NCBI RefSeq assembly: GCF_015694735.1
Contig: NZ_JADQDP010000002.1
Location: forward strand, 1,302,001 to 1,366,000
Direction of reading: 5' to 3'
From: Hymenobacter properus
GTDB taxonomy: Bacteria > Bacteroidota > Bacteroidia > Cytophagales > Hymenobacteraceae
Length of the DNA: 64,000 nt
The translations under genes and the position numbers were made by a program. Below the pieces are notes generated by a model. That model searched no databases and was not told the origin of the DNA. It saw only the letters and a program-made list of their open reading frames with translations. Shown here piece after piece: positions 1-64,000 of the stretch (its first letter is position 1; every line of letters begins with the position of its first letter).

Positions 1-2
1 TT

Positions 3-578
3 GTATTTCTCTGTTGCGTAGCCCGCCCTGCAAGGGCTCAGGCACCCGCTGCCTTTCCTCTTGATAAGGCAACGCGCCGGATATCCTACGCGGCGGTGGT
101 GCCGGTAGCTGGTGCAAGTCAGGCAGATTTGCAGGCCCGCGCTCAAGCATGGGCAAACGGCATAGCCCCCGCCGACCAGCCTCCCCTTGTGGCCAGTGAG
201 CAGGGCACCGAAGTGGTTACTGCTTCAGGTGCGCAGCCTTTTGTCTATACCTACGACCTAACCCAAACAATCGGTGGCTATCCCCGCCACCGGACCACCA
301 AGCTGGTGCTCCACTACACTGCTAAGCTGTCGCTACGGGAGGGCCGCTATCGGTACGTGGTGACGGATTTCATTATGGAGTACCCCTTGGCCAAGCCGCC
401 GTCGCCCGCTCGGTTGCCGGCCGAAGCCGTCTTGATTGAAGCACGGCCCCTCAACGAGGATGGTAGCAGTTCACTAACGGCCGAGCGCAAGGCCTTTGCG
501 GAAGCTGCTGCGAAGTTGCAAGCACAGTTGAAAGAAAAGATGAACATGACCGTCAACGCGTCTGAAGCAAAACAATAG
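3..578 (+). CDS. Secreted DUF4468-like protein, 5' truncated by window edge
   Basis: The frame is open to the left edge: codons from position 3 read VFLCCVARPARAQA before the first internal GTG at 96. This is the end of a signal peptide with an AQA cleavage site, so the true start lies outside the window. The mature part is about 175 residues. A central stretch (TTKLVLHYTAKLSLREGRYRYVV, read in pieces) alternates like beta strands and resembles the DUF4468 (TBP-like fold) proteins common in Bacteroidota. The C-terminus is a charged alanine-rich helix ending in EAKQ. The function of that family is unknown. An imperfect hairpin with a T run follows 55 bases after the stop. The family assignment is tentative; coding status and truncation are clear. 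Confidence 0.7.
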   Translation, partial: VFLCCVARPARAQAPAAFPLDKATRRISYAAVVPVAGASQADLQARAQAWANGIAPADQPPLVASEQGTEVVTASGAQPFVYTYDLTQTIGGYPRHRTTKLVLHYTAKLSLREGRYRYVVTDFIMEYPLAKPPSPARLPAEAVLIEARPLNEDGSSSLTAERKAFAEAAAKLQAQLKEKMNMTVNASEAKQ

Positions 579-632
579 GATGTGTAAACCCCGCTGGCAC
601 GCGGCACCGAAGCGCTCCAGCCGCCAAAATTT

Positions 633-661
633 AAAAGGGCGCCCCAGCGGACGCCTTTTTT
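633..661. terminator. Imperfect intrinsic terminator
   Basis: An A-rich, GGGCGCC-type stem is followed by GGACGCC and a run of six T. One base is bulged. It lies between the end of the plus-strand DUF4468-like gene and the stop of the minus-strand remnant, so it could serve either strand. Confidence 0.6.
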
Positions 662-680
662 CCTGCAAACGCTTCGTACC

Positions 681-839
681 CTATAGCCCAGCCGGCGGCG
701 CGGGCGCGTCGGTCACCGCGTAGTCCTCGTATTTGCGGGCGCCGGTGGTGGCGTAGCGGGCCTTGCCGATGGCGCAGAGGTCGATGAGTTCATTATAAAG
801 CGCGTTGCCGGGCTGAATGCGTGCGTCGGCGCGCGCCAT
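681..839 (-). pseudogene. Remnant of an unidentified gene (C-terminal part)
   Basis: Reading the minus strand from ATG at 839 gives 52 residues (MARADARIQPGNALYNELID onward, then LCAIGKARYATTGARKYEDY) ending in a proline/alanine tail and TAG. The composition looks like real protein, with amphipathic and aromatic residues, rather than a high-GC shadow frame. A TAG codon sits six codons before the ATG, and sequence further upstream is not coding-like. This is most simply the 3' end of a decayed gene. I do not recognise the family. It could instead be a genuine small protein, since the ATG is in frame and has no internal stop. Confidence 0.4.
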
Positions 840-949
840 AGTGGCGAAAGCAACCTAAGAAACGGGCTTGGGTTGGTGCTGCAGGGACTAGTGGTTCGAG
901 CAGGCTTCAATGCAGAGCAGATAAGGCGCAGGAAGCGGCGGTGGCTTAG

Positions 950-976
950 GTGTCTGCAAGTAGTATCTTCAGACAC
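950..976. other. Small inverted repeat directly before a start codon
   Basis: GTGTCTG at 950-956 pairs with CAGACAC at 970-976 across a 13-base loop, ending two bases before the ATG at 979. It would hold the start region of the following mRNA in a weak hairpin. It may be chance. Confidence 0.35.
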
Positions 977-978
977 TT

Positions 979-1365
979 ATGCTGAAAACCCTTGCCTTCG
1001 CAGTCATTTTGAGTTCTGTCTTTGCCAAAGCTACTCAAAAAGAACCCCAGTCGACCATTGTCGTTTCGTATAGCGCCATTGGATGTACGTGTGCCCAGTG
1101 GATGATTAACACAAAGCCGGCCGTGAAATACCCGGAATACATCTATTTGGAGAAGGAGAAAGCGAGTATTCCAGATGCTGATGACTTGTGGGATGGCGAG
1201 AACCTCCCGTTGCAACTGCGTGTGAGGGGGTATTTTAAACCGTTGAAAGGCGTACCGGCCAAATTTACCAGCGCGAGGTACCTGGAAAGGGGCCGCCCCA
1301 ACCCGGCAAGAATATTTCGCTATACCTCTTTAACCGTTTTAAAAAGGGGACCTCGGACCCGTTGA
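979..1365 (+). CDS. Small secreted protein with CxC-AQW motif
   Basis: This 128-residue protein begins with a short hydrophobic signal-like segment (residues 2-17, LKTLAFAVILSSVFAK). The most distinctive feature is a CTCAQW motif at 36-41, followed by a tyrosine-rich YIYLEK segment, a PDADDLWDGENLPL segment and a C-terminal IFRYTSLTVL strand. I have no named family for it. The two close cysteines could bind metal or form a disulfide, but no enzyme motif is visible. The start lies two bases after a small hairpin and there is no recognisable ribosome-binding site, as is usual here. The region is less G+C-rich than the neighbouring pectate lyase. The 220 bases after the stop hold no feature I can name. 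Confidence 0.6.
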   Translation: MLKTLAFAVILSSVFAKATQKEPQSTIVVSYSAIGCTCAQWMINTKPAVKYPEYIYLEKEKASIPDADDLWDGENLPLQLRVRGYFKPLKGVPAKFTSARYLERGRPNPARIFRYTSLTVLKRGPRTR

Positions 1366-1586
1366 GTTCTGAGAAGATGGGCGGCCAGAATTATTGACCA
1401 GACGTGCGTAGGTGCCAGTTACTGCTCCATTTCATCAGGCTCTGTTCCCTCCGGCAACGTTGCCGGCATCGATTGCATAAATATAGTCATTCCCATAGCC
1501 TTGTATGGCAAGCATTTCGGCGGGCCGGCGGGTAGGTTTGTGTAAACAGCTGAGCGTTTTACCCATCCCACCCAACCCCTTTTCCT

Positions 1587-3860
1587 ATGAAGCGACTGCT
1601 TTCCTTACTCATTCTTTCCTTGCTGCTGACGCCGGGGCTGCTGCGCGCCCAGGCGCCCACCCTCGTCGAATCGAGCGGCTGGCTGGAGACGGCCTACGTG
1701 CGCTGGTCGCCCGTGGCCGGTGCCCAGAGCTACAACGTGTACTACACCGGCCAAGGCCTCGTGAATCAGAAGCTGGATGACCAGCTGATTCGCAACTACG
1801 GCACCTTTTACCGGGCCGATGCGCTGGGTTTGCAGCCGGGCACCTACACGCTCAAGGTGGCGCCCGTGATAGGCGGGGTAGAAGGCACGCCCACCACCAC
1901 ACCCACGCTTACGGTGCTGCCCCAGGACCGCACCGGGTTCGCCTTCAACGGCGGCCGCGTGCCGGGCGCTTACACCGCCACCGGCACCCTCAAGCCCAAC
2001 GCGGTGGTGCTCTACATCACCCAAAACAGCAAAAACACGGTGTCGCTCAACGTAACTGGGGCCACCACCAACCCCTGCGTGGGCCTGCAAACCATCCTCG
2101 ACGGCTTTAAGAAAGGGCGCGATGCCCGGCCGCTGGTGGTGCGCCTGGTGGGCAACATCACCGACCTGAGCTACATGCTCAACGGCGACATCGTGGTGGA
2201 GAATAACAACTTCGCTTCCAGCTATATCACCGTGGAAGGCGTGGGCAACGATGCCGTGGCCAACGGTTGGGGTATCCGTATCAAGGGCGCTTCCAACGTG
2301 GAAGTCCGCAACATCGGCACCATGAACTGCGACAGCGACGAGGGCGACAACATCGGCCTGCAGCAGGACAACGACTACATCTGGGTGCACAACTGCGACT
2401 TCTTCTACGGCCACGCCGGCAGCGCCGCCGACCAGGTAAAGGGCGACGGCGCCCTCGACTGCAAGAAGTCGACCTACGTGACTTTCTCCTACAACCACTT
2501 CTGGGACTCGGGCAAATCGAACCTGCTGGGTTTGAGCGAAAACACCACCCAGGGCCTCTACATCACCTACCACCACAACTGGTACGACCACTCCGACTCG
2601 CGCCACCCCCGCGTGCGCTTCTACTCGGCCCACGTGTACAACAACTACTACGACGGCAACGCCAAGTACGGGGCCGGCTCCACGGAGGGCTCCTCGGTGT
2701 TCATGGAAAGCAACTATTTCCGCAACTGCAAGTACCCCATGCTGACCTCGATGCAGGGCACCGACGTGTACAACCCCGCCACGCAGCGCAACGACTACAC
2801 CAACATGCCCATCTTCTCGAACGAGGATGGCGGCACCATCAAGGCCTTCGACAACTTCATGACCGGGCAGACCCGTTTCGTGCCCTACGGCGCCACCGGC
2901 TTCCCCAACCCGACCGTGGATTTTGACGCCTACGTGGTGACCAGCCGCACCCAAACGGTGCCCGCCACGGTTACGTCGGCCTACGGCGCCAATGCCTACA
3001 ACAACTTCGACACGAATTCGGCGGTGATGTACGCCTACACCCCTGATAACCCCACCGCGGCCCGCGACAATGCCATGCTGTACGGCGGGCGCGTGAAAGG
3101 CGGCGACTTCCAGTGGACGTTCAACAACGCGGTCGATGATGTGTCGTCGGCCGTGAACCTGCCCCTGCAAACGGCGCTGGTGAACTATACCGGCGGGCTG
3201 GTGTCGGTGCAGGGCGACGCTGCTCCGCCCACGGGTGGTGGCACTGGCGGGGGCGGTACAGGCGGCGGTACGTCTACCTCGGGCATGGTGCACAATTTCA
3301 CCGTGTCGGGCACCACCAGCACGTTCTACACCATCACCGGCAACCTGTCCACGTCGCAAGGCACGGTCACGTACTACGGCCAGACCCTGACGCAGTGCCT
3401 GAAGATGGAGTCGACCACCAACATTGCCTTCACCACCACGGCGCCCGCCATCCTCACGCTGGTGTTCAACACGGCCTTCAGCGGCACGGTGAAAATTGAC
3501 AATGTTAACCAAATGGTGTCGGGAGGAGTGTATTCGACGACGCTGCCGGCCGGCGCCCACCAGATTGCCAAAGGCACCACCGCCAACCTCTACTACCTGA
3601 GCACATCTTACAACCCTACGGCCGCCCGCAGCCAGGCCGAACTGGCCCTGAAGCTATACCCCAACCCCGCCACGGATGAGGTGACGGTGGCCTGGACGAG
3701 TCGGCAGGCCTTTGCGATTTACAGCGTGACGGGCAGCCTGCTGAAAACCGGCGTCACCAACCAGCCGCTCAACCTGAAGGACCTGAAGCCCGGCCTCTAC
3801 CTCATTCAGCTACGCGACGAAGACGGCTACCTGCGGGCCAGCCGCCTGCTGAAGCAGTAA
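1587..3860 (+). CDS. Secreted pectate lyase (PL1-like) with T9SS sorting domain
   Basis: This 757-residue multidomain enzyme should cleave pectate by beta-elimination outside the cell. A signal peptide occupies residues 1-22 (cut after LLRAQA). A fibronectin-III-like segment at 24-112 is followed by the right-handed beta-helix lyase domain (about 115-545). Family-typical features include the acidic calcium-binding stretch DSDEGDNIG near 249-257, DGALDC near 287, YHHNWYDHSDSRHPRVR (328-344, with the catalytic arginine expected in HPRVR) and VYNNYYDG (350-357). A glycine-rich linker (549-562) leads to a beta-rich, probably carbohydrate-binding module (566-675). The last 70 residues (LYPNPATDEV onward) form a type A T9SS sorting domain, implying export by PorSS and attachment at or release from the cell surface. 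A strong terminator follows. Confidence 0.92.
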   Translation: MKRLLSLLILSLLLTPGLLRAQAPTLVESSGWLETAYVRWSPVAGAQSYNVYYTGQGLVNQKLDDQLIRNYGTFYRADALGLQPGTYTLKVAPVIGGVEGTPTTTPTLTVLPQDRTGFAFNGGRVPGAYTATGTLKPNAVVLYITQNSKNTVSLNVTGATTNPCVGLQTILDGFKKGRDARPLVVRLVGNITDLSYMLNGDIVVENNNFASSYITVEGVGNDAVANGWGIRIKGASNVEVRNIGTMNCDSDEGDNIGLQQDNDYIWVHNCDFFYGHAGSAADQVKGDGALDCKKSTYVTFSYNHFWDSGKSNLLGLSENTTQGLYITYHHNWYDHSDSRHPRVRFYSAHVYNNYYDGNAKYGAGSTEGSSVFMESNYFRNCKYPMLTSMQGTDVYNPATQRNDYTNMPIFSNEDGGTIKAFDNFMTGQTRFVPYGATGFPNPTVDFDAYVVTSRTQTVPATVTSAYGANAYNNFDTNSAVMYAYTPDNPTAARDNAMLYGGRVKGGDFQWTFNNAVDDVSSAVNLPLQTALVNYTGGLVSVQGDAAPPTGGGTGGGGTGGGTSTSGMVHNFTVSGTTSTFYTITGNLSTSQGTVTYYGQTLTQCLKMESTTNIAFTTTAPAILTLVFNTAFSGTVKIDNVNQMVSGGVYSTTLPAGAHQIAKGTTANLYYLSTSYNPTAARSQAELALKLYPNPATDEVTVAWTSRQAFAIYSVTGSLLKTGVTNQPLNLKDLKPGLYLIQLRDEDGYLRASRLLKQ

Positions 3861-3887
3861 GCTCCCGCATTTGCTACGACTATCCAG

Positions 3888-3914
3888 AAAGGGCGCCCCA
3901 ACGGGCGCCCTTTC
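3888..3914 (+). terminator. Intrinsic terminator of the pectate lyase gene
   Basis: A perfect 11-bp stem (AAAGGGCGCCC with GGGCGCCCTTT) and a four-base loop lie 27 bases after the stop codon. Confidence 0.85.
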
Positions 3915-4019
3915 GATTCTAAAATGGCCTGGCTTGGGCATTGGAGAAGCCGTGGCCGCGTGTGTTGGTGAGTAGGTTATGCTTTGCAGTTCTATGCTTA
4001 ATAATCTGACTTATAATCT

Positions 4020-4027
4020 TATATTTG
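4020..4027 (+). promoter_or_regulatory. Bacteroidota -7 box (TATATTTG)
   Basis: TATATTTG matches the TAnnTTTG box used by the Bacteroidota housekeeping sigma factor and sits in a locally AT-rich stretch. The start codon follows 37 bases later. No well-spaced TTG (-33) element is visible. Confidence 0.5.
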
Positions 4028-4064
4028 AGAGTATATCCCTCCCGCGTCGCAGTCCACATTTCTT

Positions 4065-4802
4065 ATGAAGCAGCATTACTACTTCCTGCTGTTGGCGCTG
4101 GCCCTGCCCGCTGCGGCAAGCGCTCAAACCAAGCCCAGCGCGCCCGACGAACATGTTACCGGCTATCAGGCCACACCCAGACTTCGCTCGCGGGTGTATG
4201 TGGGCCTGCAGGCCGCCGTGCCGGTTTATTGGCGCGAGCTAAGTGCCCGCGACCTGACTCTTGACGGCTGGGAGGTGCTGGCCGTTTTCGCGGGTGTGCG
4301 CTTCAATGCCAATTGGGCTGTGCAGGTGGGACTCAACGTGGATGGTTTTGGGCATTCATACGATATCATTCCCGGCGTGACTGGACCTGGCGGGCCGGGC
4401 CAGCCCACGGGCACTGGCCGTTTCAGTGGCCGGTTAGCGGCGATGCCCGTGCTGCTGCGTTTCAACCCGGGCTGGCGCCCTGCGCCGCAGTGCCAACTCG
4501 AAGCCTTTGCCGGCGTCACGCCCCAATGGCAGCGCTTCGATAGGCGGGAGTCCACCGCACTACCCGGCCAGCCCCAACTCGAAACCACCGAGCAACTGCG
4601 CACCACCAACCTCTACGCCACGGCGGGCCTGGCCGGCGTGGTGAATGTGGGGCCGGGCGCTGAGGTAACGGTAGAAGCTGCTCTCAACCAACGCAGCTAC
4701 AGCAGCGGCGCGGCCCCGCATGGCCGCGCCCTGGCCCCCACGCTTGGGGCCAGCTTCCGCTACTATTTTGGGAGCCGGCCCCGCCACACCAGCTACTTAT
4801 AA
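4065..4802 (+). CDS. Outer-membrane beta-barrel protein (porin-like)
   Basis: This 245-residue protein has a clear signal peptide (MKQHYYFLLLALALPAAASA, cut before QTK). The rest alternates polar and hydrophobic residues in repeated strand-like units (VYVGLQAAVPVYW, WAVQVGLNVDGF, LYATAGLAGVVN, VTVEAALNQRSY) and ends in ASFRYYFG, close to the aromatic C-terminal pattern of outer-membrane barrels. A proline/glycine-rich loop lies at about 108-119. It fits the outer-membrane beta-barrel superfamily common in Bacteroidota; substrate and function are unknown. A TAnnTTTG box precedes it. No terminator is evident before the epimerase gene. Confidence 0.7.
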   Translation: MKQHYYFLLLALALPAAASAQTKPSAPDEHVTGYQATPRLRSRVYVGLQAAVPVYWRELSARDLTLDGWEVLAVFAGVRFNANWAVQVGLNVDGFGHSYDIIPGVTGPGGPGQPTGTGRFSGRLAAMPVLLRFNPGWRPAPQCQLEAFAGVTPQWQRFDRRESTALPGQPQLETTEQLRTTNLYATAGLAGVVNVGPGAEVTVEAALNQRSYSSGAAPHGRALAPTLGASFRYYFGSRPRHTSYL

Positions 4803-4843
4803 TACCTGAGAGAGGGGCGCGGGCGCGCATCGCGGGACGTGGC

Positions 4844-4851
4844 TTACTTTG
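4844..4851 (+). promoter_or_regulatory. Possible -7 box (TTACTTTG) before the epimerase gene
   Basis: Seven of eight positions match TAnnTTTG, and the ATG follows 30 bases later. No -33 element is obvious, so this is only suggestive. It supports starting the epimerase at 4882 rather than at an in-frame codon at 4849, which would lie inside the box. Confidence 0.35.
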
Positions 4852-4881
4852 GCGGCGTCATTTGCGACCGAACCCACGTCC

Positions 4882-5997
4882 ATGCCCGGCACCACCATCC
4901 AAGCCATCAGTCTCTACAAGCTGCTCGTGCCGCTGAAGGAGCCCTTCATCATTTCTCTGGGCCCGCTCACGGCCGTGGAAAACATTGTGGTGGTCATTCG
5001 CACCGCCGACGGGCACGTGGGCTACGGCGAAAGCAGTCCCTTTCTCACTATCAACGGCGAGAGCGTGGACACGGGCTTCATTGTGGGCCAGTACTTCGCG
5101 CCCGCCCTGCAGGGCCGCGACGCGCTGGACCTGCCCGGCTGCCTGGCCGAGCTGGACCGCATCATTTACGGCAACAGCAGCATCAAAAGCGCCTTCGACA
5201 TTGCCCTGCACGACGTGGCGGCCCAGCACGCGGGCCTGCCGCTCTACGAGTTTTTGGGCGGGAAAAACGACAAAGTGCTTACCACCGACATGACCGTGAG
5301 CCTAGGCTCGCCCGCCAAGATGCAGGCCGATGCCGTGCGCTTTCAGCAGGAGGGGTTTCCGGCCATCAAGGTGAAATTGGGCGGCACGCTGGAAGACGAT
5401 GTGGCCCGCATCCGGGCCATTCGGGCGGGCATCGGGCCCACGCACCCACTGCGCATCGACGCCAACCAGGGCTGGCAAACAGCCGACCGGGCCATTGCCG
5501 TGCTGCAGGCCCTGGGCGAGTTCAACATCGAGCATTGCGAGGAGCCTATTCTGCGCCAGCACTTCATGGAGCTGAGCCGGGTGCGGGCCGCCTCGCCCAT
5601 CCCCATCATGGCCGACGAAAGCTGCGGCGATGAGCACGACGCGGCCCGCCTCATTCAGCTGCAGGCCTGCCAGATGCTGAACATCAAGCTGGGCAAGTCG
5701 TCGGGCTTTCACCGGGCCCAAAAAATTGCCCGACTGGGCGAAGCGGCGGGGATGACCCTGCAGGTGGGCGGCTTCCTGGAATCGCGCCTGGGCATGACGG
5801 CCGCCGCCCACCTGGCGCTGAGCAGCCCGGCCATTCACCACTGCGATTTTGACACCCCGCTCATGTTCACCGACGACCCCGTGGTGGGCGGCTTCCAGTA
5901 CCAGCCTGGTGGCGTGATTGAGATGCCCACCGGCCCCGGCCTGGGCGCCACCATCGACGAGGACTGGCTGCGTCGGGCCGAACAGGTGCATTTCTGA
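4882..5997 (+). CDS. Dipeptide epimerase (L-Ala-D/L-Glu epimerase type, enolase superfamily)
   Basis: This 371-residue cytoplasmic enzyme is expected to epimerise dipeptides such as L-Ala-D-Glu released from murein peptides. Signatures of the muconate-lactonizing/dipeptide-epimerase subgroup are in order: KVK (163-165, catalytic lysine on the KxK strand), metal ligands in DANQGW (Asp193), EEP (220-222) and ADES (Asp245), and the second catalytic lysine in NIKLGKSSG (Lys269). The start at 4882 (MPGTTIQAIS) is chosen because family members begin there; the upstream in-frame codons cover a likely promoter. Its stop overlaps the ATG of the next gene (TGATG), so the two are translationally coupled. 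Exact dipeptide specificity cannot be read from sequence. Confidence 0.9.
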   Translation: MPGTTIQAISLYKLLVPLKEPFIISLGPLTAVENIVVVIRTADGHVGYGESSPFLTINGESVDTGFIVGQYFAPALQGRDALDLPGCLAELDRIIYGNSSIKSAFDIALHDVAAQHAGLPLYEFLGGKNDKVLTTDMTVSLGSPAKMQADAVRFQQEGFPAIKVKLGGTLEDDVARIRAIRAGIGPTHPLRIDANQGWQTADRAIAVLQALGEFNIEHCEEPILRQHFMELSRVRAASPIPIMADESCGDEHDAARLIQLQACQMLNIKLGKSSGFHRAQKIARLGEAAGMTLQVGGFLESRLGMTAAAHLALSSPAIHHCDFDTPLMFTDDPVVGGFQYQPGGVIEMPTGPGLGATIDEDWLRRAEQVHF

Positions 5998-7223
5998 TGC
6001 GGCGCGCCTGGTTTCTGTTGCTGCTGGGGCTGCTGAGCTACCCGGCCAAGGCGCAGCGGCCCAATCTGCTGCGGCAGGTGCTGCGCCACGACAGCGCGGG
6101 CCTGGGCCGCGTGTTGGCCCGGCCGGACTTCTACCGCCTGCAAATCCAGTACACCCAGATTCGGCGCGACGCGGCAGGGCAGCCGCATTTTCGCACCTAC
6201 CGCTACCACGTGCGGCCCCGGCAGTATTTCTACCCGGCCAGCACCGTGAAGCTGGCCGCCGCCGCGTTGGCCCTGCAGAAGCTGCGCGCCCTGGCCGCCA
6301 CCGTGCCCGGCCTCGGCCCCGATTCGCCCATGCTGACGGATTCAGCCTTTGCCGGCCAAACGCGGGTGCAGCGCGACAGCAGCAGCGCCAGCGGCCGGCC
6401 CACGGTGGCCAACTACATCCGCAAAGCCTTGTTGGTGAGTGATAATGATGCTTTCAATCGGCTATATGAATTCGTGGGCCCCGCGGAGTTGAACCGCGAG
6501 CTGGCCCGTCTGGGCCTGCGCCATAGCCGCCTGCTGCACCGCTTGTCGGTGGGCGACCAGGAGCCCGGCAGCCGCCACCTCAACCCCATCCGCTTCTACG
6601 CCGATACGGCCGCTACGCAGCTGCTCGCTCAGCTGCCCGCCCGGTACGATGCGGAGCCCTGGCCCCAGCTGCACCTGCGGGGCGAGGCTGTTGGGCAAGC
6701 GTATATGAAAGGAAATACTGTGGTGCCCGGCCCGCTCGATTTCCACCAGAAAAACGCCTTCTCCCTGCCCGACCAGCAGCGGCTGTTGCGCACCATTCTC
6801 TTCCCCGAAACCGTGCCGCCCGCGCAGCGCCTGCGCCTCGCGCCCGAGGACTACGCCTTGCTGCGCGCGGCCCTGTCGGAACTGCCGCGCGAGAGCCGGC
6901 ACCCGCGCTACGACCCGGCCCATTACCCCGACACCTACGCCAAGTTTCTGCTGGGCGGGGCGGGCCTGACGCCGTTGCCGCCGGGCGTGCGGGTGTTCAA
7001 TAAAATCGGGCAGGCCTACGGCTTTCTCCTCGACAACGCCTATGTGCAGGACGAGGCCCACGGCGTGGAGTTTCTGCTCAGCGCCGTGCTTTACGTGAAC
7101 GCCGACGGTGTGCTCAACGACGATAAATACGAGTACGACAGCATCGGCTTTCCCTTCCTGCGCGACCTGGGCCGGCGGGTATACGAAGCGGAATTGGGGC
7201 GGGCGACGTCAAGGCAGCGCTAG
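5997..7223 (+). CDS. Secreted serine hydrolase of the class A beta-lactamase fold
   Basis: This 408-residue protein has a signal peptide (cut after SYPAKA). It carries the three beta-lactamase/DD-peptidase signatures: STVK at 82-85 (nucleophile Ser82), SDN at 148-150 and KIG at 336-338 (a KTG variant). It is longer than class A beta-lactamases (about 290) and belongs to a Bacteroidota group of periplasmic hydrolases of uncertain substrate. Translational coupling to the dipeptide epimerase (one-base overlap) suggests both act on cell-wall peptides, with this protein in the periplasm and the epimerase in the cytoplasm. That functional link is inference. A long insertion with histidine-rich turns separates SDN and KIG. 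It converges on the DCC gene with a 12-base gap. Confidence 0.82.
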   Translation: MRRAWFLLLLGLLSYPAKAQRPNLLRQVLRHDSAGLGRVLARPDFYRLQIQYTQIRRDAAGQPHFRTYRYHVRPRQYFYPASTVKLAAAALALQKLRALAATVPGLGPDSPMLTDSAFAGQTRVQRDSSSASGRPTVANYIRKALLVSDNDAFNRLYEFVGPAELNRELARLGLRHSRLLHRLSVGDQEPGSRHLNPIRFYADTAATQLLAQLPARYDAEPWPQLHLRGEAVGQAYMKGNTVVPGPLDFHQKNAFSLPDQQRLLRTILFPETVPPAQRLRLAPEDYALLRAALSELPRESRHPRYDPAHYPDTYAKFLLGGAGLTPLPPGVRVFNKIGQAYGFLLDNAYVQDEAHGVEFLLSAVLYVNADGVLNDDKYEYDSIGFPFLRDLGRRVYEAELGRATSRQR

Positions 7224-7235
7224 CCCGGCCTGTTT

Positions 7236-7655
7236 CTACAAAAACCGCGCTTTCAACTCGGGTGTGGGCAGCCAGCAGCTTTCCTCACGGCCAAACCAGC
7301 GGTAGCGGTGCCGGGCCACGAAGCGGTAGGCGGCATCGCGCCAGGCGCGGGGCAGCACCTCGGCCAGGGCTGCCGCCTGCCACAGGCCGCCCAGGCCGCG
7401 CGCAATGCGCAGCACCGCGCCGGAGTGCGAATAAAAGCGCCCGTCGCTGAGCAATACCACCGAGTCGGGTTCGGCTGCGAGGGCAGCGGGGGCCACACCG
7501 TGAGCAGCCAGCAGGCCCCGGCCGGCCTCGCTTTGCAGGGCGGCAAAGCGGTAGCGGCCCGCCGCGTCGTGGCGAATGACGAACTGCACGAAGCCGTTGC
7601 AGAGGTTGCACACGCCGTCGAACAAGATGACGTCGGAGGGGGAGGGGGCAGGCAT
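7236..7655 (-). CDS. DCC-family thiol-disulfide oxidoreductase (DUF393)
   Basis: This 139-residue protein has the family's defining N-terminal motif DGVCNLCN at 13-20 (Asp13, Cys16, Cys19), preceded by the VILF strand. Further features are FAALQSEAGRGLL and the tryptophan-rich C-terminal YRFVARHRYRWFG. Length is normal for DUF393. The CxxC pair predicts thiol-disulfide chemistry in a thioredoxin-like fold. It is divergently transcribed from an HTTM membrane protein; DCC and HTTM domains are repeatedly associated in bacteria, so a shared redox or membrane process is likely, though the substrate is unknown. Confidence 0.88.
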   Translation of the reverse strand: MPAPSPSDVILFDGVCNLCNGFVQFVIRHDAAGRYRFAALQSEAGRGLLAAHGVAPAALAAEPDSVVLLSDGRFYSHSGAVLRIARGLGGLWQAAALAEVLPRAWRDAAYRFVARHRYRWFGREESCWLPTPELKARFL

Positions 7656-7786
7656 GGCGGCGGGTGTTGGTTGAGGACTAACGCGGCTTGGTGCCCGCTT
7701 GTTTGGTCCAGCTTAGGCTTTGCTGTTGCAACCAAGCACCCCGCGGTGCGGTACAGAAGGCACCCTTCCCACGCCCAACCCGACGA

Positions 7787-9322
7787 ATGATGAACGAGCA
7801 CCCCGGCTTTTGGGGCGTGCTGAAACGCCCCTTTGTGCTCGATTTGCGGGCCCTCGCGCTGCTGCGCATGGCCACGGCGGCCGTGGTGCTGCTCGATTTG
7901 GCCATCCGCAGCACCGACCTCGAAGCCTTCTACAGCAACATGGGCGTGCTGCCGGTACCGGCACTGATGGAGCACGCCTGGACGCCCTACCAATTCTCGC
8001 TGCACGCCGCCACCGGCCTGTGGCAGGGCGAGGCCGTGCTGTTTTTGCTGGCGGCCGGGCTGGCCGGGGCGCTGCTGCTGGGCTACCACACGCGGCTGGC
8101 CACAGTGGCCTCGTGGGTGCTGCTGGTGTCGCTTCAGAACCGCAACACGCTTATTGGCCAGGGCGGCGACGACCTACTGCGCATGCTGCTGTTCTGGGGC
8201 ATGTTTCTGCCCTGGGGCCGGGTGTGGGCCTGGGACGCGCGCGGCAAGCCGGCGCCGGAGCGGCTCGATTATTTCAGTGCCGCCACGGTGGCCTATGTGG
8301 TGCAGCTGGCGCTGGTGTACTGGTGCACGGCCCTGCTCAAAAGCGGCGGCGAATGGACCAACGACGGCACTGCCCTCTACTACGCCTTCAGCCTTGACCA
8401 GCTGCTGCTGCCCGGTGGCCGCCTGCTCTACCCGTACCCCGAGTTGCTGCGCGTGCTCACGTTTGGGGCTTATTTCATGGAACTGCTGCTGCCGTTTGCG
8501 CTATTCATTCCGGTGGGGGTGCGCTGGTGGCGGCTGCTGGTGATAGTCGTGTTATTCGGCTTTCACCTCACCATCAGCCTCACGCTGTATGTGGGGCTGT
8601 TTTTCCTGATAAACTGGGCGTCAATTGTGGGCTTGCTGCCGCCCGTGGCGCTGAACTGGCTGGCGCGCCGGTTTGGCGCGGCGCCGCAAGTGCCGCGCTG
8701 GCCGGTGCGTCTGCCCGTATGGCGGCTGCCCTGGCACCTGCGGCTGGAGCGCACTCGCCCGGCCACGGCCACCGGGCAGCGGCGCAGTCGGGTGCTGCGC
8801 GAGGCCTTCGTGGGGTTGTCGCTGGCCTACGTCTGCGTCTGGAACCTGGACGACGTGGCCGTTATCCGCCCGGCCAGCGGGCTGCTGCCGGCCCCCCTGC
8901 GCTGGTTCGGCTACCTGTTCCGCGTCGACCAGCACTGGGGCATGTTTGCGCCTGTGGTGTTCAAAGACGACGGCTGGTACATCCTTGAAGGTACCACCAA
9001 AAAGGGCAAACTGCTGGACCTCAACCGCAACGGTGCTCTGGTGCGCTACGCCAAGCCGGCCGCCGTGGTAGACCTGTTCAAAAACGACCGTTGGCGCAAG
9101 TATTCCGAGAATTACCTCTTCGTTGACAACGCCTGGATGCGGCCCTACTACTGCAACTACCTGTTGCGCGTCTGGCACGAAAACCCGGCTCACGCCCCGC
9201 TGCGGCACTTATCGGTGGTGTACATGAAAGAGGTGTCGCTGCCCAACTACCGGGTGGCCAAGCCCACCCGCGAGGTGCTGTGCGACTGCGAGTTGACGAA
9301 CCCAAAGGCTGGCTCTGAATAG
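7787..9322 (+). CDS. HTTM-domain integral membrane protein
   Basis: This 511-residue polytopic membrane protein is related to the horizontally transferred transmembrane domain of vitamin K-dependent gamma-carboxylases. The start MMNEHPG at 7787 is preferred because 33 upstream in-frame residues are cysteine/arginine-rich and unlike the family. The conserved core begins RALALLRMATAAVVLLDLAIR, then FYSNMGVLP. Several transmembrane helices span about 25-300 (for example AVLFLLAAGLAGALLLG and LLVIVVLFGFHLTISLTLYVGL). Another hydrophobic helix lies near 345, and a C-terminal soluble domain (about 375-511) has several aromatic strands. Bacterial HTTM proteins lack a proven reaction. The divergent DCC gene 131 bases away is a typical partner. 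Confidence 0.85.
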   Translation: MMNEHPGFWGVLKRPFVLDLRALALLRMATAAVVLLDLAIRSTDLEAFYSNMGVLPVPALMEHAWTPYQFSLHAATGLWQGEAVLFLLAAGLAGALLLGYHTRLATVASWVLLVSLQNRNTLIGQGGDDLLRMLLFWGMFLPWGRVWAWDARGKPAPERLDYFSAATVAYVVQLALVYWCTALLKSGGEWTNDGTALYYAFSLDQLLLPGGRLLYPYPELLRVLTFGAYFMELLLPFALFIPVGVRWWRLLVIVVLFGFHLTISLTLYVGLFFLINWASIVGLLPPVALNWLARRFGAAPQVPRWPVRLPVWRLPWHLRLERTRPATATGQRRSRVLREAFVGLSLAYVCVWNLDDVAVIRPASGLLPAPLRWFGYLFRVDQHWGMFAPVVFKDDGWYILEGTTKKGKLLDLNRNGALVRYAKPAAVVDLFKNDRWRKYSENYLFVDNAWMRPYYCNYLLRVWHENPAHAPLRHLSVVYMKEVSLPNYRVAKPTREVLCDCELTNPKAGSE

Positions 9323-9429
9323 CAGGGGAAAATACGTATTTATGCCAGGTCCAATACCCACATAGCTAAATGCGTCCGTATAGCCCACGAAGTCCTTCCG
9401 TTTTTCTTTTCCACCTTTCCTCAACCCTT

Positions 9430-9729
9430 ATGAAACGCAAAATGCTTTCCGTGCTCTCGGGCGCACTTTTGTGCTCGTCGCTCACCGTATTCAGCGCCTG
9501 CACGGCATCCGAAAACGCCGATTCCTCCGGCAGCACCACGCCCCGCACCACCGGCGGCACCACGTCGGCCAGCGACATTAACGGCACACCGGCCGGCAGC
9601 GCCAGCCCCCGCGGCACTACCACCGATGGCACTACGTCGGGTACCACCACAACCGGTACCACCACGTCGGGTACTACCACGTCCGGTACCACCACCTCAG
9701 GCACCACTACGTCGGGTTCTACTACCTGA
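9430..9729 (+). CDS. Small lipoprotein with Thr/Gly/Ser repeats
   Basis: This 99-residue protein has a lipoprotein signal (MKRKMLSVLSGALLCSSLTV, lipid-attachment Cys24 in FSAC). The mature part is almost entirely Thr, Ser and Gly and ends in about seven near-perfect GTTTS units encoded by 15-base tandem repeats with varied codons. It should be an extended, unstructured surface or periplasmic tail; no function can be assigned. An upstream in-frame start at 9370 is rejected because it would bury the signal peptide. A terminator follows 20 bases after the stop. Confidence 0.7.
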   Translation: MKRKMLSVLSGALLCSSLTVFSACTASENADSSGSTTPRTTGGTTSASDINGTPAGSASPRGTTTDGTTSGTTTTGTTTSGTTTSGTTTSGTTTSGSTT

Positions 9730-9749
9730 TTTTAAATTGCCTTCCCATC

Positions 9750-9789
9750 AACAGGGCCATTTCCTTCGCGGATTTGGCCCTGTTTTTTT
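9750..9789 (+). terminator. Intrinsic terminator
   Basis: AACAGGGCC (9750-9758) pairs with GGCCCTGTT (9776-9784), followed by a T run. It ends the repeat-lipoprotein gene just before the convergent hydrolase gene. Confidence 0.8.
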
Positions 9790-9800
9790 CTGCTACCAGC

Positions 9801-10952
9801 CTAGGCCCACTGCTTCAGGTACTGAAACACCTCCGGGTGCGTGAGCAAGCCGCCGTGGTGCTGCTGGCTGAACACGGCCGTGCGCACGTTGGCCCCGGTG
9901 GGCAGGGCCGCCTCGTCGCCAAAGGTAGCGCGGCCGCGGGCGCTGTTGTGGCCCACCAGCCCGTCGCCGAAATACTCGCGCAGGGCCGCTGGGCGGGTGG
10001 TGCGCAGCCAGGAGCCCATCAAAATGTGATACTGCACACCCGGCAGCGGCGGCACCGGCGTGCGCGGCGGCGTGAGGTCGTTGGCGTGGGCGTCCTGCCA
10101 GTCCTCATCCACCAAAATGGAGTAGCGCAAGTCCTTGATGCCGTTGCTGCGCTGGTTGAGGGCCTTGCTCAGAAATCGCGTCGGAAACAGGTTGATGCGC
10201 TCCAGCAGTCGCGCCGTGAGGTGCGAGTTCTGCTCCAGCCACGAGCCGTCGTTGGGCGTGCCGATGAGAAACACCGAGCGCAGGTGGGCCAGCCAGGGCG
10301 CTTTTTCAATGGGCAATGAGTAATTATCAATTCGCAATTTGGGAGTTGCGGCAGCCCCGGTCTGAGGCATTGTTAATTGCTCATTGCCCATTGCGAATTG
10401 CCCGTAAAATCCCGCGCTCCGGATGATGAGCCCGCCCATGCTGTGGCCCACCAGCACCAGTTCGCCGATGGCGTCGGGGTAGGTAGTTACCAGCTCGGAA
10501 AGGAGGCGGCTGAGCTCGCGGCCGTTTTCGGACAGGTGCAGGCCGGTGTTGTAGCGCAGGTAAAGGGCGCGGCAATGGGTTTCTTCGGCCAGGCGGGGGC
10601 CGTAGCGGCGGCTGCCGGGCGCATCCTGAAAGCCGGTTTGCCAGATGAGTTCGTCGCCCATCAGGCCGTGCACGAACACCACCGTTTTCTGCAGGGGCTC
10701 AGTCAGGCGCAGGTCGGCCACGGCCACGTCGTGCCCGCCGCGCCGGAAGCTCATCCGAATGGCCCGCTTGTCGAAGCGCGCGGCCAGCTGGTCGCCGAGG
10801 GCGCCGTTGAGCACGGGCAGGAAAAAATGCTGGTGCGCCTGGCCTGAGCGCACCACGTAGCTGGCCCCGCGCACCGGCAGCAGGGCCGCCCGCCCCACGG
10901 CCCCAAGGGCCCGGCGGAAGCGGGAAGGCTGGTTGGAATCGGAGGCGGCCAT
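9801..10952 (-). CDS. Alpha/beta hydrolase (lipase-like) carrying an in-frame palindromic insertion
   Basis: This is a 383-residue hydrolase with the lipase/esterase core: oxyanion strand VVFVHGLMGDE (91-101), nucleophile elbow GHSMGG with Ser171, strand VFLIGTPNDGS (227-237), and a C-terminal FSQQHHGGLLTHP that probably supplies the catalytic histidine. The start at 10952 (MAASDSNQ) is chosen because the longer frame upstream runs across the divergent lipoprotein gene. Residues about 184-217, between the elbow helix and the next core strand, are encoded by a palindromic repeat (10307-10393) and have unrelated composition (MGNEQLTM, then LRIDNYSLPIE). The frame stays open, so the enzyme may tolerate the loop, but activity is unproven. 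No signal peptide is visible. Confidence 0.82.
   Translation of the reverse strand: MAASDSNQPSRFRRALGAVGRAALLPVRGASYVVRSGQAHQHFFLPVLNGALGDQLAARFDKRAIRMSFRRGGHDVAVADLRLTEPLQKTVVFVHGLMGDELIWQTGFQDAPGSRRYGPRLAEETHCRALYLRYNTGLHLSENGRELSRLLSELVTTYPDAIGELVLVGHSMGGLIIRSAGFYGQFAMGNEQLTMPQTGAAATPKLRIDNYSLPIEKAPWLAHLRSVFLIGTPNDGSWLEQNSHLTARLLERINLFPTRFLSKALNQRSNGIKDLRYSILVDEDWQDAHANDLTPPRTPVPPLPGVQYHILMGSWLRTTRPAALREYFGDGLVGHNSARGRATFGDEAALPTGANVRTAVFSQQHHGGLLTHPEVFQYLKQWA
10307..10393. repeat. Palindromic element M inserted in a coding sequence
   Basis: A 25-base arm at 10307-10331 is the inverse of 10369-10393 with two mismatches, around a 37-base centre. The arms contain CAATGGGCAATGAG and share TGAGCA[AG]TTAACAAT with element L at 13689-13780. 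It lies wholly inside the lipase-like gene and adds about 30 codons without a stop. Confidence 0.85.
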
Positions 10953-11072
10953 GAGCAAAAAAGCAGGGGCGGCGGCACGCGCCGGCGCCGAAAGTAACGC
11001 CCCGGGCCGTATTGGGTTGGCCTTCCGGGCGAAATCCCCGTACTTTGTGTGTCCAATCCCAAGACCACCTTC

Positions 11073-11441
11073 ATGAAGCTTTCTTCCCGTCCCGCCCTGG
11101 CCTTGCTGCTGGGCACCGCTTTGGCCGCCACGCTGACATCCTGCGACTACCGCTGGAGCCCCGGCGAAAACATGCAGTTCCGTCACGGTTTCACCAACGC
11201 CCCCGGCTGGCACAACTCGGACGTGAACCGCGACAGCATCAACTACAAGCAGGAAGTGCACACCCCCATTGGCGTGGGTTCGGCCATCGGCATCAAGAAC
11301 GGCACCGTGCAGGACCAGCTGAACTCGGCCCCGGCTGGCAAGAGCACCGCCACGCCCCAGGACGCCAGCGGCCAGCTGGGCAACGCCGACCAGTCGACGA
11401 ACGGCAACGGCAACCAGAACGACGCGCCGCAGCCGAAATAG
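11073..11441 (+). CDS. Small lipoprotein of unknown function
   Basis: This 122-residue protein has a lipoprotein signal ending LAATLTSC (lipid-attachment Cys24). The mature N-terminus (DYRWSPGENMQFRHGFTNAPGW) is conserved-looking, with several aromatic residues. The C-terminal 50 residues are Gln/Asn/Gly-rich and probably disordered. The ATG at 11073 is preferred over an in-frame start at 11049, which would lengthen the n-region before the lipobox. It is divergent from the hydrolase gene, and a strong terminator follows. No family is recognised. Confidence 0.68.
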   Translation: MKLSSRPALALLLGTALAATLTSCDYRWSPGENMQFRHGFTNAPGWHNSDVNRDSINYKQEVHTPIGVGSAIGIKNGTVQDQLNSAPAGKSTATPQDASGQLGNADQSTNGNGNQNDAPQPK

Positions 11442-11466
11442 CTTTTTTATAAGCTCCGCCTTACGA

Positions 11467-11495
11467 GCCCATTACCGACCGGTAATGGGCTTTTT
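11467..11495 (+). terminator. Intrinsic terminator
   Basis: A perfect 10-bp stem GCCCATTACC/GGTAATGGGC with a four-base loop and TTTTT lies 25 bases after the lipoprotein stop. Confidence 0.88.
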
Positions 11496-11648
11496 GCATT
11501 CCGGCCAAGCCCGACGCTACCTCGCCCGGCCGCAAAAAATACCCAACCCGCCCGACCCGCGTGGCCGTAGTACCTGCGCGCCAACCGGGCCCGTCCCGGT
11601 GCGGCCGCTGCCTGTACTGTTGTTTCATTTCTTCCTTTCCGCCTGCCT

Positions 11649-12842
11649 ATGCTTTCCAATGATGCCTCCCGGGCCGACACGCCCGCCTTCACCGCCGTAG
11701 TGCCCGGCCTGAGCGTGCTGCGCGACGTGTTCGTGAACCTTTTCTACGCCTTCCCGCAAGACCAGCCGCAGGGCCCCTGGGTACTGATTGATGCCGGCCT
11801 GCCCGGCTCGTCCCACAAGATTAAGAAGCAGGCCGAGGAGCTGTTTGGCCCCGACACGCCGCCCGTGGCCATTCTGCTCACCCACGGCCACTTCGACCAC
11901 GTGGGCGCCCTCGACGGCCTGCTGGCCGCCTGGCCCGACGTGCCCGTGTATGCCCACCCCCTGGAGCTGCCCTACCTCACGGGCCGCTCCAGCTTCCCGC
12001 CGCCCGACCCCACCGTTGGTGGCGGCATGATGGCCTACATGTCCTTCACCTATCCCAAGCACGCCTACAATTTTGGCAGCCGCGTGCAGGCGCTGCCGGC
12101 CGATGGCAGCGTGCCCGGCCTGCCTGGCTGGCGCTGGGTGCACACGCCGGGCCACACATTCGGGCACGTGTCCTTTTTCCGCGAGCACGACAAGGTGCTG
12201 GTGGCCGGCGACGCGTTTACCACGGTGAAGCAGGAATCGGGCTCGGCCGTGTTCACGCAAAAGCAAGAGGTGCACGGCCCGCCGGCCTACTTCACGCCCG
12301 ACTGGGACGCCGCACGCGACTCGATGGCGCTGCTGGCCCGCATGGAACCCGAAGTGGCCGCCACCGGCCACGGCATTGCCATGCACGGCGAGGAATTGCG
12401 CCGCCAGTTAGACAATTTCGTTCCCCGCTTCGACGAGTTGGCGCGCCCCAAAGTGGGCCGCTACGTTAAAACGCCCGCCACGGCCGACGGCAGCGGCGTG
12501 ACCTCGGTGCCGCCGCCCCTGGTGCGGCCCTGGCTGAAGGTACTGGCCGTGGCCGGCCTGGCGCTGGGGGGCGTGGCACTGGCCACGGCCGGCAAAGGCA
12601 AGAAGAAGAGCAAGAAGCGCAAGCCGCAAGCATCCAGTCAGTCAGCTGACTCGTTCGGCCCACTCCAGCCCCGCACGACGGATGGTTCGTACCGCGCCTG
12701 GTACCGCGACAGCCCGGCCGGCTCGTCGGCCAGTGGCTTCGAAACGTATGCGCCCGATACGGACCCGAGCGGTGCCCACGCCAACCACGACCAGCGCTAT
12801 ACCAGCACGGAGGGCCGCAAAATCGAAACGCAGTACCCGTAG
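11649..12842 (+). CDS. Metallo-beta-lactamase-fold hydrolase with membrane segment and hydrophilic tail
   Basis: This is a 397-residue protein. Residues 10-260 are a standard MBL-fold domain: THGHFDHVG (metal ligands His79, His81, Asp83, His84), TPGHTFGH (His169), GDAF (Asp188) and ATGHG (His241), consistent with a dinuclear zinc hydrolase of the glyoxalase-II-like group. Unusually, the domain is followed by a hydrophobic helix (about 296-314, LKVLAVAGLALGGVALATA), a lysine cluster (GKGKKKSKKRK) and about 70 polar residues. This looks like a tail anchor, with the catalytic domain and the basic tail on opposite sides or with the helix packed peripherally. The substrate is unknown. A perfect 33-bp inverted repeat lies 24 bases after the stop. 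Confidence 0.85.
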   Translation: MLSNDASRADTPAFTAVVPGLSVLRDVFVNLFYAFPQDQPQGPWVLIDAGLPGSSHKIKKQAEELFGPDTPPVAILLTHGHFDHVGALDGLLAAWPDVPVYAHPLELPYLTGRSSFPPPDPTVGGGMMAYMSFTYPKHAYNFGSRVQALPADGSVPGLPGWRWVHTPGHTFGHVSFFREHDKVLVAGDAFTTVKQESGSAVFTQKQEVHGPPAYFTPDWDAARDSMALLARMEPEVAATGHGIAMHGEELRRQLDNFVPRFDELARPKVGRYVKTPATADGSGVTSVPPPLVRPWLKVLAVAGLALGGVALATAGKGKKKSKKRKPQASSQSADSFGPLQPRTTDGSYRAWYRDSPAGSSASGFETYAPDTDPSGAHANHDQRYTSTEGRKIETQYP

Positions 12843-12866
12843 AGAGGTGCGGATAAACGGCGCGGT

Positions 12867-12960
12867 GCGGGCTGCCGGCTTTGGGCCGGCTGTCCGCTCG
12901 TTGTTAACGCAAAGTTGCTCTGACAGAGAGCGGACAGCCGGCCCAAAGCCGGCAGCCCGC
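12867..12960. repeat. Perfect 33-bp inverted repeat (element K)
   Basis: Arms at 12867-12899 and 12928-12960 are exact inverse copies around a 28-base loop. Each arm holds a smaller palindrome, GCCGGC-TTTGG-GCCGGC. It begins 24 bases after the metallo-hydrolase stop. No T run follows, so it is not a canonical terminator. Confidence 0.9.
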
Positions 12961-12990
12961 CACAGCGCAGGCTCTAGCATCCTTCAAATA

Positions 12991-13030
12991 AGAAAAGCCC
13001 ACTTCCATCAAGAAGCGGGGCTTTCTTTTT
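12991..13030. terminator. Bidirectional terminator between convergent genes
   Basis: An AAAAGCCC...CTTC stem pairs with GAAG...GGGGCTTT and is flanked by A and T runs. It lies between the plus-strand metallo-hydrolase and the minus-strand flavin reductase-like gene. Confidence 0.75.
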
Positions 13031-13048
13031 CGCAAGGCTGCAGCCGCC

Positions 13049-13681
13049 TCACGGCAGCGGCACGGGTGGCTGGCCCGGCCGGGCGTAGCCGAAGCGCACC
13101 GGGGGCGCCACGGCGTGGTAGCCGTCGAGGCCGGAAATGGCGGCGGTGCCGGCGGCGGCCAGGTCCAGGGTGCCATCGGGGCGCAGCAGTTCGTCGTGCA
13201 GGTACACGTGCTCCACAGCACCTACCAGTAGCACGGTACCGTTGCTGATGGCGTGCTCTTCGAGCAGCCGCAGACCGATGCTGAGGGCGCTTTCAGCCAC
13301 GTAGGGGGCGGCAAAACCGTCGCGGTACTCGGCAGTGAAGCCGCATTCGTCAAACTCCGAAACCGTGTCCGGGAAGTTTGCCGAGGTGTAATGCGCCTGC
13401 GCGGCCAAGGCTTCGGGCACGTGGTTGAGGGTGAAGCAGCCGCTGGCTTTTAGGTTGGCGTAGGTGTGGCGGGGCACGGTGGTGGGCCGCGTCACAATGC
13501 CGAGCAACGCCGGGTCGGAGCCCAGGTGCAGGGCTGAGCTAAACACAGCCAGGTTGGTGGCGCCGTCGGGCGCGGCCGTGCCCACCAGGTTGGCGGGCTT
13601 GAAGCCCGGCAGGCCGTTGACGAGGTTGAGGCGGTAGATTTTCTCGAAAGCCTGAATGTCGGCGGTGGTGAGGTGGCGCAT
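13049..13681 (-). CDS. Flavin reductase-like FMN-binding protein
   Basis: This 210-residue protein matches the flavin reductase-like split-barrel family. Visible features are VGTAAPDGATNLAVFSSALHLGSDPALLGIV (39-69), PRHTYANLKASGCFTLNHV, the AHYTSANF segment and the C-terminal dimer strand. Such proteins bind FMN and reduce it, or use it for small oxidoreductions; the partner is unknown. The start at 13681 (MRHLTTADI) fits the family. A longer in-frame reading begins inside palindrome L and gives the unlikely peptide MTVISEQLTISRHQ. The start codon is seven bases from that palindrome, so the 5' untranslated region consists largely of repeat. Confidence 0.82.
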   Translation of the reverse strand: MRHLTTADIQAFEKIYRLNLVNGLPGFKPANLVGTAAPDGATNLAVFSSALHLGSDPALLGIVTRPTTVPRHTYANLKASGCFTLNHVPEALAAQAHYTSANFPDTVSEFDECGFTAEYRDGFAAPYVAESALSIGLRLLEEHAISNGTVLLVGAVEHVYLHDELLRPDGTLDLAAAGTAAISGLDGYHAVAPPVRFGYARPGQPPVPLP

Positions 13682-13688
13682 GTTTAAA

Positions 13689-13780
13689 CAGTTGACAGTT
13701 ATCAGTGAGCAGTTAACAATAAGCGGCCAGTAGTGTTGATGGCGGCTTATAGTTAACTGCTCACTGATAACTGTCAATTG
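13689..13780. repeat. Palindromic element L, 39-nt arms
   Basis: Arms 13689-13727 and 13742-13780 are inverse copies with three mismatches around a 14-base loop. The arms contain ACAGTTATCAGTGAGCAG and share a TGAGCA[AG]TTAACAAT core with element M. It lies 12 bases after the M28 peptidase stop and seven before the next start. Confidence 0.9.
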
Positions 13781-13792
13781 AAGCGAAGCGCC

Positions 13793-15289
13793 CTACCGCT
13801 CCAGCTTAAACCCGGGCTCCCGGGCGGGCGGCGCGGTCCGGTTGGCTACGGCCCAGCCGGTCAGGTACATCCACTGCGTCATGCGGGTGAGCTTGGCGTA
13901 ATCGATGCGGCCGGGCTCGTCGCGCGGGGTGTGGTAGTCGACGTGCAGCAGCGAAGTGTACATAATGGCCGGGATGCCCAGGCGGGCGTAGGGCAGGTGG
14001 TCGGAGCGGAAGTACCAGCCCTCGGGGTGCGTGGGCTTGTCCCACTCGGTATCAAGCTTGAATTTCGGGCCGGCCTGGTTGGCCGCCAGCGCGGTTTTCA
14101 CCAGGTCCGAGGAGTTCATGTGCGGGGGCGTGCTGCCCAACAGGGCGGCGCTGTCGGGCGCGTTGCGGCCCATCATTTCGGCGTTTAAAACCGCCACAAT
14201 GGACGACTGCGGCACCGTAGGGTGGGCCGAAAAATAAGTCGAGCCAATAAGCCCTCGCTCTTCCGAGCCCTGATAAACAAACAAGGCCGAGCGCCGGCCC
14301 GGCTGTTGCTTGAAGGCGCGCATGATGGCCAACAGTGCCGCGCAGCCGGTGGCGTTGTCGTCGGCGCCGTTGTAGATGGAGTCGCCGGCTACGGGGGCGC
14401 GCACGCCGTCGTGGTCTTGGTGGGTGCTGAAGAGGACGTACTCGTTTTTCAGTTGCGGGTCGGTGCCGGGCATCTTGGCCACGATGTTGACCGACGGATA
14501 CTGGAAGCTTTCTACCTTCAGCTCGGCGGTGAGCTGCTGGCCGGCTTGCTGCACCCAGCTGGCTGCGCTAGCCGGCAGCCACACCACCGGCGGCGTGCTC
14601 ACCACGCGGGTGCTGGCCGCGCCGGGCAGGCTGTAGCGGCCCCGCTCATAAATGTGGCTCCAGTGCTCATACAGCGCTTGGGATGCCGCGTCCGACACGA
14701 ACACCACGGCCACCGCGCCGGCGTTCACCAGCTCGCCGGCCTGCCCGGCAAACTTGCCAAACACGTAGCGCCGGTAGCTGATGCCGTCGGTGGGTGCGCC
14801 GGCAATCTGCACCGCCACAGCCTTGCCTTTGATGTCAACTTTGGCCAGCTCGGTAGGCGTGCCGGTGCCCACGTACACCAGCGGCGCGTTCACGCTGGCG
14901 TTGGTGGGGGCCGTTACGGTGCCGTCCTCGTTCAGCTTAATCTCATGGCTGCCAATGCGCAGGGTGCTACTTTTGCTCAGGCGGGTGCGCTGCAGGTTGA
15001 ACCACTGGAAGTAGGTGCCGTCGTCGCCGGCGGGCAGCATGCCGGTTGCCCGAATCTGGTCGGCCAGCCACACCGAGGCTTTCAGCTCATCGAGCGTACC
15101 GCCCTCGCGCCCACGGAAATGGTCGCCGGCCAGCGCAAACAAGTCGCGCCGAATGTCGGCTTCGCGGATGGCGCTTTCGGCATTAGCGGGCTTGGCGGCA
15201 GGTTTCTTTTGGGCCGTGGCGGCGAGGGGCGCGGCCAGCGTCAGACTGGCCAGCAGCAGGCGGGAAGCAGTTTGGAGAATTCTTTTCAT
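13793..15289 (-). CDS. Secreted M28-family zinc peptidase with PA domain
   Basis: This 498-residue protein has a signal peptide (LLLASLTLAAPLAATAQ, cut near residue 27) and should act in the periplasm or outside. Metal-ligand motifs of the M28 aminopeptidase family are in order: STHQDHDGV (His290, Asp292), GADDNATG (Asp310), GSEERG (catalytic Glu343, metal Glu344), LNAEMMG (Glu371, where many relatives have Asp) and DYHTPRDE (His453). A protease-associated-like insert covers about 125-260 (PLVYVGTG, then VKGKAVAVQIAG-like strands). It releases N-terminal amino acids in characterised relatives; specificity here is unknown. An alternative start three codons upstream (15298) exists. It opens the minus-strand peptidase block. 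Confidence 0.88.
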   Translation of the reverse strand: MKRILQTASRLLLASLTLAAPLAATAQKKPAAKPANAESAIREADIRRDLFALAGDHFRGREGGTLDELKASVWLADQIRATGMLPAGDDGTYFQWFNLQRTRLSKSSTLRIGSHEIKLNEDGTVTAPTNASVNAPLVYVGTGTPTELAKVDIKGKAVAVQIAGAPTDGISYRRYVFGKFAGQAGELVNAGAVAVVFVSDAASQALYEHWSHIYERGRYSLPGAASTRVVSTPPVVWLPASAASWVQQAGQQLTAELKVESFQYPSVNIVAKMPGTDPQLKNEYVLFSTHQDHDGVRAPVAGDSIYNGADDNATGCAALLAIMRAFKQQPGRRSALFVYQGSEERGLIGSTYFSAHPTVPQSSIVAVLNAEMMGRNAPDSAALLGSTPPHMNSSDLVKTALAANQAGPKFKLDTEWDKPTHPEGWYFRSDHLPYARLGIPAIMYTSLLHVDYHTPRDEPGRIDYAKLTRMTQWMYLTGWAVANRTAPPAREPGFKLER

Positions 15290-15353
15290 ATGCGGCAAGT
15301 GGGTAGGGGCGAGGCTTGCCCTCGCCCATCGTTGAACGAATTTGTTGAACGTA

Positions 15354-15380
15354 CTGGCGCGCGTCTCCGACGCGTGCCAG
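15354..15380. repeat. Short hairpin element P between peptidase genes
   Basis: A 12-bp stem (CTGGCGCGCGTC with GACGCGTGCCAG, one mismatch) and a three-base loop lie 15 bases after the S9 peptidase stop at 15396. A second, 7-bp hairpin (GGGCGAG/CTCGCCC) is at 15307-15327. Neither has a T run. Confidence 0.7.
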
Positions 15381-15395
15381 CAGCGGAATACGTTT

Positions 15396-17384
15396 CTACT
15401 TCAGGTACCGGTCCAGCCACTCCAGCCACAGGCGGTTCCACTCGGCGCTGCGCACGGGGTCGCCGGGCACATGGGCCGAGATGGGAAAGGCCACGAAGCG
15501 CACGGGCACGCCGTTGTCTTTCAGCGCGTGGTACATTTTGTAGGAGTTGCTGATGGGCACGCGGAAGTCGCCCACGTTGTGCAGAATGAGCGTGGGCGTG
15601 CGCCAGCGCGTGGCCCGGCTCAAGGGCGATTGTGCCTGGTAATGCGCTAGATTCTCAGCGCTAAGCCAGGGCGAGGGGCCGTAGTGCCCGGCATTGGCGA
15701 TGTTGTTGTCGCTCAGGTTGTAGCTGTCCAGCAAATCAACTACCGATGCCGCGGCCACCGCGCACCGCCAGCGCCGCGGCTCGCCCATCAACCAGGCCGT
15801 CATAAAGCCGCCGTAGGAGGCGCCCGACAGTGCAATGCGGCTGGTGTCGACCCAGCCGCGCTTCTCCAGCATCGCAATGCCGGTTAATACATCACGCCCC
15901 GGCCCGGCCCCCGCATCATCTCGTATGGCTCGCTGGAAAGCATAACCCAAGTTGTCAGAGCCCCGGTAGTTGGGTTGAAACACCACGTAGCCATGCGCCG
16001 CCACCGCCTGCCCCAGCCCATATAAAGCCGCCCGCGAGGCATTGGAAGGCCCACCATGCATCATCAGTACCAGCGGATATTTCTTGGTGGGGTCAAAATC
16101 GGGCGGGTAGGTGAGGATGCCGTTGGGCCGCAACTCGTCCGATTGCCAATCCACTGCTTCCATGCGGCCCAGGGCCAGGGCGGCGGTTTCGTGGTTGAAA
16201 TCGGTGAGGCGGCGCGGGGCAGCGGTGGGGGAGGGCAGGTAGTACAGCTCTGCCGGGCGGCCGGGCTCGTTGGCAGTAAGGGCCACAGCGTTGCGCTTGC
16301 CTACCGACATCTCCACCCAATAGCTGCCATTGGGCGACACGGGGCCCAGTTTCAGCTTTTGGCTTTTGCCATCCAAGCCCTGTTGCCAGATGGAAACCGT
16401 GGCCGCGTCGTTGCCGCCCACAAACAGGCTTTTGCTGTCCGGGCTCCATAAAGCCCGTTGCAAATTCCGGTCGAGCGCCCGGCAGAGGTGGCGCGCCGGG
16501 CCACCCGCCGCCGGCACCACGTCAAATTCCAGCGACTCAAAATAGGGAGGTTCGCGCGGCGTCTGGTAGCTCAGCCACTTGCCGTCGGGCGAGTAGGCGG
16601 GCAAATCGATGCGGTGCGGGGAGCCGGGTAGCTCGTGCAGGGTGCCGGTGGCCACGTCCAGCGTGTACACAGCAGTTTCCTGGTCGCCGGTTTGGGCGCT
16701 GGGGCGCAGCACGCAGGCCAGCGTGCGGCCGTCGGGCGCCCAGGCGAAGGGCGCGGAGGAGTCATCGGGCAGGCTGAGCGGGCCGCTGGTGAGGCGGCGG
16801 GCCGGCGGGCCGTCGGTAGCTGATACCAGCCAAATATGGTCGGGCGCGGGTGGGGCGGTGAGCGTCACGCTGCCATTGCCCACCTCGAAGCTGTCGTTGC
16901 CGCGGGCCAGTCCGGTCGCGTTGGCTGGCGCATCGGCCGCCGAGTAGGCGAGGGCCGTGCCATCGGGCTTCCAGCTGTAAAGCTGCACGTTTTCGACAGC
17001 GTTAGTCAACTGGCGCACTTCGCCCGAAGCCATATTTTGCACGAAAAGCTGGGTGTGCGCCTCCTTGCCCGTGCCAGTGCGCGCCAGAAACGCCACCCGG
17101 TCACCGGTGGGCGACCAGCGCGGCTGCTTCACCGTGGGCCGTCCAGCCACTAACACGCGCTCTTGGCCGCTGGCCACGTCTACCAGCACCACTTCGGTCT
17201 CGTTGCGGTTGGTGCTGAGGTTGGGGCGCGACACCACGACAAGAACGCTCTTACCATCGGGCGAGAGCTGCGGGTCGCTCACGTTCACCAAGCGGCTGAT
17301 GTCGGCCAACTCGAAGCGGCGCTGGGCCTGGCTGAGGCCGGGGAGTAGCAGAAGCAGCCACAGCTTGGAAAAAAGGGCTTTCAT
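15396..17384 (-). CDS. Secreted S9-family prolyl oligopeptidase (acylaminoacyl-peptidase type)
   Basis: This 662-residue protein has a signal peptide (MKALFSKLWLLLLLPGLSQA). An N-terminal beta-propeller (about 25-400) carries repeated SPDG/SPTG blades (LSPDGKSVLVV, WSPTGDRVAFL, YSPDGKWLSY, WSPDSKSLFV). The C-terminal alpha/beta hydrolase has the S9 triad: Ser523 in GASYGG, Asp606 in VGDFRVP and His638 in SAHVPGDP, plus the oxyanion segment MMHGGP. Members cleave small peptides that enter through the propeller. The ATG at 17384 is chosen; an in-frame ATG 15 bases upstream lies inside palindrome A, which abuts the start codon. It is probably co-transcribed with the upstream DPP IV-like gene. 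Confidence 0.9.
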   Translation of the reverse strand: MKALFSKLWLLLLLPGLSQAQRRFELADISRLVNVSDPQLSPDGKSVLVVVSRPNLSTNRNETEVVLVDVASGQERVLVAGRPTVKQPRWSPTGDRVAFLARTGTGKEAHTQLFVQNMASGEVRQLTNAVENVQLYSWKPDGTALAYSAADAPANATGLARGNDSFEVGNGSVTLTAPPAPDHIWLVSATDGPPARRLTSGPLSLPDDSSAPFAWAPDGRTLACVLRPSAQTGDQETAVYTLDVATGTLHELPGSPHRIDLPAYSPDGKWLSYQTPREPPYFESLEFDVVPAAGGPARHLCRALDRNLQRALWSPDSKSLFVGGNDAATVSIWQQGLDGKSQKLKLGPVSPNGSYWVEMSVGKRNAVALTANEPGRPAELYYLPSPTAAPRRLTDFNHETAALALGRMEAVDWQSDELRPNGILTYPPDFDPTKKYPLVLMMHGGPSNASRAALYGLGQAVAAHGYVVFQPNYRGSDNLGYAFQRAIRDDAGAGPGRDVLTGIAMLEKRGWVDTSRIALSGASYGGFMTAWLMGEPRRWRCAVAAASVVDLLDSYNLSDNNIANAGHYGPSPWLSAENLAHYQAQSPLSRATRWRTPTLILHNVGDFRVPISNSYKMYHALKDNGVPVRFVAFPISAHVPGDPVRSAEWNRLWLEWLDRYLK

Positions 17385-17503
17385 AAAACAGACCGTCATG
17401 CTGAGCGCAGTCGAAGCATCTCTACCGCAATAGTAAACCCTGTCGATTGGATTACTTGCGCGGTAGAGATGCTTCGGCTGCGCTCAGCATGACGGTCTGT
17501 TTT
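17385..17503. repeat. Palindromic repeat A, family 1a
   Basis: Arms 17385-17428 and 17460-17503 (44 nt) match inversely with one mismatch. The arm core is GTCATGCTGAGCGCAG then GAAGCATCTCTACCGC. It starts 18 bases after the stop of the DPP IV-like gene and touches the start codon of the next S9 gene. Confidence 0.95.
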
Positions 17504-17521
17504 CTACTCGAACTTCCGCCT

Positions 17522-19864
17522 CTATTGCACCGCGTTGCGCGGGTCGGCTTTGGGCTGCATCTGGTAGTCGTGCGGGGGCTGGGCGCCGGCCAGGTGTTGC
17601 ACGAAGTAGTCCCAGCGGCGGCGCGTCATGTATGGCGAATACTGGCCGTAGCCGTGCTGGGCGTTCGGGAATACCACCAGGTCGTAGCTCTTGTTGGCCT
17701 TGGTGAGGGCTTCGATGACCAGGAAAGTATTGTAGGGCGGCACGTTGTCGTCCATCAGGCCGTGGGCCAGCATGAGCTTGCCTTTCAGGTTTTTGGCGAA
17801 GGCGGCGTTGGCTTGGTTGTCGTAGTTGGTGGTGCCGTCGGCGTTGGTTTTCAGCAGGCCGATGTAGCGCTCGGCCCAGTCGTCTTCATAGTTGCGGTTC
17901 TCGTGGTTGCCCGATTCCGAAATGCCCACTTTGAAGAAGTCGGGGTAGCGGAACATGGCTGCCGCCGTGGCGTAGCCCCCGCCCGAGTGCCCCCAGATGC
18001 CAGCCCGGTCCAGGTCCATGTAAGGGTACTTCTGGGCCAGCTGCTTCAGGCCGCTCACCTGGTCGGAAAGGGTGTTTTCGGCCATGTTGCCGTAGCACGC
18101 ATCGTGGTAGTTCTTGCTGCGCAGAGGGTTGCAGCTACCCTCAATCACCACCACCACGAAGCCCAGCTCGGCCAGCGCCTGGTGGTCGCCCCGCGCCGCC
18201 ACAAACGACCAGGTGCCCACGCCTCCGCCCTGCGGCCCGGGGTAGATGTAGTCAATCACCGGGTACTTGCGGCTGGCATCCAGCGTGGTGGGCGTAAACA
18301 TCACGCCGTACAAGTCGGTCTGCCCGTCGGCGGCCTTCACCGTGATGGGCGTGGGCGCCTTCCAGCCGCTGGCCGTCAGGCGCGAGATGTCAGTTTTCTC
18401 CAGCGTCGACAGCAGCTTGCCGTCGATGCTTCGCAGCACCGTCACGCCCGGCTTGTCGGGCTGCGAGTAGGTATCCACGAAGTAGCGGCCCGAGGGCGCC
18501 ATCATCACCTGGTGGTTGCCAGCCTCGGGCGTGAGCAGGGTGAGGTTTTTGCCGTCGAGCCCGATGCGGTAGAGGTGGGTGAAGTAGGGGTTGCCGGCCT
18601 CGCGGCCGTCGGCCAGGAAGTAGAGCTGACGCTTGGCTTCGTCCACGCGCAGCAGCTGCGTCACCACGAAGTTGCCCTTGGTAATCTGGTTCTTCACCTT
18701 GCCGCTGCTGGCGTCATACAGGTATAAGTGCCCCCAGTTGTCGCGTTCCGAATACCAGACAATTTCCTTGCTCTTGGGCAAGTAGCGCCAGTTGATGGCG
18801 CCCTGGCCCGACTCGTACTGTGTGGGCACGGTTTCCTGAAATACCTCGCGCACCGCGCCGGTGCTGGCGTCGGCCACGCGCACTTTTTCCTCCTTGTGGT
18901 CGCGCGAAGTCGACACAAACGCCAGCTCGCGGCCATCCGGGCTCCAGTCCACGTCATCAAAGGTGCCGCTGCTCGAAATATCGTCCGAGAGCGTGCCCCG
19001 GTGGGCGTCGGGCGCCACTTGCAGGCGCACCACTTTGGCCGGGCTCACTTCCACCACCACTCGTTCAATCATAGCAATGTTTTTATCGCCCGGCAGCGGG
19101 TATTTCCAGCTTTTCAGAGTGGGATGGCCCACGTTGGTGGTCACCAGGTACATGTCGCCCACTTGGCGCTGGTCTTGCCGGAAGGTGGCGATTTTGCGCG
19201 AGTCGGGCGACCAGCGCAGGATGGGCTTGTCGCTGTGCGTCCAGCCGGCGTTATCGGTGGCGTAGCCGTAGTCCTTGGCGCCGTCGGTGGTCAGCTGGGT
19301 GGTTTGATTGGTTTTGGTGTCGCGCACCCACAGGTTATCGTCCTTGATGAAGGCGGCCAGCTGGCCGTTGGGCGACACCACTTCGTTGTCGGCATTGGCC
19401 GCGGCGGCCGGCGCGTTGGGCGTGGGCGTTTCGGGGTTGATTTTACCGCTCACCACGTCGTACTTCCAGCTTTTGCCGGCGGCCTCGAAGGCAATGGCCT
19501 TGGCATCGGGCGAGAAGCTGACGCTGCGGAAGGGCAGCCGGCCGCCCTCGTAGCTTTTGCCGCTGGCCGCCGACAGCGCCGCCGCCAGTTTGGCCTGGTC
19601 GAAGGCGGCGGTGCGGGTTTTGCGGGCCGGGTCCACGATGATGAACTCGCTGCCCTGGGCCGTGAGCGTGCGGTACCAGAACCGGCCGTCGGGCAGCCAG
19701 TTGGGCTGTCCGGCGCTGTGGTCCACCAGTGCCTGGGTGTTGTAGCTCATAAAACGCTCGGCGCGGGCATAGTCCTGCTCGGTGAGCACAGGCCGCTGCT
19801 GAGCCGAAGCAGCAGCAGCGGCCAGAAGCGCGGCCGCAAACAAGGCCGGGGAAAATTGGGGCAT
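17522..19864 (-). CDS. Secreted dipeptidyl peptidase IV-like S9 peptidase
   Basis: This 780-residue protein has a signal peptide (MPQFSPALFAAALLAAAAASA). The N-terminal eight-bladed propeller region resembles the DPP IV N-terminal domain (residues about 85-510), with WSPDSRKIATFRQDQR and WSPDGRELAFVS blades. The catalytic domain has Ser627 in GHSGGG, Asp705 in HGLMDDNVPP and His737 in NAQHGYG. It should remove dipeptides, typically X-Pro, from peptide N-termini outside the cytoplasm. An upstream in-frame codon at 19876 adds only MLNP. Together with the adjacent S9, M28 and DUF885 proteins it forms an extracytoplasmic peptide-degradation set. Confidence 0.9.
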   Translation of the reverse strand: MPQFSPALFAAALLAAAAASAQQRPVLTEQDYARAERFMSYNTQALVDHSAGQPNWLPDGRFWYRTLTAQGSEFIIVDPARKTRTAAFDQAKLAAALSAASGKSYEGGRLPFRSVSFSPDAKAIAFEAAGKSWKYDVVSGKINPETPTPNAPAAAANADNEVVSPNGQLAAFIKDDNLWVRDTKTNQTTQLTTDGAKDYGYATDNAGWTHSDKPILRWSPDSRKIATFRQDQRQVGDMYLVTTNVGHPTLKSWKYPLPGDKNIAMIERVVVEVSPAKVVRLQVAPDAHRGTLSDDISSSGTFDDVDWSPDGRELAFVSTSRDHKEEKVRVADASTGAVREVFQETVPTQYESGQGAINWRYLPKSKEIVWYSERDNWGHLYLYDASSGKVKNQITKGNFVVTQLLRVDEAKRQLYFLADGREAGNPYFTHLYRIGLDGKNLTLLTPEAGNHQVMMAPSGRYFVDTYSQPDKPGVTVLRSIDGKLLSTLEKTDISRLTASGWKAPTPITVKAADGQTDLYGVMFTPTTLDASRKYPVIDYIYPGPQGGGVGTWSFVAARGDHQALAELGFVVVVIEGSCNPLRSKNYHDACYGNMAENTLSDQVSGLKQLAQKYPYMDLDRAGIWGHSGGGYATAAAMFRYPDFFKVGISESGNHENRNYEDDWAERYIGLLKTNADGTTNYDNQANAAFAKNLKGKLMLAHGLMDDNVPPYNTFLVIEALTKANKSYDLVVFPNAQHGYGQYSPYMTRRRWDYFVQHLAGAQPPHDYQMQPKADPRNAVQ

Positions 19865-19928
19865 AGGGTTAAGCAAAAAAAGCGGGAATTCGGAATGGGA
19901 AGTGAAAGGTAGGTGCGTTTAAACCGGC

Positions 19929-21755
19929 CTACCGCTGGCGGGCGGCCCAGGCGTCCAGGCGGCGCTCCAGCACAGCCAGGGGCATCGAGCCCCCGGCCAG
20001 AATCTCGTCGTGGAAAGCGCGCAGGTCGAACTTCGGGCCCAGCTGCTTTTCGTAGCGGGCGCGAAGTTCACGCAATTTCAGCCCGCCGGTTTTGTAGCTC
20101 AGCGCCTGGCCGGGCCACGACATGTAGCGCTCGATTTCGGCCGTGGCGCCCTGCTCGCTGATGGGCTCATTGTCCATCATGTACTTGATGGCTTCCTCGC
20201 GGCTCATGCCCTTGGCGTGCATGCCCACGTCCACCACCAGCCGGACGGCGCGGTGCATGTCGTCGCCCAGCGCCCCGAGTTTCTGGTAGGGGTCGGTGTA
20301 GAGGCCCAGCTCGGGCCCCAGGCTCTCGCAGTACAGCGCCCAACCCTCGCTAAAGGCCGAGTAGCTGGCAAAGCGCCGGAATTTGGGCTGCGTGGTGTTT
20401 TCCTGCTGCAGCGACAGCTGGTAGTGGTGGCCGGGAATGGCCTCGTGCAGAAACAGCGACTCCATGCCCGAGGTCACGTTGAACTTGGTGGCATCGAGGA
20501 TGGGCACGTAAAAAATGCCCGGCCTCGAGCCGTCGGGCGTGCCCCGGTTGTATTCGGCCGACGCCGTGGCGGCCCGAAAGGCCTCGGTTTGCCGAATCTC
20601 AAACGGCGACTTCGGCGTGCGCCCAAACAGCTTGGGCAGGTGGGGCGTGATGCGCGCCTGAATGGCCCGGAAGGCGTTCAGCACGTCGTCCGGCGTTTTG
20701 TAGGGCGTGAATTTGGGGTCCGAGTTCAGGTAATTGAAGAAAGCCGGCAAGTCGCCCTCATAGCCCACCTGCTTTTTTACGGCCTCCATCTCGGCCCGGA
20801 TGCGCTTCACTTCGGCCAGCCCGGTTTGGTAAATGGCGTCGGGCGTGCGGTCGGTGGTCGTCATCTGGCGCACGGCAAAGCGGTACATCTCGGTCCCGCC
20901 GGGCACGGCCCCGATGCCGGTGCTGCTGCGGGCTGCGGGCAGATACTCGGTTTGCAGGAAGTCGGCCAGCTTGCGGTAGGTCGGCACCAGGACGGTGGCA
21001 ATGGCTTGCTGGTAAGCAGCCGTTAGGCGGGTTTTGTCGGCTTCCGAGAAGCTGGCGGGCAGCCGCGTAATCGGACCGTAGAACAAGCTCTTGGCCGGGT
21101 CTGTCACCACCTGCGCCTGCAACTGGGGCACCATTTTCAGCACCAGCACCTTGGGCAACACCACGCCGGCCTTCATGCCGCGCCGGAAGTTGCCGATGGC
21201 CGAGTCGGCCCACACCGGAAACTTATCCACGCGCGCCAGCCAGTCGTCGTAGTCCTTCACGGTTTTGAAGGGTTGCGAACCGGTGCCCGCGCCCAGCTGC
21301 ACGAGGTTGTTGGGTAGGGAATAAAACTGGGCGAAGGGCATCATCCAGGTATTCAGCTTCAACCCGTCGAGCCGGGTCTTCATCTCGTACTCGAAGATGT
21401 CGTAGTTGGCCTGGTCTTCGGCCGACAGCTTGGTCCGGTCAAATTTTTGCAGTGAAATCAGGTACTGCTGATAAACCTGCTGCAACTGCTGCCGGAAGGC
21501 ACGGGTCTCGTAGTTGGGCAGTTGGTCGTTGTAGCGGTAGTCGCCCTGCGCCGTAGCCGACAGCGGATACAGCTTGGCTTGGTCTTCCCAATACGCCGCA
21601 AACAGCGCCGCCAGCGGAGCCGAGGCGGTGGTCGTGACGGCTTTAGCGCCGACTGTTTTGGCCGCCGCGGGGGCTTTTTGCGCCAAGGCCCCGGGCAGAG
21701 GGCAGGTGGTCAGAAGCGTGCCGGCAGCCAGCGTTTGCAATACAAGTTTTCGCAT
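19929..21755 (-). CDS. Secreted DUF885 zincin-like peptidase, paralogue 1
   Basis: This 608-residue protein has a signal peptide ending near LPGALAQ. It matches the DUF885 family over nearly its whole length. The putative zinc site HEAIPGHH is at 437-444 (His437, Glu438, His443/His444), with a likely third ligand in SEGWALYCE (Glu470). Other family features are YWEDQAKLYPLSATAQGDYRYND (55-77) and YNRGTPDGSRPGIFYVP. DUF885 members are thought to be metallopeptidases on structural grounds; substrates are not established. Two paralogues lie downstream in the block (at 23664 and 25709), interrupted by a broken S12 hydrolase gene. This copy and the 23664 copy align without net gaps after the signal peptide. 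Confidence 0.88.
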   Translation of the reverse strand: MRKLVLQTLAAGTLLTTCPLPGALAQKAPAAAKTVGAKAVTTTASAPLAALFAAYWEDQAKLYPLSATAQGDYRYNDQLPNYETRAFRQQLQQVYQQYLISLQKFDRTKLSAEDQANYDIFEYEMKTRLDGLKLNTWMMPFAQFYSLPNNLVQLGAGTGSQPFKTVKDYDDWLARVDKFPVWADSAIGNFRRGMKAGVVLPKVLVLKMVPQLQAQVVTDPAKSLFYGPITRLPASFSEADKTRLTAAYQQAIATVLVPTYRKLADFLQTEYLPAARSSTGIGAVPGGTEMYRFAVRQMTTTDRTPDAIYQTGLAEVKRIRAEMEAVKKQVGYEGDLPAFFNYLNSDPKFTPYKTPDDVLNAFRAIQARITPHLPKLFGRTPKSPFEIRQTEAFRAATASAEYNRGTPDGSRPGIFYVPILDATKFNVTSGMESLFLHEAIPGHHYQLSLQQENTTQPKFRRFASYSAFSEGWALYCESLGPELGLYTDPYQKLGALGDDMHRAVRLVVDVGMHAKGMSREEAIKYMMDNEPISEQGATAEIERYMSWPGQALSYKTGGLKLRELRARYEKQLGPKFDLRAFHDEILAGGSMPLAVLERRLDAWAARQR

Positions 21756-21821
21756 GAAAGTCTACTTTATAGGCCCGTTTATCAGCCCAAGATACCGAAA
21801 GCGTGGCGCTGGCAATCGAAG

Positions 21822-21850
21822 TAAAAAAAAAGCCCCGTGGCCGGGGCTTT
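21822..21850 (-). terminator. Intrinsic terminator (minus strand)
   Basis: The AAAGCCCC/GGGGCTTT stem has a run of nine A on its left flank, which is a T run in minus-strand RNA. It lies downstream of the broken S12 hydrolase gene and before the DUF885 gene at 21755. Confidence 0.8.
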
Positions 21851-21914
21851 CCTCTATCATTGGCACGGCCGGCAAAGACGCTGCTTGCGCTTCCCGGTTG
21901 CTTGGGGCGGGGTT

Positions 21915-23558
21915 TTACTGGGCGGCGCCCGCTGTGGACTCAGTTACACGTTTGAAATCCAGGTCCTGAAAGTCGTAGCTAAAATCAGTTGCCGGCGAAA
22001 TCGGCTTCATTTTCAGACCCGAGGCGCGGCCCTGGTCGTCGAGCGTAAAGGTGGCGAAGGCATCGGCGTTGATGCTGCGGAGCTTCCAGCGTACCACGCA
22101 GGTGCTGCCGCGGTAGGGCAGTACCTGGCCCACGAGGCGCGGCGCACGCACGGCGCGCAGCCAAAGCTGCGGACCTTGCTGGTACACATTCACATCGCCC
22201 AGCCAAGCGTCGTGGTAGCGGCCGATGTAGGCACTGTAGTCGGCTTTCTTCGGGGCGGCCCTCTGGGCTAGAGCTACCTGCTTCCAGGCAGCGGCGGTGG
22301 CCTTATCCGATTCGGCCGCACTGGCTTGCTTGTAGCCGAGCATGGTTTGCACCCGGTCCTGGCCCGTCACGCCCAAGTAATGGTCCATAATTGAGGTGGT
22401 AATGGCCTGAAAGGCTAGGCCTTCCTCCTGGTTGGTAAGCACGATGATACCCAAGTGCAAGTCGGGCACCAGCGTCACCTTGGTCACCATGCCAACCGTC
22501 CCGCCGGTGTGCGATACCTGCTTGAACCCTCCCACATCAGTCAGGTCCCAGCCCAAACCGTAGGCCGCGAAGTGGGTGTTGTAAAACGTCGGCCCGGGAG
22601 ATAGGTGCTTGAGCGTCTGGGGCGACCACAGCTCCCACTGCGTTGCGGGCTTCAGCAGCGGGGCGGGCGCGCCGGGGCCGCCCAGCAGCATCAGGGCCCA
22701 CTGGCTCAGGTCGGCTACGCTGCTGTAGATGCCGCCGGCGCTGAACATGGCCCCCGTTGGGTCAGCTGTTGAGCCCAAATGCCGCCGTACTACCCGCACC
22801 TTGCCGTCCTCCGAGGCATGCGCATCCGCGACATTGGTGGGGTCAGGCAGGCGGGAAAAGCTCGTGGCACTGCGCCGCATGCCCAAGGGCTGCAGCAGGC
22901 GGGTTTCCACGAAAGAGGTCCAAGGCTGCTTCGCTATTCGGGCTACTACCTCACCTGCTACTATATACAAGGTGTTATCATAGGCATACTCGCTGCGAAA
23001 CGACGACGCTGGCTTGAAATAGCGCAGGTTGTGAATTAAGTCGTGAACGGTGAAATTGGTTGAATCCGGATACCGCATCAGGTCGCCCGCGCCTAGGCCC
23101 AGGCCGCTGCGGTGGCAGAGCAGGTCGCGCACCGTGAACTCGGCCGTCACGTAGGGGTCGTACATCTTGAACTCGGGGATGTAATCCGTCACCTTGTCGT
23201 CCCAGCGCAGCTTGCCCTCGTCCACCAGCAGCCCCAGCGCGGCCGTGGTGAAGGCCTTGGTATTGGAGGCGATGCCCACCAGCGTGTTGGCGTCCATCGG
23301 CGCCTTGGTTTTCAGGGAGCTCACGCCGTAGCCCTTGCTCATCACCACCTTGCCGTCCTTCACCACAGCCACGGCCATGCCCGGCACGTCGAAGCCCTAG
23401 AGGGTGCGGGCCACCGCGGCGTCCACGGCCGCCACGTCGAGCGGGGCCGTTACGGGCGGGGCCATTTGGGCACGTGTGGCGGTGGGAAGCACTGCCAGGG
23501 CAATGCCGAGGCCCAGCACAGACGCAAATCGGCCAAGTGAAGTAGAGAATAAAACCAT
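21915..23558 (-). pseudogene. S12 beta-lactamase-like serine hydrolase, split by an in-frame amber codon
   Basis: From ATG at 23558 the frame encodes a signal peptide (VLGLGIALAVLPTATRA) and TAPLDVAAVDAAVARTL. It then meets TAG at 23399-23397 (codon 54) and continues in the same frame with GFDVPGMAVAVVKDGKVVMSKGYG to the end, about 547 codons in all. The S12 (class C) signatures are intact: SNTKAF (SxxK), YAYDN (YxN) and HTGG. A C-terminal DUF3471-like domain (AYIGRYHDAWLGDVNVY onward) completes the family architecture. Relatives have a sense codon at the TAG, and AAG, CAG or GAG to TAG is one substitution. It is therefore a single-step nonsense pseudogene or a sequencing error. Re-initiation at GTG 23387 would give an unexported protein. 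Confidence 0.85.
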
Positions 23559-23663
23559 TCGGAAGAAAATTTGGGTTAAAACAAGATTGGCCTGCCAAGT
23601 TAAGCCAGGTAATTTGATTTCAACTCCCATAATTTCCAAAGCCCTTGCGAGCCAACGGCCCGG

Positions 23664-25454
23664 TTACCGTTGCCGGCCGGCCCAGGCGTCCATGCGCCTT
23701 TCCAGAATGGCCAGAGGCATGGCGCCGCCCGCCAGAATCTCGTCGTGGAAGGCGCGCAGGTTGAATTTTGCCCCCAGCTGCTTCTCGTAGCGGGCGCGCA
23801 GCTCGCTCATTTTCAGGGCGCCTACTTTGTAGGCCAACGCCTGGCCCGGCAGGGCCAGGTAGCGTTCCACCTCGGCAGTGGCCGCGGCCTCGCTAATGGG
23901 CTCGTTAGCCATGAGGTAGGCAATGGCCTGCTCGGGCGTCAGGCCCTTGGCGTGCAGGCCCACGTCTACCACCAGGCGCAGGGCGCGGTGCATTTCGTCG
24001 CCCAAAGCGCCCATGCGCTGGTAGGGGTCGGCATACAGGCCCAGTTCGCGGCCCAGGCTCTCGCAGTACAAGCCCCAGCCCTCGCTGAACGCGGGGTACA
24101 CCGCAAAGCGGCGGAACTTGGGCAAGCTGGTGTTTTCCTGCTGCAAGGAAATCTGGTAGTGGTGCCCGGGGATGGCCTCGTGCAGAAACAGCGACTCCAT
24201 GCCCGAGGTCACGTTGAACTTGGAGGCGTCGGCAATGGGCACGTAGAAAATGCCCGGCCGCGAGCCGTCAGGCGCCCCGCGGTTGTACTCGGCCACGGCC
24301 GAGGCTTCGCGGAACTTCTCGGTTTCGCGAATCTCAAACGGCGAGCGGGGCACTCGCCCAAACAGCCGGGCCAGGTTAGGCGCCACGCGGGCCTGGATGC
24401 CGCGGAAGGCATTGAGCACCTGCTCGGGCGTTTGGTAGGGGCTGAACCTAGGGTTGCTGTCGAGGTAGTTAAAAAAGCCCGTCAGCGAGCCCCGGTAGCC
24501 CACGCGCTTCCGAATGGCCTCCATCTCGGCCCGGATGCGCTTCACCTCGGCCAGCCCGGTTTGGTAGATGGCATCGGGCGTGCGGTCGGTGGTGGTCATC
24601 AGGCGCACGTCGTAGCGGTACATGTCGGCGCCGCCGGGCACGTCGCTCAGGCCGGTGCTGCTCCTGGTCTGGGGCAGGTATTCGTTTTGCAGGAAATCGG
24701 CCAGCCGGCGGTAGGTGGGCACCAAATCGGTGGCAATGGCTTGCTGGTAGGCCGCGGCCAGTCGCACCTTGTCGGCGTCGGGAAAGCCGGGGGGAAAGTG
24801 CAGCGCCGGCCCGTAAAAAGGGCTGCGAATAACGTCGGCGGTTACCTGGGCCTGCAGCTGGGGCACCATGCGTTGCACCACCACGCGCGGCAGCACCACG
24901 GCCGCTTTCATGCCCAGCCGGAAGTTGGCCACGGCCGAATCGGCCCACGCCGGAAAGCGGCCCACCCGCGCCAGCCAGTTGTCGTAGTCGCGCACCGTGC
25001 GAAAAGGCTGGGCCCCGGTGCCCGTGCCCAGCTGCGCCAGCGTATTGGGCACGCTGAAAAACGGGTCGAGCGGCATCATCCAGGTGTTCAGCTTCAGCCC
25101 GTCGAGGCGGGTGCGCATTTCGTATTGAAAGATGTCGTAGCTGAGCTTGTCCTCGGCCGGGAGGCGGGCCCGGTCAATGTTCAGCAGGTCGTTGAGGTAG
25201 CGGCGGTAGAGGCGCTGCTGCTGTTGCCGGAAGGCCTGCGTCTGGTCGTTGGGCAGGCGGTCGTTGTAGCGGTTGTCGCCCTGGGCCATGGCCGCCAGCG
25301 GAAACAGCCGGGCGCGGTCTTCCCAGTAAGTGGTAAACAAATTGGCCAGCAGCACCGACGCTGCGCTGGCCCGGCTGGCCGGGGGCGCCTGGGCCCGGGC
25401 CGGCCGCCCGAGCAGCCCCAGCGCCGCCAGCAAAACGAAAATCAACTTCCGCAT
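23664..25454 (-). CDS. Secreted DUF885 zincin-like peptidase, paralogue 2
   Basis: This 596-residue protein has a signal peptide (MRKLIFVLLAALGLLGRPARA). It aligns end to end with the DUF885 protein at 19929-21755 without net insertions: the zinc-binding HEAIPGHH is near 425-432, followed by QISLQQENTSLPKFRRFA and SEGWGLYCESLG. The start at 25454 is chosen because the signal peptide begins there; the 14 residues of the longer in-frame reading (MGQINVDCQL) are upstream sequence. The substrate is unknown. Genes on both sides encode extracytoplasmic peptidases. A minus-strand terminator and palindrome B separate it from the third paralogue, so it probably has its own promoter. Confidence 0.87.
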   Translation of the reverse strand: MRKLIFVLLAALGLLGRPARAQAPPASRASAASVLLANLFTTYWEDRARLFPLAAMAQGDNRYNDRLPNDQTQAFRQQQQRLYRRYLNDLLNIDRARLPAEDKLSYDIFQYEMRTRLDGLKLNTWMMPLDPFFSVPNTLAQLGTGTGAQPFRTVRDYDNWLARVGRFPAWADSAVANFRLGMKAAVVLPRVVVQRMVPQLQAQVTADVIRSPFYGPALHFPPGFPDADKVRLAAAYQQAIATDLVPTYRRLADFLQNEYLPQTRSSTGLSDVPGGADMYRYDVRLMTTTDRTPDAIYQTGLAEVKRIRAEMEAIRKRVGYRGSLTGFFNYLDSNPRFSPYQTPEQVLNAFRGIQARVAPNLARLFGRVPRSPFEIRETEKFREASAVAEYNRGAPDGSRPGIFYVPIADASKFNVTSGMESLFLHEAIPGHHYQISLQQENTSLPKFRRFAVYPAFSEGWGLYCESLGRELGLYADPYQRMGALGDEMHRALRLVVDVGLHAKGLTPEQAIAYLMANEPISEAAATAEVERYLALPGQALAYKVGALKMSELRARYEKQLGAKFNLRAFHDEILAGGAMPLAILERRMDAWAGRQR

Positions 25455-25526
25455 CAAAAATCGATTAAGCTGGCAATCTACGTTGATTTGGCCCACCGGC
25501 CTACGCTTGCCCCGCTTTTGTACAGC

Positions 25527-25564
25527 AAAAGCCCCGCCCGGATTGGTTCCGGGGCGGGGTTTTG
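25527..25564 (-). terminator. Intrinsic terminator between DUF885 paralogues
   Basis: AAAAGCCCCGCCC pairs with GGGGCGGGGTTTT around an 11-base loop. It lies downstream of paralogue 3 and palindrome B on the minus strand. Confidence 0.8.
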
Positions 25565-25601
25565 GAGTGGGGTAGGAGCAGGGACTCCGTTAGATATTAG
25601 C

Positions 25602-25693
25602 ACGTCATGCTGAGCGCAGCCGAAGCATCTCTACCGCAGGAGTAATTATCTACTTCAGCACGCGACATGCTTCGGCTGCGCTCAGCATGACGT
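25602..25693. repeat. Palindromic repeat B, family 1a
   Basis: Arms 25602-25628 and 25667-25693 are perfect 27-nt inverse copies (core GTCATGCTGAGCGCAGCC). It lies 15 bases after the stop of DUF885 paralogue 3. This is the only copy of the family with a canonical terminator further downstream. Confidence 0.95.
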
Positions 25694-25708
25694 TCCTTTT
25701 CTCACTTC

Positions 25709-27520
25709 TCACTGCTGCTTCGCTGCCCAGGCGTCCATCTTGGTTTCAAGCACGCTCAGCGGCATCACGCCGTCTTTCAGCAGTTCGTCGTGGAAGTTGC
25801 TGAGGGAGAATTTGCTGCCTAGCTGCTTTTCGTAGCGGGCGCGCAGCTCCTGAATTTTCAGCTGGCCGATTTTGTAGGCCAGCGCCTGGCCCGGAATGGC
25901 CATGTAGCGCTCGATGGCGGCCGTGTCGTTTTCGCGGTTGTCGGGTGTGTTATCGAGCATGTAGTCAATGGCTTGCTCGCGGGTCATCTGGCCGGTGTGC
26001 AGGCCGGTGTCCACCACCAGGCGCACGGCGCGCAGCATCTCGTCGCTTAGGGCGCCGATGTATTGGTAGGGGTCTTTGTAGAGGCCCAACTCCTTGCCCA
26101 GGCTTTCGCAGTAGAGGGCCCAGCCTTCGGTCATGGCGCCGTAGCCGGCAAACTGGCGAAACTTGGGCAGGCTGGTGTTTTCCTGCTGCAAGGAAATCTG
26201 GTAGTGGTGCCCGGGGATGGCCTCGTGCAGAAACAGCGATTCCATGCCCTGCGTCACGTTGTACTCGGCGGGCTTGGGCAGGGGCACGTAGAAAATGCCC
26301 GGCCGCGAGCCGTCCGGCGAGCCCTGGTTGTACTCGGCCGAAGCCGACGCCTCCCGGAACGCCTCGGTGCGCCGAATCTCAAACGGCGTTTTAGGCGTGC
26401 GGCCAAACATCTTTTTCAGGTTTGGGTCGATGGTTTCCTGAATCTTGCGGAAACCTGCCAGTACCTCCTCGGCCGTCTTAAAGGGCATGGCCTTGGGGTT
26501 GGTTTTCAGGCTCTCGAAGAACTGCCGCAGCGTGCCCTTGAAGACCAGTTCGGTTTTCATGCGCTCCATCTCGGCGCGCAGGCGAGCCACCTCGCGCAGC
26601 CCCAGCTCGTGGATTTCGGCCGGAGTTTTCGCCGTGGTGGTCCAGTAGCTCACGTAGTAGCGGTAGATTTCCGGCCCGCCCGGCACGGCGTTGATGCCGC
26701 TGGTGGCGCGCGACTTGGGCAGGTACTCGTTGGCCAGGAAGTCCCCCATTTTCTTGTAAGTCGGCACTACCTGGGTCTGAATGGCCTTCTTGTATGCCTC
26801 GGTCAGGCGCTGCTTATCAGCGTCGGAAAAGTCTTTCGGGAAGTTGTTGATGGGGCTGTAAAACAGCGACTTGGTAGGGTCCGTCACCTGCATGTCCTTG
26901 GCGCGCATCTGGGGCAGCATCTTCACCACCAGCGCCCGGGGCAGCACCACGCCGGCCTTCATGCCGCGCCGGAAGTTGCCGATGGCCGAGTCGGCCCACA
27001 CCGTGAAGCCCTGCACGCGGCCCAGCCAGTTGTCGTAGTCCTTCACCGTCTTAAACGGCTGGTTGCCCTGCCCCGAGCCGTACTGCCCCATGCTGATGGG
27101 CAGCCCCCAAAACTGCTGAAACGGAATCATCCAGGTGTTCAGCTTCAGCCCCTCCACTCGCTGCTTGAGGTCATACTGGAATATGTCGTAGCTGATTTTA
27201 TCGTTCTCATCCAGCTTAGCGCGGTCGAACTGCCCCAGCCGCGTTAGGTAATCCTGGTAAAACGTTCGCAGCGTGTCGCGAAACGCCTGCGTCTGGTCGT
27301 TGGGCAGCAGGTTGTTGTAGCGGTTGTCGCCCTGCGCTGTGGCCGAAAGCGGGTCGAGGCGCGACTGCCGCTCCCAGAAGCTGGCAAACAGCCCGTTGAG
27401 GCCTTTGGTGGAGTCAGCGGCCGTGCCATTGCCGGCGGATGCCGTTTCGGAGGTTTTGGTTTGGTTGCAGGCCGTTGTGAGCGCCACGGCAACGAGGCCG
27501 GCGAGGGCAATTTTTTTCAT
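25709..27520 (-). CDS. DUF885 zincin-like lipoprotein peptidase, paralogue 3
   Basis: This 603-residue protein differs from the other two copies by a lipoprotein signal (LVAVALTTAC, lipid-attachment Cys18) and a Ser/Thr-rich linker, so it is membrane-anchored rather than soluble. The DUF885 core is complete: FWERQSRLDPLSATAQGDNRYN, YNQGSPDGSRPGIFYVP, HEAIPGHH at about 432-439 and EGWALYCESLGKELGLY. A two-residue insertion (QMRAKDMQ region) distinguishes it from the other copies. It is likely a zinc metallopeptidase of unknown specificity. Divergence among the three copies is moderate, which suggests old duplication and possible division of substrates or location. Confidence 0.87.
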   Translation of the reverse strand: MKKIALAGLVAVALTTACNQTKTSETASAGNGTAADSTKGLNGLFASFWERQSRLDPLSATAQGDNRYNNLLPNDQTQAFRDTLRTFYQDYLTRLGQFDRAKLDENDKISYDIFQYDLKQRVEGLKLNTWMIPFQQFWGLPISMGQYGSGQGNQPFKTVKDYDNWLGRVQGFTVWADSAIGNFRRGMKAGVVLPRALVVKMLPQMRAKDMQVTDPTKSLFYSPINNFPKDFSDADKQRLTEAYKKAIQTQVVPTYKKMGDFLANEYLPKSRATSGINAVPGGPEIYRYYVSYWTTTAKTPAEIHELGLREVARLRAEMERMKTELVFKGTLRQFFESLKTNPKAMPFKTAEEVLAGFRKIQETIDPNLKKMFGRTPKTPFEIRRTEAFREASASAEYNQGSPDGSRPGIFYVPLPKPAEYNVTQGMESLFLHEAIPGHHYQISLQQENTSLPKFRQFAGYGAMTEGWALYCESLGKELGLYKDPYQYIGALSDEMLRAVRLVVDTGLHTGQMTREQAIDYMLDNTPDNRENDTAAIERYMAIPGQALAYKIGQLKIQELRARYEKQLGSKFSLSNFHDELLKDGVMPLSVLETKMDAWAAKQQ

Positions 27521-27583
27521 GAGCGAATGGGAATGTGCCGCAAGCTACGAAGCCGCTCCCTACGCTCCCATACCCCTGCGTTG

Positions 27584-28138
27584 CTACTGCGCCGCCGGCG
27601 CAGGCGGGGCCGCCAGGCGCGCCACGGCCAACCGGCCCAGTGCCTTGGCTACCTGCCACCGCGAGTAGCTGCGGTCGGCCCGCGGCAGGCCGATGACGAG
27701 CGTGCGGTCGGGCAGGCCCACGTACAGGTCGCCGTGGAAGTCGTCATAGTACGCCTCGTGCCCCAGGCCGTTCACTGCCAGAATATTGCGCCGTTTCAGT
27801 CGGTTGCCAGTTTGCACGATGGCGAAGGCCGAGGCCGGCCGGTACGATACCACCACCACGGCATCGGGGCTGCCGGGCTGGTCGGCTTGCACAAAGCGGC
27901 AGGCCTCGCCGCCGGCCTGCTGCCGTACGGGCTGCCCGGTGAGGTCGCCTACCTCGCGGGGCGTGAGCAGGCGGCAGGTTTCGGTGGGCAGCGTGGCCGT
28001 GGTGTCGAGCTGCACGGTGGTGGCGCGTCCCGAGCCACCGCTCGACTGTTCCAGCGGCGCGTTGCTGCTGCAGGCGCCCAGCCAAGTGCCCAGCGCCGCC
28101 AGGGCCAGCCACCGTGCTCCGCACCCTTCTTTCGTCAT
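27584..28138 (-). CDS. Lipoprotein of unknown function
   Basis: This 184-residue protein has a lipoprotein signal ALGTWLGAC (lipid-attachment Cys23). The mature domain begins TCRLLTPREVGDLTGQPVR and continues ACRFVQADQPGSPDAVVVVSYRPA. The pattern of two cysteines around a short alpha/beta unit (CxLLT...LTG...C) recalls DUF3558-type lipoproteins of other phyla, but this is a resemblance only. The start at 28138 is preferred; an in-frame ATG is nine bases upstream. It precedes the DUF885 lipoprotein gene by 63 bases on the same strand and may be co-transcribed. Confidence 0.65.
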   Translation of the reverse strand: MTKEGCGARWLALAALGTWLGACSSNAPLEQSSGGSGRATTVQLDTTATLPTETCRLLTPREVGDLTGQPVRQQAGGEACRFVQADQPGSPDAVVVVSYRPASAFAIVQTGNRLKRRNILAVNGLGHEAYYDDFHGDLYVGLPDRTLVIGLPRADRSYSRWQVAKALGRLAVARLAAPPAPAAQ

Positions 28139-28256
28139 AAAAGCCATAAATACCGGACAGGCGCAGAGAAAGAAGCTGCTCCTTACGCCTTTACTACGAC
28201 AGCAAGCCAAAAATAGCAACATTGGCCCGCTACACACCTGGCAGAGCCAAACGCAA

Positions 28257-28288
28257 AAAGGCCCTGTTTCGGCTGAAACAGGGCCTTT
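28257..28288 (-). terminator. Intrinsic terminator of the T9SS protein gene
   Basis: A perfect 14-bp stem AAAGGCCCTGTTTC/GAAACAGGGCCTTT with a four-base loop lies 21 bases beyond the stop at 28310. A-rich flanking bases give a U run on the minus-strand transcript. Confidence 0.88.
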
Positions 28289-28309
28289 CTTAGTAGTTGG
28301 CGCCAGTAC

Positions 28310-30652
28310 CTACTCGCGCACGAAGCGCTGCAAGCTGCGGCCGCTTTCGGTCACGATTTCCAGCAGGTAGATACCGGCCGGCAGTGCTTTCACGTCTAGG
28401 CCGGCGGCCGAGGTTTGGCCGCTCAGCAGGGCGCGGCCCTGACCATTCAGCACCCGGAATTTCGCGGACTCGGTAGCGAGGCCGAAGTAGAGCGTACCCG
28501 TCGTGGGGTTGGGGTACACACTGGCTTCGCTGCCCACGGTCCAGCGGGCCGTCACCACCGGCGAGTAAGCCACCGTACCGTCGAGGTCGGTTTGGCGCAG
28601 GCGGTAGTGGGAAAGGCCTTGGAGGGGCGTACGGTCGAGGGCGGCGTAGCTGTGCGCAACGGCGCTGTTGCCCTGCGCGGCTACCTTCATGATGGTTTCG
28701 AACGACTCGCCGTCGGCGCTGCGCTGTACTTCAAACGAAGCACTGTTCTTTTCCGAAGCCGTGGCCCAATCCAGGGCAATGCCGCTGGCTTTGGTGGTTG
28801 CGCTGAATTTCGTCAGCGCAACAGGCAAGGGGTTCACGCCTGGGTAGCCGATTGCCGTGCTGGTGCTGGCCAGCGAGAAGCCCGTCGTGGTGGTGGGGAA
28901 AGAAGTGAAAGGACCCGACGTCAGCGAGCCGCTAACCGGCGCCCCGTTGGTGGCCGTGCCAGTAGCCGTCGAACGGCCAATGCTGGACCACGTGTTGGCC
29001 GCATTGCGGATGGCCATCACGAAAGTGGGGTCGGCTGGGTAGTTGACAAAATCATCCACACCGAAAGTGATAGTCACCGTAGCGTTGGTGAGCGAAACGG
29101 CCGCCGTAGGCGCCAACTTGAAATACCGGCGGAAAGAAACCCGGGTCAGGGGGGCCGTCAGGGTCTGGTTGGGGGCGCTTTCAATCTGCTCACCAATGTA
29201 CGTAGCGGCTGTGGTCTGGCCGGTTGTGTTCAGGAATAGCGGGCGGTAGTTGCCGCTCTTGCCTACTGGGAACAGTACGTCCGAGCTGTTGCCTGAAGTG
29301 GTCAGGTGAGCTACCGGGCCATTAACATATGAGTTGGAGCCGCCACCTTGAGCGGTAACGTTGTTGCCCAAGGTGAGCAGGGATGTTGCTGTAGTGTTAA
29401 TGAGGCCATTGGTGAGGATGAGCAGGCCATCCACCTGAACGCCGCGCTGAAGCGTCAAACCAGCTCCGTTGTTTACTTGCACGTGGGCATTGACGTTAAA
29501 GTTCAGGGCGCCGGCGCCGCTGATGGTTTGCAGCGAAGTGCCGCTGAACCCCACGCGGCCCGCACCGCCGTTGGGCGTGAAATTCAGCGTGCCGCCGTTG
29601 GCCAGCAGGTTGCCCTGCAGCACGGTGCCGGTGCCGGTGCCGTAGCCCGTGATATTGTCGTTGAACACGCCGCCCGTCATCTTTAGGTCATTAACTATGG
29701 TCAGTGTCTGCGAGCCGCTCGAAGTGGCAGTGCCGCCCGTGAACTCTAAGTTGCCGTACGTCTGGCCGCTCTGCGAGAACGTGCCGCCACTGTACACATA
29801 GAAGCTGCCGCTGTTAAACACCGAAACCGGCGACGGGCCCGTGCTGAAAGGGCTCAGGCCGCCTTGCTGCGTATAAGTAGCACCAGAGTTGAAAACGACC
29901 GAGTTGCTAACCGTTACTTCAGTGAATTCGGGGGCTAGTGCACCTCCGTTGCCGCCCACAATAGTGTTGGAGCCCGTTGTACCGAAAGGGCTGCCATTAA
30001 CAGTCGTAGAGGTAAATGAGCCCGTAGAACCGAATACCAGCGCACCGGCATCGGCCGGCACAAGACGGGTAAAAGTATTCGCGCCGGCATTAAACGTAAT
30101 AGCGCCATTTACTAGACCCTTGTTGCCCGCGCCGATTTTCATTAGCAGAAAGCGGTTGGAGGTGTTGCCGGAAGCTACTACCGTGAGGCTGGAACCCGCC
30201 TGCACAAAGAAATCGTCGGCATCCGGAGAAGGTGTGCCGCCCCCGATGGTTAGAATGCTGCCATCGTTGGAATTGGTAGGGCCGGCGAATGTTACCTGGG
30301 CATTGTTTACAAACCGCAGCTGATTAATCGTTTGCGAAGTTGGAGCTTGGCCGTTGCCGTAGTCCACCACAATAAAGGTGGGGAAAGTGGCACCAATGCT
30401 GCCGTCAAAAATTAGGATATCATCGGTTCGAGGGGTGGTTCGGGCCGAGCCAGTGCCCGCGGTATTGGTATTCCAGTTGTTTGCGGTGGACCAGGCATTG
30501 TTCGTTTTTCCGCGCCAATAATATGTAGTCTGCGCTTGGGATGCCACCGAGAAAAACAGCAGCCCGCAGAGAACGAGTAAAGCCATTTTAACAAGGTATA
30601 AGCCCGTGGCAGGTTGCGAGGAAGGCCGCAATGATTCTGTAGAATTTGCCAT
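28310..30652 (-). CDS. Large T9SS-exported beta-rich surface protein
   Basis: This 780-residue protein is predicted to be secreted by the type IX system. Its hydrophobic signal segment is MALLVLCGLLFFSVASQAQ. That segment is preceded by 22 polar residues if ATG 30652 is used; ATG 30586 would give a conventional signal peptide and is an equal alternative. The mature part starts TTYYWRGKTNNAWSTANNW, typical of Bacteroidota repeat proteins, and is rich in Gly, Thr, Ser and Asn with many short strands, suggesting a beta-helix or stacked-sheet adhesin. A conserved VALTKFSATTKASGIALDWATASEKNSASFEVQRS segment (read in parts) and the last 70 residues (SVYPNPTTGTLYF onward) form the fibronectin-like and type A sorting domains. 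No catalytic motif is seen. Confidence 0.82.
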   Translation of the reverse strand: MANSTESLRPSSQPATGLYLVKMALLVLCGLLFFSVASQAQTTYYWRGKTNNAWSTANNWNTNTAGTGSARTTPRTDDILIFDGSIGATFPTFIVVDYGNGQAPTSQTINQLRFVNNAQVTFAGPTNSNDGSILTIGGGTPSPDADDFFVQAGSSLTVVASGNTSNRFLLMKIGAGNKGLVNGAITFNAGANTFTRLVPADAGALVFGSTGSFTSTTVNGSPFGTTGSNTIVGGNGGALAPEFTEVTVSNSVVFNSGATYTQQGGLSPFSTGPSPVSVFNSGSFYVYSGGTFSQSGQTYGNLEFTGGTATSSGSQTLTIVNDLKMTGGVFNDNITGYGTGTGTVLQGNLLANGGTLNFTPNGGAGRVGFSGTSLQTISGAGALNFNVNAHVQVNNGAGLTLQRGVQVDGLLILTNGLINTTATSLLTLGNNVTAQGGGSNSYVNGPVAHLTTSGNSSDVLFPVGKSGNYRPLFLNTTGQTTAATYIGEQIESAPNQTLTAPLTRVSFRRYFKLAPTAAVSLTNATVTITFGVDDFVNYPADPTFVMAIRNAANTWSSIGRSTATGTATNGAPVSGSLTSGPFTSFPTTTTGFSLASTSTAIGYPGVNPLPVALTKFSATTKASGIALDWATASEKNSASFEVQRSADGESFETIMKVAAQGNSAVAHSYAALDRTPLQGLSHYRLRQTDLDGTVAYSPVVTARWTVGSEASVYPNPTTGTLYFGLATESAKFRVLNGQGRALLSGQTSAAGLDVKALPAGIYLLEIVTESGRSLQRFVRE

Positions 30653-31015
30653 AAGTTGGTCAGTAGTTTCCAAATGAGCCCGCAAGTTACTATTGTTGAA
30701 TTAAAAATGAAACTAAACAAAAGTCAACCTCGTAGTGGCACGCGCTGGTAAGCCCGACAGTAAGCTCATAAAAAGGGATTCCAGCCATAGCAATATTGAT
30801 GGGCGAGGGGACTTAGCTCATGTATGTTAGTTAGATTGTTTTAATATTGTTTACAAATTATTAATTTAGAAGCCATTAGTAGAAGTCGTTGATTATCCCT
30901 GAAGGTTGTGCAAAATTCCCATTAAAAGAGATTGTGGCGTAGCGGGAATAAATTGCGGCTTGACTTTGTGTTTCGGTCAAGCCACTCGTTTGTTCATCTT
31001 CCTTACGCTACTGCT
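30653..31015. other. AT-rich divergent intergenic region
   Basis: This is the largest non-coding stretch in the window and much more AT-rich than its surroundings. It separates the divergent T9SS protein and the GH3/beta-lactamase gene and must hold both promoters. TGACTTTG at 30961-30968 differs by one base from TAnnTTTG and would serve the plus-strand gene if translation starts at 31016. No palindromic repeat, RNA gene or small ORF of conviction is present. Confidence 0.5.
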
Positions 31016-34000
31016 TTGTCCTTTCCCACCCGCCTTGTTTCACTCTTATTAGTTGTCTGTTCCTTTGGGGCTCAGGCGCAACGCTCGAAGTCTTCCAAGC
31101 CCAATTCTCAGCCGGCGGTTAAAACGCTACGGAAAAACCCAGTGGCCAGAAGGTTTCCGGCTGCAAAAGCGCAGCTGCAGCCGAGTGTCGCCAAAGCCCC
31201 TGCTTTCACTCGCTACTTGCACTCGCCCTGGGTCGATAGCGTGATGCGCGTACTTACGCCCGACCAGCGCGCCGCGCAGCTGTTCATGGTGGCCGCGTAT
31301 TCCAACCGCAAGCGCATCGACGAAGACTCGATTTCGACGCTTATTCAGCAGTATGGCATCGGCGGGCTCATTTTCTTTCAGGGCGGGCCGGTGCGGCAGT
31401 CCAAGCTGCTGAATCGCTACCAAAGCCAAAGCCGCGTGCCGCTGCTAGTGGCGCTGGATGGTGAATGGGGCGTGGGCATGCGCTTGGATAGCGTGGTGAA
31501 ATTCCCCTATCAAATGAGCTTGGGCGGCGAAACCGACACAACCCTGCTTTACGACATGGGCCGCGAGGTGGCTTACCAGTTCAAACGCCTGGGCATGCAC
31601 GTCAACTTTGCTCCGGTGGTGGACGTTAACAACAACCCCGCCAACCCCGTCATCGGCTTTCGGAGCTGGGGCGAGAACCCGGCGGCCGTGGCCCGCGACG
31701 GCCGCCAGTACATGCGCGGCATGCAGGACGCCGGCATCCTGGCCGTAGCCAAACATTTCCCCGGCCACGGCGACGTGGACGCCGACTCGCACCTGGCCCT
31801 TCCTACGGTGCGCGTCGACCGCCGCCGGCTCGATACGCTGGAACTGCCGCCCTTCCGCAGCCTGATGGCCGGCGGCTTGGGCGGCATGATGGTGGCCCAC
31901 CTCAACGTGCCCGCCCTGGACACGGTGAGCGGCCCGAGCACCTTGTCGAAGCCTATCATCACGAGCTTGCTGCGCGATGAGATGGGCTTTAAGGGGTTGA
32001 TTTTTACCGATGCCATGAACATGAAGGGCGTCATCAGCAAGTTTCCGCCCGGCGAGGCCGATGTGCGCGCCCTCATCGCCGGCAACGACATCCTGGAGTT
32101 CAGCAAGAACATTCCGTTGGCTCTGCGCATGGTGCGGGCGGCTGTGGACAGCGGCCGCCTCACCCAGCAGGAAATTGACGTGCACTGCCGCCGTGTGCTG
32201 GCCCTCAAGCAGTGGGCCGGCCTGAACCGCTACCGTCCCATCAAGCTTCAGAATCTTTACCAGGACCTCAACGCGCCGCATGCGCAATACCTCAGCCACC
32301 GCCTCACCGAGCTGAGCATCACGCTGCTGCGTAACCAAAAGAACCTTTTGCCGCTGCAGCGCCTCGATACCCTGCGCGTGGCCACGCTGGTGCTGGGCAG
32401 CACCAGCCCTGACACTACTGACTTCCAGAAAGCCGTGGCCGACTACGCGCCCACGGCCCACTTCCGCGCCGCCGCCACGCCCACGCTCGACGAGCTGGCC
32501 CAGCTGCGCACGGCGCTCAAGCCCTACAACCTTATTCTGGTGTCGCTGCAAAACCTGGGCCGCCTGCCCGCCACCAGCTTCGGCATCACGCCCGAAACCA
32601 ACCTGCTGCTGCGCGAGCTAGTGAACCAGAAGCAAACGCTGGTGCTCAGCGTGTTTGGCTCGGCCTACGCCGTGGCCAAGGTGCGCGACTTGGACCGTGC
32701 TGCCGCCGTGGTGCTGGCTTATCAGGAAAGCCCTAATGCCCAGAACCTGGCCGCGCAGGCCATTTTTGGTGGCATCGGGGCCAGCGGCCGGCTGCCCGTG
32801 ACGGTGAGCGACCGGTACCCGCGCGGCTTTGGGCTGCGCACGGCCCCGGGCTTCCGCCTGCGCTATGCCAACCCCGAAGACGTTAGCATGGACCCACGCC
32901 TCGAAGCCCGCGTGGACAGCCTCGTGGGCCGGGCGCTGGCGGCCCAGGCGTTTCCGGGCGGGCAGGTGCTCATCGCCCGACGCGGCACCGTGGTGCTGCG
33001 CAAAAGCTACGGCAACCAGACGTATGCGGGCGAGGGGATAGGGGATAAGGAAAAGGTGATAGGGAATAAGGGTAACAAAGTCGTATCCCCTATACCCTCT
33101 TCCTTATCACTTACCGTGCCGCGCCCGGTGCGCAACGATGACCTTTACGACCTGGCCTCGATGACCAAGCTGATGGCTGCCACGCCGGCGCTGCTCAAGC
33201 TGCAAGGCGCGGGCAAATTCAGCCCCGATAGCACGATGGGCAACTACTTCGGCTTTTTGCGCGGTACCAACAAGGCCGATTTGAAGATGCGCGACGTGCT
33301 GGCTCACCAGGCCCGGCTCAAGGCATGGATTCCTTTCTGGCAGGAGCTGCGCAAAAAGAACGGCGAAATGCGTCGCCGCTACTTCCGGGCCGATTCGTCG
33401 GCGCGGTTTCCGCTGCCGGTGGCGGCCGGGCTGTGGGCGCGCAAGAATTTGCCGGCCCGCATCTACAAGGAAATAGGGGAGTCGCCGCTGAATGAGAAGC
33501 CGGGCTACGTGTATTCCGACTTGTCGTTTATTCTCTACCCCGAGCTGGTGAAGGCTCGGACGGGGCAGACCTTCGACGCGTATTTGCAGCAGCAGGTGTA
33601 CCGGCCGCTGGGTGCCACCACGTTGGGCTTCCGGCCCACCAACCGCTTTCCGCTTGCCCGCATTGTGCCCACGGAAGTGGATTCGGCCTTCCGCCGCCAA
33701 CTATTGCACGGCACCGTGCACGACGAAGGCGCGGCCCTGCTCGGCGGCCTCTCGGGCCACGCCGGCCTGTTTGGCGACGCCAACGACGTAGCCAAGCTGG
33801 CCCAGACCTACGCCTGGGGCGGCCGCTACGGCGGCCAGCAGCTCTTCGATAAAACCATTATGGACGAGTGGACGCGCTGCCAGTTTTGCCCGGACAACCG
33901 CCGCGCCCTGGCGTTCGACCGCCCGGCGGCCAACCCCATGGTGAACTCAGCCAAGTCGGCCTCGCAACGCAGCTACGGGCACACGGGCTTCACGGGCACC

Positions 34001-34141
34001 TACTTCTGGGTGGAGCCGGAGAAGGACTTGGTGGTGATTCTGCTCACCAACCGGGTGCACCCCACGCGGCGCAACAACAAGCTGACGGAGCTGAGCGTGC
34101 GCAGCTCCTTGCTGCAGCTGGCCATCGAGGCGGCGCGGTAG
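31016..34141 (+). CDS. Secreted GH3 (NagZ-like) glycosidase fused to a beta-lactamase-type hydrolase
   Basis: This protein of about 1041 residues joins two periplasmic enzymes. The GH3 N-terminal domain (about 75-420) has the NagZ-type dyad loop KHFPGHGDVDADSHLALP (from Lys246) and the nucleophile segment FTDAMNMKG (Asp332), indicating beta-N-acetylhexosaminidase activity on murein sugars. A GH3 C-terminal-like segment follows. From about 625 comes an S12 beta-lactamase domain with SMTK (Ser715-Lys718), YSD (Tyr833) and HTG (His989). The start is uncertain: no ATG exists, and TTG at 31016 gives a clean signal peptide (SFPTRLVSLLLVVCSFGAQA), whereas the longest frame starts at TTG 30932. Such fusions are common in Bacteroidota. 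Residues about 675-699 are encoded by an inserted palindrome. Confidence 0.88.
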   Translation: MSFPTRLVSLLLVVCSFGAQAQRSKSSKPNSQPAVKTLRKNPVARRFPAAKAQLQPSVAKAPAFTRYLHSPWVDSVMRVLTPDQRAAQLFMVAAYSNRKRIDEDSISTLIQQYGIGGLIFFQGGPVRQSKLLNRYQSQSRVPLLVALDGEWGVGMRLDSVVKFPYQMSLGGETDTTLLYDMGREVAYQFKRLGMHVNFAPVVDVNNNPANPVIGFRSWGENPAAVARDGRQYMRGMQDAGILAVAKHFPGHGDVDADSHLALPTVRVDRRRLDTLELPPFRSLMAGGLGGMMVAHLNVPALDTVSGPSTLSKPIITSLLRDEMGFKGLIFTDAMNMKGVISKFPPGEADVRALIAGNDILEFSKNIPLALRMVRAAVDSGRLTQQEIDVHCRRVLALKQWAGLNRYRPIKLQNLYQDLNAPHAQYLSHRLTELSITLLRNQKNLLPLQRLDTLRVATLVLGSTSPDTTDFQKAVADYAPTAHFRAAATPTLDELAQLRTALKPYNLILVSLQNLGRLPATSFGITPETNLLLRELVNQKQTLVLSVFGSAYAVAKVRDLDRAAAVVLAYQESPNAQNLAAQAIFGGIGASGRLPVTVSDRYPRGFGLRTAPGFRLRYANPEDVSMDPRLEARVDSLVGRALAAQAFPGGQVLIARRGTVVLRKSYGNQTYAGEGIGDKEKVIGNKGNKVVSPIPSSLSLTVPRPVRNDDLYDLASMTKLMAATPALLKLQGAGKFSPDSTMGNYFGFLRGTNKADLKMRDVLAHQARLKAWIPFWQELRKKNGEMRRRYFRADSSARFPLPVAAGLWARKNLPARIYKEIGESPLNEKPGYVYSDLSFILYPELVKARTGQTFDAYLQQQVYRPLGATTLGFRPTNRFPLARIVPTEVDSAFRRQLLHGTVHDEGAALLGGLSGHAGLFGDANDVAKLAQTYAWGGRYGGQQLFDKTIMDEWTRCQFCPDNRRALAFDRPAANPMVNSAKSASQRSYGHTGFTGTYFWVEPEKDLVVILLTNRVHPTRRNNKLTELSVRSSLLQLAIEAAR
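33040..33111. repeat. Palindromic element N inserted in a coding sequence
   Basis: Arm 33040-33068 is an imperfect inverse copy of 33084-33111 around a 15-base loop; the arms contain GGGGATAAGGAA. It encodes GIGDKEKVIGNKGNKVVS-type sequence at the start of the beta-lactamase domain, 16 codons before the SxxK serine, and keeps the frame open. Confidence 0.82.
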
Positions 34142-34216
34142 GGGCGAAGGGTGGGTTGAAAGGATAAGTGCTGCCTACCGGCTACCTTACCGGCCTTCAC
34201 CTACTCCCGCCCGTTT

Positions 34217-35842
34217 ATGTTAGGACTGATGATGGCCGAGCCGCTGCGCGTGGCTACAATTATTGAGCACGCCGCCAAGTGGCATTCCGCTACCGAAATT
34301 GTATCGCGGCTGCCCGAAGGTGGCATCCACCGCTACACCTACGCCGATGCCAACCGGCGCAGCCGGCAATTGGCTCAGGCCCTGCTCAAGCTCGGCATCG
34401 AAAACGGCGACCGGGTGGGCACCCTGGCCTGGAACACGCACCGCCACTTCGAGCTCTACTTCGGCGTGGCGGGCATCGGCGCGGTTTGCCACACCATCAA
34501 CCCGCGGCTGTTTCCGGAGCAACTGGTATACATCATCAACCACGCCGAAGACCGGCTGTTGTTTTTCGACCTGACCTTTCTGCCGCTGGTGGAGCGGCTG
34601 GCCCCGGTGTGCCCCACCGTGGAGAAGTGGGTGCTGCTGGCCAGACCTGAGCACTTGCCCGCACAGTCGGCCCTGCCCGGCCTGTGCAGCTACGAGGAGT
34701 TGCTGGCCGCCGAAACGGGTGACTACGCGTGGCCAAGCTTCGATGAAAACACGGCCTGCTCGCTGTGCTACACCTCCGGCACCACCGACCAGCCCAAAGG
34801 CGTGCTCTACTCGCATCGCTCCACGCTGCTGCACGCGCTGGGCATTTCCTTGCCCGATTCGTTGGGCTGCTCGGCCCTCGATGTGATTATGCCCGTGGTT
34901 CCCATGTTCCACGTCAACGCCTGGGGCTTGCCCTACGCGGCCCCGCTCACCGGTGCCAAACTGGTGCTGCCCGGCGCGGGCATGGACAGCGCCAGCCTGT
35001 ATGAATTAATGGAAACGGAGGGAGTCACGTTTTCGGCCGGGGTGCCCACCATCTGGCTGGCGCTGCTGCAGTTTATGCGCGACGGGCAGCGCCAGTTCCG
35101 CACGCTGCGGCGCACGGTGGTGGGCGGCTCCTCGTGCCCGCCGGCGCTGATGCGGGCCTTCGAGGACGAGCTGCACGTCACCATCACCCACGCCTGGGGC
35201 ATGACCGAAACCAGTCCCCTGGGCACCGCCGGGCGCCTCAAAGCCAATCAGCTAAGCCTAAGCCCGGAAGAAAAAGCGGACGTGCTGGCCAAGCAGGGCC
35301 GGGCCGTGTTCGGCGTCGACATGAAGATAGTGGGCGACGATGGGCAGGAGCTGCCGCACGACGGCGTGGCCTTCGGCGACCTGCTGGTGCGCGGGCCCTG
35401 GGTGGTGCGCGAGTACTTCCGCACGCCCACGCCCGGCGAACTCACGGCCGACGGCTGGTTCCGCACCGGCGACGTGGCCACCATTGACGCCGACGGCTTC
35501 ATGCAAATCACCGACCGTTCGAAGGACGTCATCAAGTCGGGCGGCGAGTGGATTTCGAGCATCGACCTCGAAAACCTGGCCGTGTCCCATCCCGCAGTGG
35601 CCGAGGCCGCTGTCATCGGCGTGCCCAGCGCCCGATGGAGCGAACGGCCCTTGCTGGTGGTGGTGCGCCGCCCCGGCATGGACGTGTCACGGGAAGAAAT
35701 GCTCGGTTTCTTCCGGGGCAAGGTGGCCAAATTCTGGGAGCCCGACGCGGTAGAATTTGTGGATGCGCTGCCGCACACCGCCACGGGCAAGCTGCTGAAA
35801 ACGCAGCTGCGGAAGGATTTTGCGGGGTACTCGGTGGCGTAG
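34217..35842 (+). CDS. Fatty acyl-CoA ligase (AMP-forming)
   Basis: This 541-residue cytoplasmic enzyme activates a medium- or long-chain fatty acid to its CoA thioester via acyl-AMP. The P-loop [11 protein letters not shown] is at 185-195. Other family signatures are GWGMTE-type [12 protein letters not shown], the adenylate motif [16 protein letters not shown], and [17 protein letters not shown]. The C-terminal catalytic lysine lies in [12 protein letters not shown] (Lys525). The start MLGLMM at 34217 is the usual beginning of this subfamily. It stands alone, convergent with the next gene (six bases between stops), so its pathway must be inferred from the enzyme itself: beta-oxidation or lipid remodelling. 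Confidence 0.92.
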
Positions 35843-35848
35843 CCCAAG

Positions 35849-36598
35849 CTAGAGCGTGTCGCAATAAGCCAGTAGGCGCACTACGTCGGCTTCGCGGCGC
35901 AGGTCCAGCTGCTGCTGCTGGGCATAAGCGGCCAAAACGTCGGCGTGCTCGGGGCCCAGGGCGGCCAGCAGCGGCTCGGGGGCCAAGTGCACGGGCTTGA
36001 TTTGGTTGTCCGGCGTTTTGAGGAAATAGGCGAGTACGTCGCGCGCCGTCGAGGAGGTCTTTAAATCTGCCTGCACCAGCGAAACCATGTGGGTGCGCCG
36101 GCAAAGCAGGGCCGTGCGGCCCGCATCGTAATGCACTTCAAAAAACGCCTTGCGCAGGGAGGGCTTGTTCACGCGGGCGTTGAGGTAGCGGCGAAAAGTA
36201 AGGCGCTGGCCCAGCAGCGAATCACCCACAGAAAACTCGCGCAGCAAATCGGTATCCACCACCTTGACTACCTCCACGCCTTTAACTGTGGTGTAAGTAA
36301 TAAGCTGCCGGTCAACAGCATTGTACTTCAACCAGGTTCGTGTTGGGGCACCGCTGTAGGGCCGAAGCACACCCATCGTCCACAGCGGAAAAAGGTATAG
36401 GTTGGAGGTGGGAATTACGGGTTTGCTGTTGCCAATAAGGGCGGGGGCAGCCTGGGGCTGGCCGCTGGCCATGTATTTCGGCACGTCGATGGGCACTACT
36501 TTGGCTGGCGCGCCGCCGCCCGGGGGCGTGCGGTAATCCTGGCCCAGGGCGGCCTGGCTGCCGAGCAGCGCGAGCATCAGAAAAAGAAAGGGACGCAT
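35849..36598 (-). CDS. Secreted protein of unknown function
   Basis: This 249-residue protein has a signal peptide ([19 protein letters not shown], cut before QDYR). The mature protein has a proline-rich start, a central strand-rich part ([50 protein letters not shown]) and a C-terminal helical part with [24 protein letters not shown] do not recognise a domain. It lies 116 bases downstream of proC on the same strand and could be the last gene of that transcription unit. Its stop is only six bases from the stop of the acyl-CoA ligase. Confidence 0.68.
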
Positions 36599-36714
36599 TT
36601 GCGGTTGAGAAGAAAGAGCCCTTGAAGTTAGTAAAATACTCGCCCTGGCGCCAAATAAGCGGGATACGCGCCCCGGAACTGCCGGTGGCTGTCCCCGCTT
36701 CGGGTCCGCACCTT

Positions 36715-37515
36715 TTATTTCCCCAGCTCTTCGGCCCGGTCCCGCGCCGCGCCGGCCCCGGCCATCAGCCCTTCGCGCACCGCACCGGCCCCGAAGGCCC
36801 GTAGGGCTGCCTCGGTGGTGCCGCCCTTGGAGGCCACCTTGGCAATCCAGTCCTGGCAGCTCAGGCCCGATTGCGAGTACAACTCCACGGCGCCGCGGAA
36901 GGTCTGGCTCACCAGCAGCTCGGCTTCGGCGGGCGAGAAGCCCATGTGAGCGGCGGCGTCCATGAGGGCGCCCATGCAGTAGTACACGTAGGCCGGGCCA
37001 CTGCCCGAGATGGCCGTGCTGGCGTCGATGGCGCTTTCCTGCTCTACATACACGGTTTTGCCGGTGGTGCTGAGCAGGTTTTGCACCTGCACCAGCTCGG
37101 CGCGGGTCACCTCGTCGGTGCCGGTGAAGGCCGTCATGCCCATGCCAATCTGAGCGGGCAGGTTGGGCATGGCCCTGATGACTTTGGGCGTGCCCAGCGC
37201 CTCCCGGATAGTGGCAATGCGCACGCCCGCCATGATGCTGAGCACCAGCTGCTGCGGCTGCACCAGCCCTTTGAGGGTATCGAACAGCTCGGCCGAATCC
37301 TGCGGCTTCACGGCCAGGATGAGGATGTCGGCGCCCGGCACGCACTCCTGCGGGGTGCCCCACACGGTGCCCACCTCGTGCGCCGCCAGAACCGGCACCC
37401 GCTCGGGCGAGCGCGCCAGCAGGCGCAGGTCGAGCCGGGAGGTGACGTGGGTGCGGGCAAAGCTGCGGGCATAAGTCAGGCCCATGTTGCCGCCGCCGAT
37501 GATGAGGATTTTCAT
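36715..37515 (-). CDS. proC: Pyrroline-5-carboxylate reductase
   Basis: This 266-residue cytoplasmic enzyme reduces 1-pyrroline-5-carboxylate to proline with NAD(P)H, the last step of proline biosynthesis. The Rossmann motif IIGGGNMG is at 5-12, followed by ILAVKPQ, SIMAGV, the family-typical AMPNLPAQIGMG, and the C-terminal SGSGPAYVYY and VASKGGTTEAAL motifs that form the substrate site and dimer domain. The start at 37515 (MKILII) is fixed by the Rossmann strand; the longer reading begins with nine unrelated residues. Palindrome C lies 40 bases upstream, between it and the NagX-like gene. Confidence 0.95.
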   Translation of the reverse strand: MKILIIGGGNMGLTYARSFARTHVTSRLDLRLLARSPERVPVLAAHEVGTVWGTPQECVPGADILILAVKPQDSAELFDTLKGLVQPQQLVLSIMAGVRIATIREALGTPKVIRAMPNLPAQIGMGMTAFTGTDEVTRAELVQVQNLLSTTGKTVYVEQESAIDASTAISGSGPAYVYYCMGALMDAAAHMGFSPAEAELLVSQTFRGAVELYSQSGLSCQDWIAKVASKGGTTEAALRAFGAGAVREGLMAGAGAARDRAEELGK

Positions 37516-37555
37516 GCCGTTGAATTGCTTCTGAATGAGCAAAGAACGTTATCGC

Positions 37556-37657
37556 CTGTCATCCTGAGCGCAGCGAAGGACCTTCTCACGCCCAGAGCAA
37601 TATTTACTACAAGCTGTTCAAGCGTGAGAAGGTCCTTCGCTACGCTCAGGATGACAG
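37556..37657. repeat. Palindromic repeat C, family 1b
   Basis: Arms 37556-37590 and 37623-37657 (35 nt) match inversely with one mismatch; the core is CTGTCATCCTGAGCGCAGCG then GAAGGACCTTCTCACG. It starts nine bases after the NagX-like stop. Confidence 0.95.
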
Positions 37658-37666
37658 ACGACAAAC

Positions 37667-38848
37667 TCACACCTTCAGCACCACGCCCTTTTTATACATC
37701 CAACTCAGAATGAAGTACCAGATGACGATGAGCGTGACTGCACCCACCAGCGAGGCATTGCGCGGGTCGGAGAAAAAAGGCACGATGCCCCACTCGTACA
37801 GCCACTCCTTCAAGCCGCCGGTTTTGCCGCCGGGCAGCGCCAGTTTGAACAACCCGAACGTGCGCGAGAGCAGCGCTGAGAGGCAGAACACCAGGATGGC
37901 GTTGACGCCGTAGACCAGCGCCGGCCGCGTCCAGGCGCGGTACCCCTGCACGTCGCAAATCCAGTAGAGTGCGGCCAGGCCGGCCATGGCCAGTCCGCCG
38001 CAGTAGAGCACGTAGGAGCTGCTCCACAACGCTTTATTGATGGGGAACCACGGCGACCAACATAGCCCAAGGATGATGAGCCCGCCTGCCGCCACGAACA
38101 GCCAGGCCACTTTAGCCGCCGGCTCCTGGTCTTTGCGGCGCAGCCATTGGGCGGTGAGGCAGCCTAACAGGCCGGTGCCGAGGGCCGGCAAGGTGCCAAG
38201 CAGGCCTTCGGGGTCCCAGGTTTTGCTTTGCTTCCAGAGGTGAGCTTCGGTGAAAACCGTGCGGTCGAGCCAGGCGCCGAGGTTGGTGGCGGGCTCCAGG
38301 TTGGCGGGGCCGAAGCCGGGCACCGGCACCAGTTGCATCAGCACCGCGTAGCCAATGAGGAAGCCGACAATGAGCCAGACCTGCGTGCGCCAGCTGGTTT
38401 TGAGGAAAATGAAGCTGCACCCCAGAAACACCAGCGCAATGCGCTGCAGCACACCCATGATGCGCACCACCGGGAAGTTGAATTTCGGGTATAGCGACAG
38501 CAGCAGGCCCAGCCCAAACAGCACCGCTGCCCGGCGCAGCACCCGCAGCAACACGGCGCCCTGCGGTCCGCCCTGGCGCTTCACGCCATCGAGCGCATAT
38601 ACCAGGCTCACACCCACGATGAACAGAAAAAACGGAAAAATCAGGTCCGTTGGTGTGCAGCCGTTCCACTCGGCGTGCTCCAGCGGCGGGTAGATGTGGC
38701 CCCAGTCGCCGGGGTTATTCACCAGTATCATGGCCATCACTGTGAGGCCCCGAAACACGTCGAGGCTGATGAGGCGGCCCGGCTGCGAGGCTTCGGCCAG
38801 GGGCGGGGCGCCGGTGGTATTGAGGGCGGCTTGGGTGGTCGTTTGCAT
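37667..38848 (-). CDS. NagX-like membrane acyltransferase / heparan-N-acetyltransferase family protein
   Basis: This 393-residue inner-membrane protein has about ten hydrophobic helices. The family signature near the N-terminus is LISLDVFRGLTVMAMILVNNPG (read in two parts), followed by HAEWNGCTPTDLIFPFFLFIVGVSL, which is characteristic of the heparan-alpha-glucosaminide N-acetyltransferase/DUF5009 family. Bacterial members next to amino-sugar genes are called NagX and are implicated in N-acetylglucosamine uptake. Here it follows anmK and a SusCD pair, consistent with moving or acetylating amino sugars at the inner membrane. That role is inference. The start at 38848 (MQTTTQAAL) is chosen; the longer frame runs through palindrome D and into anmK. 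Confidence 0.85.
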   Translation of the reverse strand: MQTTTQAALNTTGAPPLAEASQPGRLISLDVFRGLTVMAMILVNNPGDWGHIYPPLEHAEWNGCTPTDLIFPFFLFIVGVSLVYALDGVKRQGGPQGAVLLRVLRRAAVLFGLGLLLSLYPKFNFPVVRIMGVLQRIALVFLGCSFIFLKTSWRTQVWLIVGFLIGYAVLMQLVPVPGFGPANLEPATNLGAWLDRTVFTEAHLWKQSKTWDPEGLLGTLPALGTGLLGCLTAQWLRRKDQEPAAKVAWLFVAAGGLIILGLCWSPWFPINKALWSSSYVLYCGGLAMAGLAALYWICDVQGYRAWTRPALVYGVNAILVFCLSALLSRTFGLFKLALPGGKTGGLKEWLYEWGIVPFFSDPRNASLVGAVTLIVIWYFILSWMYKKGVVLKV

Positions 38849-38882
38849 GGGTGGGAATTGAGAGAAAACGATGCTAAAGAAC

Positions 38883-38967
38883 GTCATGCCGAGCGCAGCC
38901 GAGGCATCTCGCCTCTGAAAACTAATTACTGCTGCATGCAAGATGCCTCGGCTGCGCTCGGCATGAC
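38883..38967. repeat. Palindromic repeat D, family 1a variant
   Basis: Arms 38883-38909 and 38941-38967 are perfect 27-nt inverse copies. The core reads GTCATGCCGAGCGCAGCC, where both arms carry compensatory changes relative to copies A and B. It begins eight bases after the anmK stop. Confidence 0.95.
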
Positions 38968-38975
38968 CGTTCTGC

Positions 38976-40187
38976 TCAGCCCGGAAACGATACTTTGCCC
39001 ATGCCCACGGCCGGCACGCGCTGCCGCCCCGCGCCAATGGCCACTGGCTGGCCCGCCACGGCCTCGTTGGCCAGCACCGCAAATAGAATGGCTTCTTTGG
39101 CATCGCCGGACACGCCCAGTACATCGGTGCTGGCAAAGCGAGCCGTTGGCAACCGCCGCTGCAAAGCGGCTAGCAGGGCCGGGTTGTGGGCGCCGCCGCC
39201 GCTGGCGTACACGGCAGTGGGCGCCGGCCGGTCAGGAAACGCAGCCTGCACGGCCCGAGCCACACCCACGGCGCTCAGCTCGGCCAGGGTAGCGAGCAGG
39301 TCTTCCAAGCCAATGCTTTCGGTGTTGCTGCGCTGCTGCGCCTCGGCCAGATAAGCGGGGCTGAATAGCTCGGGACCGGTGGTTTTGGGTAAGGGCGCAG
39401 CGAAGAAGGGATGGTCGAGCAGAGCTGTGAGTAGGCCCTCGTGCGCACGACCGGCCAGGGCCAGGCGGCCGTCCTCGTCGTAGGCCAGGCCGGGGCGGTG
39501 GGCGCGCACGGTGGCGTCGAGCAGGGTATTGCCCGGCCCGGTGTCGGTGCTGAAGGCGGCGCGGGTATCGCCGTCCGTACGAGGCAGGTAGGTGAAATTG
39601 GCAATGCCTCCGAGGTTGAGCAGCAGCCGTTCCTCGTCGGGGCTGCTTAGTAGCAGGAAGTCGCCGTAGGCGGCCAAAGGAGCGCCTTCGCCGCCAGCCG
39701 CGATGTGCTTCTGGCGGAAGTCGCTGAGCGTGATAATGCCCGTGCCCACAGCTACGTGGTCGCCGTCGCCGAGCTGCAGGGTGGCGTTTAGGGTGAAGTC
39801 GGTGCGCTGGTGCTGGTGGCGCGGGGCGTGGTAGATGGTCTGGCCGTGGCTGGCAATGAGGTCGACCTCATCGGGACTGATGCCCCACTCGCGCAGGCAG
39901 TCCAGCACGGCCGTGGCGTGCAGTTGGCCCAGCCAGGGATTCAGCAGCGTGAGGTACTCAAGGCTCACCGTGTCGCGCGCAAACACCTGGCGGATGCGGG
40001 CCTTCGTGTCGTCGTCATACGGCACCGTCCGGAACTGCTCCAACTCCAGCTGCGTGCCGGGGCCATGCCCGCTGAGGCGGCAGAGCGCCACGTCGAGCCC
40101 ATCGAGCGAGGTGCCTGACATCAGCCCAATGATGCGGCGGCTGGGCTGGGCAGCCAGGTGGCAGAGGCGGGCAAGATGAGGGTTCAT
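38976..40187 (-). CDS. anmK: Anhydro-N-acetylmuramic acid kinase
   Basis: This 403-residue cytoplasmic kinase opens the 1,6-anhydro ring of anhMurNAc and phosphorylates it to MurNAc-6-P during peptidoglycan recycling. The N-terminal ATP-site signature GLMSGTSLDGLDVAL is at 21-35. Further motifs are LIASHGQTIYHAPR, LNLGGIANFTYLP, FSTDTGPGNTLLD and the C-terminal YASGGGAHNPALL and FASTDVLGVSGDAKEAI. Length and order are normal for the family. Its position between susD and a NagX-like gene, and downstream of nagB, suggests the operon feeds cell-wall amino sugars into metabolism. Palindromes E and D flank it on either side. Confidence 0.95.
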   Translation of the reverse strand: MNPHLARLCHLAAQPSRRIIGLMSGTSLDGLDVALCRLSGHGPGTQLELEQFRTVPYDDDTKARIRQVFARDTVSLEYLTLLNPWLGQLHATAVLDCLREWGISPDEVDLIASHGQTIYHAPRHQHQRTDFTLNATLQLGDGDHVAVGTGIITLSDFRQKHIAAGGEGAPLAAYGDFLLLSSPDEERLLLNLGGIANFTYLPRTDGDTRAAFSTDTGPGNTLLDATVRAHRPGLAYDEDGRLALAGRAHEGLLTALLDHPFFAAPLPKTTGPELFSPAYLAEAQQRSNTESIGLEDLLATLAELSAVGVARAVQAAFPDRPAPTAVYASGGGAHNPALLAALQRRLPTARFASTDVLGVSGDAKEAILFAVLANEAVAGQPVAIGAGRQRVPAVGMGKVSFPG

Positions 40188-40253
40188 TCGTTAGGGCAGT
40201 AGGGTATGGATGTGGGAGGGTAGGAAGCGGGTAAAAGGGAAGGGTGAACGCAA

Positions 40254-40364
40254 AAGAACGTCATGCTGAGCTTGTCGAAGCATCTTTACCGCGCAACGCA
40301 ATCCAATCGACAGGATTTACTACTGCGGCAGAGATGCTTCGGCTACGCTCAGCATGACGTTCTT
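40254..40364. repeat. Palindromic repeat E, family 1a
   Basis: Arms 40254-40292 and 40325-40364 are imperfect inverse copies (GTCATGCTGAGC core, with several mismatches in the left arm). It lies 12 bases after the susD-like stop and 66 before the anmK start. Confidence 0.9.
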
Positions 40365-40376
40365 CCAGAACCTACC

Positions 40377-41675
40377 CTAAATCACCGGGTCGGCCGGAGT
40401 GGCGGGGTTGTTTTCGCGCTCGGTGCGGGGGTAGGGAAGGAAGTTGCGGTTGCGCTCGGCGCCGGTGGTGCCGGGGCCGGGGCGGCCGAAGCGGCGGCTG
40501 TCGCTCAGGCGGAAGCCCTGGAAGGCCAGCTCGATGTCGCGGTTGCGCAGAATTTCCGTCAGCACGTCGGCCGCCGTGGCGGGGCCGCTGTAGGGCGGCA
40601 GGCTGGCGCCGAGGCCGTACACGTCATTGGCCGGGGTCTTGGTCAGCACCCGGTTCAACTCGATAATAGCGTTGGGCACGTCGCCTTTGCGGGCGTAAGC
40701 TTCGGCCCGAATCAGGAGCATTTCGCCGGGCACGTACACCGGAATGGGCGCGTTGTTGGCCGTGTAGAAGCCGGTGCCCAGGTTCTGGGTGGCCGTGGGG
40801 TTGGTGCGGATGAAGAACGGCAGACGGCGGTCGGCTGAGTTGGGGGCCAGCGCGCCGGTCAGGCCCAGGTTGGCGTTGAAGGGCTCAAACACGTTGCGGT
40901 TGCCGAAAGCCACCTCGAAAATGGGGTTGCGGGTGTTGTCGTCGAAGTTGAACACCGAGCGTTTGGTGAGGTCCACGCGGCCGGCGGCGGCAATGGCCTT
41001 GTCGTAGTCGCCGGCTTCGAGGCTGTAGCGCGCAATCAGGGCCTGCAGAGTATTGGGCAGGTCGATGCCGGGCACAATCTTGGCGTTGAAATCGGCCGAA
41101 ACGGGCGTGGCGGCCAGCTGGGCGGCAGCGGTTTCGAGTTGGGCCACGGCGCTTTGCAGCACCTGCACGCGGTCTACAAACGGCGCGTTTTCTTGCGCCG
41201 CCAGGGGCGCCTTCTCAAAAAACTGCGCCAGCGTGCCCAGCGACAGCGCCCGGAAAATGCTGGCGTAGGCCACAATGCCGCTGCGGGTGCCGGCGTCGGG
41301 CGCGTTGCCGGCGTTGGCCAGCACCAGGTCGGCGTTGGCTTTCACCAGGTTGGCCTGCGTCCAGAGGTTGCGCACCACGCCGTTGCTGTTGGTCACGTTG
41401 CCGGCGCCCAGGCTCACATTGTATTCCTCGATGTTGCCCACGTTCAGAATGGTTAATTCCTTGGTGGTGAGGCCGCCGACGGCTACCGAATTATAAATCA
41501 CGCTCAGCAGGCCGCCCGTGGTGTAGCGGGCCTGCAAGCCGTTGCAGAGCGTAATCAGGCCATCGGAAGAATTGACGACCTGCTGCTGGCTGGCCGTGCT
41601 GGGGTTCAGGTAATCTTTATTGCAGCTGCCGAGCGACAGGGCCAGCAACGCCGCGAGGATGGTATATTTTTTCAT
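40377..41675 (-). CDS. SusD/RagB-type surface nutrient-binding lipoprotein
   Basis: This 432-residue protein has a lipoprotein signal (LALSLGSC, lipid-attachment Cys18) followed by NKDYLNPSTASQ, the typical SusD start. Tetratricopeptide-like helices and the C-terminal family signature ILRNRDIELAFQGFRLSDSRRFGR identify the RagB/SusD family. It should cap the SusC-like pore 20 bases upstream in the same operon and bind the incoming ligand at the cell surface. It is short for the family (often 500 or more). The ligand cannot be read from sequence; neighbouring nagB, anmK and NagX-like genes suggest amino-sugar oligomers or muropeptides, as inference. Confidence 0.9.
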   Translation of the reverse strand: MKKYTILAALLALSLGSCNKDYLNPSTASQQQVVNSSDGLITLCNGLQARYTTGGLLSVIYNSVAVGGLTTKELTILNVGNIEEYNVSLGAGNVTNSNGVVRNLWTQANLVKANADLVLANAGNAPDAGTRSGIVAYASIFRALSLGTLAQFFEKAPLAAQENAPFVDRVQVLQSAVAQLETAAAQLAATPVSADFNAKIVPGIDLPNTLQALIARYSLEAGDYDKAIAAAGRVDLTKRSVFNFDDNTRNPIFEVAFGNRNVFEPFNANLGLTGALAPNSADRRLPFFIRTNPTATQNLGTGFYTANNAPIPVYVPGEMLLIRAEAYARKGDVPNAIIELNRVLTKTPANDVYGLGASLPPYSGPATAADVLTEILRNRDIELAFQGFRLSDSRRFGRPGPGTTGAERNRNFLPYPRTERENNPATPADPVI

Positions 41676-41695
41676 GACGAAAGCGAGGCTAGGGG

Positions 41696-44600
41696 CTAGA
41701 ACGTAGCCGAGAGTTTGAGCTGATAGGTGCGCGGAATGGGCACGTTGCCGAAGTCGATGGCGCGGAGCAGGTCGGAGGCGCCGCCGGCGCTGGTTTCGGG
41801 GTCGAAGCCGTTGTAGCTGTCCCACGAATACAAGTTGCGGCCCACCAGGCTCAGGTTCATCGAGCTGATGAACTTGCTGAAGGTGGGCAGCGTGTAGCTC
41901 AGCGAGGCCTCGCGCAGCTTCACGTAGGAGCCGTCGTCCACCCGGAATTCCTGGGTGTTGTAGATGGCGAAGATGTAGCCGCGGGGCAGCGTGCCGCGCA
42001 GCTCCTGCTCGGCCAAATCGCCGAGGCCCACGCCCTGGCGGGTGCGCTTGTCGGCGTTGAACACGCTGTTGCCCTGCACGGCATCAAACAGCAGGTGCAG
42101 CGCCAGCTTCTTGTAGGCCAGCGTGGTGCTGGCCGAGCCCGACCACTTCGGGTTGGGGTTGCCGATGATGACGTTGGCAATGGCCGAGCCGGTGCCGTAG
42201 CTGGGCTGGCCGTTGGCTTCGCGGGCCGGCGTGTAGGCCACCGAGCCCACGGCCTGGCCATTGGCGCGCTCATCTTGCGGGAAGCCCTGCGGCGTGAGCA
42301 GCAGCGAGCCGTCGGCGTTGCGGGCATAGCCCGAGCCGTAGAACACGCCCGCCGGCTGCCCGGCCAGCAGGTACACCGGCGCCCCGGCCGCGTTGTCGAT
42401 GGAAATGGCCTGGTTCAGGCCGTTCGAGCCGGGCAGCTCCAGCACCTTGTTGCGATTGCGGGCAAAAATCAGCGAGATGTCCCAGGTGATGGCGCTGGTT
42501 TTCACGGGCACGGCGCCCAGCTGCAGTTCCAGGCCGCGGTTTTCCATAGTGCCCACGTTGGTTACAATGCTGGAGCCGCCGGTGCTGGGGGCCAGGTTGC
42601 GCTGCACCACCAGGTCGGTGATTTTCTGGTAGTAGGCCGTGATGCCCAGCGTGAGGCGGTCGCGCAGGAAAGCCAGGTCGGCGCCGCCTTCCAGCTCACC
42701 CATGCGCTCGGGGCGCACGGCGTTGTTGGCCAGCTGCGAGCCCGGCACAATGGCGTTTTTCAGGAACGGCACCGGGTTGAACTGGTAAAACCGGTCGTAG
42801 CTGCGAATGCCGGTCAGGTTGCCGGCCTCGCCGTAGCTGGCCCGCAGCTTCAGGGTGTTGAAGGCGTTGGCATAGGCCGCGTTCTGCCAGAAACCCAGTT
42901 CCGACACCACCAGCGAGGCGCTGACTTTGGGGTAGTACTGGTTGGTTTCCGAAGCCGAGAACTTCGACGACCGGTCGCGCCGCACGGCCCCGGTCACGAA
43001 AGCCAGGTTGCGGAAGCCCACCGTGGCCTGGCCGTAGATGCCGCTCAAATCGTAGCGGTCCAGGTTGTAGCCCGACGTGACGGTGCTGGTTGCCGCCCCG
43101 CTCACCGTCGTGATGAATGGGCTCAGGTTCTGGCCCTGGGTAGAGGTAATCTCCTGTTGGCTAAACTGGTAGCTGTAGCCGGCCAGCAGGTTCAGCTTGA
43201 AATCCTCGCTGAGCTGCCGCTCGTAGCCTACGTTCACGTCGGAGTTCAGCTGCAGGGCCACGTTGTTGGCGTTGGAGGCATAGCCCAGCGGGTAGCGGGC
43301 AGCGGGCAGGCCGGCCGTGGCCTGGTAAGGGTAGGGCCGGATGTAGCCCTGGCCTACTTGTGAGTAAGCGTCCACGCCCAGCACGTAGTCGACGGACAGT
43401 CCCTTCGCCGGGTTCAGGTTCACCTGCACGTCGCTCACGGTGCGGTTCACGCCCTGCGTAAACTTCATGTCCTCGATGGTGGAGAGCGGGTTCACGCGGG
43501 TGGGCTCCACGGCCAGCAGGTTGCCGCTGGCATCACGCTGGGTGATGTCGTAGATATTGTTGGTGATGTTGATGGAGTTGATGGGGCTGTAGAACACGTT
43601 GCCGTTGGCTTTCTCGTTGGAGAAGCTGTTGATGTAGCTCACCCCAGCCGACACCTTGGCCCAGTCGGTCAGGCGCTGGTCCACGCGGGCCCGCAGGTTG
43701 TAGCGCGTGAAATCGGTGCCCTTGATGATGCCCTGGTTCTTCAGGTAGTTGGCCGACACGTAGTACTGCGTGCGCTCCGAGCCGCCCGTGATGGACACCC
43801 CGTCGTCGGTGCCGTAGCCCTTCCGGAAAATCTGGTCAAAGTAGTTGTAGCGCGTCACGTCCACCAAGTTGGTGGCCAGCGGCGTGACGGCCCCGGCGCG
43901 GGTGATGTTGGTGGTTGTCGTGCCCGGGTTGGCCGCAATCTGGGCCGCCGAGATGCCGCCAATGGTATAAAGGCGCAGCCCGGCGAAGCCAAACTGCTTG
44001 CCGTAGGTGTTCACCGGCACCGACTTCCGCAGCTCGTTCATGTTGAAGCTGGTGCTCACGCTCACGCGCGCCGCGCCGGCTGCTCCGCGCTTGGTGGTGA
44101 TGAGCACCACGCCGTTGGCTGCACGCGAGCCATACTGGGCCGCCGCCGCCGCGCCGTTGATGACGTTGATGCTGGCAATGTCGTTGGGGTTGAGGTCGGC
44201 CAGGCGGTTTTGGCCGGCGTTGGCCGCCCCAATATCGTTGGCCAGCGCCAACTGCGACACGTTGGTGCTGGCGTTGCTCACTATCACACCGTCAATGACA
44301 TACAACGGGTCCGACGAGCCTGTAAGCGAGTGCACGCCCCGCAGGCGCACCGACAGCGAACCGGCGGGGTCGCCCGAGTTCTGGGTAATCTGCGCGCCCG
44401 GAATCTTGCCTTGCAGCGAGTTCAGCACCCCGCCCGAGCCGCTTTGCGTCAGCTCCTGCGCCGTCACGGTGCTGATGGCGTTGCCCAGCTCGCGCTTGTT
44501 CACGCTCACCGTCGAGCCCACCACCACCACTTCGTCTAGCTTCTGCTTGGCTTCGGCCAGCGTCAGGTCGGTGGTCACGGTTTCGGCGCTGCCCAGCGTG

Positions 44601-44893
44601 AGGGGGCGCGTCTCGGTCTTGTAGCCCACCAGCGACACCGTGAGGGTGTAGCTGCCGGGCGCCAGGTTGGCGCTCAGGGTGTAAGTACCGTCAGCGTTGG
44701 AGGTGGCGCCCACCGTGGTGCCGCCCAGCAGTACCGTGGCGCCCGGCAGCCCCTGGCCGCCCGCGTCGGCTACGCGGCCCTGCAGGGTGTAGCGCCGTTC
44801 CTGCGCCTGGGCCAGCAGCGGCCCGATTAGGAGCAGGATTAATAGTAGCCCGTTCAAGTGCCGGGCCAGCTTGTCTCGGAAAAGGTTTGGCAT
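41696..44893 (-). CDS. SusC/RagA-type TonB-dependent outer-membrane transporter
   Basis: This 1065-residue protein has a signal peptide (LLLILLLIGPLLAQAQ, cut near residue 31). A carboxypeptidase-regulatory-like domain spans about 36-115 (LQGRVADAGGQGLPGATVLL, DGTYTL, VSLVGYKTET). It is followed by LDEVVVVGS and the plug domain with SLQGKIPGAQI, RLRGVHSL and DPLYVIDGVIV, then ITTKRG and a 22-strand barrel ending in YQLKLSATF with a C-terminal aromatic. It imports a TonB-energised substrate, partnered by the SusD-like lipoprotein encoded 20 bases downstream. Palindrome F lies between it and the upstream nagB fusion. Confidence 0.93.
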   Translation of the reverse strand: MPNLFRDKLARHLNGLLLILLLIGPLLAQAQERRYTLQGRVADAGGQGLPGATVLLGGTTVGATSNADGTYTLSANLAPGSYTLTVSLVGYKTETRPLTLGSAETVTTDLTLAEAKQKLDEVVVVGSTVSVNKRELGNAISTVTAQELTQSGSGGVLNSLQGKIPGAQITQNSGDPAGSLSVRLRGVHSLTGSSDPLYVIDGVIVSNASTNVSQLALANDIGAANAGQNRLADLNPNDIASINVINGAAAAAQYGSRAANGVVLITTKRGAAGAARVSVSTSFNMNELRKSVPVNTYGKQFGFAGLRLYTIGGISAAQIAANPGTTTTNITRAGAVTPLATNLVDVTRYNYFDQIFRKGYGTDDGVSITGGSERTQYYVSANYLKNQGIIKGTDFTRYNLRARVDQRLTDWAKVSAGVSYINSFSNEKANGNVFYSPINSINITNNIYDITQRDASGNLLAVEPTRVNPLSTIEDMKFTQGVNRTVSDVQVNLNPAKGLSVDYVLGVDAYSQVGQGYIRPYPYQATAGLPAARYPLGYASNANNVALQLNSDVNVGYERQLSEDFKLNLLAGYSYQFSQQEITSTQGQNLSPFITTVSGAATSTVTSGYNLDRYDLSGIYGQATVGFRNLAFVTGAVRRDRSSKFSASETNQYYPKVSASLVVSELGFWQNAAYANAFNTLKLRASYGEAGNLTGIRSYDRFYQFNPVPFLKNAIVPGSQLANNAVRPERMGELEGGADLAFLRDRLTLGITAYYQKITDLVVQRNLAPSTGGSSIVTNVGTMENRGLELQLGAVPVKTSAITWDISLIFARNRNKVLELPGSNGLNQAISIDNAAGAPVYLLAGQPAGVFYGSGYARNADGSLLLTPQGFPQDERANGQAVGSVAYTPAREANGQPSYGTGSAIANVIIGNPNPKWSGSASTTLAYKKLALHLLFDAVQGNSVFNADKRTRQGVGLGDLAEQELRGTLPRGYIFAIYNTQEFRVDDGSYVKLREASLSYTLPTFSKFISSMNLSLVGRNLYSWDSYNGFDPETSAGGASDLLRAIDFGNVPIPRTYQLKLSATF

Positions 44894-44947
44894 ACAGAAA
44901 AAGGGTTAGTGGTGGGAAAATGGTGGTTTTGTATCCGTAGAAATTGC

Positions 44948-45051
44948 CTGTCATCCTGAGCGCAGCGAAGGACCTTTTCATGTAAGGGCGATTTGCAGCA
45001 ACTCAGACGAAGCCACCGTGAGAAGGTCCTTCGCTGCGCTCAGGATGACAG
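44948..45051. repeat. Palindromic repeat F, family 1b
   Basis: Arms 44948-44980 and 45019-45051 (33 nt) match inversely with one mismatch. It starts six bases after the stop of the nagB fusion and ends 54 bases before the susC start. Confidence 0.95.
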
Positions 45052-45057
45052 AGAGGG

Positions 45058-46995
45058 TTAGAACTCCCAGCGCACGAAGGCTTCAATGCCTTCGTACTCC
45101 GGCAGCCCCAACTCGTCGTAAATCTTAGCCGTGGTCCGGTTGCGCGCCTCGCTGCGCTGCCAGAACTCGCGCTGGTCGGCGCCGGGAAACAGCGGCCGGT
45201 CCTTCTGGCTCTGGTGCTTGAAGATGGCGCGGCGCTTGCGCGTGAGTTCGGCGGGCGAGAGGGGCACGGCCATCTCAATCTGGTCGATGTCCCATTCCTG
45301 CCAGGCGCCGCGGTAAAGCCAAACCCAACAGTCGTCCAACCACGCCGTGCCCGAAGCTTTGAGGCGGTGGATGCTCTCGAAAATGGCCGCCAAACACACG
45401 CGGTGCGTGCCGTGCGGGTCGCTCAGGTCGCCGGCGGCATAAATCTGCTGGGGCTGAATGCGGTTCAGCAGCTCCATGGTGAGGCGGATGTCCTCGTCGC
45501 CCAGCGGCTTCTTGCGCACGCGGCCGGTTTCGTAGAAGGGCAGGTTCAGGAAGTGGGCGCGCTCGTCGGGGTCGAGGCCGGCGTAGCGCAGGGCGCTTTT
45601 GGCCTCGCCGCTGCGGATGAGGCCTTTTATCTGCTGCACCTCCTCCGAGTCGACCTGGCCGGGCTGCTTGGTCCTCAGGAAATTGGCCACGCGGTGGTAA
45701 AGGTTGTCGGCCGGCTCGTTACTCGAAAAATGAAACGCCTGGTCGTAGTCGGCCACAAAATCAGCGAAGCGAATGGCCTCGTCATCAAACACGGCAATGT
45801 TGCCGGAGGTCTGGTAGGCTACGTGCACCTCGTGGCCCTGGTCCACGAGCCGCAGCAGGGTGCCGCCCATCGAAATCACGTCGTCGTCGGGGTGCGGCGA
45901 GAAGATGAGCACGCGCTTCGGAAACGGCTCGGCGCGCTCCGGCCGGTAGGTGTCGTCGGCATCAGGCTTGCCACCGGGCCAGCCGGTGATGGTGTGCTGC
46001 AGCTCGTTGAAGACCCGAATGTTGATATCATACGCCGGGCCCGACTGCGCCAGCAGCTCCGAAAGGCCGTTTTCGTTGTAGGCTTCTTCGGTGAGCTTGA
46101 GGATGGGCTTGCCCACGGTGCGGGCCAGCCAGGTCACGGCCTTGCGCACCAGAGCGGCATCGTGCCAGTTGCAGGGCAGGTGCAGCAGCCAAGGCGTTTT
46201 GCGCGGAGTGAGCTCGGCGCCGGCGGCCTCGTCCAGCACCACTTGCACGGCGGGGTGGCGCTGCAGGTAAGTGGCCGGCACCGTGTCGGTTACCTCGCCT
46301 TCCACCATGCGCTTCACCACGGCGGCCTTGCCCTCGCCCCAGGCCATGAGCACAATCTGCCGGGCTTCGAGGATGGTGCCCACACCCATGGTCAGGGCCC
46401 GGCGCGGCACGTTCTCCTCTCCGTAGAAGTCGGAGGCCGCGTCGGTGCGCGTCACGTGGTCGAGGGTAATCATCCGGGTGCGGGAGGCTGGGCCGGAGCC
46501 GGGCTCGTTGAAGCCGATGTGGCCGGTGCGCCCGATGCCCAGCAGCTGCAAGTCGATGCCCCCGGCCTGTTGAATCTGCTCCTCGTAGCGGCGGCAATAC
46601 TCGGCCACCTGTTCGGGCGGCACGGTGCCGTCGGGGATGTGCACGTTTTCCGGCTTTATGTCAACATGGTCGAACAGATACTCCCGCATGAAGCGCACGT
46701 AGCTCTGCAGCGAGTCGGGCTGCATGGGGTAATATTCGTCGAGGTTGAAGCTGATGACGTTCTGAAAGCTCAGGCCCTCCTCGCGGTGCAGGCGCACCAG
46801 CTCCTCGTACACGCGGGTGGGGGAGGAGCCCGTGGCCAGGCCCAGCACGCAGGGCCGGCCTTCGGCGGCGCGGGTGCGGATGAGGTCGGCAATCTGGGCG
46901 GCGACGGCGGCGGACGCCAGTTCCGAATCCGAATAAATGCTAACGGGCAGGTGAGCGCCCGGCATGGCAGGCAGCTGAACAGGTTCGGCAGTCAT
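45058..46995 (-). CDS. nagB: Glucosamine-6-phosphate deaminase fused to a PIG-L-type deacetylase
   Basis: This 645-residue protein joins two amino-sugar domains. Residues about 15-300 are a NagB domain: LGLATGSSPT (52-61), FNLDEYYP with catalytic Asp86/Glu87, and GIGRTGHIGFNEPG with His159, converting GlcN-6-P to fructose-6-P and ammonia. Residues about 360-600 are an LmbE/PIG-L deacetylase-like domain with the zinc motif SPHPDDDVISMGG (366-378) and DPHGTHR. This architecture is common in Bacteroidota; the second domain may deacetylate an amino sugar before deamination, which is inferred. It is the first gene of the minus-strand amino-sugar block and is divergent from a second susC across 286 bases. 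Confidence 0.92.
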   Translation of the reverse strand: MTAEPVQLPAMPGAHLPVSIYSDSELASAAVAAQIADLIRTRAAEGRPCVLGLATGSSPTRVYEELVRLHREEGLSFQNVISFNLDEYYPMQPDSLQSYVRFMREYLFDHVDIKPENVHIPDGTVPPEQVAEYCRRYEEQIQQAGGIDLQLLGIGRTGHIGFNEPGSGPASRTRMITLDHVTRTDAASDFYGEENVPRRALTMGVGTILEARQIVLMAWGEGKAAVVKRMVEGEVTDTVPATYLQRHPAVQVVLDEAAGAELTPRKTPWLLHLPCNWHDAALVRKAVTWLARTVGKPILKLTEEAYNENGLSELLAQSGPAYDINIRVFNELQHTITGWPGGKPDADDTYRPERAEPFPKRVLIFSPHPDDDVISMGGTLLRLVDQGHEVHVAYQTSGNIAVFDDEAIRFADFVADYDQAFHFSSNEPADNLYHRVANFLRTKQPGQVDSEEVQQIKGLIRSGEAKSALRYAGLDPDERAHFLNLPFYETGRVRKKPLGDEDIRLTMELLNRIQPQQIYAAGDLSDPHGTHRVCLAAIFESIHRLKASGTAWLDDCWVWLYRGAWQEWDIDQIEMAVPLSPAELTRKRRAIFKHQSQKDRPLFPGADQREFWQRSEARNRTTAKIYDELGLPEYEGIEAFVRWEF

Positions 46996-47281
46996 AAAAA
47001 GTGGGGTGGGAGTGAGACCAGAATCAGCGGAAAAGGTGAGCAGAAAATTGACAAAAACCGATTGGTAGCCAAAATATTTGTCGGTATGATGGCTAAATGC
47101 TAATAAAGTAACATACCTATGGCTGTGGTTGCTAGTTCGCCTTTTTCTGCAATCGATTGGGGCAATATTACCCGAATATTTCGCACATTTGACGCCCCAA
47201 CTTCATTTTACCCTCATCCAGCGAAATATTCGCCACTTGTTCAGCTTTTCATTTTCCCATTTCCACCAAAACCTGTTTCCC
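46996..47281. promoter_or_regulatory. Divergent regulatory region between nagB and the second susC
   Basis: This stretch is more AT-rich than its surroundings and must contain both promoters. TTG at 47157-47159 and CACATTTG at 47184-47191 (7/8 to TAnnTTTG, spacing 24) form a weak plus-strand candidate. In-frame codons upstream of susC (from 47129) would overlap it and are rejected as starts. I see no clear operator palindrome. Confidence 0.4.
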
Positions 47282-50200
47282 ATGAAAAAAACCTACTGGC
47301 TATTGATGCTCCTGCTGGGCGTGCTGCTGGCGCCGCCCAGCTGGGCCCAGACGACGGCCCGCGCCGTGTCGGGCATCGTCACCTCGAGCACCGACCAAAG
47401 CCCGCTGCCGGGCGTGACGGTGCTGGTGAAGGGCACCACCAACGGCAGCACCACCGGCGCCGACGGCCGCTACTCGGTGCAGGCCGCGCCGGGCACCACG
47501 CTGGTGTTTAGTTTCATCGGCTACGCCTCGCAGGAGCGCACCGTGCCCGCCGACGGCGCCGTGGACGTGGCCCTGAAGGAAAGCACCACCGACCTCAACG
47601 AGGTGGTGGTGACGTCCTACGGCATTCCGCAGGCCAAGCGCGAGCTCGTGACGGCCGTGCAGGAAGTAAAAAGCAAGGACATCATCGACTCGCGCCAAAC
47701 CAACGTGGTGAACGCCCTGCAGGGCAAAATCGCGGGCGTGAACATCACCTCCTCGGGCGGCTCGCCGGGTGAGGGCGCCAGCATTGTTATCCGGGGCGGC
47801 ACCTCGCTCGACGGCGACAACCAGCCGCTGTTCGTCATCGACGGGATGATTATGGACAACGGCTCGTTTCAGGAGAGCACCGCGCCGGGCGGCGGCTCGG
47901 CCTTCAACGGCCTGCTGGGCCGTTCGGTGGGCTCGGCCAACCGCGCCGGCGACCTCAACCCTGAAGACATTGAGAGCATTACGGTGCTGAAAGGCCCGGC
48001 CGCGGCGGCCCTCTACGGCCTGCGCGCGGCGGGCGGTGCCGTGGTCATCACCACCAAGAAAGGCAAGGCCGGCACCACCACCCTCAACTACCGCACCCAG
48101 TATTCGGTGGACGAGGTGAGCCGCTTGCCCAAAATGCAGAGCCTCTACAAGCGCGGCAGCAACGGCCTGGCCGACCCCACCACCCGCATTTCGTTCGGCC
48201 CGCGCTTCGCGCCCGACGAAACCGTGTACGACAACGTGAACGCCTTCTTCCGCAAGGGCAACACCTGGCAGAACTTCCTGAACCTGTCGGGCGGCTCGGA
48301 GAAGGCCAGCTTCTTCGTGTCGGCCTCCAACCTGCAGCAGCAGGGCGTGACGCCGGGCAGCAAGTACGACAAAAGCACGGTGCGCCTCTCGGGCACGGCC
48401 GAAATTTCCTCGCGCCTGCAGGTAAGTGGCTCGGCCCAGTACCTGACTTCGGGCGCCGAGCGTCCCATTCAGGGACCCGGCTTGTTTGGCTCGTCGGGCG
48501 GCTTTTTGCTGAGCCTCTTGAACTGGCCGCGCGACGACGATGCCACGAACTACCTGAACCCCGACGGCACCCGCCGCCGCCTGCTGGCCCTGGGCAACGG
48601 CACCGATTCCGACGCCGACAACCCCTTCTGGACGGTGAACAACAACCCCCAGACCGACCGCACCAACCGCTTCATCGGCAACGTGCGCCTGAGCTTTAAG
48701 GTGGCAAACTGGCTGACGTTGAGCCACAACCTGGGTACCGACGTGTACACCTCGCGCATTACGTCGGTGCGGGCCGTGGGCACCTCGCAGGTGGGCAACC
48801 AGAACGGCGGCATTGCCGAGACGGTGGACCAGTTCCGCCTCACCACGGCCACCACGCTGGCCAGCTTCAGCCACAATTTCAGCGACAACATCGGCGGCTC
48901 GCTGGTGCTGGGCAACACGCTGGAAGAAAACCGCGACGAGGCTGTGGACTACATCGGCCTGATTTTCCAGAACCCCAACTTCGTGGGCCTCAACAACACG
49001 GTGAACCGCAGTGCCTTGCAGCGTGACAGCAAGCGCCACCTCATCGGCAACTTTGCCCGCGTGAACCTGTCGCTGTTCAACCAGGTGTTCCTCGAATTGC
49101 AGGGCCGCTACGACCAATCTTCGACCCTGCCGCGCCCCGACGAGGGCAAGATTTTCGGCAAGGGCTTCTTCTACGGCTCGGTGGGCGCGGGCTACGAATT
49201 CACCAAGACGCTGGGCCTGGAAAACAGCAACATCGTGAACTACGGCAAGCTGCGGGCCTCCGTGGCCGGCGTGGGCAAAGACGCGCCGCCCTACCGCGTG
49301 CTGGCGCCCCTCACGCAGAACACCTACATCGGTGGCGGCTTCCGCAACGACTTCTTCGGCTCGAACCCCAACCTGCGGCCCGAAAACACCCGCACTTACG
49401 AGGCCGGCATCAACCTGCAGTTCCTCAAAAACCGCCTGGGCCTGGACTTCAACTACTACTACTCGCGCACCAAAGACCAGATTATTGCGCCCCGCGTGAG
49501 CCAGGCGGCCGGTTTCATCCTGCAGTACATCAATGGCGGCATCGTGACCAACGAAGGCCAGGAAGTGTCGCTGACCGGCACGCCCGTGAAGGCTAAAAAC
49601 TTCACCTGGGACATTGTGGCCAACTTCTACCACAACACCAACCGCGTGGAGGAGCTGCCTTTCCCGCTCACCGTGGTGTACCAGTCCGATGCCTTTATTA
49701 CCGACGTGCACGAGGGCGGTGCCTTCCCCGGCCGCCCCATCTCGGGCCTGGGCGCCAGCGACTTCAACCGCGTAACCGACCCCAGCAGCGAGTTCTATGG
49801 CCAGATGATTATCAACTCGGCCACCGGCTATCCCACGGTGAACCCGCTGTTTGTGTACGCCGGCAACCGCGCCCCGCGCTTCACCACCCAGCTCACCAAC
49901 ACCTTCACTTACAAAGGCCTGTCGTTGACTTCGCTGATGGACTTCCGCGTGGGCGGCGTGGTGATTAACGGCAACGACTGGTACCAGACCCGCGTGGGCA
50001 CCTCGGAGCGCACCGCCGACCGCTACAAGCAGGTGGTGTTCGACGGCGTGATTCGCAACACCGACGGCACGTATTCGAAGAACACCCGCCCGGTGGAACT
50101 GACCCAGACCTATTACACCAGCATCCTGGGCGCGGCCGGCACGGCCTTCGTGGAAGACGGCTCGTGGGCCCGCCTGCGCTACGTGACGCTGAGCTACGCC

Positions 50201-50416
50201 CTGCCGGCCTCATTGCTCTCGCGCACCGGCTTCATCAAAGGCGCCGAACTGAGCGTGACGGGCCGCAACCTGGTGCTGCTGACCAAGTACAGCGGCGCCG
50301 ACCCCGAAACGTCGTCGGCCGGTGCCGGTGTGCGCGGCGGCGGTGCCAACGGCTTCGACTACGGCAACGTGCCCGCCACCCGCGGCGTGGACATGGCCCT
50401 GCGCGTGAATTTTTAA
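47282..50416 (+). CDS. SusC/RagA-type TonB-dependent transporter, second system
   Basis: This 1044-residue protein has a signal peptide (MKKTYWLLMLLLGVLLAPPSWAQ). A carboxypeptidase-regulatory-like domain follows (VSGIVTSSTDQSPLPGVTVL, DGRYSV, FSFIGYASQE), then LNEVVVTSYG, the plug (ALQGKIAGVNI, IVIRGGTSL, PLFVIDGMIM, LKGPAAAALYGLRAAGGAVV) and a long barrel ending VDMALRVNF. The ATG at 47282 is chosen because the signal peptide starts there. It heads a susC-susD-lipoprotein operon; palindrome O lies between it and susD. The ligand is unknown. It is divergent from nagB, so co-regulation with amino-sugar use is possible but not shown. Confidence 0.93.
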   Translation: MKKTYWLLMLLLGVLLAPPSWAQTTARAVSGIVTSSTDQSPLPGVTVLVKGTTNGSTTGADGRYSVQAAPGTTLVFSFIGYASQERTVPADGAVDVALKESTTDLNEVVVTSYGIPQAKRELVTAVQEVKSKDIIDSRQTNVVNALQGKIAGVNITSSGGSPGEGASIVIRGGTSLDGDNQPLFVIDGMIMDNGSFQESTAPGGGSAFNGLLGRSVGSANRAGDLNPEDIESITVLKGPAAAALYGLRAAGGAVVITTKKGKAGTTTLNYRTQYSVDEVSRLPKMQSLYKRGSNGLADPTTRISFGPRFAPDETVYDNVNAFFRKGNTWQNFLNLSGGSEKASFFVSASNLQQQGVTPGSKYDKSTVRLSGTAEISSRLQVSGSAQYLTSGAERPIQGPGLFGSSGGFLLSLLNWPRDDDATNYLNPDGTRRRLLALGNGTDSDADNPFWTVNNNPQTDRTNRFIGNVRLSFKVANWLTLSHNLGTDVYTSRITSVRAVGTSQVGNQNGGIAETVDQFRLTTATTLASFSHNFSDNIGGSLVLGNTLEENRDEAVDYIGLIFQNPNFVGLNNTVNRSALQRDSKRHLIGNFARVNLSLFNQVFLELQGRYDQSSTLPRPDEGKIFGKGFFYGSVGAGYEFTKTLGLENSNIVNYGKLRASVAGVGKDAPPYRVLAPLTQNTYIGGGFRNDFFGSNPNLRPENTRTYEAGINLQFLKNRLGLDFNYYYSRTKDQIIAPRVSQAAGFILQYINGGIVTNEGQEVSLTGTPVKAKNFTWDIVANFYHNTNRVEELPFPLTVVYQSDAFITDVHEGGAFPGRPISGLGASDFNRVTDPSSEFYGQMIINSATGYPTVNPLFVYAGNRAPRFTTQLTNTFTYKGLSLTSLMDFRVGGVVINGNDWYQTRVGTSERTADRYKQVVFDGVIRNTDGTYSKNTRPVELTQTYYTSILGAAGTAFVEDGSWARLRYVTLSYALPASLLSRTGFIKGAELSVTGRNLVLLTKYSGADPETSSAGAGVRGGGANGFDYGNVPATRGVDMALRVNF

Positions 50417-50428
50417 TTACAGTATTCG

Positions 50429-50486
50429 GTATAGGGAAGTCGGAAGTCAGACCAAAACCGCAGTCTGACTGCTGACTACCAACTAC
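50429..50486. repeat. Palindromic element O between susC and susD
   Basis: Arms 50429-50452 and 50463-50486 (24 nt, about six mismatches) contain GTCAGAC/GTCTGAC next to a 10-base loop. It starts 12 bases after the susC stop and ends 23 before the susD start. Its sequence is unrelated to family 1. Confidence 0.75.
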
Positions 50487-50509
50487 TGACTACCCAACGT
50501 CTTCAACTC

Positions 50510-52075
50510 ATGAATTTGAACCGCTATATAATGGGCTTGGGCCTGCTGCTGGGCACTGCCGCCCTCACGTCGTGCGAGAAGTTTCTCGACGTGAACAACA
50601 ACCCCAACAACCCCGTCGCCTCCACGCCCAACTTCCTGCTGCCGGGCATCATCTCTAATGGCATTCAGACGCAGATGTTCACCGCGCTGCGCACGCCCTA
50701 CATCACGCAGTACGTGGTGAGCCGCACCGCCAACAGCGGCGGCAATGACCAGTACTACTTCACCAACGCGCAAAGCACCAACACCTTCAACTACTCCTAC
50801 TTCCAGGCCGGCGGCAACATTCCGGTGATGCAGAAGGCGGCAGAGGCCGAAGGCTCGGTGTACTACGTAGGGGCCGGCAAAATCATGCAGGCCATGATTC
50901 TGGCCCACGCCACCGACATGCTGGGCGACATTCCTTACTCCGAGGCCTACCAGGGCGGGGCTAACTTCACGCCCAAGTACGACCCGCAGGAGCAGATTTA
51001 CGCCACCATCAACCGGCTGTGCGACGAAGGCGCCGTGGAAATGGCCAAACCCGCCAGCGCCAACTTCCGCCCCCTATACAGCACGGCGCCCAGCGAAAGC
51101 GGCGACATCCTCTATAAAGGCGACCCCGGCAAGTGGCTGCGCCTGGCCTACGCCCTGAAGGCCCGCCAGGCCCAGCACCTCACCAAGAAAAGCAGCTACG
51201 ACCCCAACGCCGTGCTGGCCTTGTGCGACAAGGCTTTTACGTCGTCGGCCGATGATGCGCAGATTAACTTCCAGGTGGCCGTAGCGCCGCTGTCCAACAC
51301 CACCAACATTTTTGGGGTAACGCGGGCCAACTTTGGCACGGCCGCCTTCTCTTCGAACGTGGTGAAGTACCTCAACGGCACCACCTTTCCGGGCGTGGTC
51401 GACCCACGCTTTGGCGTGCTGGTGCCCAGCACCAGCACCGGCGCCGACCCCGGCCGCGGCACCACCACCAACCTCACGCCCGGCTCCACGGTCACGGACT
51501 TTTACGGCGGCTGGTACGCCCGCGACCTGGGCTACTTCGAGGCCATTACCTACCACGAGCTGAAGTTCATCGAGGCCGAGGCCGCTCTGCGGGCCAACAA
51601 CCGCACCCGCGCCCTGGCTGCGCTGCGGGCCGGCATCACGGCGCACATGAAGAAAGTGGGCGCGGGCGGCACCTACACGGCCCCCACGGTCACGTTCCCC
51701 ATCATCTCCGACGCGCAGATTAACGCCTACCTGGCCAGCGCCGCCGTGCCCCAAACGGAGGCCCAGGTGACGCTGCGCAGCATCATGGAGCAGAAGTACA
51801 TCGCCATGTTCCTGAACCCGGATTCGTGGTCGGACCTGCGCCGCCTCAACTACCGCCCCTCGGTGTACGTCAACTTCCTGTACCCCACCAACGCCAACCC
51901 CGCCCTGGCCTCCCGCCCCGTCACCGATTCGCTGCGCCGCTACCCGCGCCGCCTGTTGCCCGGCGCTACCGAAGTGACCGTGAACCCGAACGCCGTGGCC
52001 GCCCTCTACGCCGATGCCGGTGCCACCACCGACAACGACTACATCACGGCCCCGCTGTGGTTTGACCGTCCGTAA
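50510..52075 (+). CDS. SusD-like surface lipoprotein (SusD_2 type), second system
   Basis: This 521-residue protein has a lipoprotein signal (LLLGTAALTSC, lipid-attachment Cys22) followed by EKFLDVNNNPNNP, a motif typical of the SusD-like-2 subgroup. Family features include ILAHATDMLGDIPYSEAYQG, YDPQEQIYATINRL and MEQKYIAMFLNPDSWSDLRRLNY near the C-terminus. It should form the surface lid of the SusC-like pore encoded upstream. It differs in subfamily from the SusD at 40377, so the two systems probably bind different ligands. Confidence 0.92.
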   Translation: MNLNRYIMGLGLLLGTAALTSCEKFLDVNNNPNNPVASTPNFLLPGIISNGIQTQMFTALRTPYITQYVVSRTANSGGNDQYYFTNAQSTNTFNYSYFQAGGNIPVMQKAAEAEGSVYYVGAGKIMQAMILAHATDMLGDIPYSEAYQGGANFTPKYDPQEQIYATINRLCDEGAVEMAKPASANFRPLYSTAPSESGDILYKGDPGKWLRLAYALKARQAQHLTKKSSYDPNAVLALCDKAFTSSADDAQINFQVAVAPLSNTTNIFGVTRANFGTAAFSSNVVKYLNGTTFPGVVDPRFGVLVPSTSTGADPGRGTTTNLTPGSTVTDFYGGWYARDLGYFEAITYHELKFIEAEAALRANNRTRALAALRAGITAHMKKVGAGGTYTAPTVTFPIISDAQINAYLASAAVPQTEAQVTLRSIMEQKYIAMFLNPDSWSDLRRLNYRPSVYVNFLYPTNANPALASRPVTDSLRRYPRRLLPGATEVTVNPNAVAALYADAGATTDNDYITAPLWFDRP

Positions 52076-52099
52076 CAGGCTGTCTTGCTGTGCGCTAGT

Positions 52100-52198
52100 C
52101 TGTCATCCTGAGCGCAGCGAAGGACCTTCTCACCGAAGAACTATTTGCAGTGACCATTGCATGCGTGATAAGGTCCTTCGCTGCGCTCAGGATGACAG
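52100..52198. repeat. Palindromic repeat G, family 1b
   Basis: Arms 52100-52133 and 52165-52198 (34 nt) are inverse copies with one mismatch. It lies 24 bases after the SusD_2 stop and 44 before the next lipoprotein start. Confidence 0.95.
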
Positions 52199-52242
52199 AT
52201 GGAGCCAACCCCATCCATCCCCCGATTTTAACAACCCGTTAT

Positions 52243-53484
52243 ATGAAGCATTTTTCTTTCCGCACCCTGCTGCTGGTGCTGCCGCTGCTGGGCCTGCTGC
52301 TCGGCGGCTGCAAAAAGGAAATCGACGACTATTACACCGTCGTTTCCGAGCCCGGCTTTGCGGGCCTGGGCCAGCCCCGCGTGGCGCTGGCGGCCCGCTA
52401 CGCCCCCGGCGAGACCATACCGCTCTTCGTGTCGTACGCCGAAGTCGACCAGCTCCGCGACGTGACCGTGTACCAGGTGGTGGCCAAGCTCGACTCGGCC
52501 ACGCTGGGCACTTACCCCGCCAATGGCACCTACAGCACCACCGGCGGCTTGCAGGTGACGCCCGTGCCCTACACCGTGCCCAACCGTGCCAACGGCCTAT
52601 TGGTGCGCGTGGACGTGACGCTGAACTTCCAGAACGGCAGCTCGCGCCTGCGCCGCTTCACTTATACCATTGCCGCGCCGGCCACGCTGGAATTTGCCAC
52701 CACCCCGCCGGTGCCCACCTACCGCAACGGCCTTGCCGGCAACGCCCAGAGCGAAGGCGACATTGTGGGGTATTCGCTCATTCTCAACAAAGGCGGCCTG
52801 GGCGCTGTGCCGGTGCCACCGGCCACGGGCCTGCTGTTTAAGGGCATCGATAGCCTGACCACTTTCTACCGCATCGGCAACCAGCCGCGGGTGCGGGCCG
52901 GTGTGGTGCGCAACCCCACTACCGGCGCGGCCAACACCCGCACCGTGGACGCCACCATTCCGCGCGGTGCCAACGGCCAGGCCGTCACCTTCATCTTCGA
53001 AGCCTACGCCGCCGTGCAGACGCTCACCATCACGGCCCCGGCCATCAACGTGACCAACCCCACGCCGCTGGCCACGCTGCGCACCGGCCGCATCGCGGGT
53101 GGCCCCAACGTGACGCTCGACTCCCTGGCGTTCAACCTGCGCACCGGCACCATTGAGCCCGCCGCCAACCCCGCCACCGCCAAGGACCTGTTCCTGAGCG
53201 GCACGGGCAACAACGTGACCCTCTCGGCCGCCAACACCACGCGCTTCTATCGCGCTACGCCGGCCCAGGTAGCCGCCGGCTTCTACACCTCGCCCAACGC
53301 CAACCTCGTGGCCACCACCCTCTACCAGAACACGACCGTGGCCGACGCCGGCACGGTGGCCGCTGGCGATGTATTCGCCGTGCGCGTGCGCGGTGCCGAG
53401 GTGATGCTGTTGCGCATCCTGAGCGTGCGGGCCGGCTCGGCCGGTACCCCCGCCAGGGTCCGGTTCGAGTACCGGTCGCTGTAG
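52243..53484 (+). CDS. Surface lipoprotein in SusCD operon
   Basis: This 413-residue protein has a lipoprotein signal (LPLLGLLLGGC, lipid-attachment Cys23) followed by KKEIDDYY. The rest is beta-rich with repeated immunoglobulin-like strands (VALAARYAPGETIPLFVSY, VTLNFQNGSSRLRRFTYTI, DVFAVRVRGAEVMLLRI). No named domain is recognised. As the third gene of a susC-susD operon it probably plays the SusE/SusF part, an extra surface glycan- or ligand-binding lipoprotein; that is inferred from position. The start at 52243 is fixed by the signal peptide; the longer frame begins inside palindrome G. A perfect terminator closes the operon. Confidence 0.75.
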   Translation: MKHFSFRTLLLVLPLLGLLLGGCKKEIDDYYTVVSEPGFAGLGQPRVALAARYAPGETIPLFVSYAEVDQLRDVTVYQVVAKLDSATLGTYPANGTYSTTGGLQVTPVPYTVPNRANGLLVRVDVTLNFQNGSSRLRRFTYTIAAPATLEFATTPPVPTYRNGLAGNAQSEGDIVGYSLILNKGGLGAVPVPPATGLLFKGIDSLTTFYRIGNQPRVRAGVVRNPTTGAANTRTVDATIPRGANGQAVTFIFEAYAAVQTLTITAPAINVTNPTPLATLRTGRIAGGPNVTLDSLAFNLRTGTIEPAANPATAKDLFLSGTGNNVTLSAANTTRFYRATPAQVAAGFYTSPNANLVATTLYQNTTVADAGTVAAGDVFAVRVRGAEVMLLRILSVRAGSAGTPARVRFEYRSL

Positions 53485-53502
53485 CGGCTTAAGCTGTTTT
53501 TG

Positions 53503-53544
53503 CAACAAAAAGGCCTTCCTCGGTTGGGGAAGGCCTTTTTGTTG
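53503..53544. terminator. Strong intrinsic terminator of the second Sus operon
   Basis: A perfect 17-bp stem CAACAAAAAGGCCTTCC/GGAAGGCCTTTTTGTTG with an eight-base loop lies 18 bases after the lipoprotein stop. It would work on either strand. Confidence 0.92.
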
Positions 53545-53622
53545 CGTTGTCACGCCAGTAGGAAGAATGGTTTTATATCAAATGACCCAGAGCGGCGTTA
53601 CGGGCTCAACCTGTTTGGCACT

Positions 53623-54447
53623 ATGGCACGCATTATTCCCATCATTTTTATTTTGGGGCTAATTAATTGGTTGGGCAGCTGTTCGTCGCCGGGCCGGCCC
53701 GCGTCGGGCACCTATCCGCAAGACCCGCGCATTTCAACACCGGCGGGTGTGCCCCGCGACTCCGCTACCAGCTATTTCCCGGCCAGCGCTAGTGTGAATC
53801 CCAGCCAGGATTCGCTGGCAAAACGCATGGGCGATTGCCAGGGTGAATTCCAGGGCGCTTCTGAACTCTTATTCCGATTCAAAGCGCCCGTGCTGTCGAA
53901 TTACTATTTCGGCCATTCTATCTACCGGTTTTTGTGGTGGCCTGCATTCCGACTTCCGGTCTTATTAACGCTGGACTTGACCGAATCTAAAGCGGTGTTG
54001 AAAACCCAATGCGTGAACCGATATCCCGAGCCCATGGCCTCGGCCCGTCAGGTAGAAGCGGAGTCGCGGCCGGAAATAGAACGTATCAATCAGCTGAAAG
54101 CCTTGATTAAAACCTGCCAGCAAGTGGCCGATAATCAGGAGCGTCTAGCTTCGGCGCTGAGTAGGTTAGACTATATAAAACTCTCCGGTACCCCGTTGAT
54201 TATAACCGAAAAAAACGTGGTTCTTAGTCAAAGCCAAGTGCGGCAATTTGTTCAATTGCTGAACCAAGCTGACTTTTGGCAACTGCCCAGCTGCAAGCCA
54301 ACATTTCTTTTAGACGGCGCATACTACACCCTCGAAGCACATGAGCTCCAGCGCTACAAAGTAGTTATGCGGCATAGCCCGTCGGAAAAGGATGGTTTCT
54401 TCCGGTGCTGCAAGTTCCTTTTGGACCTCAGCCCTGCTAAGCCCTAA
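53623..54447 (+). CDS. Lipoprotein of unknown function, AT-richer than neighbours
   Basis: This 274-residue protein has a lipoprotein signal (PIIFILGLINWLGSC, lipid-attachment Cys20). The mature part has an initial Ser/Pro linker, a central mixed region with WWPAFRLPVLLTLDL, a helical stretch (EIERINQLKALIKTCQQV) and a cysteine-containing C-terminus (FFRCCKFLLDL). I recognise no family. Codon use is noticeably less G+C-biased than in adjacent genes, which may mark recent acquisition. ATG 53623 is chosen because the upstream in-frame ORF would read through the operon terminator. It converges on the glycosidase gene with a 14-base gap. Confidence 0.65.
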   Translation: MARIIPIIFILGLINWLGSCSSPGRPASGTYPQDPRISTPAGVPRDSATSYFPASASVNPSQDSLAKRMGDCQGEFQGASELLFRFKAPVLSNYYFGHSIYRFLWWPAFRLPVLLTLDLTESKAVLKTQCVNRYPEPMASARQVEAESRPEIERINQLKALIKTCQQVADNQERLASALSRLDYIKLSGTPLIITEKNVVLSQSQVRQFVQLLNQADFWQLPSCKPTFLLDGAYYTLEAHELQRYKVVMRHSPSEKDGFFRCCKFLLDLSPAKP

Positions 54448-54461
54448 GAAAGGCTCTGCAT

Positions 54462-56264
54462 TTACTTCCCCCCAAACAGCCGCCCGAAGAAGCCGCGCTT
54501 CTTGGGCTTTTCTTTTTCCTTCACCTTCACTTTGATGAGAGGAGCGGCCTTGTCCGGGCTCTCGCCATTGGGCAGGCTAAAACGTGGGTCGGGCTGGGTA
54601 GCAGTAGGTGCCGGCGCGGGGGCAGAGGCCACCGGCTTGGTGCCGCCGGGCGCCTGGCCCTGGGCCAGTTCCGGCCCGGCCTGGCCGGTGGTGACGACGC
54701 GCATGGGCCGGCCCTCGTTGTGTAGGCGGTCGACGGCCGTGACGTAGTAGGCATAGGCCTGGCCGGGCACGGCAGTGGTGTCCACGTAGGTGGCGGGGTA
54801 GCCGGGAGCCGGGCGCGGCAACGCCAGGATGCGGCTGGGGTCGTTGGGGGTGCTGCGCTCGTTGGCGCCGAAGCGGTAGAGCACGTAGTAGGTAGCGGCG
54901 TCGCCGTCGGCGGCGGGCGGGCCGCTCTGCCAGCTCAGCGTGACCGTGGGGCCGGTGCGGCGCAGCACCAGGTTGGCCACGGGCAGGGGCGGCAGGTCGT
55001 CTTTCCAAGGCATGGCGGGCACCAGCGCGGGGTAGCGGAACAGGTCCTGCGTAAGCGTGTCGGTAGTATGCAGGGGGTTGCGCAGCACCGATTTGGCCGA
55101 GAAAAACACGCTGCCGGCCACCTCGCCCTCGTAGCTGCGGTTGAGGCGAATCTGGCGGGGCAACTCGCGCGGGTTGCGCCAGGTGGTGTCGGAGCGGGTG
55201 CTTTCCAGCATGCGGTAGGTGCCGTGGCCGATGTAGAGGTGGCGGTCAAACTTGTTTTCGGCCCACCATTTCACCAGCACGGGGTAAGGGCAGAGACGGA
55301 AGTTCGAACTCCAGTACAGCTGCGGCACGATGTAGTCAATCCAGCCCTTTTCAAGCCAGCCGCGCGTGTCGGCATACAGGTTGGAATAGCTGGGCTGCCC
55401 GGCGCGCGTGTCGGAGCCCTGCGGGAAGTCTTTCGACTTGTTCATCCACACCCCAAACGGAGAGATGCCAAACTTCACCCAGCGTTTGGCCACCTGAATG
55501 CTGTCGTGCAAATCCCGAATCAGAATGTTCACGTTTTGGCGGCGCCAGTCGGCCAGCTTCAGGCTGTCGGGGTTGTAGGCGCGGAAGGCGGCTTCGTCGT
55601 GCAGCACCTGGCCGGGCTCGGGGTAGGGGTAGAAGTAGTCGTCGAAGTGCACCGCGTCAATATCATAGCGCCGCACCACGTCCAGAATGACACGGGTGAT
55701 GTGGGCGCGCACCTCCGGTAGGCCAGGGTTATACAGCAGCTTGCCCGTAAAGCGCAGAAACCACTCCGGGTGCTGCCGAAACGGGTGGTTCGGCGCCAGG
55801 CGGCGCGTCACCGAGTCCATGCTGGCGCGGTAGGGGTTGAACCAGGCGTGAAATTCAATGCCACGCCGGTGCGCCTCATTGATGAGAAAGGGCAGGGGGT
55901 CGTCATCACCGGCCGGGGCTTTGCCCTGGGTGCCGGTCAGCCACTTACTCCAGGGCTCCAGGTTCGATTTGTAGAAGGCATCCGAGGCGGGCCGGATTTG
56001 CACGAACACCGCGTTAAGACCGGCTTTCTGGCCGGCGTCGAGCAGGCGGCGGTAGTCGCGGCGGTACTGCTCGGGTGTTTCGCCCCGTTGGTTGGGCCAG
56101 TCAATATTTTCGACGGTGGCAATCCACATGGCGCGTAGCTCGCGCTTGGGCGGGGGTAGCGTTTCAGCTGGTTCAGCGGTGTTTTGGGCCAGGGTACTGA
56201 ACCAGGCGCAGGCGCTGATTAATAGGAAAAAAAGGAATCGGCCAGCGGCGAGGAAACGGGGCAT
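54462..56264 (-). CDS. Secreted GHL10-type glycoside hydrolase-like protein with fibronectin-like domain
   Basis: This 600-residue protein has a signal peptide (LFFLLISACAWFSTLAQ). The GHL10/DUF187 catalytic-barrel domain covers about 41-380: RELRAMWIATVENIDWPNQ, AGLNAVFVQIRPASDAFY, GIEFHAWFNPYRA, YDIDAVHFDDYFYPYP (likely active-site acids), FGISPFGVW and GWIDYIVPQLYW. A fibronectin-III-like segment (about 425-515) and a basic, proline-rich tail ending KKRGFFGRLFGGK follow. Relatives cleave unknown glycans, with cell-wall glycans suggested for some. The ATG at 56264 is preferred to TTG two codons upstream. Palindrome H lies 64 bases upstream. Confidence 0.87.
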   Translation of the reverse strand: MPRFLAAGRFLFFLLISACAWFSTLAQNTAEPAETLPPPKRELRAMWIATVENIDWPNQRGETPEQYRRDYRRLLDAGQKAGLNAVFVQIRPASDAFYKSNLEPWSKWLTGTQGKAPAGDDDPLPFLINEAHRRGIEFHAWFNPYRASMDSVTRRLAPNHPFRQHPEWFLRFTGKLLYNPGLPEVRAHITRVILDVVRRYDIDAVHFDDYFYPYPEPGQVLHDEAAFRAYNPDSLKLADWRRQNVNILIRDLHDSIQVAKRWVKFGISPFGVWMNKSKDFPQGSDTRAGQPSYSNLYADTRGWLEKGWIDYIVPQLYWSSNFRLCPYPVLVKWWAENKFDRHLYIGHGTYRMLESTRSDTTWRNPRELPRQIRLNRSYEGEVAGSVFFSAKSVLRNPLHTTDTLTQDLFRYPALVPAMPWKDDLPPLPVANLVLRRTGPTVTLSWQSGPPAADGDAATYYVLYRFGANERSTPNDPSRILALPRPAPGYPATYVDTTAVPGQAYAYYVTAVDRLHNEGRPMRVVTTGQAGPELAQGQAPGGTKPVASAPAPAPTATQPDPRFSLPNGESPDKAAPLIKVKVKEKEKPKKRGFFGRLFGGK

Positions 56265-56328
56265 CAACAAAAACTTAGCAACGGCAATAGAAGCCGCAAA
56301 TTACGGCATGGGGCCGCGAGGCACCGTT

Positions 56329-56429
56329 CATTTCTGTCATCCTGAGCGCAGCGAAGGACCTTCTCACGCTTGAACGCCAATTGTTCTAACGTGAAAAGGT
56401 CCTTCGCTGCGCTCAGGATGACAGAAATG
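56329..56429. repeat. Palindromic repeat H, family 1b
   Basis: Arms 56329-56368 and 56390-56429 (40 nt) match inversely with one mismatch around a 21-base centre. It starts only four bases after the stop of the gene at 56434, the closest spacing seen. Confidence 0.95.
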
Positions 56430-56433
56430 TATA

Positions 56434-56724
56434 CTAAGAACCAGTCAGCTCCGTATCTGTCTGTGGGTTGTCGGGCGTGTCGGGGCCGCCTTCGAGGCCA
56501 TTGGTTTGGCTGGCGTCGCCGTAGTCGCCGCGGATGCCGGCGCCGTCGCCCATATTTTGCTGGGTGCTGCTGGGGATGTTGGTGCCGGTGCGGGGCTGCT
56601 CGTTAGAGGCCGTGTCGGGCGTGGGGTTCACGGTGGCGTCCTGCTCCGACGTTTGGTCGGGGGTGGAGGAAGCGGGGGCGCGGTCGGGCTGCGGGTCGGT
56701 GGGGTTCTGCGTGGGGTCTGGCAT
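56434..56724 (-). CDS. Small disordered acidic protein
   Basis: This 96-residue protein starts MPDPTQNPTDPQPDRAPASS and is dominated by Pro, Asp, Thr, Gln, Asn, Ser and Gly, with no hydrophobic core or signal. It is likely intrinsically disordered. The start at 56724 is preferred; a longer reading adds MPLSPVPYSPSPF, encoded by a repeat-like purine-rich stretch. No family is recognised. Coding status rests on the open frame and the placement of palindrome H four bases after its stop, as seen after real genes elsewhere here. Confidence 0.5.
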   Translation of the reverse strand: MPDPTQNPTDPQPDRAPASSTPDQTSEQDATVNPTPDTASNEQPRTGTNIPSSTQQNMGDGAGIRGDYGDASQTNGLEGGPDTPDNPQTDTELTGS

Positions 56725-56730
56725 GGGAAA

Positions 56731-56767
56731 GGGAGATGGGGAGTAAGGAACAGGGGATAAGGGCAAC
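56731..56767. repeat. Possible single arm of an N-type palindrome
   Basis: The purine-rich stretch GGGGAGTAAGGAACAGGGGA and the following TAAGGGCAAC align with the left arm of element N at 33040-33076 with small gaps. No inverse partner is visible, so it may be a decayed half element just upstream of the small gene's start. Confidence 0.45.
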
Positions 56768-56884
56768 TGCTTAGGCGCCCTGTATGGCTGTACGGGCCGG
56801 AAGCGCCACGGTTGGGCGTGGCAAATTGGCCGCCCGTCGCCATCTTGCCAGTGCTTTTCTTCATCAACCCGCCGTCCGCAAGCT

Positions 56885-57727
56885 GTGTCCGACTATTCTA
56901 CTGATTTCTACCACCAAAAAACCGACGACGAGCTGCGGTTTTTCATTGAGCACCCCGAGTATTACCAGCCCGATTTGATTGACTCGGCCCGGCGCGAGCT
57001 GCGCCGCCGGGGGGGGGCGTGGGCGCCGCCGCTCCCCGAGCCGATGGCCGTGAACCTCGATGCGCCCGCCCACGTGGCCCGGGCGGGCCGGGGTGTCAAT
57101 TTCCTGAACCTGGCCCTGGCCGCCGTGCTCTTGTTGGGCATGGGCTACTTCTATTACTCCAAGCAGCGGGGCGGGGGCGTGAAAGCCGTGGCCGCGACCG
57201 CCAAGCCCCATGTGCCGCCGCGTCTGGTGGAAGTGCCCACCTCGGCCATCCCCACTTACGACGGTTCGTCCGTGGCCGACCAACTGGTGGCCCGCATGCC
57301 TGCTGCTGAAAAGAAAGACCCGCAGGCTTTGCGCCAGTTCCGGGAGCTGGCCCGCCGCTTCTGGACGGCCGAGATGCAAACCGAATACCTCACCGGCCTG
57401 GCCCACGCCGGCAAGGCCGGCCCCATGTTCGCGGAGCAAACCACCGTGGTGCGCCAAACCTGGTCGGAGTTCAACAAAGGCGCCGCGTACAGCTACCGCT
57501 TCGGCCCGAAAACGGCCAACGTGTACGGCCGCATGCGCGAGGCCGCCAGTAGCCAGCAGCACATCCTGGAGCAGTTTCCAGGCCTGCTAGATGGCAAAAA
57601 ATTCCTTACCGATAAAGAGCTGGTATCCCGCGAAGCCGATGTGCAGGACTGGCTCAAGGACGTGCTGCCCGCCTCGCCCGTCACCGGTAAGCCCTACAAA
57701 GCCACGGTGCTGACTATCAAGTACTAG
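56885..57727 (+). CDS. Single-pass membrane protein with short helical N-terminal motif
   Basis: This 280-residue protein begins at GTG 56885 (no nearby ATG). Residues 13-43 (TDDELRFFIEHPEYYQPDLI, then DSARRELRRRG) form a small helical unit also seen in the adjacent rhomboid protein. A transmembrane helix at about 72-90 (FLNLALAAVLLLGMGYFYY) separates this cytoplasmic part from a helical extracytoplasmic domain (about 115-280) with KDPQALRQFRELARRFWTAEM and VSREADVQDWLKDVLPASPVTGKPY. No catalytic signature is seen. Its function is unknown. It is followed by palindrome I and then the rhomboid gene on the same strand. Confidence 0.7.
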   Translation: MSDYSTDFYHQKTDDELRFFIEHPEYYQPDLIDSARRELRRRGGAWAPPLPEPMAVNLDAPAHVARAGRGVNFLNLALAAVLLLGMGYFYYSKQRGGGVKAVAATAKPHVPPRLVEVPTSAIPTYDGSSVADQLVARMPAAEKKDPQALRQFRELARRFWTAEMQTEYLTGLAHAGKAGPMFAEQTTVVRQTWSEFNKGAAYSYRFGPKTANVYGRMREAASSQQHILEQFPGLLDGKKFLTDKELVSREADVQDWLKDVLPASPVTGKPYKATVLTIKY

Positions 57728-57747
57728 GTTTTAGGCGTTGGACGTTG

Positions 57748-57831
57748 CTGTCATCCTGAGCGCAGCGAAGGACCTTTTCACGTAGGAAACTTCTAGCGTG
57801 AGTAGGTCCTTCGCTGCGCTCAGGATGATAG
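57748..57831. repeat. Palindromic repeat I, family 1b
   Basis: Arms 57748-57782 and 57797-57831 (35 nt) are inverse copies with a few mismatches around a short 14-base centre. It lies 20 bases after the membrane-protein stop. Confidence 0.93.
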
Positions 57832-57919
57832 GGTAGGGCATCACAAAATCCCAACCCCGAACACCTGGCAAAGTGGCCGGTTGTTACCATCTGGCGCGCT
57901 CCTTGCGCGTGCCGTTTCG

Positions 57920-58792
57920 ATGGAAGAAGCCACCCCCTCCGCTGCGCCCGGCTCCACGGCCGCCCTGGCCGCCCAGCTGTTCGCCCAGAAGCCCGAAGCC
58001 GAGCTCCTGTACCTGGCCCAGAACGCGGCCCGCTACCCGCCTGCCGTGGGGGCAGCTGCTGTGGCCGAGCTCAAGCGGCGCGGGCTGCTGCCCGAGGCCC
58101 CGGCGCCCGCGCCGGCCCCGCCCGCCGAAGAGTCCGAAACCTGGCCGCAACTCGTAGGCCAGCTGCTGCGGGGGCTGTTCATCCCATCGCGCCGCTTCTG
58201 GGCCACGCCGCTGCTGCTCGACCTCAACGTGCTGGTGTTTGGGCTGATGGTGCTCAGCGGCGTGTCGGCATCGCAGCCCACCGGGCACCAGCTGGTGCTT
58301 TGGGGCTCCAATATTTCCGACCTCACCCTGCACGGGCAACCGTGGCGACTGCTCACCTGCCTGTTTGTGCATGCTGGTCTATCACACCTGCTGCTAAACA
58401 TGTTTTCGCTCTGGCTGCTGGGCCTGCTGGTGGAAGACCGGCTGGGACCGGTGCGCCTGCTACTGGGCTACTTGGCCTGCGGCGTGGGCGGCGGGCTGGC
58501 CAGCCTGTGGTGGCACACCGACGGCGTGAACTCAGTGGGGGCTAGCGGCGCCATTTTCGGCCTCTATGGCCTGCTGCTGGTGCTGCTCATCGGCAAGCGG
58601 CTGGTGCTGGGCAAGTCCGACCGCCGCGCCATGCTGGGGCTGGTGCTGTACCTGGTGCTCAGCAACCTGCTGTCGGGCATCACCGGCAATATCGACAACG
58701 CTGCCCACCTCGGCGGCCTGGTGACGGGCCTGCTGGTGGCGGGTCCGGTGGCCATTGCCGGGCTGGCCAAGCACGAAGAAAGCAGCCACTAG
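57920..58792 (+). CDS. Rhomboid-family intramembrane serine protease
   Basis: This 290-residue polytopic protein has the rhomboid catalytic dyad: Ser209 in GASGAIFG and His263 in NAAHLGGLVTG. The supporting HxxxN motif is in HLLLNMFSLWLLG (His156, Asn160). Six hydrophobic helices span about 95-285. The N-terminal 75 residues are cytosolic and contain ELLYLAQNAARYPPAVGAAA then ELKRRGLL, which resembles the N-terminal unit of the preceding gene product, plus a Pro/Ala linker. It should cleave membrane-spanning substrates; which ones is unknown. The start at 57920 is the first ATG after the upstream palindrome. Its TAG stop shares the CTAG palindrome with the stop of the convergent TerB-like gene. 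Confidence 0.92.
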   Translation: MEEATPSAAPGSTAALAAQLFAQKPEAELLYLAQNAARYPPAVGAAAVAELKRRGLLPEAPAPAPAPPAEESETWPQLVGQLLRGLFIPSRRFWATPLLLDLNVLVFGLMVLSGVSASQPTGHQLVLWGSNISDLTLHGQPWRLLTCLFVHAGLSHLLLNMFSLWLLGLLVEDRLGPVRLLLGYLACGVGGGLASLWWHTDGVNSVGASGAIFGLYGLLLVLLIGKRLVLGKSDRRAMLGLVLYLVLSNLLSGITGNIDNAAHLGGLVTGLLVAGPVAIAGLAKHEESSH

Positions 58793-59205
58793 CTCACCGT
58801 GGGCGGCATGGGGTAGGGGTTGGGCGCGCCGCCAGCCAGTTGGCTCACCATGTCGTCGAGAATGGCCTTGCCGTAGCCAATGCGCATGGCGTATTCCTGG
58901 CACAGGCCGTACTCGCGGGCGTCGAGCTGGCCGTCCTGCAGCATCATTTGTACCAGGGTTTGCAGCTCCAGGGTGCGCTGTATGCCCTCGGCGGGCATGA
59001 TGAAGCTGAGTACGCCCAGGTTGTCGGCAATGGGCATTACTTCATCGGCCGTTAGCCCCAGGCGGTTGCCAATTTGCAGGAGGAAGTCGCTTTCCTCCGA
59101 ACTCAGCTGCCCATCGGCGGCAGCCACCAAAACCAGGTTCTGGAAGAAGGCCAGCTTCTTTTGCGGCGTGTTCAATACTTCTTCGAGGGAGTGGGTCTCG
59201 GCCAT
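58789..59205 (-). CDS. TerB-like all-helical protein
   Basis: This 138-residue protein fits the tellurite-resistance TerB fold by pattern: two helical repeats each beginning with an acidic DGQL turn (AAADGQLSSEESDFLLQIG and MLQDGQLDAREYGLCQEYA). It may bind metal or act as a scaffold; no operon with other ter genes is present, so tellurite resistance should not be assumed. The start at 59205 (MAETHSLEEV) is preferred over an upstream in-frame ATG that adds 44 basic residues. It overlaps the rhomboid gene by four bases tail to tail. Confidence 0.72.
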   Translation of the reverse strand: MAETHSLEEVLNTPQKKLAFFQNLVLVAAADGQLSSEESDFLLQIGNRLGLTADEVMPIADNLGVLSFIMPAEGIQRTLELQTLVQMMLQDGQLDAREYGLCQEYAMRIGYGKAILDDMVSQLAGGAPNPYPMPPTVS

Positions 59206-59431
59206 GGGATTGAGAAGGTTAGAAATGGAGTGGCCGGGCAGGAAAGTAGCCCGGTGCTTGTTCTGAACGATATCTTGCGCGGAAGGTTGGAGAGAAGCTT
59301 TGGCCATTCTGCAGCCTGTGAAGTGGCTTTTTGCCACGCTGCCAACTTGTTGCTACCATCAGCAACCCTTATTCGCAACGCTCTGAAGCTGTTCAGTCCG
59401 TCGCTGTTCGTCCATTTATTCTCAATTTCCC

Positions 59432-60439
59432 ATGCGCGCCCTCCAACTCGATGCCATCCATCAGCCCGCAACTGTCTGCGACGTGCCCACTCCCACGCCC
59501 GGCCCGGGCGAAATCCTGGTCCGGCTCCACGCCGCCGCCCTTAATCATCGCGACGTCTGGATTCAAAAAGGCCAGTACGCCGGCATCAAGCTGCCCTGCA
59601 CCCTCGGGGCCGACGGCGCCGGCGAGGTAGCCGCACACGGCCCCAATGTGCCCGCCGATGCGCCGGCTGTGGGTGCCCGCGTGCTGCTCTACCCCGGCCT
59701 GCGTTGGGGTTCCAACCCCAAGGTGCAGGCTAAAGACTTCGTAGTCCGGGGCATGCCAGACCCCGGCACCTTTGCCGAATACACCAGCTTGCCCGCCGAG
59801 TACGTGCGGCCCCTGCCCGCCCACCTCAGCTTCGAGCAGGGGGCGGCGCTGCCGCTGGGTGGCCTCACCGCCTACCGCGCCTCCTTCACGCGCGCCCAGG
59901 TACAGCCCGGCGAGCGGGTGCTGGTGACGGGCATTGGCGGCGGGGTGGCGCTGCTGGCCGCGCAGTTTTGCGCCGCCCGCGGGGCCGAGGTGTGGGTGAC
60001 GTCCAGCTCAGAAGAGAAAATTGCCCGGGCGCAGCAGCTGGGCGCGAAAGGCGGCATCAACTATAAGGTCGACAACTGGGTGAAAACCCTTATCCAGCAG
60101 GCCGGCGGGCCGTTCGACGTCATCATCGACAGCGCTGCCGGGCCGGCCTTCAACGCCCTGCTCGACGCCGCCGCGCCGGGCGGCCGCATCGTTTTCTACG
60201 GCGGCACGCTGGGCAATATCCCCGACCTGCCGCCCGCTAAGGTATTCTGGAAGCAACTCAGCGTGCTGGGTTCCACCATGGGCTCCCTGCAGGATTTTGA
60301 CAACATGCTGGCCTTGGTGACGGAAAAAAACATTGTGCCCGTCGTCGACCAGGTATTTCCGCTGGCTGAAGGAGAGGCTGCCCTGCGCCGCATGGAAGCC
60401 GGCGCTCAGTTCGGCAAAATCGTGCTGAAAATTGAATAG
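59432..60439 (+). CDS. Zinc-type alcohol dehydrogenase-like / quinone oxidoreductase family protein
   Basis: This 335-residue cytoplasmic MDR-superfamily oxidoreductase has a GroES-like N-terminal domain (PTPGPGEILVRLHAAALNHRD, with LGADGAGEVAA) and a nucleotide-binding domain with VLVTGIGGGVALLAAQFCAA (about 163-182). The latter is the AxGxxG-type motif expected for NADPH binding. Cysteines normally coordinating catalytic zinc are not evident, favouring a quinone- or enoyl-reductase-like activity. The reading frame ends with the usual FGKIVLKIE. It is a single gene with no recognisable partner. About 145 bases after it hold no repeat. Confidence 0.88.
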   Translation: MRALQLDAIHQPATVCDVPTPTPGPGEILVRLHAAALNHRDVWIQKGQYAGIKLPCTLGADGAGEVAAHGPNVPADAPAVGARVLLYPGLRWGSNPKVQAKDFVVRGMPDPGTFAEYTSLPAEYVRPLPAHLSFEQGAALPLGGLTAYRASFTRAQVQPGERVLVTGIGGGVALLAAQFCAARGAEVWVTSSSEEKIARAQQLGAKGGINYKVDNWVKTLIQQAGGPFDVIIDSAAGPAFNALLDAAAPGGRIVFYGGTLGNIPDLPPAKVFWKQLSVLGSTMGSLQDFDNMLALVTEKNIVPVVDQVFPLAEGEAALRRMEAGAQFGKIVLKIE

Positions 60440-60584
60440 GCGAGGCTGCGGTACTCGGGTAAAAACGCCTGCTTTAACGCGCTTGTAATCAAGAGGTAAA
60501 TTATGTGTCTAAGGGAATGAAAACGGGCCTTTTTCGGTTATTCTACTACGCTGATATTCCGCTAAAAGACAGCTTGTTTTTATT

Positions 60585-60860
60585 ATGAAATCTGCCGCCG
60601 AATACCTGAAAGGTCATGTGTTTGAAGCCCGCCGCCCGCGCCGCGAACTGCAGCCGGTGGTAGCCCACGCCGACGCCGTGCAAGCCATCGAGCAAGCCCT
60701 GGCCGACGCCGAAAAATACCGTTACCTACTGATGCGCGCCCTGCGCCACCACGACGCTGCGGAAACCACTGCCGCCCCTTCGCGCCTGGCCGACATCCGC
60801 CCTGCATTCCCCACTACCGAGGCGCCGGTGTTGCCCATGTATCCCGCGCTGGCAGCGTAA
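60585..60860 (+). CDS. Small hypothetical protein
   Basis: This 91-residue protein has a central predicted helix (AHADAVQAIEQALADAEKYRYLLMRALRHHD, read in parts) and a proline-rich C-terminus. It has no signal or membrane segment. No family is recognised. Coding is supported by composition and by a perfect terminator 21 bases after the stop. The upstream 145 bases are relatively AT-rich and probably carry its promoter, though no clean TAnnTTTG box was found. Confidence 0.6.
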   Translation: MKSAAEYLKGHVFEARRPRRELQPVVAHADAVQAIEQALADAEKYRYLLMRALRHHDAAETTAAPSRLADIRPAFPTTEAPVLPMYPALAA

Positions 60861-60881
60861 GCTGATTTCCATTACAAAACG

Positions 60882-60909
60882 AAGCCGCTCCATCTGGAGC
60901 GGCTTTTTT
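60882..60909 (+). terminator. Intrinsic terminator
   Basis: AAGCCGCTCCA pairs with TGGAGCGGCTT, followed by a T run, 21 bases after the small gene's stop. Confidence 0.9.
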
Positions 60910-60970
60910 TATAGCTGCCGCCTTAGCCTGCGCTAAAGTGTGCTACGTCTGCTTTGGTTAGAAACGAGCA

Positions 60971-62365
60971 TTACTGCCCTGCCACCCGCCGCGCCAGTTC
61001 CTGGGCCAGGTCGGCCGCTTGCTGCCGGATTTCCGGAACGGCTGTCGATTCAAAATACGCCGGCCGCCGGCTGGGGCCCAGGGTAAACAGCGTGGTCGAC
61101 ACCCGGCCGTCGGCCCCGCGCAAGGCGCCGTGCGGGTCCGTCTGCATGCCCAAGCCCAGCGGGTCGGCCGCCAGGTGGCCCTTGTCGCGCAGGCTCATCA
61201 CCAGTGGGTCGGTGATGCGGCCGTAGTCGAGCAGGGGGCCGGCGCAGCACACCACGTGTTGGGCTGTGTGCCAATCATTAACCTCATTTCGGGGGCCGAT
61301 GCGCACGCGCAGCAAGTCGCCGTCGGGCAGTATTTCCCGCACCGACCCTGCCCGCAGCTGCACCAGGCCATTCGCCGTGAGGTCGGCCAGGGCGGCCGCA
61401 TTTTGCGGCGGGCTGCGGTGCCGGGCCACGGCCCACACGCTTGCCAAGTGCCGCAGAAAACGCCGCTGTTCCACCAGCGGCCACGCCGCCCAGATGCGGC
61501 CCAAATCGGGCCGCAGCGCATCCAGCACCGGTCGCCAGTCGATGCCCTGCGCCGCGGCGGCCCGCAAGTGCCTTTTAAAAATAGCCAGCATGCCCGCTAC
61601 GGTGGTTTCGGCAGCCAATTCAGGATAAAAGTTCGGATAGGGGGCCACGACGGGGCCGTGGGCGCTGGGCCAGCGGCCGTGGCGGGCCACCACCGTCACG
61701 GGGGCGCGGTGGTCGTCGTGGTGCAGGGCCAGCAGCACGTCTACCGCCGTCAGGCCCGAGCCGATGAGCAGCACCGAGTCATCGGGCCCGATGCGACGCA
61801 GGTTGCCGGTGGCCCAGGGGTCGGCGTGGTAGCCGGGGTGGTGCAGGTAGCGGTGGTCGGGCCCGGCCGGGGGCGGGGGCGGGAAGTTGCCCAAAGCCAG
61901 CACCACGTAATCGCTGCGAAGTTGGGTGCCGTCGGCCAGCACCATGTTGCGCTGGCCCGAGGGCAGGAGCGGGGCCGTGACGGCCGTGCTGCGGTGCCAC
62001 TGCAAATTCGGCGGAGCGGTGGTCAGAACGGCGGCCAGTTCCTCACGCAGGTAGCGGCCGTAGGTGGCACGGGAGGCAAACTCCGGTACTCCGGTGGCAC
62101 TTTCGGGCTGGGTTTGCAGCCAGTTGGCAAAATGCGCGGGCGCGTCGGGGTAAAGGCTCAGGCCGCCAGGGCGCACGTTGAGCAAGTATTCGGGCCGCCG
62201 GGCGGTGTAAGCCAAGCCGGGGCCCGGCACGTCGCGCGGCTCGATGAGATGAATTTCGGCCCCAGCCAGGGCGGGCTGCTTTCGCAGTTGCAGCACCAGC
62301 GCTGTGCCCGCGAAGCCGCCGCCTACAACGGTGATGACGGGAGAGGCGGGCTGGGTCACAGGCAC
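60971..62365 (-). CDS. FAD/NAD(P)-binding oxidoreductase
   Basis: This protein of about 464 residues has an N-terminal FAD-binding Rossmann motif (VITVVGGGFAGTALVLQL), then RPEYLLNVRPGGLSLY, LRSDYVVLALGNFP and a second dinucleotide motif VLLIGSGLTAVDVLLAL. The pattern matches the HI0933/NAD_binding_9-like flavoproteins, whose substrates are mostly unknown. There is no ATG in a sensible place: GTG at 62365 (MPVTQPASP) or GTG at 62359 fits, whereas the longest frame begins at a TTG inside palindrome J and encodes repeat-derived GSAQHDV. It is downstream of hldD on the same strand, with palindrome J between. Confidence 0.85.
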   Translation of the reverse strand: MPVTQPASPVITVVGGGFAGTALVLQLRKQPALAGAEIHLIEPRDVPGPGLAYTARRPEYLLNVRPGGLSLYPDAPAHFANWLQTQPESATGVPEFASRATYGRYLREELAAVLTTAPPNLQWHRSTAVTAPLLPSGQRNMVLADGTQLRSDYVVLALGNFPPPPPAGPDHRYLHHPGYHADPWATGNLRRIGPDDSVLLIGSGLTAVDVLLALHHDDHRAPVTVVARHGRWPSAHGPVVAPYPNFYPELAAETTVAGMLAIFKRHLRAAAAQGIDWRPVLDALRPDLGRIWAAWPLVEQRRFLRHLASVWAVARHRSPPQNAAALADLTANGLVQLRAGSVREILPDGDLLRVRIGPRNEVNDWHTAQHVVCCAGPLLDYGRITDPLVMSLRDKGHLAADPLGLGMQTDPHGALRGADGRVSTTLFTLGPSRRPAYFESTAVPEIRQQAADLAQELARRVAGQ

Positions 62366-62390
62366 GGGCGGGAAAGCGAATAGTAAAAGA

Positions 62391-62488
62391 AGAACGTCAT
62401 GCTGAGCGGAGCCCAAGCATCTCTACCGCAATAGTAAATGAATACTTGCGCAGTAGAGATGCTTCGGCTGCGCTCAGCATGACGTTCT
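62391..62488. repeat. Palindromic repeat J, family 1a
   Basis: Arms 62391-62426 and 62453-62488 (36 nt) are inverse copies with two mismatches. It starts 21 bases after the hldD stop and ends 25 bases before the start of the flavoprotein gene. Confidence 0.95.
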
Positions 62489-62509
62489 GCATAGCTTGGC
62501 ATCAATATG

Positions 62510-63478
62510 TTACAGGTAACGGCCCGGCAGCAGGTAATTCTGTACGTAGTCTTGAATGCCATCTTCCAGTCGGGTAAACGGCTGAGCGTAGCCAATGCTT
62601 TTAAGCTTGCTCATGTCGGCCTCGGTGAAGTATTGGTACTTGTCCCGAATGTCCTCGGGCGTGTCCTTAAACTGAATATCAGCCGTGCGGCCCAGCGCCT
62701 GGAATGTGTTCAGGGCCAAATCCAGGAAGGTGCGGGCCTGGCCGCTGCCCAGGTTGTAGATGCCGGAGTGCGTGCGGTGATTCAGCAGGAAAAGGCACAC
62801 TTCCACCACATCCTTCACGTACACAAAGTCGCGCATCTGGCCGCCGTCGGTGTAGTCGGGGTTGTGCGACCGGAACAGCATCATCGAGCCGGTTTGCTGA
62901 ATCTGGTGGAAGGCGTGGAATATCACCGAGGCCATGCGGCCCTTGTGGTACTCGTTGGGGCCATACACGTTAAAAAATTTCAGCCCGGCCCAGAAATAGG
63001 GCTTCTCTTCCTGCTGCAAGGCCCAGTTGTCGAAGTCGTTTTTCGAGTCGCCGTAGGGGTTCAGCGGGCGGTAGAGCGGGAACAGGGCCTCGTCGGTATC
63101 GGTGTAGCCCAGGGTGCCGTCGCCGTAGGTTGCGGCCGAGGAGGCGTACACCAATGGCAGGTTGTACTGCACGCAGGCCCGCCACATCTGCTTGGAATAG
63201 TTGAGGTTGAGCAGGTCGAACACGGCCGGGTCCATCTCTGTGGTGTCGGTGCGGGCGCCAAGGTGGAAGATGAACTCCACCTGCTCGTGGTTGGCATCAA
63301 GCCACTCGAAGAATGTTTCGCGGTCGACGTACTCGCGCAGCTTCTTGCCTTCGATGTTGGGCAGCTTCTTCGCGATGGAAAAATTGTCCACCACCACGAT
63401 GTCGTTGAAATTGGCGGCGTTGAGGCGGGAAACAAGGCAGCTGGCAATGAAGCCGGCCGCGCCGGTGACTACTATCAT
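62510..63478 (-). CDS. hldD: ADP-L-glycero-D-manno-heptose 6-epimerase
   Basis: This 322-residue SDR-family epimerase converts ADP-D-glycero-D-manno-heptose to the L-glycero form used in the lipopolysaccharide inner core. The NADP-binding motif TGAAGFIAS is at 5-13. Also visible are VVVDNFS, the HldD-typical IFHLGARTDTTEMDP, SSAATYGDG and YGDSKNDFDNWA (catalytic Tyr and Lys in YGDSK), then FKFFNVYGPNEYHKGRMASV-like KFFNVYGPNEYHKGRMAS. Length is normal. The start at 63478 (MIVVTG) is set by the first Rossmann strand and by a promoter box 22 bases upstream; the longer reading would cross that box. Confidence 0.93.
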   Translation of the reverse strand: MIVVTGAAGFIASCLVSRLNAANFNDIVVVDNFSIAKKLPNIEGKKLREYVDRETFFEWLDANHEQVEFIFHLGARTDTTEMDPAVFDLLNLNYSKQMWRACVQYNLPLVYASSAATYGDGTLGYTDTDEALFPLYRPLNPYGDSKNDFDNWALQQEEKPYFWAGLKFFNVYGPNEYHKGRMASVIFHAFHQIQQTGSMMLFRSHNPDYTDGGQMRDFVYVKDVVEVCLFLLNHRTHSGIYNLGSGQARTFLDLALNTFQALGRTADIQFKDTPEDIRDKYQYFTEADMSKLKSIGYAQPFTRLEDGIQDYVQNYLLPGRYL

Positions 63479-63500
63479 GGGGGCGGGGGTTGGAACGGGG

Positions 63501-63508
63501 CAAAGGTA
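63501..63508 (-). promoter_or_regulatory. Minus-strand -7 box (TACCTTTG) of hldD
   Basis: The plus-strand CAAAGGTA is TACCTTTG on the minus strand, a full match to TAnnTTTG, 22 bases before the hldD start. Confidence 0.65.
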
Positions 63509-63532
63509 AACCGTCGCGCCGGGTAGCACGCC

Positions 63533-63540
63533 TACCTTTG
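63533..63540 (+). promoter_or_regulatory. Plus-strand -7 box (TACCTTTG) of the binding lipoprotein gene
   Basis: This is a full match to TAnnTTTG, ending only four bases before the ATG at 63545. Transcription would start at or next to the start codon, implying a leaderless or nearly leaderless mRNA. It is arranged back to back with the hldD box. Confidence 0.65.
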
Positions 63541-63544
63541 CCGC

Positions 63545-64000
63545 ATGCGTTTTCTGTTGCTGCTTTTACCGCTGGCGTGGCTGGCAAGTTGCCAGTCCGA
63601 ATCGAAACCCGCTGCCCCCGTGGCCGTGCACGACGGCCTGGGCCGGGCCCTCACCCTGCCCGCGCACCCGCGCCGCGTGCTGGCCCTGGCCCCCAGCATG
63701 ACCGAAATGCTTTACGCCGTGGCCGATACCGCCACCATCGTGGCCCGGTGCCCACAAGACAATTTCCCCGCCGCCGTACTCCGCAAGCCCGTCGTCAACA
63801 ACTATCCGCTCGACCTGGAGCGCCTTGTCACGCTCAAGCCCGAGGTTGTGTTCACCGTCGAAGGCATCACGTCGGTTGATGATGCCAAGCGCCTGCAGGA
63901 CCTGGGCATTCCGGTGTATTATATGCGCTTTCGCAAAGTAGAAGATGTATTTGCGGGCATGGAAAAGTTGGGCCGTCTGCTCGGCCGTCCGGCGCAGGGC
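63545..64000 (+). CDS. ABC-transporter periplasmic binding lipoprotein (BtuF/FepB-like), 3' truncated by window edge
   Basis: At least 152 residues are present, and the frame is still open at the right edge. The lipoprotein signal is MRFLLLLLPLAWLASC (lipid-attachment Cys16). The mature part follows the TroA/BtuF class III binding-protein pattern: VHDGLGRALTLPAHPRRVLALAPSMTEMLYAV, DNFP, then YPLDLERLVTLKPEVVFT, LGIPVYYM and the start of the long connecting helix (KVEDVFAGMEKLGRLLG). Such proteins bind cobalamin, haem or ferric siderophores for an ABC importer. The ligand cannot be told from this fragment, and permease and ATPase genes may lie beyond the edge. Confidence 0.88.
   Translation, partial: MRFLLLLLPLAWLASCQSESKPAAPVAVHDGLGRALTLPAHPRRVLALAPSMTEMLYAVADTATIVARCPQDNFPAAVLRKPVVNNYPLDLERLVTLKPEVVFTVEGITSVDDAKRLQDLGIPVYYMRFRKVEDVFAGMEKLGRLLGRPAQG

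Follow-up and report, generated by a model that had tools for sequence, protein, structure and literature searches.

A gene for an alpha/beta-hydrolase in Hymenobacter properus contains a palindrome built of 7-nt units (heptads), and the palindrome is read in frame as part of the enzyme. The gene lies in the window, a stretch of 64,000 nucleotides that was analysed as a whole. Comparison with orthologous genes indicates that the loop carrying the palindrome is a recurrently occupied and quickly rewritten site rather than the product of one insertion. Palindromes that encode protein are known above all from Rickettsia and Wolbachia, whose genomes are reduced. The insert of H. properus is probably a copy of a dispersed family of heptad palindromes. 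Such copies would have entered the loop, and both arms would have been rewritten afterwards, under selection only to keep the frame open and the loop harmless.

A palindrome of 7-nt units in a hydrolase gene

The features of the window and of the compared loci are collected in Table 1. As the earlier, sequence-only reading of this DNA had claimed, 25-nt inverted arms are present within the hydrolase gene. The two arms (10307–10331 and 10369–10393) are 92% complementary and separated by 37 nt. A longer ungapped pairing between 10307–10338 and 10369–10400 covers 32 nt at 75%. The predicted RNA fold of 10300–10405 has −40.3 kcal/mol, compared with −23.75 ± 3.49 for shuffled sequences (z = −4.74), and 0 of 200 shuffles are as stable.

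Table 1. Location of the hydrolase gene, its palindrome, related hairpins, and other palindromes (window positions or locus).
Feature	Position or locus	Strand	Remarks
Alpha/beta-hydrolase (lipase/esterase-like) gene	9801–10952	minus	383 aa; nucleophile elbow GHSMGG
Heptad palindromic element, read in frame	10307–10400	minus	residues 185–216 of the hydrolase
5' arm (gene sense)	10369–10400	minus	CAATTCG CAATGGG CAATGAG CAATTAA CAAT; peptide QFAMGNEQLTM
Stretch between the 25-nt arms	10332–10368	minus	partly continues the 3'-arm heptads
3' arm (gene sense)	10307–10338	minus	reverse complement of heptad units; peptide about LRIDNYSLPIE
Element L, related hairpin	13689–13780	.	CAGTTGA CAGTTAT CAGTGAG CAGTTAA ...; just upstream of flavin-reductase-like start
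Heptad hairpins upstream of flavin-reductase-like genes	13689–13780 (window); L168, L170, L172, L175, L179		
In-frame insert in GH3/beta-lactamase fusion ORF (stop-to-stop 30926–34138)	33032–33120	+	weaker hairpin, GGGATAG-like units
In-frame own-genome hairpin, HrpB-type helicase	L335		
In-frame own-genome hairpin, hybrid histidine kinase	L336		between ATPase and receiver domains
In-frame own-genome hairpin, MurF-alanine racemase fusion	L347		
Copies of the two other palindrome families (GTCATCCTGAGCGCAGCGAAGGACCTT, GTCATGCTGAGCGCAGCCGAAGCATCTC), first set	37537–37664, 44929–45052, 52081–52199, 56315–56430, 57729–57840		
Copies of the two other palindrome families (GTCATCCTGAGCGCAGCGAAGGACCTT, GTCATGCTGAGCGCAGCCGAAGCATCTC), second set	17385–17506, 25591–25700, 38873–38973, 40274–40365, 62386–62489		

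Four matches to the core TGAGCARTTAACAAT are present in the window when up to two mismatches are allowed, against 0.08 expected from shuffling. Two of them are within the hydrolase element and two within element L, so the core proposed earlier as common to both is found twice in each. Both elements are built of 7-nt units, and the shared core is therefore a stretch of such units.

The general form of the unit is [N]A[AG]T[TG]NN. An element consists of three to six units, a spacer of approximately 5–90 nt, and then the reverse complement. In the arms of 33 orthologous loops with significant inverted repeats, identity is 75% at lag 7 and 73% at lag 14, against 22–33% at lags 3–6 and 8–13. The part of the hydrolase genes before the loop has a lag-7 identity of 28%.

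The reading frame stays open through the element. In H. properus (G000 hereafter), the loop is 36 aa long (residues 184–219), compared with 7–10 aa in the shortest orthologues, and approximately 26–29 residues are thus extra. The repeat itself covers residues 185–216. The sequence-only reading had counted about 34 foreign residues in an open frame.

The Pfam profile Abhydrolase_6 matches the product with 30.5 bits (cut-off 26.3), and Foldseek ranks lipases and esterases highest. The palindrome is positioned between the helix after the GHSMGG elbow and the next strand. In the AlphaFold2 model, the mean pLDDT is 72 overall and approximately 40 for residues 191–210. Residues 187–218 are without secondary structure, so that the model shows the insert as a coil of low confidence. 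The insert is likely a floppy exposed loop.

The hydrolase core is under purifying selection. Between G000 and the nearest relative found (G043, locus L006), dN is 0.026 and dS 0.27, with dN/dS of approximately 0.1. For G000 and three other species, dN is 0.041–0.055 and dS 0.33–0.39. Because the core is constrained in this way, the hydrolase gene appears to be functional with the insert in place.

The same loop in orthologous genes

Of 120 genomes of the genus, 113 contain the hydrolase gene and 7 lack it at E ≤ 1e-20. The genus is Hymenobacter, according to the titles of the named orthologue records. With eight genes from a neighbouring genus, the sample contains 121 genes, 120 of which were analysed. 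The gene of G082 (L115) was left out; its coding sequence is spread across two frames in the region of the loop, by either a real break or a sequencing error.

The loop is shorter than 15 aa in 21 of the 120 genes, 15–24 aa in 18, 25–34 aa in 23, 35–44 aa in 35, and at least 45 aa in 23. Inverted repeats with p ≤ 0.01, against 99 dinucleotide shuffles per loop, are seen in 33 of the 81 loops of at least 25 aa and in none of the 39 shorter loops. At least two heptad units on both strands are found in 38 of 120 loops and in 0 of 1471 control windows, which are equal-sized and taken elsewhere within the same hydrolase genes. Heptad units on at least one strand are found in 48 of 120 loops and 34 of 1471 control windows. 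Heptad loops have a GC content of 47%, compared with 73% for loops shorter than 25 aa and 66% for the genes outside the loop.

The palindrome could also be a chance product in an ordinary low-complexity loop. The variable loop length and 33 long loops without a called repeat are compatible with this, but the 1471 control windows without a case, the 200 shuffles of which none is as stable, and the recurrence in dozens of species reduce its probability to almost nothing.

The sequence-only reading expected a single insertion, lacking from close homologues. This expectation is not supported, as close homologues do not lack an insert. The gene of G043, whose protein is 90% identical to that of G000, contains a different heptad hairpin at this position, and dozens of species have a heptad hairpin at this loop.

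Six of the eight outgroup genes have loops shorter than 25 aa. The two others are G201, with a long loop and heptad units on one strand, and G196, with a 27-aa loop without units. The same residues, which in distant genera would have spoken against an insertion, are seen in none of the genes from this one other genus. The short loop is probably the ancestral state. Long loops (at least 25 aa) without called heptads are found in 33 of the 120 orthologues. Their lag-7 identity is 0.33, against 0.28–0.35 at other lags, and they may be decayed copies or something else.

The units at the loop are of different flavours. The flavour is CAAT in G000 and GAGTTAA in G043, and the two are sisters on the gene tree (SH-aLRT 90). 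Three other species (G115, G064, and G095) have GAATGAA. The sisters G078 and G080 (SH-aLRT 98) have AAATTAA and CAGTGAG, respectively. There are at least 17 flavour changes among the heptad-bearing rows, and at least 22 changes between presence and absence of called heptads, on a quick IQ-TREE tree built with the loop left out and with SH-aLRT support only, for which the tool warns of long branches (44 of the 116 inner branches are starred and 36 are drawn open).

A row of GAGTTAA units has an in-frame stop at every third unit, because 7 and 3 have no common factor. In the open loop of L020, the third unit is AAGTGAA in place of GAGTTAA (frame read by hand). The frame is open in 34 of 51 loop arms, against 21.0 expected, and this excess is attributed to selection on the hydrolase gene. 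Outside the loop, 66 of 117 arms are open against 55.6 expected, two perfect tandem arrays being left out of 119. This latter signal is weak, and no claim is made that unit order adapts the elements themselves to open reading frames.

Coupled arms and the probable origin of the inserts

The identity between the two arms of one element is 0.80, while it is 0.645 for the same arm across species and 0.628 for opposite arms across species, in a sample of 12 elements with five units per side. The greater likeness within than between elements indicates that the arms change together. This bears on the idea of one ancestral insertion followed by ordinary drift, in which the flavours would be accumulated point mutations. 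Drift would explain why spacers and junctions are similar within clades, why the units of G000 and G043 are in the same register, and why flavour labels are clustered on the tree. It is nevertheless improbable. Arms are more alike within an element than the same arm is across species, species whose proteins are 90% identical have different defining bases in almost every unit of the two arms, and loops are short in the outgroup and in many ingroup lineages.

In the same 12 elements, both arms are changed and still pair in 377 site comparisons, against 580 that are paired in one species only. Together with the strong predicted fold, this is the pattern to be expected if selection maintained the hairpin for its structure, in RNA or DNA, as a regulator of the hydrolase gene. 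Such a role is very improbable. The inverted repeat is not significant in 87 of the 120 orthologues, the same family is found in unrelated genes and outside genes, and Rfam contains no fitting family, only microRNA models below threshold.

The spacer seems to behave differently from the arms. In a clade of 17 species, the central 14 residues are positively charged in 15 of 16 loops of at least 25 aa, with a mean of +3.1. Nine loops of this length in the clade bear called heptads, of three flavours between them, and all but one of these loops are basic. In a clade of 35 species, the mean central charge is −1.4 over 33 loops of at least 25 aa. The Mann–Whitney test between the two clades gives p = 1.7e-6, an optimistic value as the species are related. 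The spacer thus seems to be inherited while both arms are replaced, as far as the clade-level charge of related, non-independent species can tell.

The loop flavour tends to follow the genome. Counting the loop's own arms and treating genomes as independent of phylogeny, it is the commonest flavour of the genome in 26 of 47 cases, against 15.7 expected by shuffling (p = 0.0016). Where the commonest flavour has at least 20 matches, the two agree in 19 of 36 genomes (12.0 expected, p = 0.012), and where it has at least 40, in 17 of 31 (10.7 expected, p = 0.012). The outgroup G201 has no counts and is left out. G041, whose units are CAGTTGT, was relabelled by hand from R to C type, and there is no match under either label.

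The favoured history, with dispersed palindromes as founders and later rewriting, can be set out in steps. Founder elements would have entered the hydrolase loop at least once in the ancestor of a 52-species clade, and again in other lineages. Both arms would then have been overwritten together, most likely through recombination or gene conversion with heptad arrays elsewhere in the genome. One arm would next be corrected against the other, with the hairpin as template, and the spacer would be inherited. Selection would demand only an open frame and a harmless loop. It can be speculated further, with somewhat less than an even chance of being right, that the loop represents continuous templated rewriting of a protein. 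The arms would take the flavour of the genome pool and the spacer would pass vertically, with the enzyme kept through much of the history of the genus.

The main rival explanation is repeated transposition. Whole hairpins, moved by a RAYT/IS200-like or other transposase, would enter this tolerant loop repeatedly, taking the place of older copies or arriving after their loss. It would account for a dispersed family of similar copies, for the short, filled, and differently filled states at the hydrolase and GH3/beta-lactamase sites, for the two hairpin flavours upstream of the flavin-reductase-like gene, and for a loop flavour that tracks the genome pool. Against it, the spacer type persists across flavour changes, and no target-site duplication is seen in the few flanks compared by eye. 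In addition, none of the 5 candidates scored in G000 matches Y1_Tnp (PF01797), although 15 of the 19 genomes searched have such a gene. Repeated transposition is accordingly considered unlikely. As a mover of heptad elements, RAYT is not supported for G000, which has no Y1_Tnp match.

The claim that a mobile repeat has become protein sequence holds in so far as a member of a dispersed family is tolerated in frame in a conserved enzyme. Mobility of the family is what we infer; no movement event is seen, and no transposase is tied to it. The Hymenobacter case makes the question of mobility or rewriting directly testable, with many cultured species in which the same sites, in more than one enzyme, are short, filled, or filled again. 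The hydrolase loop also offers a natural collection of inserts at a single position of an enzyme.

Related copies and known palindromic elements

The unit pattern is present in 117 of the 120 genus genomes; a backward control pattern is lower in most heptad-rich genomes but is not zero, and exceeds the pattern in some, such as G098. When the whole element is used as a DNA query against the own genome, only the element itself and one tandem array are recovered, so the family is kept in its unit pattern and not in its letters. In 2.37 Mb (121 loci including the window), 41 heptad hairpins are found, 25 in the hydrolase loop and 16 elsewhere, and one of the 16 is in frame deep within a long gene. 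The reversed-sequence control of this survey gives 16 pairs against 47 unmerged (41 merged), and it is unclean since reversed heptads partly fit the pattern.

Heptad copies are largely outside long genes, while some are in frame in protein genes and tolerated. Among 28 distinct hairpins compared in the own genome, which exclude eight further pattern sites on contigs C4 to C7, four lie in frame within long genes that encode Pfam domains and 24 are without such context. Two other genomes, G070 and G086, likewise have a long HrpB loop. Its inverted-repeat score is 13 in G086, and there is none of note in G070. In the PDB alignment, read by eye, no comparable insert follows LGAL in the HrpB of 6eud, and the alignments for the MurF-racemase and GH3 proteins cover parts outside the insert. 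For the histidine kinase and the MurF fusion, the homologues at hand do not cover both flanks and offer no empty-site comparison.

The insert in the GH3/beta-lactamase fusion has an inverted-repeat score of 13 and a lag-7 identity of 0.51. In G006 its site is occupied by a hairpin of GAAT type, and in G092 there is almost nothing at this position. The gene downstream of element L is, from its sequence, presumably flavin-reductase-like. In the compared loci, 6 of 20 flavin-reductase-like starts have an upstream heptad hairpin (five of C type, one of GAAT type). A search with a NEEL-type peptide gives matches in 24 of 120 genomes, several of them in long stop-free frames, which are candidate coding copies.

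Rickettsia palindromic elements (RPEs) are described as stem-loops of approximately 105–146 bp, both intergenic and in frame in conserved proteins, and the product of an RPE-bearing gmk kept its activity when tested (PMC2229807, available part). Wolbachia palindromic elements are also described as protein-coding (PMC4224334, available part), and the arm identity of Rickettsia elements as lost over time (PMC6649704, available part). Like RPEs, the heptad element is a stable palindrome near the stated size (94 nt here, 54–147 nt in the 41 hairpins), and its family is in frame in several unrelated conserved genes (4 of 28) as well as elsewhere. Unlike RPEs, the Hymenobacter elements consist of tandem 7-nt units in several flavours. 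The host belongs to another phylum than Rickettsia, and the loop is filled in dozens of species, with both arms changing in concert. The parallel drawn with Rickettsia from the sequence is supported: a dispersed repeat is read as part of a conserved enzyme, brings in sequence richer in AT, and is tolerated. By analogy, the element can be considered to work like the coding palindromes known from those bacteria and from Wolbachia, with a different architecture and in a different phylum.

REPs of the GTAG and CGTC super-families are reported, in the available part of PMC3733652, as palindromes within coding regions, with stems of 5–13 bp and a GTAG or CGTC tag. Heptad palindromes share the intragenic position described there. 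Unlike REPs, their arms reach at least 25 nt, and a GTAG or CGTC tag is near the end in only 6 of 41 hairpins. From the features of MITEs, heptad elements have the inverted repeats, and the few flanks compared by eye are without duplication.

Direct repeats of the heptamer TAACTGA are described from Beggiatoaceae, Cyanobacteria, and five Bacteroidetes, with one inverted case and with some repeats in reading frames, mainly towards protein ends (PMC4679880, available part). The 7-nt period is the same, and the reverse complement TCAGTTA overlaps the CAGTTAN units here, although many units do not correspond. Those repeats are described as direct, and the term Hymenobacter is absent from the text of that paper; the Hymenobacter heptads form inverted arms.

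For mitochondria of Nematomorpha, coding palindromes in conserved genes are reported to be gained and lost between species, with some shared sites, and template switching is offered to explain the maintenance of the arms (PMC6649704, available part). These palindromes have perfect arms that encode conserved parts of proteins, and neither heptad units nor a dispersed inserted family is mentioned in the same part of that source. No description of coding heptad palindromes in Hymenobacter was found in the literature searched, where subscription journals are thinly covered.

The window contains other repeats as well. The GTCATCCTGAGCGCAGCGAAGGACCTT and GTCATGCTGAGCGCAGCCGAAGCATCTC types are two other palindrome families with approximately five copies each in the window. 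A long GC-rich palindrome at 12859–12968 has 46-nt arms that are 89% complementary, with sub-threshold matches to Rfam microRNA models. At 9617–9725, 15-nt tandem repeats encode the TTSGT-type tail of a small lipoprotein-like ORF. Three related stretches within 19930–27352 contain several 300-nt blocks of approximately 70–86% identical DNA and are probably paralogous genes.
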